IMG/VR virus record: IMGVR_UViG_3300046028_005522
Span: 1-55,131 of that record
Reading direction: 5' to 3' (one strand)
From: a virus
Length of the DNA stretch: 55,131 nucleotides
How positions within the stretch are numbered: position 1 is the stretch's first letter; every line of letters starts with the position of its first letter. A model generated the notes under the pieces. That model did no database searches. It was not told the origin of the DNA and saw only the letters and a program-made list of their open reading frames with translations. The translations under genes were made by a program, and so were the position numbers. Positions 1 to 55,131 of this stretch are shown one piece after another.

Positions 1-354
1 ACCTGTTGCTACATTTGTTTTCACAATGTCATACAAGTGGGGAGGCTCATAACTGCCATAGACATCTTTGCGGAGCATGGAGAGTCGTTGTTTGCCTGCC
101 ACATGCTGATAGTTAGTGTGCCCAACATCAGGATTTTGCTCTACATCAATGAGATCCACAATGGCTCGCAGTGTAATACCGTCAATTTCTTTAGTTGTGA
201 TGCCGTCATAAAAGTGTAGTTGAGCTTTGATCTCTACCATACTCTGACTAACATCTGCTATGCCTGCGCACACTTTGGCAATTTGGGTTTGCCATTTTTC
301 CAAAGCCAATGGCTCTCGGGTGCCATCTCTTTTAAGAACTGTAATTATTTTCAT
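1..354 (-). CDS. nrdA: Ribonucleotide reductase large subunit, N-terminal part (truncated by window)
   Basis: The reading frame is open from an ATG at 354 to the window edge, giving 118 residues beginning MKIITVLKRDGTREPLALEK. This matches the ATP-cone that opens class Ia NrdA proteins (KRDG, then a QxHFYDGITTKEI segment, then RLSMLRKDVYG leading into the catalytic domain). NrdA reduces ribonucleoside diphosphates to deoxy forms with NrdB and supplies dNTPs for phage replication. An ATP-cone implies allosteric control by ATP/dATP. The gene starts 3 bp after the preceding stop codon, so it is probably co-transcribed with it. Catalytic cysteines lie outside the window and cannot be checked. Confidence 0.88.
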   Translation of the reverse strand, partial: MKIITVLKRDGTREPLALEKWQTQIAKVCAGIADVSQSMVEIKAQLHFYDGITTKEIDGITLRAIVDLIDVEQNPDVGHTNYQHVAGKQRLSMLRKDVYGSYEPPHLYDIVKTNVATG

Positions 355-357
355 TTT

Positions 358-783
358 TTAACCAATTTTTTGTTGTATTTGTTGCTGACTAACACGGTGC
401 CGAGGGTTTTCTGGTCCTGGAGTGATATTTACGATTGTGTCCTTGTCCCAATTCAGTATATATTTCTTTTGAGGCGCATGGACTAAATTGTCACTACCAT
501 GATCGGCTAACCAGCACTTTTGCAAGTCTGCACGATCAATTATTGTTATAGTATACAGGATTCCTAGCCCACGAGCAAGCCCACAGAACAAATTGTCATC
601 CAATAGCTGCCAAGGATCGGGCCATTTGTCACAATCATCCCAGTGTAAATGATAAGGAATCCAGGGAGTAGAAAACCACCATTGGTTAATGGTGGTCAGG
701 GCCGATTCAACATCAGCAGTAGCAGCTTGGTTTCTCAGTGTGTTCCAAGACCCCAGGCGATCAGCAAATGTTCTAGGCCACAT
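358..783 (-). CDS. Conserved phage protein of unknown function, WNTLRN/PWIPYHLHWDD type
   Basis: 141 residues from an ATG that overlaps the stop of the tail-fibre gene by one base (TGATG). A TTG one codon upstream is less likely. The protein is rich in Trp and aromatics (INQWWFSTPWIPYHLHWDD, WPDPWQLLDDN, CGLARGLGILYTI). It resembles a conserved unnamed protein I associate with marine T4-like phages. There is no signal peptide, membrane segment or catalytic motif that I can assign. Its position between a tail fibre and nrdA does not settle a role. It is real on the evidence of tight coupling on both sides and non-random composition. Confidence 0.75.
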   Translation of the reverse strand: MWPRTFADRLGSWNTLRNQAATADVESALTTINQWWFSTPWIPYHLHWDDCDKWPDPWQLLDDNLFCGLARGLGILYTITIIDRADLQKCWLADHGSDNLVHAPQKKYILNWDKDTIVNITPGPENPRHRVSQQQIQQKIG

Positions 784-2558
784 CAAATGCCAAAGTTTGC
801 TACGGAATACCTAATTGAAGCATTTGTGCCAGTACTGGTACAAGTGTACCCCACTGACAGTTCAGTGCCGCTGTCTGCTGGGGTGAGTGTTACGCCAGTT
901 GACCCGTTTTCTGTAAAGTTGTCAACATAACTGAAACCAGTGGCAGTGGCAGCTTGGCCACCTGTTACTGTGATTGTGCCTCTGCGTCTGGTGTCAGATC
1001 TAGTGATCACGTAATCAAAACTAAACGAAGTGATAGCAGTTTTATCAATCACCACAAGGTTGCCGCTGCCATTATCTACCAGTGTGTCTGATATGCCTGC
1101 TGATCGCTTTAGCGTTCCAAGATCCAGGCTCATTCCAACGTTGGTAGTGGTTGCTTGCGATTGATAAAACACAATGTCTCTAGTGTTCTGACTCATTGCA
1201 ATGGAGTTTGTGGTAGCAAGACTGATTCTAGGATGGGTGCCGCTTTGACTGTCATTGCGCTCAAACAAGTCACCAACAGAAATATTATTGTTGGCGTCAA
1301 TGCTGATGATAGCCGCTGCTGGCAATGTGGCGCCATTGAAGTGATTGGCCACATCATAGAACACATTGTAACCAGTGCCGTTGAGACTACAGTCTTGAAT
1401 TATAATACCTTCGCCGTAGATGTTGTCAAACACATTGTGCAACACTTTGAAACCACTTGGCCCGCCATCAACTGGTGTGGCACTGCCTAACACCACACCT
1501 TGATATAGTATATCAAACCAACCATTACTGACAGTGACTCCGGCAGTTTGGTGGTCAGTGTTGATACCATAAGTCATGCCAGTGAATTTGCATTTGTCAA
1601 TGGTAATTTCTGTGCAAGGCAATGCAGTGGTTGAACTGAACAAAACACCGCTGACGTCTTCCACAGCATCTTGTAACTCTACAGTAGTGAGATTGCTGGC
1701 AAAGGTCACATTATCCATACTGACTTTTTTAGCCTTTTCAATCAAACACACATTGTGACTGCCTGACTCGGTGGTCTGGAATGACATGCTGGATATTTCA
1801 ATATTTTGTGGAGGACTTGCTCCGCCCACTCCAATGTTAACACCAGTTTGCTGTTGACTGTCGGCAGTTCTAACAACCAATTCTGGTAGTGCGGCTACTG
1901 CTAACCAATAGCTTGCATTGGTTAGCAAAATTCCAGTGGCTGGCACCGCGGCAATACTACGGTAGTAGCTGCCTGAACTTTTGACCAACACACCAGATGC
2001 ATAGGCAGTGTTTGCAGCCCAAGTTTGCACAGTAAAATAAATGATACTGGAATCAGCACCTTCTCCATACAGTTTGGCCCAAGGCGGGATCAGTATAGTT
2101 TTGGTAACAACGTAGCGGCCTGCTGGGAAAAATAAGCTTCGACGTATTTGCGTGTTGTTTTGCACACAGAACAATTGATACAGTGCTCGATTGATAGCAT
2201 CACTGTCATCCGTGCTGCCATCGCCTGTGGCACCAAAGTCTGTTACAACAGCATAACTGTCCAGTCTGCTTTGTATGCTTTGACTGACAGGATCACCAGA
2301 CGTGGGACCTGTTTGTACTGTGTAGCCAGCTGCTTCGCCTTGGTAGGTGTATGCTGTAGCAAAACTAAGAATGTCTGAAAACTCTGTAAGAACTTCAGTA
2401 TTTCCTACTATTGGAGCACCGTCAGCAATGGTGCCGTTACCAATGTAGAGTTTGCGCTGGTCAATTGCCCAGCCGAATTCGGCTCCGGCTAAGGGTTGAG
2501 GCAGGTCTGTCTCAAGCCCGGTTCGTTGGGTTATTCTAGATACTTGTACTATTGCCAC
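783..2558 (-). CDS. Tail fibre/tail spike with pectate-lyase-like beta-helix
   Basis: 591 residues from a GTG start with an AGGA ribosome site about 10 bases upstream. The first ~50 residues (ITQRTGLETDLPQPLAGAEF, GWAIDQRKLYIGNG) match the N-terminal domain shared by many fibre and major-tropism-determinant proteins. At about residues 105-130 the motif FGATGDGSTDDSDAINRAL is the hallmark of the pectate-lyase-3 right-handed beta-helix. The Asn/Gly/Thr-rich middle fits helix rungs, and the end is a beta-rich tip domain. Role: receptor binding, possibly polysaccharide depolymerisation, at the tail end. A T4-late-like octamer (CTAAATAT, minus strand 2581-2588) precedes it. Active-site residues are not identifiable by eye, so lyase activity is not claimed. 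Confidence 0.88.
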   Translation of the reverse strand: MAIVQVSRITQRTGLETDLPQPLAGAEFGWAIDQRKLYIGNGTIADGAPIVGNTEVLTEFSDILSFATAYTYQGEAAGYTVQTGPTSGDPVSQSIQSRLDSYAVVTDFGATGDGSTDDSDAINRALYQLFCVQNNTQIRRSLFFPAGRYVVTKTILIPPWAKLYGEGADSSIIYFTVQTWAANTAYASGVLVKSSGSYYRSIAAVPATGILLTNASYWLAVAALPELVVRTADSQQQTGVNIGVGGASPPQNIEISSMSFQTTESGSHNVCLIEKAKKVSMDNVTFASNLTTVELQDAVEDVSGVLFSSTTALPCTEITIDKCKFTGMTYGINTDHQTAGVTVSNGWFDILYQGVVLGSATPVDGGPSGFKVLHNVFDNIYGEGIIIQDCSLNGTGYNVFYDVANHFNGATLPAAAIISIDANNNISVGDLFERNDSQSGTHPRISLATTNSIAMSQNTRDIVFYQSQATTTNVGMSLDLGTLKRSAGISDTLVDNGSGNLVVIDKTAITSFSFDYVITRSDTRRRGTITVTGGQAATATGFSYVDNFTENGSTGVTLTPADSGTELSVGYTCTSTGTNASIRYSVANFGI

Positions 2559-2573
2559 GGTGATGGTCCTCGA

Positions 2574-3293
2574 CTATGACATATTTAGCACGTAGTACTG
2601 TTCAACCTTTTTCCACCACATGGTGCGATACTTCTCAAATTCCCCGCCTTCCAGCACAAATTCCTGGTATTTGGGCTGTCCTACGATGTTGTGTTGCTCA
2701 TCTAGATCAGGCTTAACACACATCAAAATTACACCTTTTTTAATCCGTGTGCCATGCAATTCATTGTGTGCTTCTGCGTATGCACACAGTTGCACAAAGT
2801 AGTCATCAATCCACTCGCGCTTTTTGGGTTTGTTGGTTTGCTTGTAGTCCAGGATTGATTCTTCATTTAAATGAATGCCGGCACCGTCTGTTGTGCCTGC
2901 ATACACGCCGGGAAAATACAAGGGTACTTCGATACCCCAAAATTCACTTACATTTTTTAGTCCCTTGTTGACCACTTCTTCTGCCATGATATGGCTGGGC
3001 CAACTGAATGGGTTTGACCCACGAGCGGGTATGGCACCTTCTCTGATGTACTTTTCAAGATAGGTGTGCATTCTAGTACCACGATTGGCAGCTTCTGTTG
3101 TGATGGCCTGTGCTCGTTCCGCACCAACTGCTCGACGCCAGTTGTGCAAGGCAGCTTTGCTTTCTTCACTTTTGGTTCGGTCCAGGATAGTGGTCACACT
3201 AGGAAGTTTGTTGCCATCTGGTGTAGCATAAAATCTTTTGCCGTCTACAGTAACTCTGGGTATGGATGTGTAATTAAATTTTGGATTGTACAT
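2574..3293 (-). CDS. PD-(D/E)XK (Cas4/RecB-type) exonuclease-like protein
   Basis: About 239 residues from ATG at 3293; an in-frame TTG at 3311 is possible but weaker. The sequence shows LPSVTTIL near the start, RGTRMHTYLEKYI (the His of the RecB-nuclease motif), then YAGTTDGAG and ILDYKQTNKPKK (D...D-x-K core), and FVQLCAYAEAHN (motif with Gln and Tyr). This order is that of Cas4/RecB-type PD-(D/E)XK exonucleases carried by many aquatic T4-like phages. Likely role: DNA end processing in recombination, or host DNA degradation. No Cys cluster for a Fe-S site as in true Cas4 is visible. It overlaps the upstream oxygenase-like gene by 20 bp. Confidence 0.82.
   Translation of the reverse strand: MYNPKFNYTSIPRVTVDGKRFYATPDGNKLPSVTTILDRTKSEESKAALHNWRRAVGAERAQAITTEAANRGTRMHTYLEKYIREGAIPARGSNPFSWPSHIMAEEVVNKGLKNVSEFWGIEVPLYFPGVYAGTTDGAGIHLNEESILDYKQTNKPKKREWIDDYFVQLCAYAEAHNELHGTRIKKGVILMCVKPDLDEQHNIVGQPKYQEFVLEGGEFEKYRTMWWKKVEQYYVLNMS
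2581..2588 (-). promoter_or_regulatory. T4-late-type promoter motif
   Basis: CTAAATAT on the minus strand, 22 bases upstream of the tail-fibre GTG. It fits the NTAAATAN octamer seen before many structural genes in this window and resembles the T4 late consensus TATAAATA. Confidence 0.55.
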
Positions 3294-4086
3294 ATTGGGT
3301 GTAGGCGTCAACTATTTGTGTGAATGATGCTTTGCGCCATTTGAAAAATACTGCCAGGCGAGGATTTTCATCAGTGGGCGCATCAGGACAGTAAACACTG
3401 TGGCATTTATTTACATTGAGTATAAAAGGAAATTTATCAATTTTAACTTCGCAAACTTCGGTTACCTGACCTGGATTGAGTACTGTTTGGGTTAACTGGC
3501 GAATACTGTCAGTTAATAATGTGTGAGTAAATGGGATATTCAGTAATTCTGTTTTTATTGCGTCTGGAAGAAATTTAAACTCCCAGGGGTTTTTACAATC
3601 TGGCCAAGACTGATCTTTGATGTTTGAATAATGTTCGTTCCATCGGAGAACGTCAATATCGTGATCATAAAATTTTGTCCATGTATTCAAATGATTCTTC
3701 AATGGATGTACGATGCTGACAGATCTGGCGTTATCAATATGCACAGGCAAGTGTGTGCCAGCTATTGCTTGTAAACGTATTTCAGGAGCTTCGTTGATTA
3801 AATTAAAAAAATACTCATACTCATCAAGTAACAATTTTTCCAATTGTTCTGGCAAATGCCAAGTGGTAATTGATGCCATATTAACAAAATTATCTCCGTA
3901 GAAATCAAAAAAACATTGTTTATCATCGGGGTAATATTTTTTTACTATGTAATTGAGTTTCACTTGGTCTAGATCATATCGTGACTCATCGCCTAGTACT
4001 AATTTACTTCTATCTAAGTTAGACAATTCTGTTTTTAAATTTAGATTTAAGGAAAGGTAAGGAGCAGGTTCATAGTAATAATTCAT
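3274..4086 (-). CDS. 2OG-Fe(II) oxygenase-like protein, paralogue B
   Basis: 270 residues starting MNYYYEPAPY at an ATG that forms a 4-bp ATGA overlap with the upstream paralogue; longer upstream starts are rejected. Key motifs are IRLQAIAGTHLPVHIDNARS (an HxD pair), LKNHLNTWTKFYDHDIDVLRW, HYSNIKDQSWPDC, and near the end NKCHSVYC followed by ENPRLAVFFKW. An HxD pair plus a distal His and Arg in that order is the iron and 2-oxoglutarate binding pattern of double-stranded beta-helix oxygenases. It shares this whole framework with the adjacent gene, so the pair arose by duplication. Substrate unknown: protein, nucleic acid or small molecule. Close linkage to IscA/IscU suggests an iron-dependent module. 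Confidence 0.6.
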   Translation of the reverse strand: MNYYYEPAPYLSLNLNLKTELSNLDRSKLVLGDESRYDLDQVKLNYIVKKYYPDDKQCFFDFYGDNFVNMASITTWHLPEQLEKLLLDEYEYFFNLINEAPEIRLQAIAGTHLPVHIDNARSVSIVHPLKNHLNTWTKFYDHDIDVLRWNEHYSNIKDQSWPDCKNPWEFKFLPDAIKTELLNIPFTHTLLTDSIRQLTQTVLNPGQVTEVCEVKIDKFPFILNVNKCHSVYCPDAPTDENPRLAVFFKWRKASFTQIVDAYTQYVQSKI

Positions 4087-4910
4087 GACGATAAACAACT
4101 TGCAATATGTTGATACAGTGATTTTGGCCACTTTGCAAATAGTGACACTCGCGGATTGTCTTCAGTAAGGCTGTTTTCGGCATATCCTACACCATGTAAT
4201 TTGTTTATGTTCAACAAAGTTGGATGTGGATAGATTTCAACTTGATCAACATAAGAAAATGTGTCTGGCGGCGGTGTGGCATTAACACCTTTTTTAAATC
4301 TATCAGCATGTGCTGACTGTACTCTAGTCATTGAAAAAAAATTCACCGTGCTGTGACTGGCTGCTAATTCTGCCTGACAATATTCAGGTAGATTCACAAT
4401 ACTTGCCGGAGTCTCGCACAGTGGCCAAGATGGATCTTTGATATTGGCATAGTGGTCTTGCCAAAGTTTTATGTCTTCTGAAAATTCATAGAATTGAGTA
4501 AAACAGTTTTTGTGATTGGCCACTGGAAAAATCAAACTGGTTGTTTTTGTTATATCCACATGCACAGGAATCATACTTCCGCCACACACAATCTGAAGCC
4601 TAATGATCGGTTGATCGTCGAACTCTGTTAAAAATGTCCATTGAGATCGAATTTCTTGTTCAATCTCAGCAGGTAACTCAAAGTTAAACATAGTTCCTAT
4701 TAACTTATTTTCGAGTCCATAAAACGATTGGTACTGGGATCGTAAATTTTCTGGAACTCCCATGCTTGTATTATACTCTAAATCATGCCAATTTAAATTT
4801 TCATAAATGTCTTTTTTAGCCATGCGTTGCCAAGGCAGTTTTTTTACCGCGGCCACAATGTCATTTGACAAACTAATGTTTGGCAATGTTTGATAGTAAA
4901 AAGATCTCAT
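4083..4910 (-). CDS. 2OG-Fe(II) oxygenase-like protein, paralogue A
   Basis: 275 residues. Matching the neighbour are IRLQIVCGGSMIPVHVDITK (HxD), FPVANHKNCFTQFYEFSEDI, HYANIKDPSWPLC, NINKLHGVGY, and DNPRVSLFAKW (distal His and Arg). These fit a jelly-roll iron/2-oxoglutarate oxygenase; the substrate is unknown. Compared with paralogue B it has an extra loop around residues 195-225 (VQSAHADRFKKGVNATPPPD). The ATG overlaps the iscA stop by 4 bp, so translation is probably coupled to the Fe-S genes. The alternative is a cupin-fold protein without oxygenase activity. Confidence 0.62.
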   Translation of the reverse strand: MRSFYYQTLPNISLSNDIVAAVKKLPWQRMAKKDIYENLNWHDLEYNTSMGVPENLRSQYQSFYGLENKLIGTMFNFELPAEIEQEIRSQWTFLTEFDDQPIIRLQIVCGGSMIPVHVDITKTTSLIFPVANHKNCFTQFYEFSEDIKLWQDHYANIKDPSWPLCETPASIVNLPEYCQAELAASHSTVNFFSMTRVQSAHADRFKKGVNATPPPDTFSYVDQVEIYPHPTLLNINKLHGVGYAENSLTEDNPRVSLFAKWPKSLYQHIASCLSS

Positions 4911-5230
4911 ACTCTAAAACTTTCGCCGCAGCCGCAGCGATCGCGTTCATTGGGGTTGAGGAATTCAAACCCTTCATTGAGGCCTTGGCGCACATAGTCC
5001 ACAGTAACGCCTTGCAGATACACTTCGTTTTTCTTATCAACCAGTACCACAAAGTCTGCTTGGGCATAGTTGATATCAGTGTCTGAAGGCTTATACTCTT
5101 GTACATACTCTAACACATAAGCCAGGCCCGAACAACCTGTAGTTTTTACCCCAAGGCGAATGCCAGCATAGTTTTTGGCTTGCAGTAGTCGTTTTACTTT
5201 GGTGTATGCCTGATCAGTTAGAGAGATCAT
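4907..5230 (-). CDS. iscA: A-type iron-sulfur carrier protein IscA
   Basis: 107 residues, the same length as bacterial IscA. The three cluster-binding cysteines are present: C33 in TTGCSGLAY and C99/C101 in the CGCGESFRV tail. GLNEGFEFLNPNERD is also typical. A-type carriers receive [2Fe-2S] or [4Fe-4S] clusters from IscU and pass them to apo-enzymes in the cytoplasm. The start overlaps the end of iscU by 17 bp, and the stop overlaps the next gene by 4 bp. The similarity to cellular IscA is much higher than usual for a phage-adapted gene, suggesting fairly recent acquisition from a proteobacterium. ErpA is the alternative label, but the sequence reads as IscA. Confidence 0.92.
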   Translation of the reverse strand: MISLTDQAYTKVKRLLQAKNYAGIRLGVKTTGCSGLAYVLEYVQEYKPSDTDINYAQADFVVLVDKKNEVYLQGVTVDYVRQGLNEGFEFLNPNERDRCGCGESFRV

Positions 5231-5600
5231 GCTTTTTTCTGTAGTCCTCTACTGCGGCCTTTATAGCATCTTCAGCAAGAATAGAACAATGAATCTTGAC
5301 TGGTGGCAGCGCGAGTTCTTCAGCAATCTCTGAATTTTTAAGAGCTGCCGCTTGGTCAAGCGTTCGTCCTTTAACCCACTCGGTAACAAGAGAGGATGAG
5401 GCAATCGCACTGCCGCATCCGTATGTTTTGAACCTTGCGTCTGTGATGATGCCATCTTGTACCTTGATTTGCAGTTTCATTACGTCGCCGCAAGCAGGTG
5501 CGCCAACCATACCAGTACCAATATCAGTATCACTCTTGTCAAAAGAGCCGACATTCCGGGGATTTTCATAGTGATCAACAACTTTATCTGAGTATGCCAT
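5214..5600 (-). CDS. iscU: Iron-sulfur cluster scaffold protein IscU
   Basis: 128 residues that closely follow cellular IscU from the first residue (MAYSDKVVDHYENPRNVGSF). All functional residues are present: C37 and D39 in APACGDV, C62 in KTYGCGSAIASSS, H104/C105 in KIHCSIL, and the LPPVK motif (98-102) recognised by the HscA chaperone. IscU is the scaffold on which [2Fe-2S] clusters are built from sulfur delivered by IscS. No iscS, hscA/B or fdx is in this window, so the host must supply these, or they lie elsewhere in the genome. The gene starts one base after the His-rich secreted gene and shares its promoter. Confidence 0.95.
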   Translation of the reverse strand: MAYSDKVVDHYENPRNVGSFDKSDTDIGTGMVGAPACGDVMKLQIKVQDGIITDARFKTYGCGSAIASSSLVTEWVKGRTLDQAAALKNSEIAEELALPPVKIHCSILAEDAIKAAVEDYRKKHDLSN

Positions 5601-5601
5601 A

Positions 5602-5904
5602 TTACATTCTTACCAGTACTTCTTGATAGTATCCGTTGTGCAACACCAACTGCTTGCGATAAGGCACGCCGTCGATATACACAACGTCACTGGGACTCAG
5701 AGACATCACTGGAGGTTGTTGTACTACCAGGGGTCTGGTGATAGCATAAACCACAACGCCGCCGATCACAGCAGGGGCCACCCATCCCCAACCTCCGCCA
5801 TGATGACGATGATGCGGTGTGTGTAATGCAGATCCGTGATATCCGTTAGGTCCAGCAAATGCGCTGGAGGTAACAAAAGTTAAAATGGTTAGAAGTCGTT
5901 TCAT
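5602..5904 (-). CDS. Secreted small His/Gly-rich protein with hydrophobic segment
   Basis: 100 residues with a clear Sec signal peptide (MKRLLTILTFVTSSAFA, cleavage near residue 17). A HTPHHRHHGGGWGW cluster follows, then a hydrophobic stretch (WVAPAVIGGVVVYAI) that could be a second membrane segment, and a C-terminal domain with VVYIDGVPYRKQLVLHNGYY. The His cluster could bind a transition metal in the periplasm or membrane; this is inference. A strong ribosome site (AAGGAGG, 5 bases before ATG) and a near-consensus sigma70 promoter precede it. As first gene of the iscU-iscA-oxygenase operon, it may be linked to metal supply. Alternatively it is an unrelated envelope protein that shares the promoter. 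Confidence 0.75.
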   Translation of the reverse strand: MKRLLTILTFVTSSAFAGPNGYHGSALHTPHHRHHGGGWGWVAPAVIGGVVVYAITRPLVVQQPPVMSLSPSDVVYIDGVPYRKQLVLHNGYYQEVLVRM

Positions 5905-5924
5905 ATCAGCCTCCTTATGTAAGC

Positions 5925-5953
5925 AGTATACTGTATTTAACGCCTTGTGTCAA
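5925..5953 (-). promoter_or_regulatory. Sigma70-type early promoter for the isc/oxygenase operon
   Basis: Minus strand TTGACA (5948-5953) and TATACT (5925-5930) with exactly 17 bp between. A late-type octamer TTAAATAC lies inside the spacer (5933-5940). This is the strongest promoter in the first 15 kb and drives the His-rich protein, IscU, IscA and two oxygenase-like genes. Confidence 0.8.
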
Positions 5954-5965
5954 CCAATGGTTGAC
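5949..5965. repeat. Perfect 17-bp palindrome overlapping the -35 box
   Basis: GTCAACCAATGGTTGAC reads as an inverted repeat and overlaps the -35 hexamer of the isc-operon promoter. It could be an operator, or a weak hairpin after the upstream gene, whose stop lies at 5968. There is no T-run, so a plain intrinsic terminator is unlikely. Confidence 0.6.
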
Positions 5966-5967
5966 TG

Positions 5968-6327
5968 TTACATTGGACGTTTCATGGCCGATTTGGCCAT
6001 TTTATCTACCACTTGTTGTGCTTGGGGAACTGACATTTTGGGCTGTACCGTTTGTTCGGCGCCGCCTTTGAACACAATGGGGTCAGTTGAGCCAGGTTGT
6101 ATGGGTTCTAACACATTGCTCAATGGTGGTTGCCCAACTAGATCCATTATGTTTCGTTGATTGACAGGTACGTCAAGACTTTGGGCAATAGAGATAAAAG
6201 CATCTTGACTGATTTGTTTTTGACTGTTGGTGTCGTCTGCACGACCATTCAGAAAATCTACTAGACCCAGAAGTTTGTCTGGGTCAGGTGTTGCACCATC
6301 AAAGGTATCAACTTCAAAGATTTTCAT
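5968..6327 (-). CDS. Small virion-type protein with MKIFE N-terminal tag, function unknown
   Basis: 119 residues, acidic N-terminal half, Gln/Val-rich tail (PKMSVPQAQQVVDKMAKSAM). It begins MKIFEVDTFDG, which shares the Met-x-x-x-Glu-hydrophobic opening with five other proteins in this window. TAATG overlap with the upstream gene shows they are translated together. No enzymatic motif. In cyanophage-like genomes such small proteins are usually unannotated or virion-associated. I infer a structural or head-internal role, with low certainty. Confidence 0.7.
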   Translation of the reverse strand: MKIFEVDTFDGATPDPDKLLGLVDFLNGRADDTNSQKQISQDAFISIAQSLDVPVNQRNIMDLVGQPPLSNVLEPIQPGSTDPIVFKGGAEQTVQPKMSVPQAQQVVDKMAKSAMKRPM

Positions 6328-7232
6328 TATCTACGGCCACGACCCAGTGCGCCTGCTGTGCCCACTGGCTCTTCAGCTGGAGCAGCCATGTCAGCACCTG
6401 CGTCGGTGGCAGCAGCATCAAGATCGGCACCTACATCAGCGCCCATATCAGCACCAGCGGCCATGTCAGCACCCATGTCAGCACCAAGTTCGGCGCCTAG
6501 GTCTGCACCAGCTGTGCTGGGTGCGGCTTGGCCAGTTACCACGCCAAGTGCTTGATCAAGTTGTTGCTTGGCACCTTGGAGGTTTTGCACTAGACCAGTA
6601 AGTGCGGCTGTGGCATCTGCGTTGAATTGCGAAGCTTGGTCAATGCCCACTTGATTCTTGATTGAATCAACTAGAGCTGGCAGTTCTTTAAATTGCATTT
6701 CACTAGCATCTTCCAACATTGATTGCATCTTGTCAACCATGTCTTGTGCAGCCAGCACCACTTGAGCTTGTTGCACTTCAGATTCTTTCAGCATGCGATA
6801 AGCATTGCGCAAGCGGCTTTCAGCTTTCATCAAGGCAGCGCCTGCAACAAGTTTTTGTTCGTCGGGATTCAATGTTTGACCTGCGGCACTCTTTTTTAGA
6901 GCAGCAGCCAATTTAGGATCTTTTACTTGTGCAGCTGGTTGAGCAGCGCCAGCAGTTGGTTGAGCACCTGGCACTGGAACATCCATCTCTTTAAGACGTG
7001 TGGCCAATGCCTGTTCCATCATCATGAGCTTGAGATAGGTTGGATTGCGTTCGCTGGTGTGGCGTGCCATTGAGCCTTTGTGCTCGCCAAGTAGGCCTTG
7101 CACCTTGCGAAGCATTTGACGTGTTTGTCCAGCGTTGAGACGTTCAACGCTGATGCGTGAGCCAAAATAACTTTCAAACGTCTTGGTGATCAGACGAGTT
7201 TTTTTAGGTGTGGCTAGTTCTTGCAGTTTCAT
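6327..7232 (-). CDS. Probable internal/scaffold virion protein with Ala-Asp-Gly repeats
   Basis: About 301 residues starting MKLQELATPK at 7232, chosen because an AGAGGA ribosome site lies 8 bases upstream; an upstream in-frame start lacks one. The body is helical and coiled-coil-like (NPTYLKLMMMEQALATRLKEM, then LRNAYRMLKESEVQQAQVVLA). The C-terminal ~60 residues are low-complexity repeats of GADMGA/GADVGA. Conserved helical proteins of this kind occur in marine T4-like structural clusters. A scaffold or prohead-core role is inferred from composition and context. A late-type octamer (CTAAATAT, 7255-7262) precedes it. Confidence 0.72.
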   Translation of the reverse strand: MKLQELATPKKTRLITKTFESYFGSRISVERLNAGQTRQMLRKVQGLLGEHKGSMARHTSERNPTYLKLMMMEQALATRLKEMDVPVPGAQPTAGAAQPAAQVKDPKLAAALKKSAAGQTLNPDEQKLVAGAALMKAESRLRNAYRMLKESEVQQAQVVLAAQDMVDKMQSMLEDASEMQFKELPALVDSIKNQVGIDQASQFNADATAALTGLVQNLQGAKQQLDQALGVVTGQAAPSTAGADLGAELGADMGADMAAGADMGADVGADLDAAATDAGADMAAPAEEPVGTAGALGRGRR

Positions 7233-7680
7233 TTGAGAATCCTCTAAGTTGTATATATTTAGCCGAAGATATACATTTTTCAAGTTCGGCTGTGACAGCA
7301 GAATTTAAAGAAATCTTAGGTTCAAGTTTGGTTTTGACCATTTCTCTAAATTCAGCGGATCTACTGAGTTTGCTTAGACCACTGCGACATGCAATGTCAT
7401 TGTCTAAGAATTGTTTTTTAAAGTCCAACACTTTGATCTGTTGCGACAATGAAGCTTGGTTGTTTTTATCGGCTATGCACCAAGAAATTGCTGATCGTTT
7501 GCTACCAAAGGATCCCACAAAGTTTGCATAATGCCAAACATTAAACACTTGCTGCTCTGGTGTGATGTGATATTTTCCAAACACAACCCAACCACCTGAG
7601 TTATCATCCAAAATCATTTTGTCAATACTGTGGCGCATTTCACGCTCGGCCCAGCGTTCAAGTTTTTGTTCTCGAGTCAT
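7204..7680 (-). CDS. Conserved phage protein of unknown function (DDNSGGWVVFGKYHI type)
   Basis: 158 residues from ATG at 7680, which makes an ATGA overlap with the upstream membrane-protein gene; the longer upstream extension is rejected. It opens with a charged helix (MTREQKLERWAEREMRHSID), followed by DDNSGGWVVFGKYHITPEQ and FVGSFGSKRSAISWCIAD. I recall it as a conserved unnamed protein of marine T4-like phages. Its 3' end overlaps the next gene by 29 bp, and the next gene's late-type promoter motif is inside its coding region. No function can be assigned. Confidence 0.72.
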   Translation of the reverse strand: MTREQKLERWAEREMRHSIDKMILDDNSGGWVVFGKYHITPEQQVFNVWHYANFVGSFGSKRSAISWCIADKNNQASLSQQIKVLDFKKQFLDNDIACRSGLSKLSRSAEFREMVKTKLEPKISLNSAVTAELEKCISSAKYIQLRGFSNETARTSHT

Positions 7681-7940
7681 TTGAGTACGTAGTGCGAGAC
7701 TAGCCAGCCTACTGTGCCAGCTAAAAATGTTATGATTCCCAGGCCCCAAGAAATCAATTGATTGTTGCGTTTTTCAGACATGGTATGCACAATTTCATGC
7801 ACTTCTTTGACCACTGCTTTGACATCGTCGATGTCTTTTTGCACTGAACTGATTTGCAGTTCCAGGGCTTTGTATCGCTCGGCACACAGTTCAACGTGGG
7901 CTTCGAGACTTTTCTTTTCAATGTCGGTGGTGTCTGCCAT
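7677..7940 (-). CDS. Coiled-coil protein with C-terminal membrane anchor (XhlA-like layout)
   Basis: 87 residues: a heptad-rich segment (about 8-58) followed by one transmembrane helix (ISWGLGIITFLAGTVGWLVSHYVL) at the very end. This layout resembles XhlA/haemolysin-type accessory holin proteins and other tail-anchored phage proteins, but no specific family is proven. The late-type motif GTAAATAA (7947-7954) lies 6 bases before the ATG, giving a very short or absent leader. A role in lysis or in membrane attachment of a virion component is a guess. Confidence 0.72.
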   Translation of the reverse strand: MADTTDIEKKSLEAHVELCAERYKALELQISSVQKDIDDVKAVVKEVHEIVHTMSEKRNNQLISWGLGIITFLAGTVGWLVSHYVLK

Positions 7941-7942
7941 AA

Positions 7943-8356
7943 TCAGTTATTTACCGTTTCAAACCAAATGTTCTGGTCAGGACGCAGTACTGTTTCCACA
8001 ACTTCCTGCTCGTCTAGCCCAGTTAGCATGGGCACTCCGTTGCAGTCTTGATGCAGTGCCGCAAAAGGATCATGATTTCCTGAAATGCCAAATGTGCTTT
8101 CAGCTTCAACTTCAAAGCTAAAACTCCACACACCTTTGTTACAGCGCGGTGCCTGAATGCGCTCTGGTTGACTGCGCAGACTGATTATTTGAATCAGTGT
8201 TTCAAAGTTTCGCTGTTGATTTCTTGCTCTGTTCCAGTCATTGACGTTGTTGATTGCTTGACCAACTTGATCATCAAATGGGATTTGACCTATGCGAAAA
8301 TGCCCAGTGATCCCAGTGGGCGAGCAGTCAAAGAGGGTTTTGCACATATACTTCAT
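7943..8356 (-). CDS. Conserved virion-type protein of unknown function
   Basis: 137 residues beginning MKYMCKTLFDCSPTGITGHF, followed by RIGQIPFDDQVGQAINNVND and a region with CNKGVWSFSFEVEAESTFGI. It reads as a small conserved beta-rich structural protein found in marine T4-likes; I do not recognise a named family. The late-type octamer GTAAATAT (8363-8370) is 6 bases upstream of the ATG. A strong terminator for the upstream gene lies just beyond, so this gene begins a new transcription unit. Confidence 0.7.
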   Translation of the reverse strand: MKYMCKTLFDCSPTGITGHFRIGQIPFDDQVGQAINNVNDWNRARNQQRNFETLIQIISLRSQPERIQAPRCNKGVWSFSFEVEAESTFGISGNHDPFAALHQDCNGVPMLTGLDEQEVVETVLRPDQNIWFETVNN

Positions 8357-8373
8357 CGTGTGATATTTACGGC

Positions 8374-8406
8374 AAAAAAATACCCCGGAGTTTTTAATCC
8401 CGGGGT
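8374..8406 (-). terminator. Rho-independent terminator after the 129-aa structural gene
   Basis: On the minus strand a 7-bp stem ACCCCGG/CCGGGGT encloses a 10-11-base loop and is followed by TATTTTTTT. It ends the unit of the gene at 8428-8817. The following gene's late promoter overlaps its T-run side. Confidence 0.85.
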
Positions 8407-8427
8407 GGTTTAGAACAAGTCTAAAAA

Positions 8428-8817
8428 TTAAGCAGCCAGCTTGAAACCGTTAGCTGTTGCGCTGTCCAACTGATAACCAGTGAAGGTAATGTTGGCAGCA
8501 GCCAAAGCTGTAGCGGCGTTAGCAAAAGCACCAGTTGGGTAGTATGCAACTGACAAAGCAGTTGTATCAACTTGGTACATAGCCACTGTGCAAGTTTGTT
8601 GCAGAGCTTGAATAACGTTAGCAACGTATTCCTGAACACCAGACTGAGTAGCCATGCTGTTGTTAGCAACCAAGCGAACAAAGTCCAGTTTAGGACCAGC
8701 TGGTTGAACTGTAGCAGTAGCGCCAGTGGTGCTTGTAGAAGCAGCGATTGGACCGTTTTGTACGTCTAGTGCAAATACCGGTTGTGCATCACCATTTACG
8801 GGGGTAATATAAGCCAT
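8428..8817 (-). CDS. Small structural (virion) protein, Ala/Thr-rich
   Basis: 129 residues, poor in charged residues and rich in Ala, Thr, Val and Asn (PIAASTSTTGATATVQPAGP, AANITFTGYQLDSATANGF). This is typical of decoration or tube-like phage structural proteins. It is monocistronic: its own late-type octamer (CTAAATAA, 8859-8866), a leader with a GGTCC/GGACC stem-loop (8840-8853), an AAAGGAAA ribosome site, and a strong terminator right after it. That arrangement suggests high, independent late expression, as for an abundant virion subunit. Identity unknown. Confidence 0.78.
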   Translation of the reverse strand: MAYITPVNGDAQPVFALDVQNGPIAASTSTTGATATVQPAGPKLDFVRLVANNSMATQSGVQEYVANVIQALQQTCTVAMYQVDTTALSVAYYPTGAFANAATALAAANITFTGYQLDSATANGFKLAA

Positions 8818-8858
8818 GATAAATTTCCTTTAAGTTAGTGGTCCTTGTGGACCTGCTT

Positions 8859-8866
8859 TTATTTAG
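8859..8866 (-). promoter_or_regulatory. T4-late-type promoter motif
   Basis: CTAAATAA on the minus strand about 41 bases upstream of the ATG at 8817. It is the clearest late-type promoter with a normal untranslated leader in this region. Confidence 0.6.
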
Positions 8867-8880
8867 CCTTTTGGTAAAAA

Positions 8881-10815
8881 TTACGCCTGTTGCGGATTGT
8901 TTTGGGCACGATTTCTAGCAGTGAAATCAAAGCGATTTACTGCTTTGGCATAGCCTGCTGGCGTGGCCATAACCCAACCTTCGTGCCCAGGATCTTTCAA
9001 ATCCAAGTTACGCAAGATGTCCAGCTTTAAATCGTGTAGCAGAATAAACAGGGTAAATGCAGCGGCCAGGCCTTCTGTGTTTGATGCAGGCGATTTTAGA
9101 TATTCTATAATGTTGGCAAATTTTCTTGGGGTGACTTTGGATTGCAACCATTCACCAAACCCTGCCAACAAGTTGTCAAAGTTTCCTGATCCAATTCTAA
9201 AATTAATGTAGTCCACGCACAGTTTGGCCAAGTCTGTGATTTGCATGGCTCGCAGTTCGCCAGGATTGAACAAGGTATCAATGGCAGCACCTTTGCTTCG
9301 GCGCATTTGTTTGATTTGTTTGATCAGTGCAGTCTGACCTTTGGATTGTGCAGGATCCTGCGGTGCAATTCCTTTGCCATAAATTGGTTCAATCAAAAAC
9401 AATCCTGGTACTTCGTTAAACGACACTCTGCTGAGTGGTTGCTTGGGCTCACCTTGATCAGCATACATGGTGTGCATGGCAATACCTGTGGTGCTGTTGC
9501 GAATTCGTTGACCTAGGGCGCTCTTAGCAGGTATACGATATTGCACTGTGTTGGGCTTGAACACAAGATTACCAGCTTCTTCTGTCCACGGCTGTTCAGG
9601 GTAGTACAACAAGTCACCTTTTACATAGCCACGGAAGTTTGTGGGCACAGCCGCTTCTAACTGTGGCCAAAGGTCAGCATACAATTGTATCAACTCCGCA
9701 CGTTCACCTTTGCGTGTGCTTTGTATCTGTGCCATCATTTTAGGTGAAGTAGCAAGTCCATCGTACCCTTTGGCTTCAAAGCCAGAACCGTCTGTGAGCA
9801 CAAACTCGCCTGTGGCGGGCTTGCGCCCAAATATCACAGCAGGCTTGCCGTCCCACTTCACACTGGTGGTCTTTTGTGGTGCATCTGCGGCATGTTGGAT
9901 AATGGCCAATGCTTCATCCACACCACGTGATCCTTTGCGAAACACAAGATCTTCCAAGTGTTCAATGCCTTTGGCTCTGCCGCCCACGCCAGGTTCTTCT
10001 GCTTCGTAAATTTGATATGGGTTGGCTGCTTCTGTTTCAATCAATGGCGTCATGCCTTGATTTACAATTCTGTCGCGCAACTTGGCTAGAAAATTCACTT
10101 CAGTGTTTTCATTCACAGCACCTGGCTCTTGTAGTCCTTCGCGGCCCAGGTATTCACGGAAGTCCGCCAGCTTGGCATCTCGATTTTTGTCCCCGGCTAG
10201 AGCAGCATAAATGCTTTCAACATTTTTAAGATTCTCTCTAGTGGCACGTGGTCCCAATAAAGTTTTTGCAACATAGTCGGGATCCATGCCACCATCTACC
10301 AGTTGGTTTGTGGTGCGACTGAACATGCCATTGGCACCCACTTTGAGTCCCTGTTGTTTGGCAATTGAACTCATTAGCACATTGCGGTTCATGCCTTTGT
10401 AGGCAGAATCTTCCGAGCCGCCATAGTAAAACTGTCCCCAATCCAAGTTGGGAAAGAACATGAAGTCTGTTTGCACATAGCCATTTTCTGGCCGACCATT
10501 AATGGGTGTGCGTAAGTGTACTTCGCCGCTTTTCTTTACCCAGGCTTTGGGATCTTCACCGTGACTGGTTGCCCATTGTGTTAGTTTTGCTGCCAATTGT
10601 TCTTTGGATATCTCACTGGCATCTACTGCCATGTCCATGTCACCTGATGTGGGCTTACGACCAGTTGAGCCCAGCCAACGTTCGCGTGGAAATTCCAAGC
10701 CTGTGAGTGTTTCCAACCATTGCACTGTGGCTGCTACATCGCTTTGATTGATACGCCCAGTGAGTGGTCGACCATCAGAATCTTTGAATACATTGCCGCC
10801 TTCTAGTAGTCTCAT
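8881..10815 (-). CDS. Nucleotidyltransferase plus ATP-ligase-like fusion protein
   Basis: 644 residues. N-terminal part: WLGSTGRKPTSGDMDMAVD (residues ~47-65) is a Pol-beta-type nucleotidyltransferase signature (GS...DxD), and VQTDFMFF gives a possible third Asp near 117. C-terminal part: SVKWDGKPAVIFGR has the KxDG lysine (K320) of covalent nucleotidyltransferases (DNA/RNA ligases), followed by FVLTDGSGFEAK and YVKGDLLYYP, which could be motifs III/IV. Together this looks like two nucleotide-transfer domains in one protein. It begins MRLLE, one of the shared N-terminal tags, and follows a probable virion gene with an ATGA overlap. Function is unknown; nucleic acid end repair or virion-associated modification are possibilities. 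Confidence 0.72.
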   Translation of the reverse strand: MRLLEGGNVFKDSDGRPLTGRINQSDVAATVQWLETLTGLEFPRERWLGSTGRKPTSGDMDMAVDASEISKEQLAAKLTQWATSHGEDPKAWVKKSGEVHLRTPINGRPENGYVQTDFMFFPNLDWGQFYYGGSEDSAYKGMNRNVLMSSIAKQQGLKVGANGMFSRTTNQLVDGGMDPDYVAKTLLGPRATRENLKNVESIYAALAGDKNRDAKLADFREYLGREGLQEPGAVNENTEVNFLAKLRDRIVNQGMTPLIETEAANPYQIYEAEEPGVGGRAKGIEHLEDLVFRKGSRGVDEALAIIQHAADAPQKTTSVKWDGKPAVIFGRKPATGEFVLTDGSGFEAKGYDGLATSPKMMAQIQSTRKGERAELIQLYADLWPQLEAAVPTNFRGYVKGDLLYYPEQPWTEEAGNLVFKPNTVQYRIPAKSALGQRIRNSTTGIAMHTMYADQGEPKQPLSRVSFNEVPGLFLIEPIYGKGIAPQDPAQSKGQTALIKQIKQMRRSKGAAIDTLFNPGELRAMQITDLAKLCVDYINFRIGSGNFDNLLAGFGEWLQSKVTPRKFANIIEYLKSPASNTEGLAAAFTLFILLHDLKLDILRNLDLKDPGHEGWVMATPAGYAKAVNRFDFTARNRAQNNPQQA

Positions 10816-11681
10816 TTTTTTGCCTCAGCCACGGCCATTTGTTTTTGCTGTTGCTGTGGTGCGCCTTGCAACAGACCCATACTGGCCAGCACCTTGTTTA
10901 CGGCTGGATCACGTTGCTGAGGAACTTTGGTAGTGATCCTCAGTTGTTGAGCTGTGAGGCCAGCTCGTTGCGCTGCTTGTGCCAACTGCGGGTCAGCTGC
11001 ATTTGGATCTGTGTTTGCGTTTGTGTTTGCTGCGGCTGCGGCTTTTCCAGAAACTGGATTGAATTCAACTTCGTTAGCAATACCATAGCTCATTTTGGCA
11101 ATACTGCCCCAAAGGTCAGCTAATTTTTTTCCATTAGTTCTAGTGGGTTCCGTTACCAACATTGCATCAATGGCCTTGTCAATGTTTGCGCTCATGTCTC
11201 CAACCATGTTTCGTAATTGTCCTTGGTTGGCATCCTGGTCCACTTGGCTGGCAGCATCTTTATAGTCCTTAAGTGTTCGATTCATTCTTTGAAGGTTAGT
11301 GTTTATCAAATTGACCAGGGCTCGTTCCATTTCAATTGGCTGAATGTCCTTGATGCTTTGAACTCCAGCTCGGCCAGTTGCGGGATTTTTGGCCTGTTGC
11401 ATCATTTGTGTCACTGTGTCCGACCACTGTGCCTGCAGAGTTTTGGCCAATGCAGCCACAGCAGGTGCTGAAGCAGCGGCAGCGGCACCTCCTTCTTGTC
11501 CCGGGGCAACCATAGTACCAGTGTACTGGTTTTCAGGACCTGTATTACCACCAGCAGGAATCATGGCCTTGGCTAGATTTTTGCCAACACCACCCAAAAA
11601 AGAACTGGTCTGTGCACCGGCGCTGCCAGGAGCAAAAGCTTCTTTCATGCGGCGGCCATTGGTAATTTCATATATCTGCAT
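10812..11681 (-). CDS. Probable virion/scaffold protein, Ala/Gln-rich, MQIYE tag
   Basis: 289 residues beginning MQIYEITNGRRMKEAF, with an AAGGAG ribosome site. The sequence is Ala-, Gln- and Asn-rich with helical stretches (EMERALVNLINTNLQRMNRTL) and a low-complexity tail (KAAAAANTNANTDPNAADP). No catalytic motif. Composition and the shared tag suggest a head-internal or scaffold-type protein. It is coupled to the nucleotidyltransferase/ligase-like gene (4-bp overlap) and overlaps the upstream small gene by 14 bp. Confidence 0.72.
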   Translation of the reverse strand: MQIYEITNGRRMKEAFAPGSAGAQTSSFLGGVGKNLAKAMIPAGGNTGPENQYTGTMVAPGQEGGAAAAASAPAVAALAKTLQAQWSDTVTQMMQQAKNPATGRAGVQSIKDIQPIEMERALVNLINTNLQRMNRTLKDYKDAASQVDQDANQGQLRNMVGDMSANIDKAIDAMLVTEPTRTNGKKLADLWGSIAKMSYGIANEVEFNPVSGKAAAAANTNANTDPNAADPQLAQAAQRAGLTAQQLRITTKVPQQRDPAVNKVLASMGLLQGAPQQQQKQMAVAEAKK

Positions 11682-11916
11682 GAGTTCTCCTTACAGATCT
11701 GGCAAACTTTGTGGAATCTTTAAGACGTATGGCATTGAGCAATTTTCTAGTGAGATTTTCAGCCTGATCAGCAGTGTATTCTGATTCAATTTGCTCTAGC
11801 AAACGAATAGCAGATTCTATCACATTGTTGGCTCTATTTTCAATTATTAGACGACGATCGCGTTCCACATACATGGAATCCAATTCTTCTAACAAGCTAC
11901 GAGTTTTCTTTTGCAT
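11668..11916 (-). CDS. Small charged coiled-coil protein, unknown
   Basis: 82 residues, highly charged, predicted largely helical (TRSLLEELDSMYVERDRRLI, LLEQIESEYTADQAENLTRK). It is the first gene of the minus-strand unit below it and has a late-type octamer CTAAATAA at 11936-11943, facing a plus-strand late motif at 11959-11966. I recall similar small genes in cyanophage structural clusters but no function. Confidence 0.68.
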   Translation of the reverse strand: MQKKTRSLLEELDSMYVERDRRLIIENRANNVIESAIRLLEQIESEYTADQAENLTRKLLNAIRLKDSTKFARSVRRTHADI

Positions 11917-11935
11917 TTGCTCGGGGACCTTTGGA

Positions 11936-11966
11936 TTATTTAGCGAAATCTGGTTAGCAATAAATA
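11936..11966. promoter_or_regulatory. Divergent pair of T4-late-type promoter motifs
   Basis: CTAAATAA on the minus strand (11936-11943) and AATAAATA on the plus strand (11959-11966) stand back to back in the 73-bp gap between divergent genes. The plus-strand motif is followed by an AAGGA ribosome site (11979-11983) and the ATG at 11990. Confidence 0.65.
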
Positions 11967-11989
11967 TCTATAACAATCAAGGATTCGCA

Positions 11990-12919
11990 ATGACCAGTCA
12001 AATCAACCCTAACAACATCGACGGAAACTATCCAGTAGCCGGCGTTCCCAACAACACACAAGGGTTCCGGGATAATTTCACAAACACTAGCACTAATTTT
12101 CAATATGCAGCAGACGAAATAACTGCATTACAAACCAACGCAGTTTTTAAATCTGCACTAACTGGTGCCACACTTGACAACAACATGAACGACAATCTCA
12201 TTTATGCTGTAAAATTGCAAGATGTCAGCTACACCTATGTGCCAATTACCACAACTTCTGGTTCAGTCAGCGTGGATTATTCTGCAGGACAATATCAATA
12301 CGTCAGCACAACTGGCAGTATCAGTTTGAACTTCAGCAATTTTCCAACCAGCGGCAGTGCTGGTATAGTACAGCTGGCCATTAACATTACCAACACAGCA
12401 TACACTGTTACATTGCCGGCTGCTGTGACCCTGGGTATTATTGGTATTCAAGGCATCAGTTCAAACGTGATCACATTTGACGCTACAGGAACTTATCAAT
12501 TTCAATTCACAACCACAGACGGCGGCACAACTGTAACTGTTTACGATCTAAATCGCCCATTGCTGGGCAGCGCAGGATCTGCTGTGGGATACAGCACCGG
12601 CACCGGCGGCGCTGTCACACAGGCCACCAGTAAAGCAACTAGTGTAACACTCAACAAACGTTGTGGACAAATCACCATGAACAATGCTGCATTGGCTGCG
12701 GCAGCAGAAGTCAGCTTTACATTAACTAACAGCGTTATTGCTGCCACTGACGTAGTATATGTTTGTATTTCGTCTGGCGCGACTGCCGGTGCATACAACG
12801 TTCAAGTAGACGCTGTGGCAGCTGGGTCATGCAGAATTAGTGTGGGTAACATGAACGCTGGGTCACTAGGTGAAGCCATTGTGTTAAACTTTGCTGTTAT
12901 CAAAGTTGTCAACTCTTAA
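11990..12919 (+). CDS. Virion fibre-type protein (MTSQINPNNIDGNYPVAG family)
   Basis: 309 residues. The opening MTSQINPNNIDGNYPVAG with NTQGFRDNFTNT is one I recognise from fibre/structural genes of marine T4-like phages. This fixes the start at 11990 (AAGGA 6 bases upstream) rather than further upstream. The middle is beta-rich and Thr/Gly-rich. The C-terminal ~100 residues (VTLNKRCGQITMNNAALAAA, SFTLTNSVIAATDVVYV, GSLGEAIVLNFAVIKV) form a jelly-roll-like tip domain common in tail fibres. Role: probable tail-fibre or baseplate-associated protein. It ends convergently, overlapping the stop of the next minus-strand gene by 4 bp. Confidence 0.8.
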   Translation: MTSQINPNNIDGNYPVAGVPNNTQGFRDNFTNTSTNFQYAADEITALQTNAVFKSALTGATLDNNMNDNLIYAVKLQDVSYTYVPITTTSGSVSVDYSAGQYQYVSTTGSISLNFSNFPTSGSAGIVQLAINITNTAYTVTLPAAVTLGIIGIQGISSNVITFDATGTYQFQFTTTDGGTTVTVYDLNRPLLGSAGSAVGYSTGTGGAVTQATSKATSVTLNKRCGQITMNNAALAAAAEVSFTLTNSVIAATDVVYVCISSGATAGAYNVQVDAVAAGSCRISVGNMNAGSLGEAIVLNFAVIKVVNS

Positions 12920-13569
12920 ATGTATCTATAATATCTACCAAGATTGATTTCTAACTCAGCTTGGTAGAATTGATCAACTGCTTGGCTTTTCCAAAAATTT
13001 TCAGTGTACAAAAAATAGTTTACTTCTTTCCATCGTGCCATGTGGTCAGCAGATTCTCGATAGTCAATAGCATGATAAAACTCTGGTGTAGTTTCTACAA
13101 CATCTGCAAATTCAACATTTAACACATTGGGTTTGTCGAGTACTGGTTGAAATGGGATCAAATAGTTTTTTGCAGTTTCTCTAGATTTGTCAACTAAATC
13201 TATTCCAGATAAGTTTTTCCAAGTAGGTAAAAAATAATGATGATGTACTCTTGCCCATCTATAAATTTTACTTTTAAATGTTGTTGTTGTAACTATCAAT
13301 ATTTTGTTAAAGTTATCTAACGGCAACTGGCCCGGCCAGCAATGTGTCCCAATCCAGGTATCATTTTTGGTGTCCATTAAAGACACTTTTTGCATAAACT
13401 TATCTGCATCGTAATCAAGCATTACTGTGCTTGTATCACCAATTTTGCCTACACTATGATGTATGCTATCAATCCCGCCGTTAGTACCTATTGGAGAAAA
13501 CAACCCTGTCATTATGTCACATAACAGGCCACCACAGGTATAGTGCGGAAAACAAATCAAATTAAGCAT
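12916..13569 (-). CDS. Possible P-loop sulfotransferase-like protein paired with radical SAM
   Basis: 217 residues from ATG at 13569, overlapping the radical SAM gene by 8 bp. It opens MLNLICFPHYTCGGLLCDIM, a strand-loop-helix that resembles the PAPS-binding loop of sulfotransferases. Then WIGTHCWPGQLPL, ILIVTTTTFKSKIYRWARVHHHY and a Trp/Tyr-rich end follow. The TH...P and later Ser/Arg pattern is compatible with sulfotransferases that bind PAPS, but the match is loose. If not a sulfotransferase, it is an unknown P-loop-like protein. Tight coupling suggests it acts with the radical SAM enzyme on the same substrate. Confidence 0.5.
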   Translation of the reverse strand: MLNLICFPHYTCGGLLCDIMTGLFSPIGTNGGIDSIHHSVGKIGDTSTVMLDYDADKFMQKVSLMDTKNDTWIGTHCWPGQLPLDNFNKILIVTTTTFKSKIYRWARVHHHYFLPTWKNLSGIDLVDKSRETAKNYLIPFQPVLDKPNVLNVEFADVVETTPEFYHAIDYRESADHMARWKEVNYFLYTENFWKSQAVDQFYQAELEINLGRYYRYI

Positions 13570-14668
13570 TAAAATACTCTTGCACCTCTGGAAATAATTG
13601 TCTCCAATTTGTTCCTCGTTGAAAATCAAGTTGATCAAGGTATTGCACTAGTTTTGCGGTGTTACCCGAATATGGTTTTTGATTGAGAGCAATTGTTACC
13701 TGATGGGTATTACCATATTTGGCTTTTATTTTGTTACGCAATTCTGGTGGTGTGTGCTCTAGGCCAAGTGTTCCGGTGCACAAATGCACATTAAAATCTG
13801 ATTTGTCACCGTATCTATTAGATCCAAGATGTTTGTTAAACCAAATTTCAAACTGATCAAAATAAAATATGTTTAGAGGATTTATAGTATGCTCGACTCC
13901 GAACATAACATTGCCAGGAACTGTGTTTATAGCACTATTTGCAAATTCTTCTAATTTTTCCCAACGGTATGGCCAACGTAGAAAACTAAATTGTTCATTA
14001 ACACCGTCAAGGCTTGCAATCCATTTGACTAACTTGAACTTTTCCCAAATTGCCATTATTGATTGAGTTGGCATGATACTAAAATTACTAGTATACTGTA
14101 TAGTTACATTACTAGGATTGGGAACTAACGACATAACTTTTGTGTGTGTGTCTGTCATTAACGGCTCGCCACCACCAAATTTAATATATTTTAATTCAGT
14201 TAGATCTTGATCGGATAACAAACTAATAAACTTGTCAGTAGTAACACCTTGACGATCATCGTTATGAAGTTGATGAATCTGTACTGGTTGTAGTACATTA
14301 TTTCTAAGATTTTCTTGGTACCAAAAACTGCTTGATCCTGAGTTACACGATGGACAAGCTAGATTGCACTTTTTGTTTACTGCTACTGTTAAAAATTCTA
14401 GTTTGTTGTTGGCCCCTGTTATAGTGTCAAACGATGCTAGTCGAAAACTGTGTGCTCCTCTAGATTCAGCGTCAATACAAATTTTACAAGAAGTATCAAC
14501 CTTTGCATCTACCCAATGCATCCTATGAGTTGTTAATTGCTTTGACAAATCTTTATCTGGGTCTACGCTGTTCTCTTCAGCAAAAAAACAACACGGAGAC
14601 ATGGTAAACGTAGTAGTGTTATTATTATAAACCAATCCATTGGTTAAATGTCTACAAAACTCGGACAT
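13562..14668 (-). CDS. Twitch-type radical SAM protein
   Basis: 368 residues starting MSEFCRHLTNG at 14668, just after the helicase stop. A leading Cys-containing twitch-like region (FCRHL...FTMSPCCFF, then CKIC) binds an auxiliary cluster in related proteins. The radical SAM core is NKKCNLACPSCNSG (CxxxCxxC for the [4Fe-4S] cluster) and KFGGGEPLM for SAM binding. The enzyme would generate a 5'-deoxyadenosyl radical to modify an unknown substrate. It is one of four such proteins here and is coupled to a possible sulfotransferase. Codon and operon context are phage-like. Confidence 0.85.
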   Translation of the reverse strand: MSEFCRHLTNGLVYNNNTTTFTMSPCCFFAEENSVDPDKDLSKQLTTHRMHWVDAKVDTSCKICIDAESRGAHSFRLASFDTITGANNKLEFLTVAVNKKCNLACPSCNSGSSSFWYQENLRNNVLQPVQIHQLHNDDRQGVTTDKFISLLSDQDLTELKYIKFGGGEPLMTDTHTKVMSLVPNPSNVTIQYTSNFSIMPTQSIMAIWEKFKLVKWIASLDGVNEQFSFLRWPYRWEKLEEFANSAINTVPGNVMFGVEHTINPLNIFYFDQFEIWFNKHLGSNRYGDKSDFNVHLCTGTLGLEHTPPELRNKIKAKYGNTHQVTIALNQKPYSGNTAKLVQYLDQLDFQRGTNWRQLFPEVQEYFNA

Positions 14669-14669
14669 G

Positions 14670-16115
14670 TTATGATGTTTTGATTTTGCCCAACAACTGC
14701 TTGAGCTTGGCGCTTTGTACATCGGCTGTGACTTTTGGCGCTTCTAAATCAAAACCTTCTCGAGCTTGTGGTCGTTCCCAAGGTACAGACTTGGCATCGT
14801 CTGCGGCTGCACTAACCAGGCTTTTTGCTTTGATCGAGTCCATGATACTTGTACTGGGCTTTTTACTAAACCCGTTTTCGCTATCATCCCCACCTTCATC
14901 AGTAATGCGCATAGTTTCAATGTTGTACTCCAAATCAATCTTTTGACCAACGCCGGTCGAACTTCGACTCTTCATACACTGGATCTGATACTTGCCGCGC
15001 TCTTTCATTGCACGACTTGTAAAGATACCAAACACGTTATCTGCTGTGTTGATCTTGGAAATACCACCCGAAATATGCGAGTGATCAAATTCAATTTCTT
15101 CCACAGCTGATCGATTCAACTGTGACGCAGTTACCATCAAGATGCCCAGTTCTTTGGCCAAGTTACGCAGTTCTTCTGAAACATACTTGTCCTTCACAAA
15201 CAAGTCATTTGGCGAAACTTTTGCACTCACAGGCATCAACAAGTCCAAGTAATCAATCATCACAAAGTCTACCTTCTTGCCTGTTTGAATTTGATACTCT
15301 TTCAAATAAGCACGAATGTCATTGATGTTTGATTGTGCGGGCAGGCCTTTTACTTGATAGTTGCCTGACTTTTTGGCCACCAGCTTGACTTTGAGCTCTG
15401 TAGTGTCTATGTCCTTGCGAATGTCTTTGGTGCTCATGTTGGTCAACATGGCATCTGTTCTCAAACTAGTAAGCTCTTCTGAAAGTTCTAGTGTAATGTA
15501 CACACCGCTAATTCCTTGCTGTAGCCAGTTAAGCGCAATGTTCATCATGACCAAGCTCTTGCCTGATCCTGAGCCGCCTGCAAAAATGTTGAGTTCGCCG
15601 CGACTGAATCCGCCATACAACAATCTATCCAGTTGTGGCCATCCTGTGCTTACTTGCCCGCCCGAGTTAAAGTATTTCTCAATGCGAGCCTTAGGATCAG
15701 CAAAGTAGTCTGTGCCCATGTCCTTGGTAAGTGATATCTGTACTGCATCCTTGATGAGTTTTTCAACAGGATCATATTCACCTTTTTCAAGTAAGTCTGC
15801 GGCTTTTAAAATAGCACGTTCTAGTTCCTGGCGCCGAGTAAATGCTTCAAACTCGCCCATGAACCAGTCAAAGTGACCTTCGTTCAGGTCCGGCACTGAT
15901 TGCAGTTTAACGCCAGTGGTAGCAGAAATCTGTGTGCGCTCCGGCAGGGTCTTGTGCTTGTCAGAATGTTCTTTAATGAACTCAGCCGCAGGTCTCAAAC
16001 TTTTGTCAAAGTTCTGTGGGTTGTAGATATTTTGAACACGCACATAACTTTGTGCATCCTCCAACATCATTTCTAGAAATAAACGTTGAACGTCAAGTCC
16101 GTATTCTTTTAACAA
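14670..16115 (-). CDS. Replicative DNA helicase (T4 gp41/DnaB-like)
   Basis: About 481 residues. RecA-type core: GGFSRGELNIFAGGSGSGKS (Walker A), VYITLELSEE, VDFVMIDYLDLL (Walker B), VTASQLNRSA, and an arginine-finger region near KSRSSTGVGQK. This is the hexameric helicase that unwinds DNA at the fork with the primase next to it. The start is a TTG with AAGGAAAA upstream, overlapping primase by 23 bp; no suitable ATG exists nearby without losing conserved N-terminal helices. The C-terminal ~70 residues are Ala/Ser/Lys-rich and probably flexible. Confidence 0.9.
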   Translation of the reverse strand: MLKEYGLDVQRLFLEMMLEDAQSYVRVQNIYNPQNFDKSLRPAAEFIKEHSDKHKTLPERTQISATTGVKLQSVPDLNEGHFDWFMGEFEAFTRRQELERAILKAADLLEKGEYDPVEKLIKDAVQISLTKDMGTDYFADPKARIEKYFNSGGQVSTGWPQLDRLLYGGFSRGELNIFAGGSGSGKSLVMMNIALNWLQQGISGVYITLELSEELTSLRTDAMLTNMSTKDIRKDIDTTELKVKLVAKKSGNYQVKGLPAQSNINDIRAYLKEYQIQTGKKVDFVMIDYLDLLMPVSAKVSPNDLFVKDKYVSEELRNLAKELGILMVTASQLNRSAVEEIEFDHSHISGGISKINTADNVFGIFTSRAMKERGKYQIQCMKSRSSTGVGQKIDLEYNIETMRITDEGGDDSENGFSKKPSTSIMDSIKAKSLVSAAADDAKSVPWERPQAREGFDLEAPKVTADVQSAKLKQLLGKIKTS

Positions 16116-17079
16116 GTTGTTTTTTCCTTAGTTCTATTTTGATTTTACTGGTTTCTCTGGCTGCCATAATAGTTAGCAAGGTGCCCACACGCCCTAACAC
16201 AATCACAGCATCATTAACATCTTTGCAGCCTTCTGGCCACTCGGGTATACTTACCGCCCATCCAAGTTCCACAGCACGATCCACCAGTTCTATGCCTGCT
16301 AGATCTTGATCAGGCACTACAGTTATGTCTCGTCCCAAGTTGCGTATCAGTCGAGCCTGTGCGTCACTTATGGTATTGTGCATCACAGCCACACCACCAA
16401 TACTCAATGCATCAAAGATGCCTTCTGTCACAATCACATTGGTCCAATTTTTATGCTGTAAGTCCGTTCCAAACACATAACCCGGCTGGCTGTCTGAAAT
16501 AAACTTGGGTTGCTTGTTGTCTAAAAATCTGCAGGTGTAACCTACAATTTTGTTTTCGTATGTGAATGGTATGACCACATGCGGGCGTGTCCAATGAACA
16601 CCATCATTCTCTATCTGTACCATGGCAGGAAAGTCTTCGGGCACATGTCTACTACGCACATAGTCCCAATATGGTCCATGTTCGGGCATCAACAACTCAG
16701 CATGTGGTGGCAAGTCCCGTTCTTCAAATGCAATACCAGCCAATTGGTTCCAGGCCTGTTGTCGATCTTCTAGTATGCCATGTATGCTGCGATGCCGCAG
16801 ACTTTCAAGATTAAGCATTTCAATTTCGTTGTCTGGAACACCCATCCATCCAAGCAGTCTACGAGCTTTCACACTCAGTGTACGCCCCATAATAAAGCTG
16901 GCTGTGTAGGCGCAATTGAAACAGTGATAGCTCCAACCTGCTTCGGTAGCTTTAAGTCCGCCGCGGCCTCTTGTGTCTCGAGTGCTGCCGTTATGCTGAC
17001 AACAAACCGCGTTGAAACTCAACCAACCAGATGGCGTGGGTTTTCTTTTTGCAGGTAGATACGCAAGGATGTCAAGCAT
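16093..17079 (-). CDS. DNA primase (T4 gp61/DnaG-like)
   Basis: 328 residues. A Zn-binding region with CCQHNG and YHCFNCAYTA is followed by a Toprim domain: NVIVTEGIFDALSIGGVAV (catalytic Glu) and ITVVPDQDLAGIELVDRAV (DxD). Primase lays RNA primers on the lagging strand with the gp41-like helicase encoded directly downstream. It is the first gene of a unit under a sigma70-like promoter (17086-17114), the usual early/middle timing for replication genes. Confidence 0.9.
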   Translation of the reverse strand: MLDILAYLPAKRKPTPSGWLSFNAVCCQHNGSTRDTRGRGGLKATEAGWSYHCFNCAYTASFIMGRTLSVKARRLLGWMGVPDNEIEMLNLESLRHRSIHGILEDRQQAWNQLAGIAFEERDLPPHAELLMPEHGPYWDYVRSRHVPEDFPAMVQIENDGVHWTRPHVVIPFTYENKIVGYTCRFLDNKQPKFISDSQPGYVFGTDLQHKNWTNVIVTEGIFDALSIGGVAVMHNTISDAQARLIRNLGRDITVVPDQDLAGIELVDRAVELGWAVSIPEWPEGCKDVNDAVIVLGRVGTLLTIMAARETSKIKIELRKKQLVKRIRT

Positions 17080-17085
17080 CTATAC

Positions 17086-17114
17086 AGTATAGCAGATCAG
17101 CTGTGCTAAATCAA
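17086..17114 (-). promoter_or_regulatory. Sigma70-type early promoter for primase/helicase
   Basis: Minus strand TTGATT (17109-17114), 17-bp spacer ending TGC, TATACT (17086-17091), only 6 bases before the primase ATG. The upstream gene's stop codon lies within the -35 box. Confidence 0.72.
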
Positions 17115-18184
17115 CGATATTGGAGATTGTCAATATATCCGGTGGTAATCATTACCGTGGCCTGTTGTGTGCCTTGGTATTGAATTGGCAAGTAACCTGA
17201 ACCGCCATTGGTCACTACAATGGTTGCAATTTGTCCGTCGGCTCCAATGGTTGCAATTGCTTCGGCACCCGAACCATTTCCTAAGATTTGAACTTTGGGT
17301 GCAGCCACATAATTTTTACCAGCATTGCTCAAACTGATTCCTGTGACCACGCCTGTAGGTGAAACCTGTGCGGATGCTTGTCCACCAAATCCTTGGCTGT
17401 TATTAAAAGCTGCTCGAATCAGTGGATAAAATCCTACCACGTTGAAATATTGTGTAGAAGTTTCATTGTAAAAAGTATAGCTGTCAGTTACATTGTACCA
17501 AATAGATTCATAATCTTGTGCAGCCTGAAATTTCACAGTGCCTGTAAAGTGATCCAGATCCATCTTGACTGTTGTCAAACTTTGATGAGATGTGTCAATA
17601 AAACTGCTGTAGAATTCAGTAAGTTGCGTGGTATTTACTGGAGGAGGTGTAAGAGCCCAGTCGGGATAGTTGGTCGGTCCGGGTGTTAGTTGTTGAGCTT
17701 TGCCATAAATTGTGGGTATACTAAGTTCATGACTGGGCACAAATTGTGGCAATATAGAATCCACAATGTTGCAATCACCACGTGCTTGGCTGTTGGCGTC
17801 TACATATACTGCTTGTATGTAATCACCAGAAGTGCGCTGTATTGAATAACTGGCGGGTTGTGCAACCAAATTAATGGTGTCTTCAATGTTCAGCACCACT
17901 TTTACTCGCCCCAGTGAATTGCTAAGACTTGTCATGTCTTTTTCCACCAGTACTCTGTCTCCGTTTTGACTCATCAAACGAAACACAAATGCAGAGCCAG
18001 TGATGTTTACCGGCTTCTGTTCTTGATTGATAAATTCAAAGAGTAGAACATTATCTACACCTTTGTTTACAGTTAATTGTTTTGCATACACTGGGTCGTA
18101 CCTCGCTGTGAAATATCCACCACTGGTGTCAACTAACAAGACTTTGGTAATTTGCTGGTATAAGTAAACGGTGGTTGAATACAT
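17111..18184 (-). CDS. Structural/baseplate or fibre-associated protein
   Basis: 357 residues starting MYSTTVYLYQQ at 18184 with GAGGATCC upstream; a TTG five codons earlier is less likely. Beta-rich N-terminal half (VDNVLLFEFINQEQKPVNIT, FVFRLMSQNGDRVLVEKDM) resembles BppU-like baseplate upper domains. The C-terminal ~100 residues contain the repeated motif GVVTGISLSNAGKNYVAAPKV / QIATIVVTNGGSGYLPIQY, typical of fibre-type structural proteins. A late-type octamer ATAAATAT (18199-18206) is upstream. I infer a tail/baseplate component. Confidence 0.72.
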   Translation of the reverse strand: MYSTTVYLYQQITKVLLVDTSGGYFTARYDPVYAKQLTVNKGVDNVLLFEFINQEQKPVNITGSAFVFRLMSQNGDRVLVEKDMTSLSNSLGRVKVVLNIEDTINLVAQPASYSIQRTSGDYIQAVYVDANSQARGDCNIVDSILPQFVPSHELSIPTIYGKAQQLTPGPTNYPDWALTPPPVNTTQLTEFYSSFIDTSHQSLTTVKMDLDHFTGTVKFQAAQDYESIWYNVTDSYTFYNETSTQYFNVVGFYPLIRAAFNNSQGFGGQASAQVSPTGVVTGISLSNAGKNYVAAPKVQILGNGSGAEAIATIGADGQIATIVVTNGGSGYLPIQYQGTQQATVMITTGYIDNLQYR

Positions 18185-18198
18185 AGGATCCTCGAACA

Positions 18199-18206
18199 AT
18201 ATTTAT
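18199..18206 (-). promoter_or_regulatory. T4-late-type promoter motif at a divergent junction
   Basis: ATAAATAT on the minus strand, 14 bases upstream of the ATG at 18184. It overlaps the ATG of the divergent plus-strand gene (18205), so promoter and opposite start codon share bases. Confidence 0.6.
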
Positions 18207-18582
18207 GGGTAATACAATCTTCGATAAGCTGGCAGAAAAATACCCGTTTATCACTCTTTGCAGTTATGCAAACGCAGAATACGTGGGCATTATACAAAAC
18301 AGAGATGACAGCGTGACTACCATCTACGACTTTGGATCTGTAGTTGACCAACAAGATAAAATGTTGTTTTTAGAACTGGCTAACCAGTGGTGGTGGGAAA
18401 GCAATAGATCCATCCCCATCAACATATTCCTTCGTCAAGATTGGGACAAATTTAGATTTACGTTGCGCACGTTTTCCAACAAAGATCTTGAAGTTTTACA
18501 CGGTCCAGTGTGCAGTTTGATGGACATTGCTCGCAAAAAAAGCAAGCGAAAATCAATCACACTTGTGCGACGTCTTGATTGA
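18205..18582 (+). CDS. Conserved phage protein of unknown function
   Basis: 125 residues: MGNTIFDKLAEKYPFITLC, then YVGIIQNRD, FLELANQWWWESNRSIPINI and a basic tail (KKSKRKSITLVRR). I recall this as a conserved unnamed protein in marine T4-like phages. It is divergent from the structural gene at 17111-18184 with a 20-bp gap and no visible ribosome site. It overlaps the 3' end of the mini-DnaE gene by 26 bp in convergent orientation. Function unknown. Confidence 0.75.
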   Translation: MGNTIFDKLAEKYPFITLCSYANAEYVGIIQNRDDSVTTIYDFGSVVDQQDKMLFLELANQWWWESNRSIPINIFLRQDWDKFRFTLRTFSNKDLEVLHGPVCSLMDIARKKSKRKSITLVRRLD

Positions 18583-19135
18583 GCAAGTTCATGTGTAATG
18601 CTACCAAAGCTGCGTAGGAGACCGAGTGGCTTTTCTTGAATGTGTATCCACGTGAGTCATCTCCGTTCCATACTTCAGCAAACACTTCTGTCCATGGACG
18701 ATTCTGTAGATGTGCTTTGCCCGGACGAATAACTGAAATAAACGCTGCCATTCTGGGTATTGAATCTGGCTGCATTGACGTCATCAAATCTGTGTAGTTG
18801 CCCACATGCACTAGTTGCTTGGTCCAGGCAGTGTCGGTCCATAGTCTACTCCATGGTGGTGCGGCTGCCAACATAGCCGCATAGTGTGCCGGGTCACGGA
18901 TCAACTGATACACACTCATGTTCAACAGATCTATCTTGAAGTATCCACGCTGTTCTGCTGACTCATAGTCTATGGCTGCACAGCCATTGGGTATGTCTCT
19001 AGGAATGTCTGTAACATAGATGCCTGAATTGTGCTTACGCACTTGGCCTTGATGCAGTTGCCGTGCGGCAGTGTGTTCAATCAGTTTCAACACAGCCGTT
19101 CTGTCCGGCACATCAATGTCAATGTCTGCGCTCAT
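18557..19135 (-). CDS. Miniature DnaE-like (DNA polymerase III alpha) protein
   Basis: 192 residues that carry, in the correct order, several signature motifs of bacterial DNA polymerase III alpha. These are DIDIDVPDR (residues 4-12, the two catalytic Asp of PDxDxD), HNSGIYV (35-41), GYFKIDLLN (64-72, third catalytic Asp), ISVIRPGK (133-140) and GYTFKKSHSVSYA (163-175). The full DnaE is over 1,000 residues, so this is a drastically shortened derivative lacking PHP, thumb and most fingers. Whether it polymerises DNA is doubtful; an accessory or decoy role is possible. Downstream partner of a coupled set (ATGA overlap with the 119-aa gene). Confidence 0.62.
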   Translation of the reverse strand: MSADIDIDVPDRTAVLKLIEHTAARQLHQGQVRKHNSGIYVTDIPRDIPNGCAAIDYESAEQRGYFKIDLLNMSVYQLIRDPAHYAAMLAAAPPWSRLWTDTAWTKQLVHVGNYTDLMTSMQPDSIPRMAAFISVIRPGKAHLQNRPWTEVFAEVWNGDDSRGYTFKKSHSVSYAALVALHMNLLNQDVAQV

Positions 19136-19491
19136 TTTGAATCAGTGTCACAAAGTGCAGTTACAACTTGCAGTTTCTCCCGGGCCAGTTCAACTGCTGC
19201 CAAGGCATCTGCCACTGTGGGATGCTTGGCTGCCAAGGCAGCAATGCGCCATTCTTCATCACGCTTGGCTCGCGCCCAATCCAACAGGGTTTCGGCGTCT
19301 GATGAGAGTGAAATCATAGGATGTGATGAGTGAAGCTGTTGCCAGGAGTTGCCATCATTAATTTCCAAACAGTTCATGCTGGGACTCCATCGCACCATGC
19401 CTGCACCGCTGGCACCTGGGCTGATGTATGGATTGGTAGACATGCCACCTGATACTTGAATGTATTTGCTGCCGCTAATATTTCTAATCAT
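19132..19491 (-). CDS. Small conserved protein of unknown function
   Basis: 119 residues starting MIRNISGSKYIQVSGG. The N-terminal 60 residues are beta-like (YISPGASGAGMVRWS, LEINDGNSWQQL), as in short fibre-attachment or structural domains. The C-terminal half is a charged helix (LDWARAKRDEEWRIAALAAK). It is translationally coupled by 4-bp overlaps to both its neighbours. A virion role is suggested by the N-terminal type, but the neighbours are replication-like. Function unknown. Confidence 0.7.
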   Translation of the reverse strand: MIRNISGSKYIQVSGGMSTNPYISPGASGAGMVRWSPSMNCLEINDGNSWQQLHSSHPMISLSSDAETLLDWARAKRDEEWRIAALAAKHPTVADALAAVELAREKLQVVTALCDTDSK

Positions 19492-19856
19492 AATGCAATT
19501 ATAGCCACAAGGCCAATGTAAGTCAACTGATGTGCCATCTGATCTAGACCCAAGTGTGCCCAGAAGCTGGGATTCTGAAGGTCTCTATTGCCCCAGTTCA
19601 TCTTGGCCCAGTCAATGTGATAATGTAGCACAGCATCTATCACACCCATCATTATGCTGGCGGCCCAGTATACAGGGCCTAACACACACCCAACACATAG
19701 GGCTGTGCCAATGCCCTGTTTGAGACTGTGCCGCATGCCCAGCCAGTGTCCGTATTGGCCTTTGTGATTGACTTCTGCCATGCTTTGATCCACAAAGTCA
19801 ATGTACCAGTGTTTGATCTGCAAGAGTATGAGTGTTAAAAATATCACTGCTTCCAT
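19488..19856 (-). CDS. DUF3307-like integral membrane protein
   Basis: 122 residues with three or four hydrophobic segments (AVIFLTLILLQIKHWYIDFV, GTALCVGCVLGPVYWAASIM, YIGLVAIIAL at the end). Conserved polar residues sit between them (HxxxDFVDQ, HSLKQG, DAVLHYHIDWAKMN, and GLDQMAHQL). The arrangement of His/Asp/Gln within the membrane resembles DUF3307 proteins found in bacteria and phages, whose function is not known to me. Inner-membrane location. Coupled downstream by ATGA, and it starts one base after the stop of the zinc-finger gene. Confidence 0.7.
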   Translation of the reverse strand: MEAVIFLTLILLQIKHWYIDFVDQSMAEVNHKGQYGHWLGMRHSLKQGIGTALCVGCVLGPVYWAASIMMGVIDAVLHYHIDWAKMNWGNRDLQNPSFWAHLGLDQMAHQLTYIGLVAIIAL

Positions 19857-19857
19857 G

Positions 19858-20529
19858 TTACCAACCTGCCTTGTTCAATATGTCTTTTGCGTATTCTTGA
19901 TCCGCTGGGTAGTTGTGAAACTTCTTTTGCCATACATCTGAGTCGATGTAAGGCCATACCATGCTGATCTGATCAGGAGAGAGTTCACCCAAGAACTGTT
20001 GTCCTGACTCTGAATTGTAAATCACCCAAGGTGATATCCTACCTGTTGTGACTGCATAGCACATGGCTGGAGTGCTGCCGTATCTCAAGCAGTCCTGTGG
20101 CTGTGCTGAATTTTTCTCTGCCCAATCCATGCCAAACTCCACTGCTCGTGCTAGAGCATCGTTAACATTCTCCACGGGCAAATGCTGTATGAGATATTCT
20201 GTGTACAGTTGATCACTTGCCCACCGATCAATCTTTTTGTTGTTCTTTAACAGCCACTCAAGAAACTGTTTGGGATTGATAGTTTTTGTGCTCACACAAT
20301 AGCGTCCAAACTTCACAAAGCCGCGATAGTAAGGCGAGTCAGCAAAGTCATCAAAGGTCTTGAGCCGGGCTGATCCTTGGCTCATTTCATAGAATCGTAT
20401 GTAGGCTTGAAAACCCAGTTCCACACCGCGCTCTGTTCGTTCCTGTCTGCGCCGTTTGGGCTCGCACACATGCACTGCTAGACTGGTTTCTCGAGCAAAG
20501 TCTTTTTTGCAGTACTGGCACTGAGTCAT
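19858..20529 (-). CDS. C2H2-type zinc-finger phage protein
   Basis: 223 residues starting MTQCQYCKKDFARETSLAVH at an ATG that gives an ATGA overlap with the SGNH gene; a start nine codons upstream is less likely. CxxC then HxxxC-like spacing (CQYCKKDF...LAVHVC) forms a C2H2/C2HC zinc finger at the extreme N-terminus, followed by a basic KRRRQER patch. The remaining ~190 residues are conserved-looking, with aromatic and acidic segments, but not recognised. A nucleic-acid-binding role in transcription or replication is plausible. Similar genes are common in marine T4-like phages. Confidence 0.72.
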   Translation of the reverse strand: MTQCQYCKKDFARETSLAVHVCEPKRRRQERTERGVELGFQAYIRFYEMSQGSARLKTFDDFADSPYYRGFVKFGRYCVSTKTINPKQFLEWLLKNNKKIDRWASDQLYTEYLIQHLPVENVNDALARAVEFGMDWAEKNSAQPQDCLRYGSTPAMCYAVTTGRISPWVIYNSESGQQFLGELSPDQISMVWPYIDSDVWQKKFHNYPADQEYAKDILNKAGW

Positions 20530-21245
20530 TTTAGTAGATTGTTGTTGTTGATCCATGCAGTCAAAAACATGTTTAGTTCTTGATGAAATCCTGGTTGTCG
20601 ATGTGCTATTTCTGGTGGCACATACTGAAGAGCTCCTGGACCATAATCTGTTGCCGGAACTCCTCGTTCATGCTGCCATGGTATAGCACGCCACTTGTAT
20701 CCTTCAACTATTTCAGGTTCACTATGAAACAATTTTAGTCTTGGTGAATCTAAATAAGATTCGTATAAATTATCAGCCTGCTGGAACACTATCACAGCAT
20801 GGCCTCTAGATTTCAAACTGTGTATCATAGCAAGTATACGATACATGAGATCTTCTGCACGATCCAGTATGCTATTCAATTCCCATTTGAGTTTGAGCTC
20901 AATCATTGCATCAGTATCTGCTTGTGTCCAAGGAGCATCCCATCGCGAACTCCAGCTTTGATTTTGAAAATTAGTCCATCGACCTTCAAAATCACTGCTG
21001 GCTTGCAAAATTGGCAATTCTTCTCTGCTGACAAATGTCATTCCCAACACATACAATGTGGGCTGTAGCGTGATGTAACTGTGCTTGAGCGTGGTTCGAA
21101 TAATACGCGAATTGGCACTGCCCCCGATAGCCAAACTTATGGCCTGGGGGATTGACAGTCGTTCTGCTAATTCTTGATGGCCAAATCCGCTGGCATAGCT
21201 TTCCATGTAACTACACCCATTGACCACCAGCTGTTGATATTTCAT
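20526..21245 (-). CDS. SGNH/GDSL-hydrolase-like protein (copy 1)
   Basis: 239 residues. VVNGCSYMESYASG near the start occupies the place of the GDS nucleophile block, with Ser after Cys. IGGSANSRIIRTTLKHS gives the Gly/Asn oxyanion block, and PGFHQELNMFL near the end gives a His. The family includes esterases that add or remove O-acyl groups on glycans or lipids. Three such proteins occur in this window. The start overlaps the gp62 stop (TAATG). Substrate unknown; surface glycan acyl modification is one possibility. Confidence 0.68.
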   Translation of the reverse strand: MKYQQLVVNGCSYMESYASGFGHQELAERLSIPQAISLAIGGSANSRIIRTTLKHSYITLQPTLYVLGMTFVSREELPILQASSDFEGRWTNFQNQSWSSRWDAPWTQADTDAMIELKLKWELNSILDRAEDLMYRILAMIHSLKSRGHAVIVFQQADNLYESYLDSPRLKLFHSEPEIVEGYKWRAIPWQHERGVPATDYGPGALQYVPPEIAHRQPGFHQELNMFLTAWINNNNLLK

Positions 21246-21694
21246 TATGATCCTTCACCAAATTTTTTGAGGTACTCGTTTATTTCTTTTTGCGATGTGA
21301 TTCCTGCCAGCACATTGATTTCATCATCTTTGAGATGTGGGTAAATTTCTGCCAATTGTTTTCGCTTGCCAGTAAGTGTGGCATCTTTTTTCTTGGGCGC
21401 AATCCAGTTGTGCCGTTGAGTGCCCAAGCCGGGACTCACAGTGGTGGCCAGCAACCACTGAAGCTTTTTGTGCCTGGCAGCACTAATGTTGAAAAAGTGT
21501 TTGTTCAATCGTTCATTGGTGGCAATCACATAAAATTCTTGAAGCTCACGTGAACCTTCTACTGCTGATCCCCAACGTATCATCAAAAAAGGGCTGAACT
21601 TTTTGCGTTCTTCATCAGACAATTGATCATAGAACTCTCTGTTCTTACGATCAAATTGTTGCATCTCGTTGCCAATGGACAGGTTATCACTCAT
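21245..21694 (-). CDS. Clamp-loader small subunit (T4 gp62-like)
   Basis: 149 residues that read like gp62 of marine T4-like phages: FYDQLSDEERKKFSPFLMIRW, then ELQEFYVIATNERLNKHFF, and LLATTVSPGLGTQRHNWIAP. With the gp44 ATPase (not in this window) gp62 forms the loader that places the gp45 sliding clamp on DNA. The clamp also activates late transcription in T4. Recognition is from recalled sequence similarity of the family, not a defined motif. Confidence 0.75.
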   Translation of the reverse strand: MSDNLSIGNEMQQFDRKNREFYDQLSDEERKKFSPFLMIRWGSAVEGSRELQEFYVIATNERLNKHFFNISAARHKKLQWLLATTVSPGLGTQRHNWIAPKKKDATLTGKRKQLAEIYPHLKDDEINVLAGITSQKEINEYLKKFGEGS

Positions 21695-21998
21695 CAGTTT
21701 TGGTTAGTTTATAAATCATTATAGCACGTTCTAGTGCGTCTTGTAAAGTGGGATTGGTCGGTGCCGCACGTCTAATTTCTGCCCACATTTTATTTTCTTG
21801 TACGTGCTCACGTAACGGCCTACCGTCCGCTGTTCTTGAATCGTAATCTATTTTGTGTCCAGTGATAGGATCATATTCCTTACCTGATTCGTAACCTATC
21901 ACTCGACGTGTACTGGGATCAGCACCAAACTCTCGAGCATATATAATACCTTCTGCTCTCTCGTAAATGTATGTGGCGTCTGGTTTAAGGGTTCCCAT
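21687..21998 (-). CDS. Small conserved protein upstream of gp62, unknown
   Basis: 103 residues: MGTLKPDATYIYERAEGIIY, REFGADPSTRRVIGYESG, then a helical end (NPTLQDALERAIMIYKLTK). It overlaps gp62 by 8 bp and the upstream 48-aa microgene by 14 bp. I recall equivalents beside clamp-loader or UvsW genes in cyanophages, without known function. Confidence 0.72.
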   Translation of the reverse strand: MGTLKPDATYIYERAEGIIYAREFGADPSTRRVIGYESGKEYDPITGHKIDYDSRTADGRPLREHVQENKMWAEIRRAAPTNPTLQDALERAIMIYKLTKTDE

Positions 21999-22131
21999 AT
22001 TGGTAGCCGTATTGTAAATGTGCCCAACGCAGGAATCGTTCTAGGCCTTCTCGATCGTCAGGATAACTTTCCAGATATACTCTGGCCAATCGATTGATGA
22101 TTTCAAATATTTCTGGTTCAGTGTAGGGCAT
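21985..22131 (-). CDS. 48-residue microprotein
   Basis: A short gene reading MPYTEPEIFEIINRLARVYL and ending in a HLQYGYQYGNP tail. Its ATG overlaps the upstream stop (TAATG) and its end overlaps the next gene by 14 bp, so it fills an otherwise unexplained gap with perfect operon spacing. A charged amphipathic helix with an aromatic tail is visible. I believe similar short proteins occur at this place in related phages. Function unknown. Confidence 0.72.
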   Translation of the reverse strand: MPYTEPEIFEIINRLARVYLESYPDDREGLERFLRWAHLQYGYQYGNP

Positions 22132-22631
22132 TACCAGGCCTTGTTGTAGTCTACAATTTCACAGTTGCGACTGATGTCCTTTACAAAGTACACACAGTCG
22201 GGTTCCGGATCATTATTCAAAGGCACAGCCAACATTTGCCCATTTTTAAGTTTGGGTGCAAACCAGCTGACTTCATGATAGACATCTAGTATTTCAATGT
22301 CAGGAAAACTAGGCCTATAACTGGTCAGTGGGTTGAATTGAAACACTCTAAAGCCTCGATCATTGATTGATGTCAAGGGCAACACTTCTAAGTCACCAAT
22401 GTCAGGTTCGCCTATTAGTATTTGCCAGTCCATGGGCATTTTGAGTGTGATATCACCTATGCGTAAAACCAAAGCAGGAGCGTTGAAGCTCTCCAAGAAG
22501 ATCAACGGAATAAAGTGATAGTCTGGATCTGCAGGATTGGAGTTATCTAAAATTGCAAATCTCAAATCATCAATTTCTTCTGGCAAGTGATCTAAGTCGT
22601 AGTAAGTGTTATCTAATGTTAGTATTCTCAT
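22131..22631 (-). CDS. Conserved phage protein of unknown function
   Basis: 166 residues: MRILTLDNTYYDLDHLPEEI, WQILIGEPDIGDLEVLPLTS, and a conserved-looking end (ILDVYHEVSWFAPKLKNGQM, PDCVYFVKDISRNCEIVDYN). It is the first gene after a near-consensus promoter, heading a unit that includes gp62. The C-terminal block with Cys and Trp looks strongly conserved across marine T4-likes as I recall, but I cannot name a function. An early regulatory or replication-associated role is inferred from position. Confidence 0.72.
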   Translation of the reverse strand: MRILTLDNTYYDLDHLPEEIDDLRFAILDNSNPADPDYHFIPLIFLESFNAPALVLRIGDITLKMPMDWQILIGEPDIGDLEVLPLTSINDRGFRVFQFNPLTSYRPSFPDIEILDVYHEVSWFAPKLKNGQMLAVPLNNDPEPDCVYFVKDISRNCEIVDYNKAW

Positions 22632-22639
22632 ATGTTATC

Positions 22640-22668
22640 AGTATACAGAATTTAATTGGTGTTGTCAA
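22640..22668 (-). promoter_or_regulatory. Sigma70-type early promoter for the gp62 unit
   Basis: Minus strand TTGACA (22663-22668), 17-bp spacer, TATACT (22640-22645), 8 bases before the ATG at 22631. The -35 lies in the last codons of the upstream methyltransferase gene. Confidence 0.78.
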
Positions 22669-23242
22669 GTTTTTTCATGATCACGCCGCAATCTAAAGTT
22701 TGGTGTACCACCGTCCAACCCAGCGACTGCAAATAAACTACTGCTGGACCGCACTTGCCAATCCAACAGTCGTTTACACAATAGGTATCGTCAAATGCTA
22801 CCACAGCGTCGGAGCTCAACAAGGGTGTTAATGCAACCATTTGCCGCATGTGCTCAATTTGGCAATTTTGATTGCTCATTACTATGCCTTGTCCGGCGTA
22901 GTCATGCATTTGTTGGCGGATGGCTGCACTTACACTATCAATATCCCAGATGTAATCAAAGTTATCCAAATATAACACAGCAATATTGGTGTGAGTGTTG
23001 GCAAAGTCTCTGGCCCAGACAGCTCCAGATGCCACAACAAAGTCAGTGTTTGGTAACGTGTGAGACAATCTACTCTGTGCTTTGCTGGAAATGTCCACAG
23101 TGATCAACCGAGTGTTGTGTTGTTGGGCCAGCTCAGCCAGTGTGTGAGTACTTCCTTCTCCACGGTCGCTACCAATTTCCACAAACACTCCGCGTGGAGT
23201 TTGCGGCAGAAAGTTATTGATGTCTTTGTATATTTTGCCCAT
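22652..23242 (-). CDS. Class I SAM-dependent methyltransferase
   Basis: 196 residues. Motif I is GVFVEIGSDRGEGSTHTLAE, followed by RLITVDISS (motif II acidic end), IAVLYLDNFDYIW (motif IV-like) and DAVVAFDDTYCV. This pattern resembles the Methyltransf_24-type family, which often modifies small molecules or sugars. It overlaps the SGNH gene by 29 bp, suggesting joint action on the same pathway. Substrate unknown. Confidence 0.75.
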   Translation of the reverse strand: MGKIYKDINNFLPQTPRGVFVEIGSDRGEGSTHTLAELAQQHNTRLITVDISSKAQSRLSHTLPNTDFVVASGAVWARDFANTHTNIAVLYLDNFDYIWDIDSVSAAIRQQMHDYAGQGIVMSNQNCQIEHMRQMVALTPLLSSDAVVAFDDTYCVNDCWIGKCGPAVVYLQSLGWTVVHQTLDCGVIMKKLDNTN

Positions 23243-23915
23243 GTATTATTTGATGTATGTTGTTGGCAACTGTTTGCTGAGTTGCACGATCCGTGTGAAA
23301 CGGTGTGTCAACGTTGGGATTGTTGCCACTGAAATCATAAGCAACTTTTCCCACATTATCATTGTTGAAAAAAACAGGCAGTACACCTGCATCCAAGATC
23401 TTGTTGTGCCAAAATTCAAACAACCATCCATCAATGGTGTCTTGAAAATTGTAGTTCATAAAATACTTCATGTACAGGTCAACAGCAACAAGTTGTTCTT
23501 TGGTAAAATTAAAAAATGTACTGTTTTCTAAATTCTGCCACACAGTGGAAAAAATTGCAGCCTTGTTATCCCCCACATGCGGCGAACCAGTGCTGGGCAT
23601 GTGCGGATTAGAATAGATAAAATTCTTTAGGCCTTGAGATGGCTCAAAGTTGTCATGCATGGACAAGTTTATTCTGCTGGCCCATGTTCGATTGTAGACC
23701 ACAACATCGGCTCCAAGCTCAAGGGCTTTTTGTATTTGAAAAAAGATTCCTGTGTTACTAAATCCGCCATGAGCTAGGTGGATAACTTGGTAGCCATATT
23801 GATCTTCGAGTATCTGACTAAAGTGAGCGCGGACTCCAACTTCTTTGAGATCAACAGTTGATGCAGTACAAAAACTGTCTCCGCACACTGCAACAGTTAT
23901 TTTATTTTCATCCAT
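23214..23915 (-). CDS. SGNH-hydrolase-like protein (copy 2)
   Basis: 233 residues starting MDENKITVAVCGDSFCTAST at 23915, 19 bp inside the end of uvsW. CGDSFC supplies the GDS nucleophile block, HLAHGGFSNTGIFF the Gly/Asn block, and TPFHTDRATQQTVANNI a terminal D..H-like element. It is likely an esterase or acyltransferase on glycans. It is followed by a methyltransferase in overlap, so the two may decorate one glycan or lipid. Confidence 0.72.
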   Translation of the reverse strand: MDENKITVAVCGDSFCTASTVDLKEVGVRAHFSQILEDQYGYQVIHLAHGGFSNTGIFFQIQKALELGADVVVYNRTWASRINLSMHDNFEPSQGLKNFIYSNPHMPSTGSPHVGDNKAAIFSTVWQNLENSTFFNFTKEQLVAVDLYMKYFMNYNFQDTIDGWLFEFWHNKILDAGVLPVFFNNDNVGKVAYDFSGNNPNVDTPFHTDRATQQTVANNIHQIIHGQNIQRHQ

Positions 23916-25366
23916 TCTAATTTTTCCTGAGTAAAGGGATAGTTGGCTTCTTTGTAGAATTGTTTGCGCTTGGTCAAGTGGCGCTTGGCAAATTTGCAAG
24001 TTGAAGTTATGTCCCAGATTTGAACATGGTCTTTGTCTTCGGCTTTTCTTATGCCGCGTCCAATGCTTTGGATAACGCGGACAAAACTTTTCCCGGGTTC
24101 CACAAGAACCAAATTAAAAATCCTAGGGATATTAATACCCACAGCGGCAACACCATAGGTAGCCACAATAATCTTATCAACGCTGTCCGCCACTTCGTCA
24201 TACTCGTCTTGTCTATCTTTTGCTTTGGTTGCGCCTGACACAAACACTGCACGTTCGCCCAGTCTCTCTACTAACTGTCGACCACACTCAGTTCTGTCTA
24301 CTAATACTAGTGTGTTGCCTGTTTCATTTACATGGCGTATGAGTTCACTCATAGCATCCAGTCTGCCCGACTCTTCCAACAAGTATTTAAGCTCGCTTTG
24401 GTAGTTGGAGTATTCAACATGATCCTGTAACTGCACAATGTTCACATGGCACTGCGCCAACACACCTTGTTGTTGCAGTTCATTGGCGCTGAGCTTGCTG
24501 ATCACTGGGCCTAGGCTCACTAGCAATGCCTGGCTTTCAAACTTCTCTTTGGGCACAGTACCGGTTAGTCCCCAACGAATTGGCACTCTAGCCATCACGC
24601 TGGTCAGCAGAGTCTTGAGTGCATCTGCTTTGGCCATGTGTACTTCGTCCACCATCACACACACCACATCCTCAATAAAGTCCTGGATGGTTGCGATACC
24701 CACACCTGCCTTGGTATTCTTTAGCAGTACATTCAAACTCTGCCAAGTGCAGATGGTATGTGTACGTCCGTGTTCTTTTCTGTCGCCAAAGTAAACACCC
24801 ACATCCAGGCCAAGATTCACATAGTCTTTTTCAGTTTGTGTAACTAGACTCTTGTTGGGCACAATCACAATTGATCGTCCATATGGCTCTATACTGGCAC
24901 TCAAGGCTGCTGTCATTATAGTCTTGCCTGCACCTGTGGCCACTTCCTGTATGCATTGTGGGTTGGTCAAGAAGTTGTTTACAATTTCTACCTGGTAGTC
25001 ACGCAATGTGATGGGTTGTCCTTCTGCAGGATGTCCTTTAGGCCAAGTCTTGTGTGCAAACGTTTGTTCTGTAATTTGAGCAAACTCAAATGTAGTAGAG
25101 TATTCTCTTTGGTCATCCAGTTCGATGTCGTAGTTGTAGCGTTCCAGAATAGGCATGATCTCTGGCAGGAGATTGGTATACGTTGAACCGCCCAATTGGA
25201 AGTAACTGACTTTGCCGTCCCACCGTCCCAGCCTCACTGCTGGTAGATATCTTGCATAAGGTACATCATACTTAAACGCATTGACCAGGGCCTTGCGCAC
25301 ATCCAGATCGATACCCTCTAGTTTGATGTTTACTTCATCTCGAATTTGTATGGTGCATCGTTTCAT
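23897..25366 (-). CDS. uvsW: DNA/RNA helicase UvsW
   Basis: 489 residues, superfamily 2 helicase. Motifs: ITLRDYQVEIVNNFL (Q-like), QEVATGAGKTIMTAALSA (I), VIVPNKSLVTQ (Ia), CVMVDEVHMAKA (II, DEVH), RWGLTGTVPK (III), VIQSIGRGIRKAEDKDHVQI (VI). UvsW unwinds R-loops and branched DNA and drives the switch from origin- to recombination-dependent replication in T4. Length is close to T4 UvsW. The start overlaps the upstream 300-aa gene by 32 bp, which makes it dependent on that gene's promoter. Confidence 0.92.
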   Translation of the reverse strand: MKRCTIQIRDEVNIKLEGIDLDVRKALVNAFKYDVPYARYLPAVRLGRWDGKVSYFQLGGSTYTNLLPEIMPILERYNYDIELDDQREYSTTFEFAQITEQTFAHKTWPKGHPAEGQPITLRDYQVEIVNNFLTNPQCIQEVATGAGKTIMTAALSASIEPYGRSIVIVPNKSLVTQTEKDYVNLGLDVGVYFGDRKEHGRTHTICTWQSLNVLLKNTKAGVGIATIQDFIEDVVCVMVDEVHMAKADALKTLLTSVMARVPIRWGLTGTVPKEKFESQALLVSLGPVISKLSANELQQQGVLAQCHVNIVQLQDHVEYSNYQSELKYLLEESGRLDAMSELIRHVNETGNTLVLVDRTECGRQLVERLGERAVFVSGATKAKDRQDEYDEVADSVDKIIVATYGVAAVGINIPRIFNLVLVEPGKSFVRVIQSIGRGIRKAEDKDHVQIWDITSTCKFAKRHLTKRKQFYKEANYPFTQEKLEWMKIK

Positions 25367-26237
25367 CTATATAAACCCGAGTAACGAGTTGTCTTTGTTG
25401 TATGTTGTTAATCAGTTGTTCACGTGGAATAGTTTCAATTATTTTTGCCACAGGGAATTTTAAAGGTTGTAGTTGAATATGACCAAACTGTGGGTATCCT
25501 CGACTGGCAAAAAAATCATAGTGTTCTTGATAGTATTGTTGCATATTTTGTAGCATGTTGTCTACTTCATCTGAGTCAAGTTCAAAAAATCTTACTGCAA
25601 AATCTGGATTGTAATGACTAAAGGGCTGAAACGCATCGTCGCCAATGTATGCATCATTGTCTATCATAAGGTCAAGCAATGTTTTTCCAATCTCAACATA
25701 GTTCAAGCACACACTTCCAAATGACGGATTGATTATGCCATACTGAGTCATGATCTCCTCTGAGAGAGTAACATCTTTAGGTAAGCCAAACCAAGTGCAA
25801 ACAAGTCTTGGTTTTAGTTTTCTTGATGCAGATTCGCAACGATGAACAGCCAAGTTTAATTCTGCCAGTGCCTTTTTCACAGGCTTTGGAGCACGTAACC
25901 ACCAAAGAGTTTTTTGTTGATTTAGTAGGCCATGGTATCGTTCAAAAATGTTGTGCAGGTAGTTTAAACAATCCTGGTCATGCACCGTGGTAAACTCTCG
26001 TTCAATGATTGGCTGGTAGTCGTTGATTGTGGCAATACAGCCCTGAATCATTTTTTCTGAGCGAGTAATTTCTTGCTCTTGTGAATCAAATCCGTAGAAT
26101 CGATCAGGATGATCTATTGGGTACGGGTCCCGGAGGCGCATGCGCTCAAGCCAAAGATCGGCCAGGGGCGTGTTGTGTATTTCAAAGTCTAGGGTATAGT
26201 CTGCACCTAAATCTATGTGCAAATATTGTTGGGGCAT
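25335..26237 (-). CDS. Conserved phage protein of unknown function (WLERMRLRDPYPIDHPDRF type)
   Basis: 300 residues. Notable blocks: LADLWLERMRLRDPYPIDHP, a mid-region rich in Trp and His (HNIFERYHGLLNQQKTLWWL), FGSVCLNYVEIGKTLLDL and HIQLQPLKFPVAKIIETIP. I recall this as an unnamed protein of marine and freshwater T4-like phages. It opens the uvsW unit under a sigma70-like promoter, so it is expressed early. No catalytic motif assigned. Confidence 0.7.
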   Translation of the reverse strand: MPQQYLHIDLGADYTLDFEIHNTPLADLWLERMRLRDPYPIDHPDRFYGFDSQEQEITRSEKMIQGCIATINDYQPIIEREFTTVHDQDCLNYLHNIFERYHGLLNQQKTLWWLRAPKPVKKALAELNLAVHRCESASRKLKPRLVCTWFGLPKDVTLSEEIMTQYGIINPSFGSVCLNYVEIGKTLLDLMIDNDAYIGDDAFQPFSHYNPDFAVRFFELDSDEVDNMLQNMQQYYQEHYDFFASRGYPQFGHIQLQPLKFPVAKIIETIPREQLINNIQQRQLVTRVYIDETMHHTNSR

Positions 26238-26243
26238 AATAAC

Positions 26244-26272
26244 AGTATATACTTATCACAACAAGAAGTCAA
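26244..26272 (-). promoter_or_regulatory. Sigma70-type early promoter for the uvsW unit
   Basis: Minus strand TTGACT (26267-26272), 17-bp spacer, TATACT (26244-26249), 6 bases before the ATG at 26237. It follows directly on the terminator of the upstream unit; the terminator's T-run abuts its -35. Confidence 0.75.
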
Positions 26273-26300
26273 AAAGACAGGTACCGTTTTACGGGTACCT
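26267..26300 (-). terminator. Intrinsic terminator with T-run
   Basis: Minus-strand stem AGGTACC/GGTACCT (26279-26300) followed by GTCTTTTT. It ends the AAA/microgene/membrane-protein unit and sits back-to-back with the next promoter. Confidence 0.72.
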
Positions 26301-26309
26301 GCCACAAAG

Positions 26310-26337
26310 CCCGGGCCGGAGCCAACCAATGCCCGGG
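26310..26337. repeat. CCCGGG inverted repeat
   Basis: CCCGGG at 26310-26315 and 26332-26337, separated by 16 bases, forms a second hairpin just before the terminator. It may strengthen termination or protect the 3' end. It occupies the gap between the 71-aa gene and the terminator. Confidence 0.5.
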
Positions 26338-26351
26338 ATAACCTTGGAGGA

Positions 26352-26567
26352 TTATGCTTTTGAATTGACTGTGGTCTTAAACAAGAAGCCGCACAGGATA
26401 GTGATGCCCCAGGCCTGCAACCACGTGACTTCTTTAACAGAAGTCACTGCATCAACCAAACAACCATTCCACAGCATGAACACAGGCCAACTTAGCAAGA
26501 AACTCAGTAACAGAACTCCTGCAATAGCAAGCACAACTGTACCGACAAAAACTGCAAATTTTTCCAT
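26352..26567 (-). CDS. Small two-helix membrane protein
   Basis: 71 residues with two transmembrane segments: FVGTVVLAIAGVLLLSFLLS (about 6-26) and WLQAWGITILCGFLFK (about 49-64), separated by a short loop ending VTSVKEVT. The layout (WPVFMLWN...L..A...L.GFLFK) resembles small membrane proteins common in T4-like phages. A CGGAGCG ribosome site and the stop of the 38-aa gene are directly upstream. Function unknown; membrane-modifying or superinfection-related roles are guesses. Confidence 0.7.
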   Translation of the reverse strand: MEKFAVFVGTVVLAIAGVLLLSFLLSWPVFMLWNGCLVDAVTSVKEVTWLQAWGITILCGFLFKTTVNSKA

Positions 26568-26568
26568 G

Positions 26569-26685
26569 TCACGCTCCGTAATACTCTAAACATTTAACTG
26601 TGAAGCCAGCCTCACGCTGTTCATCCGCTTCGTACTCGGTATCCACCGAGTACAAGTACAAGTCGCCATCCCATATTTCATACAT
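26569..26685 (-). CDS. 38-residue acidic microprotein
   Basis: Reads MYEIWDGDLYLYSVDTEYEA and ends KCLEYYGA; a strong AGGAG site lies 6 bases upstream. It begins one base after the AAA ATPase stop and ends one base before the membrane-protein start. Acidic and Tyr-rich. The clean spacing on both sides and a good ribosome site support a real gene too short for usual length cut-offs. Function unknown. Confidence 0.68.
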   Translation of the reverse strand: MYEIWDGDLYLYSVDTEYEADEQREAGFTVKCLEYYGA

Positions 26686-26686
26686 G

Positions 26687-27715
26687 TTAGGCTCCTGCGG
26701 GTTTCATTACAGTGGTCTCTGCCAGGCGCTTCCAGTTCAACACTGACATCTTGCGCAAGTCTGCAATCTTAAGAGCCATACGCAGACTCATCTCACGCAG
26801 ACGATTCTGATTCTCGTCCATAAAGTTGATAATGTCGTCATGCACACACTCTTCAAAATCGTAGTCTGCAAACAATATGCCGTCTTTGGCAATCTGCTTG
26901 ATACGCAGGACCTTGTCACGCATGGTGTCCAGGGTCAAGTCCAAGTAGTGGCATCGGCTTTGCAGTGCATCCAAGTGGTCCCGCAATTTCTGCGAACGCA
27001 TGGTGTCAAACTTCAAGTTGGTAATAAAAATTACCGAACCCTTGAACTCGAAGCTGTCTGGAATGCCCTCATGGCTCAACACACGGCTTTCGCTCAACCA
27101 GGAAATCTTACGCTTCTTGCCGGAGTCCAAGGCACCTTTCAGCAAGTTAAGAGCAACGTCATCCAACAAGATTGAGTCACAGTCGTCAAACACCAACACA
27201 CAATTGGCATCTGAATACTTGTACAGAGTTTTGTACAGGCCAATGGGACTGGCTGAGCCCTTAACAACCTCGGCCTTAAGGCGTTTGCTGGCCAGCTTGT
27301 CAAACAAACAGGCCTTGTCAATTTCTTGCTCCACACCGTAGCTCTTGCCCACACCTGGAGGGCCGCTCACAATCATAGCACGGATGTCGCCACTTACACA
27401 GGCCTTTGTCATCTCATGCAGGATGTCAAAACGCTCACGGATACGATCCATGGCTTGCTCGTCGGTCTCTGCCACCACAGTGGGCTTGAACTTTACGGTA
27501 TTTTCTTGCACGGTTTCTCCTGAAGTATACTCAATGTCTGAAATGTTGTCTACCTTGATACGGATGCTATCAGGGCAGTTGGGAAAGGTACCATCATTTT
27601 GCACGGTGACATAGCCACCCTTAGCACCAGTTTGGAACCCGCTCACCAAATTAAACACTTGGTTTTGAACGGCTTTGTTGCGGTAAATGCCGCGAACGAT
27701 ACGAATTGCACTCAT
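26687..27715 (-). CDS. AAA+ ATPase (phage type)
   Basis: 342 residues. Walker A IVSGPPGVGKSYGVE (about 116-130), Walker B NCVLVFDDCDSIL (about 171-183), a sensor-1-like segment VIFITNLKF, and an arginine-rich helix after. The N-terminal ~90 residues are a separate beta-rich domain (VTVQNDGTFPNCPDSIRIKV). It is not the clamp loader gp44, from which the motif context differs. Single AAA ATPases of this type occur in many phages; the target is unknown (DNA or protein remodelling). It has its own early promoter and a good AAGGAG site. Confidence 0.85.
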   Translation of the reverse strand: MSAIRIVRGIYRNKAVQNQVFNLVSGFQTGAKGGYVTVQNDGTFPNCPDSIRIKVDNISDIEYTSGETVQENTVKFKPTVVAETDEQAMDRIRERFDILHEMTKACVSGDIRAMIVSGPPGVGKSYGVEQEIDKACLFDKLASKRLKAEVVKGSASPIGLYKTLYKYSDANCVLVFDDCDSILLDDVALNLLKGALDSGKKRKISWLSESRVLSHEGIPDSFEFKGSVIFITNLKFDTMRSQKLRDHLDALQSRCHYLDLTLDTMRDKVLRIKQIAKDGILFADYDFEECVHDDIINFMDENQNRLREMSLRMALKIADLRKMSVLNWKRLAETTVMKPAGA

Positions 27716-27742
27716 GGTTGGCTCCTTAGTGTGCGGTTAAAC

Positions 27743-27769
27743 TTTGCTGTCTATGTGTGTATTATAGCA
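27743..27769 (-). repeat. 27-bp direct repeat of -10/leader, copy 1
   Basis: The 27 bases covering the extended -10 (TGCTATAAT) and initial transcribed region are identical to 27973-27999. This suggests promoter duplication, or a conserved early-leader element such as a binding site for a phage or host regulator. Confidence 0.85.
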
Positions 27770-27789
27770 AATTGGCATTTATTCGTCAA
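27761..27789 (-). promoter_or_regulatory. Sigma70-type early promoter for the AAA unit
   Basis: Minus strand TTGACG (27784-27789), 17-bp spacer ending TTTGC, TATAAT (27761-27766). The sequence from the -10 into the transcript is repeated at 27973-27999. Confidence 0.8.
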
Positions 27790-27961
27790 CCGGCGCAAAC
27801 AACGATTGGCCTTGTTGCATAAAAACAACAAATGCTTCCATTGTGCTCTCGCTGTAGAGCATGCGACCATGTTGTTTGATGTCTTGAAGGGTTTCTAACA
27901 GGCCCATACCTTGAAACTCTGCTTCTTTTTGTAAGTGTTTGATTGCTGTGGCTATTTGCAT
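27779..27961 (-). CDS. Small conserved early protein
   Basis: 60 residues: MQIATAIKHLQKEAEFQGMG, then LETLQDIKQHGRMLYSESTM and an end FMQQGQSLFAPVDE. AAAGGAG ribosome site and own early promoter (27991-28019). The helical, amphipathic composition and early expression match small unnamed host-interaction proteins of T4-like phages. Similar short proteins are known to me from cyanophages. Function unknown. Confidence 0.75.
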   Translation of the reverse strand: MQIATAIKHLQKEAEFQGMGLLETLQDIKQHGRMLYSESTMEAFVVFMQQGQSLFAPVDE

Positions 27962-27972
27962 TTTGGCTCCTT

Positions 27973-27999
27973 TTTGCTGTCTATGTGTGTATTATAGCA
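27973..27999 (-). repeat. 27-bp direct repeat of -10/leader, copy 2
   Basis: Identical to 27743-27769 and likewise aligned with the promoter of the gene that follows, here the 60-aa early protein. Confidence 0.85.
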
Positions 28000-28019
28000 G
28001 ATCGAGAATTATTGGTCAA
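27991..28019 (-). promoter_or_regulatory. Sigma70-type early promoter for the 60-aa gene
   Basis: Minus strand TTGACC (28014-28019), 17-bp spacer ending TGC, TATAAT (27991-27996). Confidence 0.8.
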
Positions 28020-28021
28020 TC

Positions 28022-28038
28022 CCCGCCAAATTGGCGGG
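28022..28038. terminator. Hairpin after the GGCT-like gene
   Basis: Perfect palindrome CCCGCCA/TGGCGGG with a 3-base centre, immediately after the stop at 28039 and directly before the next -35 box. No T-run on either side, so termination strength is doubtful; it may instead be a boundary or operator element. Confidence 0.45.
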
Positions 28039-28452
28039 TTATGTAGTACTATCGTATACACAATTAAATACCTGGTCTGTAGGCACGTCATGTTGCTCGT
28101 AGCCCTGCACCACCATGTCAAGATAGCTTTGGTTGGGCAGGCTGTCCTGGTTGCCGGGTTGCATGAAGTAGCATTCTGCAACAACCACTCCGCCCCGGTG
28201 TTCCACTGCAAATTGCCCGCGATTATAGTACCATGGAAAGCCTTCCAGGTTGTCTAGGCTGTTCAAGTGATACTGATCAATGCGCCACAGCACCCCATCC
28301 ACATAGGAGCCCTGGCAAGGCACTACGTCAGCATGAATAGCAAATCGGAAGGCATGATCAATCAGGCGTGCATGGCCCAGGCTCAGTGCGCCACGACAGC
28401 GAGAAGCCATGCCCTCACGATTGGTATTCATTCCATAAGCAAAATATAACAT
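28039..28452 (-). CDS. Gamma-glutamylcyclotransferase-like (GGCT/AIG2) protein
   Basis: 137 residues. YFAYGMNTNREGM near the start is the YGSN-type substrate loop of the GGCT fold. GVLWRIDQYHLNSLDNLEGFPWYYNRG carries the typical LDxxEGxP..Y block with the acidic residue. This fold releases 5-oxoproline from gamma-glutamyl amines or peptides, or acts as a related cyclotransferase. Phages carry such genes with unknown roles. It has its own early promoter, so it acts early. The specific substrate cannot be told. Confidence 0.82.
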   Translation of the reverse strand: MLYFAYGMNTNREGMASRCRGALSLGHARLIDHAFRFAIHADVVPCQGSYVDGVLWRIDQYHLNSLDNLEGFPWYYNRGQFAVEHRGGVVVAECYFMQPGNQDSLPNQSYLDMVVQGYEQHDVPTDQVFNCVYDSTT

Positions 28453-28459
28453 AGCCTAA

Positions 28460-28488
28460 ATTATAGCAAACTTTGATTAATTTGTCAA
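28460..28488 (-). promoter_or_regulatory. Sigma70-type early promoter for the GGCT-like gene
   Basis: Minus strand TTGACA (28483-28488), 17-bp spacer ending TTTGC, TATAAT (28460-28465). Perfect consensus hexamers. Confidence 0.85.
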
Positions 28489-28514
28489 CTCATACAAAAG
28501 TACTACATAAATGT

Positions 28515-29174
28515 ATGGAAATTATAGTCAACGAATACTTAACTTGGGAGCGGGCCGAGCAGGCCAGTAACTGTCCAGAACCAATGTCATGCAGTAAATT
28601 CTTTCCAGAATGGTGGCGCAATCTTAAAGGCGACATACGAAGTTACTTGCCAGAATCTGGTGATCATGCCAACCACACGGCCAGAATGTGTTTGGGATTA
28701 CGTGGCATTAGTCAATTAGGGTATACCTTGCCGTTAACTGCTGACATGGATAACTTTTTTCCAGCCAGTGCAACCAAACACTGGAGATACGGTTGGTTGT
28801 TGCAAGAAATGTTGCACGGCAGTTGTTGGGCTGAAAAAAACAATGATGAATATGTATGGGGTCAACCCAGAATTGTTGCTTGGCCGTGGCGTGCCAAAAT
28901 GGCATCGGGCTGGCGCATGATGGTGAATGATTATCCATTGGCCTGGAGCAGAGATTGGCACAACTTTTCAGGTTACGTAGAAGCCAATCATTCGTCAAGT
29001 TTGTGGGGGTGGGAGGAAGAAATGGATCCCAACTACAATTACTATAACTTAGAAACTGTGTTGATCATGCGCAACTGTGAAATGAGCATTCCTACAGGCA
29101 CAGCAGTCTGTAGTTTTGTTCCGGTATATGAGCCTGGATACACTCCCAAACAAAGTCGAGGTTATCCTTTTTAA
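28515..29174 (+). CDS. Phage protein of unknown function (CSKFFPEWWRNLKG type)
   Basis: 219 residues from ATG at 28515, preceded by ATAAATG just before the start; an upstream TTG start is unlikely. Blocks: NCPEPMSCSKFFPEWWRNLK, DHANHTARMCLGLRGISQLG, YTLPLTADMDNFFPAS, AWPWRAKMASGWRMMVNDYP, DYPLAWSRDWHNFSG. Very rich in Trp with several conserved-looking Cys. I recall a family with the FFPxWW motif in marine viruses, often near sugar- or peptide-modifying genes, but no known activity. It starts the modification island. Confidence 0.68.
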   Translation: MEIIVNEYLTWERAEQASNCPEPMSCSKFFPEWWRNLKGDIRSYLPESGDHANHTARMCLGLRGISQLGYTLPLTADMDNFFPASATKHWRYGWLLQEMLHGSCWAEKNNDEYVWGQPRIVAWPWRAKMASGWRMMVNDYPLAWSRDWHNFSGYVEANHSSSLWGWEEEMDPNYNYYNLETVLIMRNCEMSIPTGTAVCSFVPVYEPGYTPKQSRGYPF

Positions 29175-29176
29175 AA

Positions 29177-29629
29177 TTAACCCGCTGTTGGTTCAAACGG
29201 TACAAAACTCCAATCAACATCAAACGTCACAGTCTGCCCATCTAAGATAGCCAAACTCCCGGTGCCCATAGTACCGCCACCGCCTGTATGCCCTGTTATG
29301 TCGTAAGGACCAAGTTCTCCATTCCATAATGGATTGCTTACAATCTGAAAATTACCAGGGTCGTACCCGCATATCAATAGGTCATTATTGGCTACTGTTA
29401 TGGTAAATTTTAGCAAGGTACCAAAATAACTTCCTGGAAGATCTATAGTAACATCTACACTGTCATCCGTGGTGGATCCAGCTACCCAATTTATTGTCGG
29501 CGACACTGTTTTATTATACGTTGACACATGCTCAAACGCTGGATTTTCTACGGTGATTGTTACTTCGGCCGGCCGTAAATTTGAAATTTTTGAAGTCTTT
29601 CGTGCATGGCATTTGAACGTCATTTCCAT
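29177..29629 (-). CDS. Beta-rich small structural protein
   Basis: 150 residues with a GGAGAAAG ribosome site and a late-type octamer ATAAATAA (29653-29660). The sequence is Thr/Val-rich and strand-like (AEVTITVENPAFEHVSTYNK, DVTIDLPGSYFGTLLKFTIT), compatible with an Ig-like or decoration domain. Late expression supports a virion role. It lies convergent to the plus-strand gene before it, with two bases between the stops. Confidence 0.68.
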   Translation of the reverse strand: MEMTFKCHARKTSKISNLRPAEVTITVENPAFEHVSTYNKTVSPTINWVAGSTTDDSVDVTIDLPGSYFGTLLKFTITVANNDLLICGYDPGNFQIVSNPLWNGELGPYDITGHTGGGGTMGTGSLAILDGQTVTFDVDWSFVPFEPTAG

Positions 29630-29645
29630 TTGCTTTCTCCTACTG

Positions 29646-30761
29646 TTATTGTTTATTTATTTTCTTAATCCAATCAACAAGTACCTGTTTGTTGTGTTGG
29701 CAGATAACTTGGGAATTTTGATACAATTCTAGTTTTTGCGCCGTTGACAGCTTAGCCACACTTTTAATTGTGGAAAACATAGCACTAAACCGGTCTGGGC
29801 CGCTTAAATTGTCATAACTTTCGTCCCATAGTGTGTTAAACGTTTGAAATCCAAGATGTTGCATGCCTTTAAGAAATCCTGGAGCAGCATACACAAACTG
29901 AGGTTTTTCAGCTACCAAGGTGCGCACAGTTTTTTCACTGGGCGTAAAGGTAAATCCTTCGGTCATGGTTTCAAAAGTTATTTCAAACAGATATTGATTT
30001 CTAAAACTCAGCACACTATCAACCAATGTTGCATTGCGATTTTCGCCAGCAACATGTTTGATATATTGATCGCCCACATACACACCATCAACGCTGTTTA
30101 TCGGAGGTTGTTTCATCCAATCAAGCACCGCATCTAGATCTGGCACAATATCTGGTTGTTTCCAACGACCTATGTGATCATAGTATCGTTCAAGGCGTAG
30201 CCAGTTTGGACGATGAGCTGGTTCTGTTTCTTGCATGAGGCTTACTATGCAATCATCTTTTGTTTCAGGCATGTGAGTCATGTGCCATAGACCCAACATT
30301 CTCACAGTGGTTTTACGACCCACAAACAATGCCCAAGTTTTTAAATTTTCAAGATCTAGTTCCACAGATGGCACAAGGTATTCTTGAGCACGGTATATCT
30401 CATCAGTTATTGCACTAAATCCATTGTAAAACAAATTGACCCAGGGATGATCTTGTGTCATGTTATTTGGAGTAAACACAAAAATCTTTGAGTTGTCTCG
30501 TCCTTGTTGTGCGATCAATTGTTCAATACAGTTTCTTAGTCCACTAGCAGAAAAACTCAAACCTTCAAATCTCACATGCACTACCATATAGTGATCCAAT
30601 GGTACTTCTACAAAATTTTTAACAAATTCATACTGACTTTCCCAGTAGTCTGAACCCACATGCACATACACCAATGACAGTGGCAGTTGATTGTCATCCG
30701 GCAACTGCAAGTACCGGTTGATCAATCTATTCATTTGAAAGTGGTTGAAATCTTCAGTCAT
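29646..30761 (-). CDS. Putative glycosyltransferase-like protein (TxSEK/WDESYD type)
   Basis: 371 residues. The C-terminal half has YLFEITFETMTEGFTFTPSEKT, then VRTLVAEKPQFVYAAPGFLKG, HLGFQTFNTLWDESYDNL. This resembles a block seen in viral and bacterial proteins with a GT10/fucosyltransferase-like end (TEKxxxx...P...G...LGFxTFxxxxDESYD). The N-terminal half is not recognised. Assignment as a glycosyltransferase is tentative and rests on that block and on neighbouring glycosyltransferase and radical SAM genes, to which it is coupled by ATGA. Confidence 0.5.
   Translation of the reverse strand: MTEDFNHFQMNRLINRYLQLPDDNQLPLSLVYVHVGSDYWESQYEFVKNFVEVPLDHYMVVHVRFEGLSFSASGLRNCIEQLIAQQGRDNSKIFVFTPNNMTQDHPWVNLFYNGFSAITDEIYRAQEYLVPSVELDLENLKTWALFVGRKTTVRMLGLWHMTHMPETKDDCIVSLMQETEPAHRPNWLRLERYYDHIGRWKQPDIVPDLDAVLDWMKQPPINSVDGVYVGDQYIKHVAGENRNATLVDSVLSFRNQYLFEITFETMTEGFTFTPSEKTVRTLVAEKPQFVYAAPGFLKGMQHLGFQTFNTLWDESYDNLSGPDRFSAMFSTIKSVAKLSTAQKLELYQNSQVICQHNKQVLVDWIKKINKQ
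29653..29660 (-). promoter_or_regulatory. T4-late-type promoter motif
   Basis: ATAAATAA on the minus strand, 23 bases before the ATG at 29629, followed by a good ribosome site. It lies inside the 3' end of the upstream gene. Confidence 0.65.
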
Positions 30762-31603
30762 CTAAATTTTACCAATCGTGAATGTGGCACATAGCAGTCG
30801 TCCTGGCTGGTAGGGCACTGACGACAGATCATATGTGGTTGCCCAAAGTTATCGGCAAACTGTTGAATATCTTCTGCACTGCTTTCTAATCCCACACTGC
30901 CGTTTGTGTTGTTGTTAAAATATTGATCCCATTGGTCTTTATTAGGTGAACCATAGCGAGCCAGTGCATCCGGCAATAGGGCACTGGTACTGCATTTGTA
31001 TATTCTTCCGTGATACAACAACGGACAAGTGGTTTGATGACAGTTGGCAAAAGCTGACAAGGGATCAGAATTCCAGGGCCGTGCAGTTTCGTATGTGCCA
31101 TGGAATGTTTGTGTGAAAATTTCTGGTCGGTTGATCTGAAATCTCAATCCTGTTTCAGTACGCCAACGATCTATACCGTATTCATGCACTGGTTGCCAAT
31201 CATACGCAGACCATACTCGTTCGATGCTGGTTTCAAGTTCAGGATGATCTAGGTGCGCTGTGATTTTTAGTGTGGCATTACCATCTTGATACAACCAATC
31301 AACCACATCCCAGTGTTTGTGCAACAACAACCCATTGGTAGGAAAACGTATCTTGCTGTTGGGAAACATAGATCTTACGTCCCGAAGCAACTGCATGATG
31401 TCAGGATATATCAACGGTTCGCCGCCCATAGGTCCTATGTCTTCAATATCAAACTTTTGTTGCCATTGTTCCAGCCAAGATCGAATTTCAGACCAAGGTG
31501 TGTATCCACGACTGGGTATGTCACTGTATGTACTGCACCCCTGGCACACAAGGTTACAAACTGAACTCAACATGAGTTCTAAAAATGGTAGTTGAGGTTT
31601 CAT
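30758..31603 (-). CDS. Radical SAM protein with C-terminal Cys (SPASM-like) region
   Basis: 281 residues starting MKPQLPFLELMLSS at 31603, an ATGA overlap with the glycosyltransferase gene. SSVCNLVCQGCSTYSD is the CxxxCxxC cluster site near residue 15, and GPMGGEPLIYPDI the SAM-binding GGEP. A C-terminal Cys set (ANCHQTTCPLLYHGRIYKC, CRQCPTSQDDC) resembles SPASM/twitch auxiliary Fe-S sites. Such enzymes modify peptides, sugars or cofactors by radical chemistry. Being sandwiched between two glycosyltransferase-like genes suggests a sugar or glycoconjugate substrate. Confidence 0.85.
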   Translation of the reverse strand: MKPQLPFLELMLSSVCNLVCQGCSTYSDIPSRGYTPWSEIRSWLEQWQQKFDIEDIGPMGGEPLIYPDIMQLLRDVRSMFPNSKIRFPTNGLLLHKHWDVVDWLYQDGNATLKITAHLDHPELETSIERVWSAYDWQPVHEYGIDRWRTETGLRFQINRPEIFTQTFHGTYETARPWNSDPLSAFANCHQTTCPLLYHGRIYKCSTSALLPDALARYGSPNKDQWDQYFNNNTNGSVGLESSAEDIQQFADNFGQPHMICRQCPTSQDDCYVPHSRLVKFR

Positions 31604-32340
31604 TTCCAAAAATTTTCTATTATGGGATCTTGAATTTGATGTGGTTTGGGCTGGCCGTGAAATACCAATGCACATGCGTCTGGATCAATGTGTGTGCCAG
31701 ACCCTGGAGTGTTTTGTTTTCTCAATTGAAAATTCATACCTCCGTCCCAGGCCTGCCAGCGCCAGCTTTGAAAACGTTTTACATCAAAATATCTTTTTTT
31801 GTTGTGATCAATGGTGGCATTAATAAAGTCTTGGTCACCTTGCCAGCGACGAATCACAGCGTCATGCCCTTGCCGATTGAACTCGTCCCACACCCAAGAA
31901 AACTTAGAAACATTCCACCACATCACACTGCTGTTCATGCTGTTCCATGAAGGACGCTGTAGGTATCTAAAATCTTTGAGAGTCCAAAAGTAATCAGTGT
32001 GCAGTTGGGTTATCCACGTCAGGTCTGCAACAATCACACAGTCTAAATCAAAGTACAAAAAATTGTCCAGGTGGTGCGCAGGATTAAACATCTGTATCTT
32101 GTACCACCAAGACTTTTTGGGTCCAGCAATTCCTGGCCAATCTTCCAGCACATGTTTTACCATGTGTGGCGGCACTGACCTATCATGCTCTGTAAAAACA
32201 TGTAACCTTGCACCGCCAGGCATCCAACGATTCAGCATGTTATGCAATCGTTCAACGTAAATCCAATCGTAGCCCGAGCTGTGTATTACACAGGCGCAAT
32301 CAGTCACTTGATCAGTGCGGGTTCTATTCTTTTTAGCCAT
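31600..32340 (-). CDS. Glycosyltransferase (GT-A/GT8-like)
   Basis: 246 residues. DNFLYFDLDCVIVADLTWI holds the DxD metal/nucleotide-sugar motif, GDQDFINATIDH the second acidic block, and CALVFHGQPKPHQI the C-terminal HG..KPH motif of GT8-type enzymes. It transfers a sugar from a nucleotide donor to an unknown acceptor in the cytoplasm. AGGA lies 3-4 bases before the ATG. It overlaps the preceding glycosyltransferase gene by 37 bp. Confidence 0.82.
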   Translation of the reverse strand: MAKKNRTRTDQVTDCACVIHSSGYDWIYVERLHNMLNRWMPGGARLHVFTEHDRSVPPHMVKHVLEDWPGIAGPKKSWWYKIQMFNPAHHLDNFLYFDLDCVIVADLTWITQLHTDYFWTLKDFRYLQRPSWNSMNSSVMWWNVSKFSWVWDEFNRQGHDAVIRRWQGDQDFINATIDHNKKRYFDVKRFQSWRWQAWDGGMNFQLRKQNTPGSGTHIDPDACALVFHGQPKPHQIQDPIIENFWK

Positions 32341-33152
32341 GTTCCTGTGCGTATTTCAGTAAGTGTGTACTCAGTGTGGCAGATCTCTACCAGCCACTGA
32401 TCTCGATTGATATCGTAAGACTTTTCTATGTTGACCAGGCTCATGCCTACAGGGGCTGCCAAACTGCTCCCATGCACAATGGGTCTACATCCTGCAATAG
32501 CTGCCTGCACACCAGGTCCTGAATTGTGGTTGACCACTGCATGATAGTTAAAACGCATGTCAAAGCTGTCATAGGTGCCAGCAACTGGACGAGGTTGTTC
32601 CACTGTGACATCAGGTGGCAACTGACTCAAGTTCAGTCGATTGCGTGGATGTGGGCGTATACTGATGGGCCGATCAGTGTGCTGTCTTACCAATTTAATT
32701 TGATCTAATACCCATTGTGTCATGTCCATACCAGCGACTTGTAAACTACGAGCATGTTGGGCAGCAATAACCACATTGGGACTGGAGTTAAAAGTTATGG
32801 CCTGGCTGACATTCAGTGTGCGTGGTCGGTCCCAATCTAAATTTTCTTCGTGTCCGTAGTATCCATCTCTTGTGATATTGTTTACTGCTATCTTCCAAGT
32901 TTGCCCACGATACAGCGCACCAATTTCCAAAACAATTACTGGTTTGTTTTGACTGCGATAGTGTTCGTATACTGCTTGATTTGGTGCCATACGTCCTGCC
33001 CAAAGCACTGACCAAATCACAGCCGCATCAGCAGTCATTGAATTTTCTTGTGTTTGTATACCACATGATTGCAAAAGATCCAAGACAGCTGACATAACAG
33101 GCCTACTGTTTTGGGCACATTGAGAAGGAAAATAGGCTATGTTATTGATCAT
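32304..33152 (-). CDS. Capsule-type (GT-B) glycosyltransferase paralogue 1
   Basis: 282 residues. It contains RQHTDRPISIRPHPRNR, the RPHP block of capsule-polysaccharide/KDO-type transferases, and YHAVVNHNSGPGVQAAIAGC, the nucleotide-sugar-site helix, then PIVHGSS. It is one of four homologous proteins in the island (also 33955-34764, 37234-38154, 38144-39130). Role: polysaccharide or glycan synthesis, possibly remodelling the host surface or decorating virion parts. Divergent from the plus-strand operon with only 11 bp between start codons, so promoters must lie within genes. Confidence 0.72.
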   Translation of the reverse strand: MINNIAYFPSQCAQNSRPVMSAVLDLLQSCGIQTQENSMTADAAVIWSVLWAGRMAPNQAVYEHYRSQNKPVIVLEIGALYRGQTWKIAVNNITRDGYYGHEENLDWDRPRTLNVSQAITFNSSPNVVIAAQHARSLQVAGMDMTQWVLDQIKLVRQHTDRPISIRPHPRNRLNLSQLPPDVTVEQPRPVAGTYDSFDMRFNYHAVVNHNSGPGVQAAIAGCRPIVHGSSLAAPVGMSLVNIEKSYDINRDQWLVEICHTEYTLTEIRTGTWLKRIEPALIK

Positions 33153-33163
33153 AAGTATGTGAG

Positions 33164-33958
33164 ATGAAATACACTGTAATTACCACGTTTAATGCGGACG
33201 GTTACGCAAAGTACGGCCAGCGCATGATACAAACATTTTTGCAAAACTGGCCAGTTGATCTGGTTGTGTATGCAGAAGGGTGCATGATAAATGAAACAGC
33301 ACCCAACCTTGAAACACGTGATATTGATGTAGTCACTGAACTCACTGCATTCAAACAACAATGGCTGGGTGTGCCCAAAGCCAATGGAGATGTCAGTGCA
33401 GATCCTGTTAGATCAAAACGTAAGGATTCAGGAAAAGGATTTAAGTGGGACGCTGTGAGATTTGCTCACAAGGTCTACAGCATTTTCCATTGTGCAAAAA
33501 ACACACAGACTGATTGGCTGATTTGGATGGATGCAGACACAGTGTGTCATAGTGCAATCACTCATGCTGATTTGGCAAGATTATGTCCAGATGCTGTGGA
33601 CCTTTGTTTCTTAGGTCGGCGTGGAAAATTCAGCGAGTGCGGACTGTATGCTATGAATCTTAAAAGCCTCCGCACAAGAGATTTTTTAACGCAGTTTCAA
33701 CAATACTACAACAATGCAGAGCAAGGTATTTTTACATTGGCAGAATGGCACGACTCGTTTGTGTTTGATGCAGTAAGAAGTCACTTGCCACTGATAGAAC
33801 TTGATTGGTCAAGTCACTTGATCACAGGCGAAGGTCATCCACTCATTAACTCAGAGTGGGGCGCCTGGCTAGATCATCTCAAAGGCAAGCGCAAGACCAC
33901 AGGACGCAGTCCTGCTAGTGACCTAAAAGTCCCAAGAACAGAGGCATATTGGCAATGA
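33164..33958 (+). CDS. GT-A-type glycosyltransferase
   Basis: 264 residues. DWLIWMDADTVCHSAIT is the DxD motif. The start MKYTVITTFNADGYAKYG and FVFDAVRSHLPLIELDWSSH near the end fit a nucleotide-diphospho-sugar transferase. First gene of a six-gene plus-strand operon with overlapping starts and stops. No ribosome site of the usual kind is visible. Acceptor unknown. Confidence 0.75.
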   Translation: MKYTVITTFNADGYAKYGQRMIQTFLQNWPVDLVVYAEGCMINETAPNLETRDIDVVTELTAFKQQWLGVPKANGDVSADPVRSKRKDSGKGFKWDAVRFAHKVYSIFHCAKNTQTDWLIWMDADTVCHSAITHADLARLCPDAVDLCFLGRRGKFSECGLYAMNLKSLRTRDFLTQFQQYYNNAEQGIFTLAEWHDSFVFDAVRSHLPLIELDWSSHLITGEGHPLINSEWGAWLDHLKGKRKTTGRSPASDLKVPRTEAYWQ

Positions 33959-34764
33959 ACTGGATCTACCTTAACAAAAATAACGAAGACCAATACATAG
34001 AAATGTTTGCACATGGCAGTCAACGTAGCACTACTCAGTTGGAAACGTGGAACTATGATGACAGCAATGATCCTATTGTGTTGCGCGGTATTATGAAACA
34101 CAAGATATTCAAACGCTGCTGGGAAGATAACAGACCGTTTAGATATATGGATACAGGATACTTTGGTAACAGAGCAAATTTTCGAAATCCACATGGTGTA
34201 AAAATGTGGCATCGAATAGTGGACAACAATTTGCAACACGGAAAAATTATTTCACGCCCTGATGATAGATGGAAACAGTTTAACATCAACATCAATCCTC
34301 GTCACACAGGTCGCAACATTGTGATTGTGATGCCTGAAGATAAACCTTGTATTGTGTATGGTACCACAGCTCAACAATGGTTAGATGAAACTTTGGCAAC
34401 AGTTAAACAACACACAGATAGACCTATTGTGGTACGTGAACGAAATAAAAATCGACAGGTCAGAGAAGCTGTACCATTTACCAGTTTGTTAAAAGATGCA
34501 CATGCTGTAATTGTATATAATAGTATTGCAGCCACAGAATCAGTGTTGGGAGGAGTACCGGCGTTTGTTTGTGCTCCAAGCAATGCAGCAGATCCGGTTG
34601 CCAACAGAGATCTTGCTAAAATTGAAGATCCTTGGTTTCCAGATTTGGATCTAGTGCGTGCATGGGCGTGTCATCTGGCTTATGGTCAATTCCACAATCG
34701 AGAACTTAGAGATGGCACAGCCGCAAGGATATTAGACAAAAACAAGGAGTTAAGTTATGCATGA
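33955..34764 (+). CDS. Capsule-type (GT-B) glycosyltransferase paralogue 2
   Basis: 269 residues from ATG at 33955 (ATGA overlap). It shares with the gene at 38144-39130 the blocks VLRGIMKHKIFKRC, FRYMDTGYFGN, KMWHRIVDNN, and QHTDRPIVVRERNKNR. In this copy the usual RPHP is RERN, so the donor site may be altered. DAHAVIVYNSIAATESVLGG and the AWACHLAYGQF..RDGTA end match the other copies. Function: glycan synthesis, specific donor unknown. Confidence 0.7.
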   Translation: MNWIYLNKNNEDQYIEMFAHGSQRSTTQLETWNYDDSNDPIVLRGIMKHKIFKRCWEDNRPFRYMDTGYFGNRANFRNPHGVKMWHRIVDNNLQHGKIISRPDDRWKQFNININPRHTGRNIVIVMPEDKPCIVYGTTAQQWLDETLATVKQHTDRPIVVRERNKNRQVREAVPFTSLLKDAHAVIVYNSIAATESVLGGVPAFVCAPSNAADPVANRDLAKIEDPWFPDLDLVRAWACHLAYGQFHNRELRDGTAARILDKNKELSYA

Positions 34765-35407
34765 ACATTATGGTTGGTACTTTCCCAACTTTGAAACACA
34801 CTTTCCCAAGATGCTAAAGAAAAGCGTTGACAAAGGACTACCACCAGAATACCAAATTGCTGTACGCCGCCGCAGTATTGGGCTGTGCGCCAAACGCAGA
34901 ACTGCACTAGACATTGGTGCCAATGTGGGATTATGGAGTCGAGACCTAGTAGATAATTTTGCCAAGGTCGTTGCGTTTGAGCCTGTGGCTATCTTTAGAG
35001 AATGCTTGGAAAAGAACGTGACAGGTGCTAACTTTTTTATCAGTCCACTGGCCCTGGGCGATCACGATACTCAAGCCACCATGATCATTACAGAAGGCAA
35101 CAGTGGTCACAGTCACTTGGATCCAGCCACATTAGGTACTGGCGATGTGCAAGTGGTAAAACTTGATAACCTAAACATGGAAGATGTAGACTATATAAAG
35201 ATAGACTGCGAAGGCTATGAATATCGTGTGTTGCAAGGTGCAGAACAAACTGTAAAACGTTGTAGGCCTATCATGGTGATAGAACAAAAGCCACATGATG
35301 CCTACAGCAAAGACTATGGACAATTTGCTGCCATAGAGTTGCTAGAATCATGGGGCATGATCAAGCTAGATCAAATTAGAGATGATTGGATTATGGGATG
35401 GAACTAA
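34757..35407 (+). CDS. FkbM-family methyltransferase
   Basis: 216 residues with AAGGAGT six bases before the ATG. TALDIGANVGLWSRDLVD is motif I, VVAFEPVAIFRECLEKNV the acidic motif, LALGDHDTQATM and DYIKIDCEGYEYRVLQGA the FkbM hallmark. These enzymes O-methylate sugars or small molecules. In a glycan operon this suggests methylated sugars. The stop overlaps the next gene by 10 bp. Confidence 0.88.
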   Translation: MHEHYGWYFPNFETHFPKMLKKSVDKGLPPEYQIAVRRRSIGLCAKRRTALDIGANVGLWSRDLVDNFAKVVAFEPVAIFRECLEKNVTGANFFISPLALGDHDTQATMIITEGNSGHSHLDPATLGTGDVQVVKLDNLNMEDVDYIKIDCEGYEYRVLQGAEQTVKRCRPIMVIEQKPHDAYSKDYGQFAAIELLESWGMIKLDQIRDDWIMGWN

Positions 35408-36033
35408 ACACAATTGAAAACCCTGATAAGGGTGCCGAGGATTCTGCAGCCTGGGCTGTTAAATGGACCAAGGATAGATATATTGCCAAACACCGAGCAA
35501 GTTTTGAGATAGTGGATGCTTATCTCAATCAACCCGTTGGGCGATTGCTGGACATTGGATGTGGCTTTGCTTGGCAAAGCCGCTGGTTTAATGAAAAATA
35601 CGGTACAGAGCTTTGGTTGTTGGATGGAGATGCCAGCACCAATGCTACCAAATCTGAAACTGCCAGTTACGGCAACTGGAATACAGATCCCAACCAATTA
35701 AAATTTTATCACACATTTGATTTTTTAAATTCAAAACTACAAGAACTTGGCACAAAGAACTATCAACTGATTGATGCAAACAACATCAACATCCCCAGTG
35801 ATGTTAAGTTTGATGTTATTACGTCATGGCTCAGTTGTGGACATCACTATCCTGTAAAAACTTACATAGAGTTGATGAAGAAACATTCACATGAAAACAC
35901 TAGAATTATTTTAGACATTAGATGCAAGGGCACAGCCACAAACTACATTGGGGTGGATGGATTTGAAGTTGTAAATGTTGTAAGTAACGCAGGTGGCAAA
36001 AAACGAGCCACTGTGGAAATAAAGTTGTTATGA
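35398..36033 (+). CDS. Class I methyltransferase-like protein
   Basis: 211 residues from ATG at 35398; a TTG start four codons earlier is possible. GRLLDIGCGFAWQSRWFNEKYG is motif I, ELWLLDGDAS the next acidic strand, and FDVITSWLSCGHHYPVKTY the motif IV-like region. It is probably a SAM-dependent methyltransferase in the glycan operon. Substrate unknown. Confidence 0.75.
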   Translation: MELNTIENPDKGAEDSAAWAVKWTKDRYIAKHRASFEIVDAYLNQPVGRLLDIGCGFAWQSRWFNEKYGTELWLLDGDASTNATKSETASYGNWNTDPNQLKFYHTFDFLNSKLQELGTKNYQLIDANNINIPSDVKFDVITSWLSCGHHYPVKTYIELMKKHSHENTRIILDIRCKGTATNYIGVDGFEVVNVVSNAGGKKRATVEIKLL

Positions 36034-36680
36034 GTCCGTATTACTTAGAGTCAGTTCAGCAAGGCGCAGAGTTCCAAAAAAACAACAAAAGCTGGGCTGG
36101 CTACGATGTAGTCAAGTATCAAATGAAAATCAAAGATTTGGTTGTTCGATACCGTGCCAAAACTATCTTGGATTATGGTTGCGGCAAAGGATTACAGTAC
36201 AAAGAGCCGTTGCCTTACGCAGGCGAAGATAATTGGCAAACATTTAATGAGTACCTGGGTGTTACTGTTTACAAATATGACCCGTGTGTTCCTGAGCACT
36301 CTACGTTGCCGCCAGTTGGTACAAAGTTTGATGGTGTTATCTGCACACAAGTGCTAAACAGCATACCAGATGATGACATGCCGTGGGTACGTGATTTGTT
36401 AGAAAACTATGCAACAAAGTTTTGTTTTGTTGGGCTAAACTTTCAACGAGAAGCCAAAGGCAAAAAGACCATGTATAATCCTGAATACTTCAAACTACCT
36501 AGAACTAGAGAGTTCTTCCGCAGTTACTTTACAGACTGGAAGGGTAGTGATTTGTTTTGGTGGTGGAAAGACCGCTTACGCTATCCTGAATGGATGGATG
36601 ATCAATTGAATGGCACATGGAAAGATGTGCCAGACACCTTTGAAAGCAAATACAAATACGTAGAGGTAAACCACAGATGA
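36030..36680 (+). CDS. Class I methyltransferase-like protein
   Basis: 216 residues, ATGA overlap with the previous gene. AKTILDYGCGKGLQYKEPLP is motif I, VYKYDPCVPEHS the acidic strand, and FDGVICTQVLNSIPDDDMPWV motif IV with the usual post-motif. Similar phage proteins combine a methyltransferase fold with an unusual aromatic C-terminus (FFRSYFTDWKGSDLFWWWKD). Catalytic activity is inferred from fold signature only. Confidence 0.75.
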   Translation: MSPYYLESVQQGAEFQKNNKSWAGYDVVKYQMKIKDLVVRYRAKTILDYGCGKGLQYKEPLPYAGEDNWQTFNEYLGVTVYKYDPCVPEHSTLPPVGTKFDGVICTQVLNSIPDDDMPWVRDLLENYATKFCFVGLNFQREAKGKKTMYNPEYFKLPRTREFFRSYFTDWKGSDLFWWWKDRLRYPEWMDDQLNGTWKDVPDTFESKYKYVEVNHR

Positions 36681-37237
36681 CCATAATTAATCTTGACTAT
36701 CAAGCACAATTGTCTGAAATGCACAGCAAAGGACAATTTGTTCGTGGTGGCAAATTATTAAAATCCCTAAATCCATTTTTAAAACAATACCAGCCTACAA
36801 GTGTGCTAGACTACGGATGCGGGCATGGGGGGTTGATGGCCGCATTAAAAGAAGCATACCCAACCATGCAGGTAGAAGGGTACGATCCAGGCAATCCCGA
36901 ACATAATCGTATGCCGAAACGATCTTTTGATGCAGTGATCAGCGGTGACGTATTTGAACACATTGAGCCAGAACATTTAGATGCTACACTACAATTGATC
37001 AGCAGCAAAATATTGCGTTGTGGATGGTTTAGAATTGCCTGCTACCCAGCAAAAAAACATTTGCCCGACGGTCGTAATGCACACCTTATCATTGAGTCTC
37101 CTGATTGGTGGCGCACTAAGATATTGTCTAACATGCAGGTAAGCATTGTTCACGAACATGTTATTGTTGTTGACAAAAGTCATAAATGGCCCGGCATTGT
37201 TGGCCAAAACTATGACGTTGTTGTTACAAAACTCTAA
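36677..37237 (+). CDS. Class I methyltransferase-like protein
   Basis: 186 residues, ATGA overlap. PTSVLDYGCGHGGLMAALKE is motif I, VEGYDPGNPEHN the acidic strand, and FDAVISGDVFEHIEPEHL motif IV of the standard SAM fold. It resembles the preceding gene in the N-terminal fold but is shorter. Last gene of the plus-strand operon; its stop overlaps the convergent minus-strand gene by 4 bp. Confidence 0.78.
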   Translation: MTIINLDYQAQLSEMHSKGQFVRGGKLLKSLNPFLKQYQPTSVLDYGCGHGGLMAALKEAYPTMQVEGYDPGNPEHNRMPKRSFDAVISGDVFEHIEPEHLDATLQLISSKILRCGWFRIACYPAKKHLPDGRNAHLIIESPDWWRTKILSNMQVSIVHEHVIVVDKSHKWPGIVGQNYDVVVTKL

Positions 37238-38154
37238 CGCAGATACGGTAAAAACTTTTGATAGATTAGTCCTGCACGGCCATCTGCATCCGACCAGTGT
37301 GCTGCCGCAAGATCATTGAGCCATTGTGATCTATCAAAGGCCTGCGGAGACTCTAGGTTGGCAATGTTCTTATTGGCTACTGACCAACTCACACAGCTCT
37401 GATCGTCAACAAACACTGGAATGTTAGCACACACAGCAGCCACACTGGCTGAACTGTTAAAAAACACAGCAGCATGAGCATTTTGTAAATCTTGCAACAA
37501 CGAACTTTTTGTTGGATCTACCACTGTTACTCTAGGTATATTTCGAAACTTTCTAAAGTCTTGCAAACGATAAGCGCCTGGATGTGGTCTTACCACTATT
37601 GGCCGTTTGGTATATTCTTTGATCAGCGTAATTTTGTTTTCTAGCCATCGAATGGGATCCAATGTTTTCATTGCAAATCCGCCGTCTCTCTGCATGCAGA
37701 TCAATACATGGCCATTGGGTTTGACAACTGGCGCTTCAATCAGTGGCACATTGATAGTGTTACGAATTTCATTCCACTTGGTAGCATCACTATTACCATT
37801 GGCATACTCTGCACGATCATAAAATGGGCCGCCGATGCTGTATCTCAAATAAGTTCCTTGATCATCCAGATATTTCCAACAACTGGCATCAATGCACATT
37901 GTTTTCAACCCTTGACGTTGCTGTTCAGCAATGATTTGTTTACGTAAGGCTATATTTGGACCGCCAGTATTGGTGGTTGCCCATCCCAACATCACAGCCA
38001 ATCTACTGGGTGTGTATTTGTGATCCCACTCTACTACCACATTGCCGCCTGAGTTTTTAACTCCGGCAGCAAAACTTTCCAAGCATTCAATTTTCCTTGA
38101 ATGTTTGCGAGGATTGGCAACAGAACTAATGTATACTACTGCATCAATGGTCAT
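37234..38154 (-). CDS. Capsule-type (GT-B) glycosyltransferase paralogue 3
   Basis: 306 residues. KEYTKRPIVVRPHPGAYR carries an intact RPHP donor motif, and NAHAAVFFNSSASVAAVCAN and the end SQWLNDLAAAHWSDADGRAG match the other copies. Starts inside the end of the next paralogue (11-bp overlap), so the two are co-translated. Role: glycan assembly, specific sugar unknown. Confidence 0.72.
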   Translation of the reverse strand: MTIDAVVYISSVANPRKHSRKIECLESFAAGVKNSGGNVVVEWDHKYTPSRLAVMLGWATTNTGGPNIALRKQIIAEQQRQGLKTMCIDASCWKYLDDQGTYLRYSIGGPFYDRAEYANGNSDATKWNEIRNTINVPLIEAPVVKPNGHVLICMQRDGGFAMKTLDPIRWLENKITLIKEYTKRPIVVRPHPGAYRLQDFRKFRNIPRVTVVDPTKSSLLQDLQNAHAAVFFNSSASVAAVCANIPVFVDDQSCVSWSVANKNIANLESPQAFDRSQWLNDLAAAHWSDADGRAGLIYQKFLPYLR

Positions 38155-39130
38155 TTAGAATCCGCCAGGCAGTGCCGTCACGCATTTCTACTTCAGTAAA
38201 CTGGCAATAGGCAATATGTCTTGCCCAGGCTGCAACTTCGTCCAGTGTGGGTATTTTTGGATTTTCAATTTCTGATAATGATTGACTGCATAATGCAGCG
38301 GCTGCATTAGGTCCTAGTGTGATGGCTGGTTTGCCCAGCAACAACGCCTCGCCTGCTGCAATGCTGGAAAATGTGACCAAACAATGCACATCTTGTGCTA
38401 GAGCCATTTCCATGGTATCGTCATTTACCCTAGTTGATCGTCCTTGCTTGAGACGAACCACGATTGGACGATCAGTATGTTTTTTTATTTCATCTTGTGT
38501 TTGTTGCAACCATTCTTCAAGATTGATATCATATAGGTTTAAAAGTTTTTGACTGGGCGGTGCCAACAAGACGTTGGTTCCTGGTCTAAATTTTGTTAGG
38601 CCGACTCCGGTGCGTGCCAATCTGTCACCAGGTCTATCTATAATAGGACCAAAATTTTGCACATCGTTTTTGGTAATCCTGTGATACAGTTTGCGTTTGC
38701 CGTTGCCAAAGTATCCTGTATCCATGTAATAAAAATCTCTACCTGCGGTGCGGCACCCTTCCATTTGTTTGCGCTTGGTAATACCACGCAACACTGCCGG
38801 AGTCTTGTTGTTTTGTTCTTTTTCCCAGGTTGAAATTTGTCCACCTGTGCCTTGGACAAAACTTTGCAATAGTGGATCGTACATGTGACCTTTTCTTTCG
38901 TATCTGTATTCACTATCCAGTGCCACAATCTGATTGACTGGTACAGCCGCCAATTGTTGTTGCAACTTTTCTAGAGTAATACCATAATACACACCCTCGG
39001 GGTCCACACGATATTTCAATATGTTTTTAAATATTTCTTGAATCTCAGGGACTGTTTGATCTAACACATGTGGATCAGACAGCGGTGGCAGAATATATGT
39101 TGATTCGTCTTCTTGTTCCCAATCTGTCAT
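38144..39130 (-). CDS. Capsule-type (GT-B) glycosyltransferase paralogue 4
   Basis: 328 residues from ATG at 39130, an ATGA overlap with the GT8 gene; an earlier in-frame start is rejected. It shares VLRGITKRKQMEGC, FYYMDTGYFGN, KLYHRITKNDV and KKHTDRPIVVRLKQGRS with paralogue 2. Here too RPHP is replaced (RLKQ). SSIAAGEALLLGKPAITLGP and the AWARHIAYCQF..MRDGTA end are conserved. These two form a subfamily apart from the RPHP-containing pair. Confidence 0.72.
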   Translation of the reverse strand: MTDWEQEDESTYILPPLSDPHVLDQTVPEIQEIFKNILKYRVDPEGVYYGITLEKLQQQLAAVPVNQIVALDSEYRYERKGHMYDPLLQSFVQGTGGQISTWEKEQNNKTPAVLRGITKRKQMEGCRTAGRDFYYMDTGYFGNGKRKLYHRITKNDVQNFGPIIDRPGDRLARTGVGLTKFRPGTNVLLAPPSQKLLNLYDINLEEWLQQTQDEIKKHTDRPIVVRLKQGRSTRVNDDTMEMALAQDVHCLVTFSSIAAGEALLLGKPAITLGPNAAAALCSQSLSEIENPKIPTLDEVAAWARHIAYCQFTEVEMRDGTAWRILNDH

Positions 39131-39813
39131 TCTGGCAACCTTTGTTGACAATAATCAGTGAGCATGCGTTCTCGATGCCACTCGTTGCCTTGTGGCGTAT
39201 CAGCAAACTCGTGAAAGCATGGAGTGCCCAAGGTATAATGCAAGAGCTTGGCGTCGGGGTTTGGCCCGTATTCATCGGGCAACCAATTCCATTCTGGTGG
39301 TAGTTCACCAATGCGTTCATCAAGTAACCATGAAAAGCGATGTAGTTCAGCGCCCGTAGCTTTTTGCACAAATTCAGATGTGAGTTTTCTATTGGGATGA
39401 CTGTTACAATTCCACAGTATCACACTTGACCAGTTCTTGCGTGGATAATCTTCGTTCTTGGCGCCAAGATACTTTTCGGTCATACGTGTTTTGTAATCGT
39501 GCTTGACTACCATAACATCCTTGTAAGAATCTCGCAGTTCCCAAAGTTCCGCAATATCTCCGCGTACAATCATGTCGCCGTCAATGAATATTGCCCAGCC
39601 TTCGTATTGCATGAGATGTGGCACAAGGAATCGTGTGTAGATAAAGTGATTGCTGCCGTCTGTGTGTGTTTCACTATAGTCTCGAAACAAGTTCAGTGCC
39701 ACTGGCACAATGGCCACTGGTTGGCTGCTGTTGCGAATGATTGAATTTACACAGGTATGATATGCAATGGCCTCGCGTGGATCATATCCTACAAAAATTG
39801 GAATTGGTTTCAT
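39127..39813 (-). CDS. GT8-like glycosyltransferase
   Basis: 228 residues. IPIFVGYDPREAIAYHTCVN opens the nucleotide-binding domain, YEGWAIFIDGDMIVRGDIA is the DxD motif, and LLHYTLGTPCFHEF is the C-terminal HxxG-like motif. It transfers a sugar from an NDP-sugar to an unknown acceptor. Coupled by ATGA to the cytidylyltransferase-cupin gene upstream. Confidence 0.85.
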   Translation of the reverse strand: MKPIPIFVGYDPREAIAYHTCVNSIIRNSSQPVAIVPVALNLFRDYSETHTDGSNHFIYTRFLVPHLMQYEGWAIFIDGDMIVRGDIAELWELRDSYKDVMVVKHDYKTRMTEKYLGAKNEDYPRKNWSSVILWNCNSHPNRKLTSEFVQKATGAELHRFSWLLDERIGELPPEWNWLPDEYGPNPDAKLLHYTLGTPCFHEFADTPQGNEWHRERMLTDYCQQRLPE

Positions 39814-40571
39814 TTGCGTTCAATGTCCTCTTCCACACAATCTTCACCAAACTGTATTTCAATTAGTTTGAGTGGGCGATCTGTTTCGTTACACAGTTGG
39901 TGCCATTCATTGCGATTGATCCAAGTAGATTCATGCACAGTCAGGTGATCTTTGACATCTCGGTCTGTGCTGGAATCTAATGTGTACACAGTGGCTTCAC
40001 CTTCGGCCACAAACCAAAACTCTGATCGTTTGTCATGTCGTTGCATGCTTAGACAGGTCTTAGGGGCAACAGTAAGTTCTTTAAGTTTGGTGTTGGTGCC
40101 AACTTCGTGTAGCACACGATAGTACCCCCAGGCACGTGATGTCTTGGGCTTTTTCCACTCTTCGAGAATCCATGAACTGCTATTCTTTTTGTCTTCGCCA
40201 CCTATGCCAAACACAAATTCTAAATTGGCATCTACCACATCCATTTCGGGAATGTTTTTGTTAGTACGATCACCACCATTGGCAAATACCAACGTTGCGT
40301 CAGGGTAGTGTGCTCGAACTTGTTTAATAAATTCTTTAGCCGAGTCATCAGCATCGTCAAATGTGTACACTTCGTCTACCATGGCAAGATTGTTTATAAC
40401 ACACAATCGTTCTGTCCATGGCATGAATGGCCGACCTTTTTTGCGTGTGAGCCATTCGTCTGAATTAAGCCCCACAATCAGCATGTCGCCCAAGGTGCGG
40501 GCTGCTTTAAAATAAGCAATGTGTCCAGAGTGTAGCGGATCAAAGCCGCCGGTTACAAGTACAATTTTCAT
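39810..40571 (-). CDS. Cytidylyltransferase fused to a cupin (mannose-6-phosphate isomerase-like)
   Basis: 253 residues from ATG at 40571. N-terminal: KIVLVTGGFDPLHSGHIAYF (HxGH nucleotidyl-transfer motif, as in RfaE/ADP-heptose synthases), GLNSDEWLTRKKGRPF, then the R/W-rich block. C-terminal ~100 residues: RSEFWFVAEGEATVYTLDSS, ESTWINRNEWHQLCNETDRP, LIEIQFGEDCVEEDI is the type II mannose-6-phosphate isomerase cupin. The fusion would both activate and isomerise a sugar precursor. A late-type motif GTAAATAC (40576-40583) lies just upstream and no ribosome site is seen. Confidence 0.85.
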   Translation of the reverse strand: MKIVLVTGGFDPLHSGHIAYFKAARTLGDMLIVGLNSDEWLTRKKGRPFMPWTERLCVINNLAMVDEVYTFDDADDSAKEFIKQVRAHYPDATLVFANGGDRTNKNIPEMDVVDANLEFVFGIGGEDKKNSSSWILEEWKKPKTSRAWGYYRVLHEVGTNTKLKELTVAPKTCLSMQRHDKRSEFWFVAEGEATVYTLDSSTDRDVKDHLTVHESTWINRNEWHQLCNETDRPLKLIEIQFGEDCVEEDIERK

Positions 40572-40579
40572 GCAGGTAT

Positions 40580-41032
40580 TTACACCTGGATGTCTTCCAT
40601 GCCAGCAGTTCTTAGCCGTACAACATGCCCCATTTGCCACTGTTTGGTATCCAGGCCCTTCATGATACCCAGCCAACGATTACGTAGGTATGCTACTTCG
40701 TTGATTATGGTTTCATAATCAATCACTTCATCTTCGCCATCTACATACTTTTCAGCATCACGTGACGTAAGCGCACGAGCATAGCCTTCCAGATACTTTT
40801 GGAAGTGCTTTCTGCGGATCTTACGCAGTTGGATATTGAGAAAGTTCAACACAGCTTCAATTTCTTGAAGCTGGTTGTATCTAAACTCAGTAATGCCAGG
40901 AAGTGCTGTGATGTTTTTTTCAACAATTCCAGCAATGCGGCAGTCTTTTTTAGCGTCAGTTATTTCACGCTCGTAGTGTGCTATAAAATCTGGAATAGCA
41001 TCAAGATTAGCAACTACTCGACTATACCACAT
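40580..41032 (-). CDS. uvsY: Recombination mediator UvsY
   Basis: 150 residues. The conserved signature of marine-type UvsY is clear: LDAIPDFIAHYEREITDAKK, then NITALPGITEFRYNQLQEIE, LNIQLRKIRRKHFQKYLEGY, and DGEDEVIDYETIINEVAYLR. UvsY loads the UvsX recombinase onto DNA covered by gp32. Coupled (TAATG) to the small acidic gene and near uvsX and gp32, as in related phages. Confidence 0.9.
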   Translation of the reverse strand: MWYSRVVANLDAIPDFIAHYEREITDAKKDCRIAGIVEKNITALPGITEFRYNQLQEIEAVLNFLNIQLRKIRRKHFQKYLEGYARALTSRDAEKYVDGEDEVIDYETIINEVAYLRNRWLGIMKGLDTKQWQMGHVVRLRTAGMEDIQV

Positions 41033-41298
41033 TAATTTTCCCAGTCGTCTTCGTTGGGGTCCTCTTCTTCAGGATCTTCGTCTTCTTCGTCTTCTGAGTA
41101 GTCTTTGTCGTTATCAAGATATGCTGTAAGTGCTCGTTTGATATCTGTATCGCCTTTGAAAGCGTTACGGATGTCTTCCACATCACTATCATTATCCATT
41201 AGAATCTGAACCACAGTTTCTGCTGCTTCATTGCGGTCAACTGTGTTTACATATCGCTTGAGCTCACTCCAAATTTCTGCTGCCACATGTTCACTCAT
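41032..41298 (-). CDS. Small acidic protein between uvsX and uvsY
   Basis: 88 residues. The N-terminal half is a helical domain (EIWSELKRYVNTVDRNEAAE, ETVVQILMDNDSDVEDIRNA); the C-terminal 25 residues are almost all acidic (DEEDEDPEEEDPNEDDWEN). It starts in ATGA overlap with the uvsX stop and ends in TAATG overlap with uvsY. Position and charge suggest a small DNA-mimic or accessory to recombination, but function is unknown. Confidence 0.75.
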   Translation of the reverse strand: MSEHVAAEIWSELKRYVNTVDRNEAAETVVQILMDNDSDVEDIRNAFKGDTDIKRALTAYLDNDKDYSEDEEDEDPEEEDPNEDDWEN

Positions 41299-42350
41299 TC
41301 TGCTTCCTCCTCGCCGGTACTTACCTCTTCCTTAATGTTTCCGAAGTCTTTCATCACAGTATCAAGACAATTGTCATCGTTGCGTTCCCATCCTTTGCGG
41401 AACTTCTTGATGATTTCACCTTGGCTTGTGGTGAACACCAGGCTGTTGCCTTCTTTCTTGAGCAGGCCTTTTTTCTCAATCAAGTCAGTAAGACCTGAGT
41501 ATGGGCTCATACCTGTTGTGTAAGGAATCTTAACTTGCACACCTTCAAAAGGTTTGGCATAGCGTGTTTTCATTACTTTGCAACCAGCACGGATGCCCAT
41601 GACATCAGTAATCTTGTTGCCGTCCTCGTCCTCTTTCAGTTTCATCTTCTTCATGGCCACAACAATTGATGAGGCGTAAATGAAACCTTGACCGCCGCTA
41701 ATTTTATCGTCTGGGTCAAACATATCCTGGCTTGCGTATGTGTGATTGGTACATACCAATCCCACGTTGTAACTACCAAACATGTTCACACAGTTACGCA
41801 CCAAGGCGGTGAGAGCTTTGGGTTTACGTCCTAGATCACCCTTCATTTCGCCTGCATCAAACTGGTTCACATCAGTGGGCGTCAACAACATGCCCAAGGA
41901 GTCAATCACAAACATGACCTTGGGACGCTCGCCATCTGGCAGGGCCTTGTAGTCACTCATGAATGTGGAGATAGTTTTAGCCACATCATCAATCATGGCC
42001 ATACTCAACTTGAGTAATTTGCTATCACTAGTGTCAACACCAAGTGCTTTGAGCCAATCTTCATCCAGTGCGTTTTCTGAATCAATCAACACCACAAAGA
42101 TACCTTGCTCTTGTGCGTTCTTCACAATGTTGCCTGAACAAATATAACTCTTACCTGCACCCGAGTCACCAGCAAACACAGTTACCTTGCCCAGCGGAAT
42201 GCCACGGTTAAAGTCTCCTGAGATTAGGTAGTTTAGTGCGTAGTTGCCTGTTGAGATCCAGTCTGTTGGATCATTAAAACCAATCGATAGGCCGTCGATT
42301 GATTTGGTAATTTCCTTACGAAACTTACTTACATCAAATGGTTTTCCCAT
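41295..42350 (-). CDS. uvsX: RecA-like recombinase UvsX
   Basis: 351 residues. Walker A VTVFAGDSGAGKSYICSG, FVVLIDSENALDEDW (catalytic Glu), KVMFVIDSLGMLL (Walker B), VCTNHTYASQDMFDPDDK and GGQGFIYASSIVVAM, the usual order of UvsX/RecA. It forms the presynaptic filament in T4 recombination-dependent replication with UvsY and gp32. A CAGGTGAT ribosome site precedes it. A terminator-like hairpin lies between gp32 and uvsX, implying partial read-through or a separate promoter that I cannot see. Confidence 0.92.
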   Translation of the reverse strand: MGKPFDVSKFRKEITKSIDGLSIGFNDPTDWISTGNYALNYLISGDFNRGIPLGKVTVFAGDSGAGKSYICSGNIVKNAQEQGIFVVLIDSENALDEDWLKALGVDTSDSKLLKLSMAMIDDVAKTISTFMSDYKALPDGERPKVMFVIDSLGMLLTPTDVNQFDAGEMKGDLGRKPKALTALVRNCVNMFGSYNVGLVCTNHTYASQDMFDPDDKISGGQGFIYASSIVVAMKKMKLKEDEDGNKITDVMGIRAGCKVMKTRYAKPFEGVQVKIPYTTGMSPYSGLTDLIEKKGLLKKEGNSLVFTTSQGEIIKKFRKGWERNDDNCLDTVMKDFGNIKEEVSTGEEEAE

Positions 42351-42363
42351 GTATCACCTGTTA

Positions 42364-42401
42364 TAAAAATAGAAGAACACAAGAGGTTGCCCCCTTGTGT
42401 T
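42364..42401 (-). terminator. Terminator-like hairpin between gp32 and uvsX
   Basis: Minus-strand stem AACACAAG/CTTGTGTT (42376-42401) followed, after a short TCTTCTA stretch, by TTTTT. The T-run is offset by about 7 bases, so it may attenuate rather than fully terminate between gp32 and uvsX. Confidence 0.55.
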
Positions 42402-42411
42402 GATGCAGAGA

Positions 42412-43410
42412 TTACTGCTTGTTTTGACGTGCGCGGATCATGGCCAAGATGTCTTGAGCATTGCCACTTGGCTTGGCCGCTGTGACTGGTGCGGCTGGGG
42501 CTGCGGGTTCTTCATCAAATGCATCTTCAGCAACAGGTGCTGCCGGAACGGCAACCTTCAGTGCTGGTTTGGCAGCAGGTGCTGGTGTGTCTTCAGCATC
42601 ACCGGCAGCGGCGCCACCAGGTGCAGCCACGCCAGCTGGGCGGAAGTATTGACCCCAACGTTCAGTGTCGTATGGCTGTCCATCCACTGATGCTTCAAAC
42701 ATCTCTTTAATGACCTTCAGCTCAACATCGCCAGGGCGCTTGGGCAGGAATGTGCTCAAGTCATGCAAGCTGTGAGTTTCAATTGCAGCCTGTTCAGCTT
42801 CTGTAAGTGCTGACTCTTTTCTAGCCCACTTGGAACTGTTGTAGTCAGCAAAGCCACCTTTTTGTGTCTTGGTGATACGGAAGTCCAGGCCACGCATCAA
42901 GTCAGTTGGCAATTCTTCCAACTCAGGATCCATCAACGCACCCTTGATTAGGGTGAACAACTGAGGTCCAATGATGAACTTGCGGATGGGATTGTCCGGG
43001 GTCTTGTCTTCGGAGATGGGATTCTCACGCACAAAACCTTGGAACAGGTATGAACGTTTTTTCCAGTACTTACGACCCATGTCTTCAAGGCTCTTGTCCT
43101 TGAACCAAGTACGAACTTCTGCCAGTACCGGGCAAGCGTCTCCCCACATTTCCACGCAGGGTACTTGTACGAATACTTGTTTTGATTCCATCTCTCCTTT
43201 GACGCCATTGAATGGCAGTCGGATCATTGCACGTTCGACCCAGAAAAATGTGTTTTTTGTGTTACCGTCAGGTAGGAAGCGTAGTGTGGCCGATTGACCT
43301 TCTTCCATGTTCCAGTGTGGATAAATTGCTCGATCGCCTCCACCTTGGTTTGAGTTGCCTTTTGTGTCAGCTGCCTGTAGTCTTGCTCGGATTTCTGCTA
43401 AAGATGCCAT
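42412..43410 (-). CDS. Single-stranded DNA-binding protein (T4 gp32-like)
   Basis: 332 residues. N-terminal basic helix (MASLAEIRARLQAADTKGN), then the OB-fold core with YPHWNMEEGQSATLRFLPDG, KQVFVQVPCVEMWGDACPVL (His/Cys Zn-site region), RSYLFQGFVRENPI and GGFADYNSSKWARKES. The Ala/Pro-rich acidic tail (APVAEDAFDEEPAAPAAPVT) is the usual protein-interaction C-terminus. gp32 coats single-stranded DNA and organises replication and recombination. It has a composite promoter and an unusual leader with repeats. Confidence 0.9.
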   Translation of the reverse strand: MASLAEIRARLQAADTKGNSNQGGGDRAIYPHWNMEEGQSATLRFLPDGNTKNTFFWVERAMIRLPFNGVKGEMESKQVFVQVPCVEMWGDACPVLAEVRTWFKDKSLEDMGRKYWKKRSYLFQGFVRENPISEDKTPDNPIRKFIIGPQLFTLIKGALMDPELEELPTDLMRGLDFRITKTQKGGFADYNSSKWARKESALTEAEQAAIETHSLHDLSTFLPKRPGDVELKVIKEMFEASVDGQPYDTERWGQYFRPAGVAAPGGAAAGDAEDTPAPAAKPALKVAVPAAPVAEDAFDEEPAAPAAPVTAAKPSGNAQDILAMIRARQNKQ

Positions 43411-43430
43411 AGTTTGTTTCTCCTAAAAAA

Positions 43431-43472
43431 GTTGCCTATGTGTTGCCTATCTAAAATTAGATCTTTGTTGCC
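43431..43472 (-). promoter_or_regulatory. gp32 leader with three GGCAAC elements and small hairpin
   Basis: On the minus strand GGCAAC occurs at 43431-43436, 43442-43447 and 43467-43472; the first two sit in an 11-bp near-tandem repeat. Between them and the third lies an ATCTA/TAGAT hairpin (43449-43462). All are upstream of the AGGAG site of gp32. Gene 32 of T4 controls its own translation by binding its leader, so this leader is a candidate autoregulatory site, but the T4 pseudoknot sequence is not evident. Confidence 0.5.
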
Positions 43473-43483
43473 TGTGACGCACA

Positions 43484-43519
43484 AACAAAAAAGCGCATAC
43501 ACCATGTAGTATATGCGCT
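43484..43519 (-). terminator. Terminator of the 712-aa virion gene
   Basis: Minus-strand stem AGCGCATA/TATGCGCT (43492-43499 with 43512-43519) followed by TTTTTTGTTTG. Strong intrinsic terminator ending transcription from the virion gene before gp32. It overlaps the gp32 promoter's -10 box. Confidence 0.82.
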
Positions 43520-43536
43520 ATTTGCCTTGGTGTCAA
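43508..43536 (-). promoter_or_regulatory. gp32 early promoter embedded in a terminator
   Basis: Minus strand TTGACA (43531-43536), 17-bp spacer, TATACT (43508-43513). Initiation would start inside the terminator stem, so transcripts from this promoter lack the complete hairpin and escape termination. A late-type ATAAATAC (43539-43546) lies directly upstream, so gp32 may have both early and late starts. Confidence 0.78.
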
Positions 43537-43547
43537 GTGTATTTATG

Positions 43548-45686
43548 TCATCTGAGCAAAGCTAATGATTTTATTCTTGCCAGAAGTGCAGTATCAGATT
43601 TGCTTTCGTAGTAGGCACCAGTGATAGCACCATTGTAGTTGATTGGGTCTTGTGGTGCTTCGCCAATCACTGGTGCTACACTACCGGCTACTGTGCCCAT
43701 TTCATACATGCCACATTCGGCTAGGCCGTGTTCTGGGCAGTACTCACCTTCCATGGTTGCATTGCATGTGCCTTCTACGACTGGTGCGCTCAATTCTGGC
43801 ATGGCTTCAACTGTGGCAATTGGATCTGTTTCGGGCATGATCATACCTGAGTTGCTTTCCGTAATGCCCAAGTCGTCTGCTAGGCGTTGTGATATCCATT
43901 CATGTGGATCGCCAGTGCGAGCTTTTTTCACTCCATAAGGCATGTCATCAAAGTAGTAGTCATACAGTGCATCAAACAAGTCGTTGTCTAAATCAGCACC
44001 CTTTTCAAAGTCAGCAACTTCTCTGCCGAAACGTTGCAAGATGTGTTCTAGGGTGTGACCAGTGGAGTCTGTGAGCACACTTTCTCGAAGTGGCACGCCA
44101 GCATATTTCAACATGGCATTGAGTTCTGTGTTTTCTTCCATTCTACCTATAGCACGGCTGATACCAACTTTGCGATTGGCAATCTTAGGATCTTTTTCAA
44201 ATCTACCTGATTTTGGAAGTCCGCCGGCCACTGCATTAAATGCAACTCTAGCACCTTTCTGAAATCCAGTACCATGACTGCGATCAGCTACATCATCGAC
44301 TGCTCGGTTTACATAGTTGCTGAGTGTGCCGGGGCTCAATTCATCCAACTGATCTTCTGCCATACCTTGTTCAGGAGCAGTGCCTGGTGCTTGTTGACCA
44401 GCAGCAGGTGCCACTGGCTGTTGTTGTTCAGCATCAGGTGTGGTGTTCATCTGAATGCCAAGTTCTTGCAATCTGGCCTGCACATCAGTGTCATCCCAAC
44501 AGTTAGCACGAGGATCTTGTTCAGCCAAGTCAGCAAGAATGTCAAACAATTTATCATCGCCTATGACATCATACAGTTGTTCTTTGGCATTGGTAGCATC
44601 TGGCCCAACAATGAGTTCTTGGCTCATGAGTTCATCCAGTTTGGCTTGTGCTTCTGGTGTATCTGGCAAAGCCCAGGTGCCTTCCATGATCTGGTTTGCC
44701 CAGTTTTCAAAAATTTGTGCTTCTTTCATAGCTTTTCCTCGTTGTTGTATTTTGGCCAGTGTGGGCAATGCAGCCTCAATTCTGGCATCTAGCGTTTGTT
44801 CAATAAACATGGTCTTGAGATCTTCTACCAGGGCAGTTTCATCTCCAATGTCTGCCGGTGTCCAAGATTCAAAATATTGGTTGTATCCGCGACCTGTGGC
44901 CATGTGTTGTAGATTTCCGCGCAATTCACTATAGTAGTGCTGAACTGTTTCTACTAGTTCTTGTGTGATGCCTTCAAACACTCGCTGTTGGCTGGCTCGG
45001 TTAAACCTACTCAACACAGCCATTTCTGTCACAATCTCATTGATGTGTTGGCCACGGATGTCATAGGGTCTGCCGCCTTGTTTTACATGCTCCAACATGG
45101 CTCGGCCACCTGACAGTTTCACAAATGGCAGTTTGAATCGTTCACCATCCACAGTTTCAATAAACAAACTTTCCACATAGCGATAGCGTTTGTCATCTTC
45201 ACCAATCATTCGATTGTGTTTGATTACCAATCGAGCTTCTGTTTGCTCGCCCACATAGCTGATCTTGCGTGTGCCATAATAGCCTTCAAATAAGCCTTCT
45301 TTGATGGCTGCCATGCCTTGCATGGTATGCTTGAGTTGATTGATGTCTTTGGGACTGAATGTGCCCAAGCCATGACTGGTAGCAAATTGTGATATTTCTT
45401 CTAGGAACCCTAAATGCCGCTCGCTGCCAAGCCAATCTAGCTTGTCTTGAGGATTTTCCATTGTTTTCCCCAGATTGTCGCCAAAAAACATTTGTAGATC
45501 GCTATCGTCGCCTAGTACGATTACCACCGTGCCATAGTTTTTGCCCGAGCTGGCAACCCAATCAAATGCAAAAGTCTTGGCTTCTGCAGGTGCAGAATCC
45601 TGACCTTGTCCGTCTGTGTATTTTACTTCAAAGTTTTTAGTGGCCAACAAGTCAGCCAGATCTTGAGAAAGATTTTCAATTGCCAT
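43548..45686 (-). CDS. Large virion protein of unknown function
   Basis: 712 residues. N-terminal 350: GYYGTRKISYVGEQTEARLV, ESLFIETVDGERFKLPF, and long helical stretches. Then a Gln/Pro/Ala linker (AEQQQPVAPAAGQQAPGTAP). The C-terminal part holds EDQLDELSPGTLSNYVNRAV, a motif I associate with cyanophage-like virion proteins, followed by HEWISQRLADDLGI and an end with several Cys (EYCPEHGLAECGMYEMGTV). A late octamer ATAAATAA (45693-45700) is 6 bases before the ATG, and a strong terminator follows. The location next to terminase and late control support a structural role; the precise location in the particle is unknown. Confidence 0.75.
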   Translation of the reverse strand: MAIENLSQDLADLLATKNFEVKYTDGQGQDSAPAEAKTFAFDWVASSGKNYGTVVIVLGDDSDLQMFFGDNLGKTMENPQDKLDWLGSERHLGFLEEISQFATSHGLGTFSPKDINQLKHTMQGMAAIKEGLFEGYYGTRKISYVGEQTEARLVIKHNRMIGEDDKRYRYVESLFIETVDGERFKLPFVKLSGGRAMLEHVKQGGRPYDIRGQHINEIVTEMAVLSRFNRASQQRVFEGITQELVETVQHYYSELRGNLQHMATGRGYNQYFESWTPADIGDETALVEDLKTMFIEQTLDARIEAALPTLAKIQQRGKAMKEAQIFENWANQIMEGTWALPDTPEAQAKLDELMSQELIVGPDATNAKEQLYDVIGDDKLFDILADLAEQDPRANCWDDTDVQARLQELGIQMNTTPDAEQQQPVAPAAGQQAPGTAPEQGMAEDQLDELSPGTLSNYVNRAVDDVADRSHGTGFQKGARVAFNAVAGGLPKSGRFEKDPKIANRKVGISRAIGRMEENTELNAMLKYAGVPLRESVLTDSTGHTLEHILQRFGREVADFEKGADLDNDLFDALYDYYFDDMPYGVKKARTGDPHEWISQRLADDLGITESNSGMIMPETDPIATVEAMPELSAPVVEGTCNATMEGEYCPEHGLAECGMYEMGTVAGSVAPVIGEAPQDPINYNGAITGAYYESKSDTALLARIKSLALLR

Positions 45687-45692
45687 AGTGTG

Positions 45693-45700
45693 TTATTTAT
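45693..45700 (-). promoter_or_regulatory. T4-late-type promoter motif with minimal leader
   Basis: ATAAATAA on the minus strand, 6 bases before the ATG at 45686 and overlapping the terminase stop codon. If transcription starts where T4 late promoters start, the mRNA would be nearly leaderless. Confidence 0.6.
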
Positions 45701-47280
45701 CGCATCATTGATATGAACGGCATAGGCTCAACAATCATATCTCCGTGGTCTTTTAGGTGTGTATCTAGGTCTGCATGATAGGTTTGCAATAGTAACAGCA
45801 TACGCACAGCCAACAAACTGGCCATTACTAAGTCGTCAGTTTCACCTGGTTTTGCAGCATAACTGGTGCCCAAGGCCACAAACGTTTTTAGTTCTGATAC
45901 CAAGGGTCTTGAGTTAATTTTCATACGCCCAGACTCTATTAGGATTTTGAACTTGTTGCAAGCTGTAATTTTGCTTTTATTTGTGGTGTTAAAACCCTTG
46001 CGGAATCGGCGCCCTGTTGTGCCTGTTACAGAGTTGTCACTAAGAAAGTAGCCAGGAATGTTATCTTCGCCGTATTCTGCTATGCTGATTAAGGCGGCTT
46101 CGCCAATGGTGTTGTTTTCCACTGAGTAGTAAATGCTTTTTTCATCTTTGACTACAGCATGCAGTTCTTTCACAATATCTGCTAGAATCCGTATCTGTGT
46201 GGGAATATCAGTTTTGTTGTGGCGCCACTCGGCAATTTGATCAGTAGTTCTAGCATCAAATACCTGTATGGCAGCAGGGTCTCCACCGGTGCCTAAGCTA
46301 GGATCTAGTGCCACAACATACATGCCATCTTTTACAGGGTCTTTGTACCAACGCACCTGACCTGATCTACGAGCAGGTTCTGCACCCTCTAAGTCCATGA
46401 GCTTGATAGGATTGATCAGTGTCTCGTCGTTAATGACAAATTCGCAGTCCATTTCTCTGCGAAAACGCTCGTCGCCTAGCTGTGCCAGTTGTTCAGAACC
46501 CCATTGATCCCCGCGTTCAGGATGTTCACGCCAGTATGATCTAAATGCACGGAATCCATTAATACCCAGTTCCGTAGTGTTGCCATGTTCATCTTCTGTC
46601 TTGTTAGCACCCTTCCACAAAAACGCAAACTGATCCTCGTCTGAGTTGGGGGTGCTTGTGATAATTGCCTTACCACCAGTGGCTAATGTGGGCGAAATTG
46701 AAGTCCAAAACTCTTTGGCAATAGTAGGGCGCACAAATGCAAATTCGTCAGCGTACAACAAGGATATCGACATACCTCGGCCTGTTGTTTCTGTTGTGGT
46801 TTGACTCACAATGCGTGATCCGTTTTCAAACTCTATTGAGCCTTTGTTGTAACTGGTAGCACCTGCTCGAATGTGATTTGGGCACAGTTCATAAGCATAT
46901 CTAATACGCTGCATGATCTCTTGTGCACCGGTGTATTTGTGTGCGGCAATGAGAATGGTAGAATCTGGCACAAACATAGCATACCACAACAGGTACCCAG
47001 CAGCTGATGTTGACTTCCCTGTCTGTCGAGGCATTAAGGATATTGAATATCTGTAATTGTGATAGGTAGCAATCAGTCGCTTTTGATAGTCAAAAGGGTG
47101 ATACAACATCTTGCCGCGTGTGGGATGCTGGATAAAGAAAAAGTTATCCATAAAGTACAAAGGACCGTTCACAGGATCAGCACACAGCGCAAACTCTGTG
47201 AGTTCTTGTTCAGTGTAAGTCTCTACCCTGTGTGGTGCTTTGACCAGTACTGTTTCTAAATTACTTTTTAGACCAATCAT
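45697..47280 (-). CDS. Large terminase subunit (T4 gp17-like)
   Basis: 527 residues. Packaging ATPase: SLMPRQTGKSTSAAG (Walker A, ~residue 82-96), ISLLYADEFAFVRPT (Walker B with catalytic Glu), TSTPNSDEDQF (coupling motif). Nuclease domain: VVALDPSLGTGGDPAAIQVF (first acidic residue, ~318), SVENNTIGEAALI, and AKPGETDDLVMASLLAV (last acidic residues). It cuts concatemers and drives DNA into proheads. Its start overlaps the SGNH gene by 20 bp, which places terminase at the end of an operon of modification enzymes. Confidence 0.93.
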   Translation of the reverse strand: MIGLKSNLETVLVKAPHRVETYTEQELTEFALCADPVNGPLYFMDNFFFIQHPTRGKMLYHPFDYQKRLIATYHNYRYSISLMPRQTGKSTSAAGYLLWYAMFVPDSTILIAAHKYTGAQEIMQRIRYAYELCPNHIRAGATSYNKGSIEFENGSRIVSQTTTETTGRGMSISLLYADEFAFVRPTIAKEFWTSISPTLATGGKAIITSTPNSDEDQFAFLWKGANKTEDEHGNTTELGINGFRAFRSYWREHPERGDQWGSEQLAQLGDERFRREMDCEFVINDETLINPIKLMDLEGAEPARRSGQVRWYKDPVKDGMYVVALDPSLGTGGDPAAIQVFDARTTDQIAEWRHNKTDIPTQIRILADIVKELHAVVKDEKSIYYSVENNTIGEAALISIAEYGEDNIPGYFLSDNSVTGTTGRRFRKGFNTTNKSKITACNKFKILIESGRMKINSRPLVSELKTFVALGTSYAAKPGETDDLVMASLLAVRMLLLLQTYHADLDTHLKDHGDMIVEPMPFISMMR

Positions 47281-48016
47281 CTAACATCCTTTCCGCCAAG
47301 CGTTGGTGCCCGCCCGGACCACCATGCATGCGATCTCTTGCATAGCCAATTTCTTCTCTACTCATGGCCATGTGGTCAAATGCATCGTATACAAAAAATG
47401 GAATATTAACTTCAGCACACATAGCTCGAATTGCCAATTTATTTTTTTTCTGATTCAATCTAGAATTTTCATCCATGGTGTGCCAGTGCTTTAAGAAACT
47501 GTCAATTTCACTTGCACTGTTAGATTCACTTTGCGGCATGTAATTTTCAACTGGAGGCACACCTGCTGCTCTTATCAATTCAAATCTACTAGGCGGCGGG
47601 GCTAACATAAACACTACTTTGGGTTTTAACCTTGGGATCCAATATTCTGCCAGTCTAAAACAAGTATCTGCTGATGTTCCGCCCCAGGCCATAGTATACG
47701 GCACAAGTCCCAACTGCCGGCCAACTATTTGTGGCCAGGTGCTTTCAAGCGGCAATCCAATACCAATAGTAAAACTGCAACCCAGTGCTATCATGCAATC
47801 ACGGTCATCAATTTCATCACTGCGAAATCCGTAGCGGTTAAATTTGTATGTGATAGCACCTGGTTCTAACCATCCTTGCTGGCGAAAATATTCACGGTAT
47901 TCAGATACCTGGCAAAGTTTTTCAAAACTTTCTTTAGTATCAGTTGGCATAAACTCTGATGTAGTGCCGGCGTCGTTTACTCCTGGGTGCCAAGGAGGAT
48001 TTTCAAATTTTCTCAT
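47261..48016 (-). CDS. SGNH-hydrolase-like protein (copy 3)
   Basis: 251 residues starting MRKFENPPWHPGVNDAGT at 48016, ATGA overlap with the radical SAM gene. MIALGCSFTIGIGLPLEST is the GxS nucleophile block, MAWGGTSADTCFRLAE the Gly/Asn-like block, and RDRMHGGPGGHQRLAERML the D..H block with the final catalytic His. The middle helix (VVFMLAPPPSRFELI) is typical. Probably an esterase/acyltransferase acting on a glycan, lipid or peptide. It ends inside the terminase gene. Confidence 0.78.
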   Translation of the reverse strand: MRKFENPPWHPGVNDAGTTSEFMPTDTKESFEKLCQVSEYREYFRQQGWLEPGAITYKFNRYGFRSDEIDDRDCMIALGCSFTIGIGLPLESTWPQIVGRQLGLVPYTMAWGGTSADTCFRLAEYWIPRLKPKVVFMLAPPPSRFELIRAAGVPPVENYMPQSESNSASEIDSFLKHWHTMDENSRLNQKKNKLAIRAMCAEVNIPFFVYDAFDHMAMSREEIGYARDRMHGGPGGHQRLAERMLDDWSKK

Positions 48017-49158
48017 TGCATTTCCTTTGCTAGTGTTGGCCATAACTCAACAAACTTGTTTGTTTTTTTCAACGTGTTTTCTATTTCTAAGTGCCATGCC
48101 AACGTTTTTGATGGTTTAAAATTTGTTTGGTCTCTAAGATAACTATTATCTTGTAATGTGTTACGATAAGTTTTTAAAACATCTATTGCTAAATTTCTTC
48201 TGTCGCCATACTTATCTATCACTTGATTGATTTCTGCAACAGCCAAGTCTCGTAATGTTTGAGAATGTCTTCGTATGTCTAGTTCCATTGGATGATTGAG
48301 TTCGCACCAATAGATGCCTAACTCTTCTGCAATACAAAAATCATAGTACTCCATGAGATCAAATGCACAGTAAATTGAATAAGCTGGGTGTGCGTTTACG
48401 TTCTGCCCATCCAGTTTCATTTGTCGTAAATTTTTCACAAACTGTTCCCAATTTGCTCGATCTCTTACATATTCAAACTTTTCTTTGTTGGCATTGTCAA
48501 AGCTAACCATCCATTCTACCTTAGGCCATGTTTTGAGAATTTGATAGATAGGATTGGTTGTGATTTCCATGCTGAGATTGGTTGTGACCATTACTGATAC
48601 TGTGGCAGGATTAAGATAACTTAAAAATACATCCAACCCTTTTTGCAGCAATGGTTCTCCGCCACCAAGACTGAGCCCTTGTATGTTGTGGCCTTGTGTC
48701 TTGGCTAATTCAATTAAATCATCATGTTCGTTTTTGACATGATTGATAGGAATTTTTTTCACGCTTTGCCAAGCAGTTGATGTTTGATCGTTACAATACA
48801 CGCAAGTTAAATTGCAAAGATTACTCCAATTAACTACCAAGTGTTCCAGCTTAAAAAAATCTATGTCAGCATCAATTGCGGCCAACGTCTCTTCACTTGC
48901 ATGTCTTACTGTTCTGCCACTGCTGCCCGTAGTTTCTTCCAAGCGTTTGCACCAGCTACAACCAGGATGCCATTCGCCACGAGCCATAGCTTCTCGCATA
49001 CTGGTAACTTTGGGACCATGTATGATCTCTTGAATGGTGTTTTTCTTGTTGTTACCAATCATGTCAACACAATGAAAACACGGACTGGTTTCACCAGCTT
49101 GATCAATGTTGAGACTGGTCCAGGGTGCTGAACAAAACGTAGGACTTTTGGTTATCAT
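48013..49158 (-). CDS. Twitch-type radical SAM protein
   Basis: 381 residues. N-terminal twitch: PTFCSAPWTSLNIDQAGETS, CFHCVDM, HPGCSWCKRLEETTGSSGRT. Radical SAM core: NWSNLCNLTCVYCNDQTST (CxxxCxxC) and LSLGGGEPLLQKGLDVFL. C-terminal helical region with ELNHPMELDIRRHSQTLRD. Close in architecture to the fused protein at 49709. Role: radical modification of an unknown substrate, probably in cooperation with the 2OG oxygenase encoded immediately upstream (TAATG overlap). Confidence 0.88.
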   Translation of the reverse strand: MITKSPTFCSAPWTSLNIDQAGETSPCFHCVDMIGNNKKNTIQEIIHGPKVTSMREAMARGEWHPGCSWCKRLEETTGSSGRTVRHASEETLAAIDADIDFFKLEHLVVNWSNLCNLTCVYCNDQTSTAWQSVKKIPINHVKNEHDDLIELAKTQGHNIQGLSLGGGEPLLQKGLDVFLSYLNPATVSVMVTTNLSMEITTNPIYQILKTWPKVEWMVSFDNANKEKFEYVRDRANWEQFVKNLRQMKLDGQNVNAHPAYSIYCAFDLMEYYDFCIAEELGIYWCELNHPMELDIRRHSQTLRDLAVAEINQVIDKYGDRRNLAIDVLKTYRNTLQDNSYLRDQTNFKPSKTLAWHLEIENTLKKTNKFVELWPTLAKEMQ

Positions 49159-49718
49159 TAGATCAATGGCGCTAATAAGGTATAGCTACTTAGTCTAAAA
49201 GTTCCTGGTGGTACTTCGCTTAACATTGCATGCCAGTGTAAATGAGTATACTCGTTTTTTCTAGGAAAATTTAACATTATGTAACCAGTGTTTGGTATGG
49301 ATAAAAATTGTTTTCTTACTGGAGCTCCATTCTTATTGTGATAAAAACAAGTTCCCAGTTGCTCATGAGCAGCAATCCAATTCAGCTGCATGGCTCCAGA
49401 CAACTCACCATCAGTGTGCATCAAACATGTAAATCCTGGCTCGTCCAGCCACCAGGTAGAACCATATGATACTTCTAATTTTCTTCCAATGACTTCTCCT
49501 ACTTTAGACCATATTGTGTTTATATGGTCGTCCCACTCTCTAGTCCAGGGGATACTATCAGTTAAAATACGCCGACGTAACCAATGTTCTTGTCCTTCTT
49601 GTCGTATCCAGGGCAAATCTAACCATGAGGTAGTCAGCACTTTTTCCACAAGCTCTGGAGACACTATATCTTTTACTTCAAAAAGATTGTTATATTCGTC
49701 AACAGGTGTTATTTGCAT
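49158..49718 (-). CDS. 2OG-Fe(II) oxygenase
   Basis: 186 residues starting MQITPVDEYNNLFEVKD at 49718; a longer start at 49739 is possible. FTCLMHTDGELSGAMQLNWI carries the HxD iron pair, and EYTHLHWHAMLSEVPPGTFRLSSYT the distal His and the Arg that holds 2-oxoglutarate; GYIMLNFPRKN is the strand before. This is a more typical oxygenase signature than that of the pair at 3274-4910. It sits between two radical SAM genes with overlaps of 10 bp and 1 bp. Substrate unknown; peptide hydroxylation is one possibility. Confidence 0.8.
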   Translation of the reverse strand: MQITPVDEYNNLFEVKDIVSPELVEKVLTTSWLDLPWIRQEGQEHWLRRRILTDSIPWTREWDDHINTIWSKVGEVIGRKLEVSYGSTWWLDEPGFTCLMHTDGELSGAMQLNWIAAHEQLGTCFYHNKNGAPVRKQFLSIPNTGYIMLNFPRKNEYTHLHWHAMLSEVPPGTFRLSSYTLLAPLI

Positions 49719-51313
49719 AGGAATGCCAGTTCCGGCCATAAACGTTCAAACTCTCCAGCTTTATCTGGATGATACCGAGTTTCATTGTCATGTATGTGCT
49801 TGAAGAATGCTGTGTCAATTTTACTGACTTTGCTCTCACTCAATCTGTTGCGATAGGTGGCTAACGCATTGTCAAAGAACTGGCGTTCAGCAGGAGTGGC
49901 AATATTCATCTCATAGAAACGTTCAATCTCTGCTATGGCTTCCCGCGCAACACCAGCACCATGCAAGAATGGATCAAGGTATTCAGGTTGAAACAAGTTT
50001 TGCCACAGCACTGTGGTGCCTGTATCTTCAGCAAACTGTCTTAACTCACAGATGCGTGTGGCATTGTAAATGTTGTATACTGCATGTATACCGCCCCATT
50101 GACCTTGCGTGGTCATGAGATGTTTGATCTTACTCAAGTTTTCTTTGATCAACACCCAGCTGGCACCATGGCGCACATATTCCACGCGGTCACCTACATT
50201 GTCAAAGCTCATTGACCAGCCTACTCGATTGCGTGTTGATAACTTTTGGAATATCTTGTTTGAATCCAAGTCCACATTCAAGTTTGTGATCAGTGTAACA
50301 ATAGCATCTTTAGGAATGACATCTAACAGTCTATTGTTTTCTGGCAGCAACAGTGGCTCGCCACCTACAAGTGCTACTTCGTGTATGTGTTCATAGTGCT
50401 GTTCAATGAAGTCGCATACACTATCATAATAAGGTCTTGCACCTGACTTGAATGGAACGCCTTTGAGGCTGGCCCATTTTGAACTGCATGACTCGCCACA
50501 GTAGTTGCAACTCAAGTTACATGTGGTATTCCATCGCACATCCACAATCACAGGATAATGATACTGATCACCAGCAGTGGCATAGTCAAAGTTGGGATTC
50601 ACATTGTTGTGCCACTGGCGTTCAGAATCTGCACCAAAGCGTTCGGCTCGCACACAGTTAGAACAGTATTCGTGCGGTTCACCTTGGGCCAAACTGGTGC
50701 GTATCTCTGTCATGAGATTTGAGTTAAGGATCTGCTCAATTGTTTGTGTATTGAGATTGCCCAGCAGGTTGGGATTGCCAGCACAGCAAGTTTTAACGTC
50801 ACCTCTGGGATTGATATGCAAGCCACGCCAAGGGGCTGCGCAAAAGAAATTGCTCATCCCGTATTTACAGGAGTATAATTGGCACCAACTTGTTTTGGCT
50901 TCGCCGTAGTACTCACGTGCAAAACCATTAGCAATCAACTGCTGACGTAGGCTAACACCGTTTAACAGCACATCTCCCAGTACACGCCCGCCATACTTGT
51001 CCCAGTCCATGAGTACAATTTGACGCTTTTGACTGGCAGCAATCAGTTGTTTGGTAAATGCACTAGCAGCTTCGCCGCGCTGTGCTTCACTAGCACACTG
51101 AGCACGATGTCCTTTTTCAGGGGTGTCCACACCAAACACTCGAATACTGAGTTCTGGTTTAAGTGGTGCTGGTAACCAGGTAGCAGCAATACCCACTGTG
51201 TCGCCGTCGATTACTCTGGTGATCACAGCGTCATAGGTAACGCCAGGTCGTTGTTTGGGTTGTGCTAGGGCCAGCACAGGTAATACAAGTAAGAGTAGAA
51301 GTAGTTTTTTCAT
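49709..51313 (-). CDS. Signal peptide + thermonuclease domain fused in frame to twitch radical SAM
   Basis: 534 residues from ATG at 51313. Residues 1-18 are a signal peptide (MKKLLLLLLVLPVLALA). Then a complete staphylococcal-nuclease domain: VITRVIDGDTVGI (Ca-binding Asp), IRVFGVDTPEKG (Arg, Asp, Glu) and KYGGRVLGD (second Arg), ending EYYGEAKTSWC. With no stop it continues into a full twitch radical SAM protein: MSNFFCAAPWRGLHINPRGD, NTTCNLSCNYCGES (CxxxCxxC), VALVGGEPLLLPE. An internal ATG (50857) preceded by GTAAATAC would give a separate 382-aa radical SAM protein of the same size as the gene at 48013. So two products are likely: a secreted fusion and/or a cytoplasmic radical SAM enzyme. 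A longer start at 51364 is less likely. Confidence 0.85.
   Translation of the reverse strand: MKKLLLLLLVLPVLALAQPKQRPGVTYDAVITRVIDGDTVGIAATWLPAPLKPELSIRVFGVDTPEKGHRAQCASEAQRGEAASAFTKQLIAASQKRQIVLMDWDKYGGRVLGDVLLNGVSLRQQLIANGFAREYYGEAKTSWCQLYSCKYGMSNFFCAAPWRGLHINPRGDVKTCCAGNPNLLGNLNTQTIEQILNSNLMTEIRTSLAQGEPHEYCSNCVRAERFGADSERQWHNNVNPNFDYATAGDQYHYPVIVDVRWNTTCNLSCNYCGESCSSKWASLKGVPFKSGARPYYDSVCDFIEQHYEHIHEVALVGGEPLLLPENNRLLDVIPKDAIVTLITNLNVDLDSNKIFQKLSTRNRVGWSMSFDNVGDRVEYVRHGASWVLIKENLSKIKHLMTTQGQWGGIHAVYNIYNATRICELRQFAEDTGTTVLWQNLFQPEYLDPFLHGAGVAREAIAEIERFYEMNIATPAERQFFDNALATYRNRLSESKVSKIDTAFFKHIHDNETRYHPDKAGEFERLWPELAFLCK
50861..50868 (-). promoter_or_regulatory. T4-late-type motif inside the nuclease-radical SAM fusion
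   Basis: GTAAATAC on the minus strand, 3 bases before the internal ATG of the radical SAM part (50857). It sits in frame at the domain junction, so the radical SAM part could be transcribed and translated alone. Confidence 0.5.
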
Positions 51314-51317
51314 AATT

Positions 51318-51395
51318 TTAATTTGAGAGTTCTTCCCAGCCCATTTTCCAAAGCAGATCAGCATTGGCCGCTGTGTAGGCCACTGCTACAGCCAT
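51318..51395 (-). CDS. Possible 25-residue microprotein
   Basis: Reads MAVAVAYTAANADLLWKMGW plus EELSN, starting in TAATG overlap with the upstream gene and ending 4 bases before the nuclease gene. The spacing is attractive, but the ribosome site (AAGG) is too close and the alternative is simply a leader. Low confidence. Confidence 0.3.
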   Translation of the reverse strand: MAVAVAYTAANADLLWKMGWEELSN

Positions 51396-51784
51396 TACCT
51401 TGGGTATCCTTTAAATGCTTTTACAGGACTTGTTTTATCAACAAAGTCGGGTTCTGTACTGTCGGGTGTTGACACCAATTTCTTGCCACCTGGGGTGTTG
51501 GTCATGGTCAACGCCTGATCAATAAGTTGTGCAATGTTTGGGCCCATTCCTGCTACCACACCGTGTTCACCAAATGCAGTTTCAGAGTGCCAGTCGGGCA
51601 TGTGATCGTTAAGGCCATCTGTACTGGCATCACTTCTGGCTCGTGCAAGAGCCACACCAAATCTATAGTTGTTATAAGGATCAGAAGCACTCAATCCTGG
51701 AATGGTATAAGTGTAACGCATGGGATTTGCTTGTTCAGGTGGCAAACTGGCAACTTGCTCTCGAAGAAATTCTCTTGCTCTCAT
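51395..51784 (-). CDS. Small virion-type protein, MRAREFLRE tag (copy 2 of a pair)
   Basis: 129 residues. The first ten residues MRAREFLREQ match a T4 capsid-targeting-like pattern with an LxE site. The last residues (TSPVKAFKGYPR) match the neighbour's TSPVTAFKGYPR. The middle differs (NYRFGVALARARSDASTDGL, FGEHGVVAGMGPNIAQLIDQ). The tandem genes overlap by ATGA. A head-internal protein whose tag is removed during maturation is the working idea; no enzymatic motif is visible. Confidence 0.7.
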   Translation of the reverse strand: MRAREFLREQVASLPPEQANPMRYTYTIPGLSASDPYNNYRFGVALARARSDASTDGLNDHMPDWHSETAFGEHGVVAGMGPNIAQLIDQALTMTNTPGGKKLVSTPDSTEPDFVDKTSPVKAFKGYPR

Positions 51785-52152
51785 CGTGGATAGCCTTTAA
51801 AAGCAGTAACTGGACTGGTGATGTTCACTCCTGGATGTTCTTGGCTGTGTAAATCACCTTTGTTTAGATCTTTAAAATTAGATCCAGCAGCTTTATATGC
51901 CATCAACAGCATGTTGTGTTCTTCTTTTGTGTAAGGTGCAGCAACGTCATACCTGCCAGCCCAACTTTCATTATCTATTTCAGGAACAAAAGTTCCGTCA
52001 GTGGCTGCGGTTGCCATCATAATTCTATTGAGTTCATACACACGATCCGCAAGATTTTTGTCTCGAAATTTATGTAGACCTACAGTGGCATTTTGATTGC
52101 GTTTGCTAATCTTTCCAGCGCCATTTTCAGTAATAAACTCAAGTGCTCTCAT
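51781..52152 (-). CDS. Small virion-type protein, MRALEFITE tag (copy 1 of a pair)
   Basis: 123 residues. It starts MRALEFITENGAGKISKRNQ, in which EFITE resembles the T4 internal-protein tag and its IxE cleavage site. The body is helical with a central RKNQ-type basic region, and it ends TSPVTAFKGYPR. Coupled on both sides (TGATG and ATGA). Probably exported into the prohead with its neighbour; inferred from the tag. Confidence 0.7.
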   Translation of the reverse strand: MRALEFITENGAGKISKRNQNATVGLHKFRDKNLADRVYELNRIMMATAATDGTFVPEIDNESWAGRYDVAAPYTKEEHNMLLMAYKAAGSNFKDLNKGDLHSQEHPGVNITSPVTAFKGYPR

Positions 52153-52445
52153 CAGGCACTGCCATAACCAATCACGCCTGCGGTGGCTGAACTGGCTGTG
52201 CCAAGTTCTGTTGCGGTAAACGGAGCAGTGGATGTCACTGTTACTTTGTTTCCGGCACCAGAATAAGTTTGATACACAGTGTTGGCTGGGATATTAACTG
52301 GTGCAGAATACAAATTGCCAACTGCGTTGGCTGTTCCTAATGCAACAGCATACACCTGCAACCAAGCATTGGCGGTACTAGTGCTAATCTCAAGTTTGTC
52401 AGTGTAAACAGTAGTATTGCTTAAGGTAGTATATACATTGGCCAT
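52152..52445 (-). CDS. Small beta-rich structural protein
   Basis: 97 residues, low charge, strand-like and Thr/Ala/Ser-rich (TDKLEISTSTANAWLQVYAV, NIPANTVYQTYSGAGNKVTV). Typical of a small virion decoration or fibre-attachment protein. TAATG overlap with the upstream microgene. Identity unknown. Confidence 0.68.
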   Translation of the reverse strand: MANVYTTLSNTTVYTDKLEISTSTANAWLQVYAVALGTANAVGNLYSAPVNIPANTVYQTYSGAGNKVTVTSTAPFTATELGTASSATAGVIGYGSA

Positions 52446-52618
52446 TATTTGTTATCCTTGTTGGGCTGACTGACCACGGGTTGAAATAGTTCACGAGTTT
52501 GATACATCACTCCGGGAATTTCCACAGGTTGTTGCCTCACTGAAGGAATAGCCGGAGGTACATATTCATTGGCTTTGCGTTGCGCCAGTTCGGCTGCAAT
52601 TTCACTGTATGGTGTCAT
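52445..52618 (-). CDS. 57-residue small protein
   Basis: Reads MTPYSEIAAELAQRKANEYV, then PPAIPSVRQQPVEIPGVMYQ and ends QPNKDNK. It begins 4 bases after the 815-aa gene's stop and ends in TAATG overlap with the next gene, which fills the gap exactly. A helix followed by a Pro-rich stretch resembles an adaptor or neck-type peptide. Function unknown. Confidence 0.72.
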   Translation of the reverse strand: MTPYSEIAAELAQRKANEYVPPAIPSVRQQPVEIPGVMYQTRELFQPVVSQPNKDNK

Positions 52619-52622
52619 TATT

Positions 52623-55070
52623 TTACCCCTTGTAGGCTGTCCATTGATTGGTCAAAGCAAAGATACTTTCTTCGACTTTTTTCTCTTTGTCAGCAACAGC
52701 TTTTTTCATTGGTTCTTTTTTGTCGCCGTCTTTGTCTATGTCTAAAAAGTCTGGCTTCTTGGCTTCTTGGATGCCAGCAATGTCACGCATGCGGCTCAAC
52801 ATCTCTTCAAAACTTTCGTCAAGTTTTTCTTCCGCATCATCCGCATCTTCTTCCGCATCTTCTACATCTTCTTCCGCATCTTCTTTCATGGTGCGTTCCC
52901 ATGGCTTGAGATTGTCTTGTTGAACACCGGCCATTTCCATCATTCTACGAAGAGCTTCATCTTCTTCGTATGTTGTCTGACGGTTTTCTTGGCTGGCAAT
53001 CACAGGTATAGTGGTTTGACCGGTTGACTTGGGACCATTCAAGCCACCAGAGTATTGTAGTGCATCATCACTGGTTTCTTGGTCTGTAGGCCAGTCTGGA
53101 TTGTTTTCGTCCAGAGCTTCATGCACATCTGCGCATGGTTCTTCGCTTTGGCCCATTTCCTGTCCCATGCCTTCACCGCCGCCTAGCCCTGCATTTTTCA
53201 ACAGGCCAGCCAGTTTAAGTGCATCTTCGTCTGTGGCAGTGATGGTCAAGCTCTTGCCGCCTTCGGTTGAGTCGCTCATGTTCACGCTCATTGATTCAGC
53301 AATCATCTTTTCCAATTCACGATTCATCGAGTCGTAAATGCCTTGTCCAAAACTAAAGCCGCTCGACGCAGTTGGAGTATCAGTACCGCCTTGTTCTTTG
53401 ACTTTCTTAGGCTTGTCTTCTTTTTTGTCTTTCTTCTCGTCGTACTCAATGTCTTTGGCAACTTTCTTGCCGGCTTTCTCAGCCTTCTCATCTGATGAGC
53501 CACGCTTTTTGCCATGGATTCCATCTTTTTTCTTTTCGTCGTACTCGATGTCTTTGGTAACTTTGCGACCAGCTTTTTCAGCACGGTTGTCACGCCGGTT
53601 GGTTGACTCTTCACCCATGGCCATTTCTTCATCGCCTTCTTGATTCTGCATGTAGTCGTCCACAGCAGTCATCATGCTTTCAATCTTGGCCAACTTGGAT
53701 TGCACCCATTCTGGCAAGTTGTCGTTGTCACCTAGGATCTTTTCTAAGGCTTGAGCATGACGCACAACAGTTTGAATGCTGTCTTTGGCCATTTCGCCTT
53801 CTTGATCGTATTCGCCTTGATCTGCTGGATCACGGTCGTTTTCTTTAGTCATCAGTTTAGACTTGCCTGATGGTCCTTTGGCTCCCATCTTGCTGCCTGT
53901 GCCTGATGGACGTCCACGACCACGTTTTTGTGGTTCAGCATCAGACGCATCATCAGCGCCTACTGAATGGCCTTGGTCATCTACTCTACGAGTTACTTTA
54001 CGACCTGTAGCTGTATGCTCAATGTCATGCTTGTGACCACGATCAACTGTGCCAACTTTAGGAGCGTCAACACGAGGACGCTTGTGTGCTGTGAACGGAC
54101 TATTATCGTCATCTTCGCCCATGTCAGCACCTTTGCGCAACGCAGCAAGATCAGGACCATCAATTCTTTTTGGGTTGCCGCCCAATGCAGCCATTTTCTT
54201 TTGCTTGGGACTCAATGCACTGCGCATGGCTTCGGCTGCCACATCACCCAGCATTTCGTCAACTTCTTTTTTGGCGCCAGCAATTTTGTCAGCAAATGTA
54301 ATCTTGTCTGCTGGAGGAGCCAGTTTGGCAAATGACTTTTGCTTAGGTGTCATTGACGCCCCGGCCTCTGGCAGATTGGGTTCTGCATGTGTACCTTGTG
54401 CGGCTTTTATACTGCCTTTGAGACTGGAGATTTGACTACGTAATGGCAAGCCTTTTCTTGGTCCTTTTTCTACAGGACTGCCGCTGCCGCCGCGCCCAAA
54501 GCCCTTGCGTAGTGGATCGTTGTGGTCAAATTCGCTACCGCCTATTTTGCGTTTTCTACCTTCATAGTCATCGGGTTTTGGATTATAATAGAGCTCATCG
54601 GCGTCAGGGCCGTAGGTGTAGTCTAGTGGTTCTACTGTGTACAATTTGTCTTTGTACTTTGGGTCACGGTATTTGGCAGCTTCGGTTGTTTTTTGTTCTG
54701 GCTTCTTGCCTGTTTGTGGCACACCCATCTTACGTTGCAGGTCACGCATCATTTCAGCATCGTCACCATGGCCCAATTTGTTTAGCGCCGCGCTGCCAAC
54801 TTTCTTGGCCATACCGCCAACTTTACGGGCCATGTCTCCCATGCCTTCTTCAACAGACTTGTTGTCATACTTGTTGTATTTTTTTCTAACAGGATCAAGT
54901 GGTTTGCCTTCTGCCTCTGCGTCACGCAAAGCCTGCATGCCATCTTTACCGTATTTCATTATGCCTTTGGCAGCACGGCTCATGTCGCGTTCGTTCAACT
55001 GGCCATGTGTTTTGCTAGGTGTCTCACGAATTTCGTCCAGCTTTTTGTTTAAGTCGTAAAAAAATGTCAT
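52623..55070 (-). CDS. Large disordered virion protein with AT-hook-like and DxDxDG motifs
   Basis: 815 residues, mostly charged and Gly/Asp/Lys-rich, so largely disordered. N-terminus MTFFYDLNKKLDEIRETPSK with LNERDMSRAAKGIMKYG is one I recall from cyanophage-type virion proteins. Mid-protein KRGRGRPSGTG (53901-53930) is an AT-hook core (RGRP). A 17-residue repeat EKAGxKVxKDIEYDEKK occurs twice. The C-terminal DFLDIDKDGDKKEPMKKAV has a calcium-binding-like loop, and the end is TNQWTAYKG. Ribosome site GAGGATAATTGAA precedes the ATG. Likely a DNA-associated internal head protein; inferred. Confidence 0.72.
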   Translation of the reverse strand: MTFFYDLNKKLDEIRETPSKTHGQLNERDMSRAAKGIMKYGKDGMQALRDAEAEGKPLDPVRKKYNKYDNKSVEEGMGDMARKVGGMAKKVGSAALNKLGHGDDAEMMRDLQRKMGVPQTGKKPEQKTTEAAKYRDPKYKDKLYTVEPLDYTYGPDADELYYNPKPDDYEGRKRKIGGSEFDHNDPLRKGFGRGGSGSPVEKGPRKGLPLRSQISSLKGSIKAAQGTHAEPNLPEAGASMTPKQKSFAKLAPPADKITFADKIAGAKKEVDEMLGDVAAEAMRSALSPKQKKMAALGGNPKRIDGPDLAALRKGADMGEDDDNSPFTAHKRPRVDAPKVGTVDRGHKHDIEHTATGRKVTRRVDDQGHSVGADDASDAEPQKRGRGRPSGTGSKMGAKGPSGKSKLMTKENDRDPADQGEYDQEGEMAKDSIQTVVRHAQALEKILGDNDNLPEWVQSKLAKIESMMTAVDDYMQNQEGDEEMAMGEESTNRRDNRAEKAGRKVTKDIEYDEKKKDGIHGKKRGSSDEKAEKAGKKVAKDIEYDEKKDKKEDKPKKVKEQGGTDTPTASSGFSFGQGIYDSMNRELEKMIAESMSVNMSDSTEGGKSLTITATDEDALKLAGLLKNAGLGGGEGMGQEMGQSEEPCADVHEALDENNPDWPTDQETSDDALQYSGGLNGPKSTGQTTIPVIASQENRQTTYEEDEALRRMMEMAGVQQDNLKPWERTMKEDAEEDVEDAEEDADDAEEKLDESFEEMLSRMRDIAGIQEAKKPDFLDIDKDGDKKEPMKKAVADKEKKVEESIFALTNQWTAYKG

Positions 55071-55075
55071 TTCAA

Positions 55076-55131
55076 TTATCCTCGAGGTTGTGCGCCGGTA
55101 GCGGGCTTAGGTTGACGCTTGATATTGGTCC
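55076..55131 (-). CDS. C-terminal end of the next gene (partial)
   Basis: The minus-strand frame from the window edge reads TNIKRQPKPATGAQPRG and ends at TAA (55076-55078), 5 bases before the ATG of the 815-aa gene. The basic, Pro-rich tail fits a virion protein. Other frames also end nearby, so the assignment is provisional; most of this gene lies outside the window. Confidence 0.4.
   Translation of the reverse strand, partial: TNIKRQPKPATGAQPRG

Follow-up and report, generated by a model that had tools for sequence, protein, structure and literature searches.

A sense codon in place of a stop joins neighbouring thermonuclease and radical SAM genes in one T4-like phage contig

Two complete proteins in one open frame

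We analyzed a 55,131-base virus record from IMG/VR, referred to here over its whole length as the window. Positions 51313-49709 of the minus strand form a single open frame without interruption, and an in-frame ATG further upstream, at 51364 on the same strand, is likewise open. The frame encodes, in order, a 145-aa thermonuclease with a putative signal peptide, seven codons, and a 382-aa twitch radical SAM protein. Its N-terminus reads MKKLLLLLLVLPVLALAQ..., the radical SAM part starts MSNFFCAAPW..., and the peptide across the nuclease/radical SAM junction is SWCQLYSCKYGMSNF. The original prediction had described one unbroken frame in which a nuclease with its catalytic residues is followed by a full twitch radical SAM protein, and we confirmed this; it had named no strand, and all of the features lie on the minus strand. 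It had also pointed to GTAAATAC-GGG-ATG as the start of a 382-residue protein equal in length to its radical SAM neighbour. This element is present at 50868-50855 and opens a protein of 382 residues, and the neighbouring gene encodes 381. The features of the locus are as follows.

50879..51313, minus strand: predicted secreted thermonuclease (SNase family), 145 aa, ending ...SWCQ; relatives conserve the SWCQ/N end
50876..50878, minus strand: codon TTA, a stop in every relative examined and TGA in the closest one, L004
50858..50875, minus strand: former intergenic spacer, now translated as YSCKYG; unchanged in L004
50857..50872, minus strand: short hairpin UCCUGU-AAAU-ACGGGA, in which the A of the start codon is the final paired base
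50862..50867, minus strand: TAAATA box similar to the T4 late TATA box, at a distance of 4 nt from the ATG of the radical SAM gene
49709..50857, minus strand: 382-aa radical SAM protein with a twitch domain and a conserved start codon of its own
45697-47280: T4-type large terminase, also in the window

The nuclease half matches the Pfam SNase family (PF00565) with 43.7 bits, against a cut-off of 21. Residues D21, R35, D40, and E43 of staphylococcal nuclease align with D38, R58, D63, and E66 of the window nuclease, and R110 is the counterpart of staphylococcal R87. This score and alignment back the earlier description of a complete nuclease domain with all catalytic residues. The N-terminus carries MKKLLLLLLVLPVLALA, which we judged by eye to be a putative Sec signal peptide. 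Other phage and bacterial thermonucleases (SNase PF00565; PHROG 452) have the same domain, catalytic residues, and signal-peptide-like N-terminus, and the SNases of phage records are 46-54% identical to the window nuclease domain. What sets the window protein apart from them is its C-terminal run-on into a radical SAM protein, seen only in the window contig.

The radical SAM half fits NCBIfam family NF033640 (N_Twi_rSAM) over its whole 382 aa, scoring 212 bits against a curated cut-off of 170 and covering model positions 1-394 of 398; its sole difference from the family is the apparently accidental N-terminal extension. The cysteines of the radical SAM CxxxCxxC motif (C113, C117, and C120) and of the N-terminal twitch/SPASM region (C6, C24, C25, C65, and C68) are invariant in 30 sequences. 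Modelled alone from residue 1, the radical SAM part gave a confident structure (pLDDT 89). The known structures that it matched were radical SAM enzymes, with anSME and SuiB the closest, at TM-scores of only ~0.4, so these matches do not indicate a substrate. The protein shares 31% identity with the 381-aa product of the neighbouring gene at 48013-49158. In all, the contig holds three twitch radical SAM genes (13562-14722, 48013-49158, and 49712-50857, minus strand), which have diverged to 24-31% identity. One T4-like phage genome from the environment has been reported to carry 12 radical SAM genes (PMC5332604).

The junction in related loci

We scanned IMG/VR with the whole fused protein and read the best 80 of at least 599 relatives in full, placing the two halves separately in each of the 80 loci before reading the junctions. 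In 50 loci the genes lie no more than 44 bases apart, and each of these has a stop codon after the SWCQ/N end of the nuclease, 21-44 bases ahead of the radical SAM ATG. The normal SWC terminus originally ascribed to the nuclease is thus kept in relatives; SWCNQ-like variation occurred once, in a more distant gene pair only. The two genes share a frame in 41 of the 50 adjacent pairs, in most of which the ATG follows the stop by seven or eight codons, and are in different frames in the other nine. They stand further apart, by 116 to 1272 bases, in 17 of the 80 loci. The radical SAM gene occurs without a nuclease in the DNA examined in 13 of the 80, one of which ends at a contig edge.

Junction DNA patterns were also searched in IMG/VR. 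A strict pattern found a stop in 55 of 55 contigs (30 TGA and 25 TAA). With a looser pattern, a stop was present at all 54 distinct true junctions (28 TAA and 26 TGA), counted after dropping identical copies and chance matches that lacked a radical SAM start. These two sets and the set of adjacent loci overlap. The in-frame fusion recurred at none of the 50 adjacent pairs and none of the 54 pattern junctions, although an established fusion should recur in related genomes. The exact 21-base TTA-junction string had no other copy in bacterial genome contigs, and annotated phage records returned nuclease-domain matches only, none covering 80% of the query. The original prediction had suggested looking for the same fusion in related phages, and had named a stop at the junction in independent sequence as the sign of two separate genes; every relative examined shows that stop. 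Our searches covered the best 80 of at least 599 relatives and the pattern matches, and a rare independent fusion may occur elsewhere.

In seven relatives (L033, L038, L041, L053, L058, L061, and L077), ~200 to 1100 bases lie between the nuclease and the radical SAM gene. The nuclease-radical SAM interval may therefore be a site of gene exchange.

Origin of the fused frame

The closest relative among the 80 loci, L004, encodes a 99% identical protein, and its DNA is 93% identical to the window over 8.7 kb. Within the frame, 19 of 535 codons differ, 14 of them silently. One of the five non-silent differences is codon 146, which is TTA in the window and TGA in L004; the six codons of the spacer encode the same residues in both. 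The near-identity to L004, the unchanged spacer, and the one stop-codon difference indicate that the stop loss is private and very recent. Judged by these sequence comparisons, the fusion is a single private, recent stop loss, either real or an assembly error, and not a new kind of protein. We are highly confident that two ordinary neighbouring T4-like phage genes, one for a thermonuclease bearing an export signal and one for a twitch radical SAM enzyme, form a single frame in the window contig only because the sense codon TTA replaces the nuclease stop. Wherever the radical SAM gene occurs, its start and the motif upstream of it are kept, which supports the two-gene reading, as does the confident model of the radical SAM part alone. 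The evolutionary read-through fusion proposed earlier therefore holds as the loss of one stop codon in one contig, and fails as an established fusion.

Two origins of the TTA codon deserve weight. We lean slightly toward a true, recent stop-loss mutation in the phage population, which would be neutral or only mildly harmful, since the separate radical SAM start is retained. The change from the TGA of L004 is an ordinary one-base difference, and only six codons, all open, lie between the genes, so that losing the stop gives the fusion automatically. The absence of a second example among the junctions examined counts against a mutation. That same uniqueness of TTA, the involvement of a single base, and the nature of the record, an assembled environmental virus, make it a substantial possibility that TTA is a sequencing or assembly error and that the phage has a stop like its relatives. 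The surrounding genes argue against such an error: none is broken, and most encode proteins nearly the same as their L004 counterparts, which indicates that errors are not common across the contig.

If the stop loss is real, the radical SAM enzyme would still be made separately, in the cytoplasm, from its own start behind the TAAATA box and hairpin. Translation beginning at the nuclease would yield an exported nuclease carrying a radical SAM tail, probably an inactive one. The original prediction had also raised a programmed two-product gene, yielding an exported nuclease-radical SAM protein along with a separate radical SAM protein. This is very improbable: the shared frame and short, mostly seven- or eight-codon interval of 41 of the 50 adjacent pairs would suit it, but TAA and TGA are used interchangeably, the spacing varies, nine of the 50 pairs are out of frame, the genes stand apart in other loci, and a radical SAM enzyme with [4Fe-4S] clusters is unlikely to be active after export in unfolded form by Sec. 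We rejected programmed fusion or readthrough on the frame, stop identity, and gene order seen in relatives. A one-base stop loss in one assembled contig can mimic a new multidomain enzyme, and the fusion itself matters little.

The TAAATA box and hairpin at the radical SAM start

The TAAATA/hairpin element at the radical SAM start is a more interesting lead than the fusion. The window reads TGTAAATA where the T4 late box reads TATAAATA, a match at 7 of 8 positions. Nearly all relatives have TAAATA 4 nt ahead of the radical SAM ATG, regardless of what lies upstream. In related loci it is strongly concentrated 4-7 nt before the start codons of genes in many groupings; a weaker second cluster lies near 17-25 nt. 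These groupings come from single-linkage clustering, which merged some families (nuclease and radical SAM, for example, fall in one cluster), and their number varies with the distance range and the clustering (23 cluster-by-distance counts versus 15 clusters). Permuted motifs gave a weaker positional peak, and overlapping ones such as ATAAAT gave a shifted echo. TAAATA is not over-represented in the window overall (21 seen versus 27.5 expected); only its position before starts is. The two distance classes differ in their ribosome-binding signals: a Shine-Dalgarno-like string accompanies 2 of 159 short-distance sites versus 31 of 46 long-distance sites. We searched the junction for a sigma-70 promoter or an intrinsic terminator and found neither. 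The internal late-type promoter and start of the original prediction thus stand as a conserved sequence element and start, whereas the promoter role is something we infer. In T4 late promoters, the TATA box lies approximately one helical turn upstream of the transcription start (PMC2988020). With that geometry, transcription of the short-distance class would begin at the AUG or close to it.

The window hairpin has a predicted stability of -6.4 kcal/mol (z -3.3), and its stem includes one G-U pair. TAAATA is enclosed by a Watson-Crick stem of 4 bp or longer at 26 of 54 distinct radical SAM sites versus 5.7 expected, and at 9 of 47 sites of other genes versus 1.6 expected, where the expectation comes from shuffling left flanks among sites and ignores relatedness, so that the support is overstated. 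When the test was made stricter and confined to 29 unique flank combinations, p was ~0.01, a figure that likewise overstates the support. The radical SAM stems vary in sequence yet pair (CCCG/CGGG, CCTG/CAGG, ACCG/CGGT, and GCTG/CAGC), and stems at other genes include GCCA/TGGC and ACCC/GGGT.

In the T4 genes e, soc, and I-TevI, a late promoter lies beside a hairpin that silences read-through mRNA (PMC3014915, PMC2988022). The window likewise has a late-type TATA core within a hairpin that touches the start codon. Unlike the T4 cases, it has no Shine-Dalgarno sequence to hide, and its hairpin is only ~4-6 bp. With the box 4-7 nt from the ATG, the predicted transcript would also have little or no leader. 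Control of the e and I-TevI kind, in which a hairpin on read-through mRNA sequesters a Shine-Dalgarno sequence, does not fit: the hairpin is present here, but only the 2 short-distance sites of 159 noted above have such a sequence.

The placement of TAAATA without a Shine-Dalgarno sequence suggests leaderless late mRNAs. We tentatively propose that this T4-like group makes two kinds of late mRNA: leadered ones, with the box ~16-26 nt before the ATG and a Shine-Dalgarno sequence, and leaderless ones, with TAAATA 4-7 nt before the ATG. At the radical SAM gene and some others, the box lies in a short hairpin abutting the AUG, and translation would then be poor from read-through transcripts and efficient only from those that begin at the AUG or close to it. 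Among the papers available to us, a search on leaderless late mRNA in T4-like phages found none describing such transcripts. The element predicts leaderless late transcription across one widespread group of T4-like environmental phages.

TAAATA sites of the two classes, 4-7 nt before an ATG without a Shine-Dalgarno sequence and 16-26 nt before an ATG with one, were noted across the window positions 45699, 40582, 8369, 7953, and 50867 (minus strand) and the loci L004 to L138. The box often lies within a short hairpin right before the ATG, as at 50857-50872 and 40573-40588 in the window and in L040, L085, and L088.
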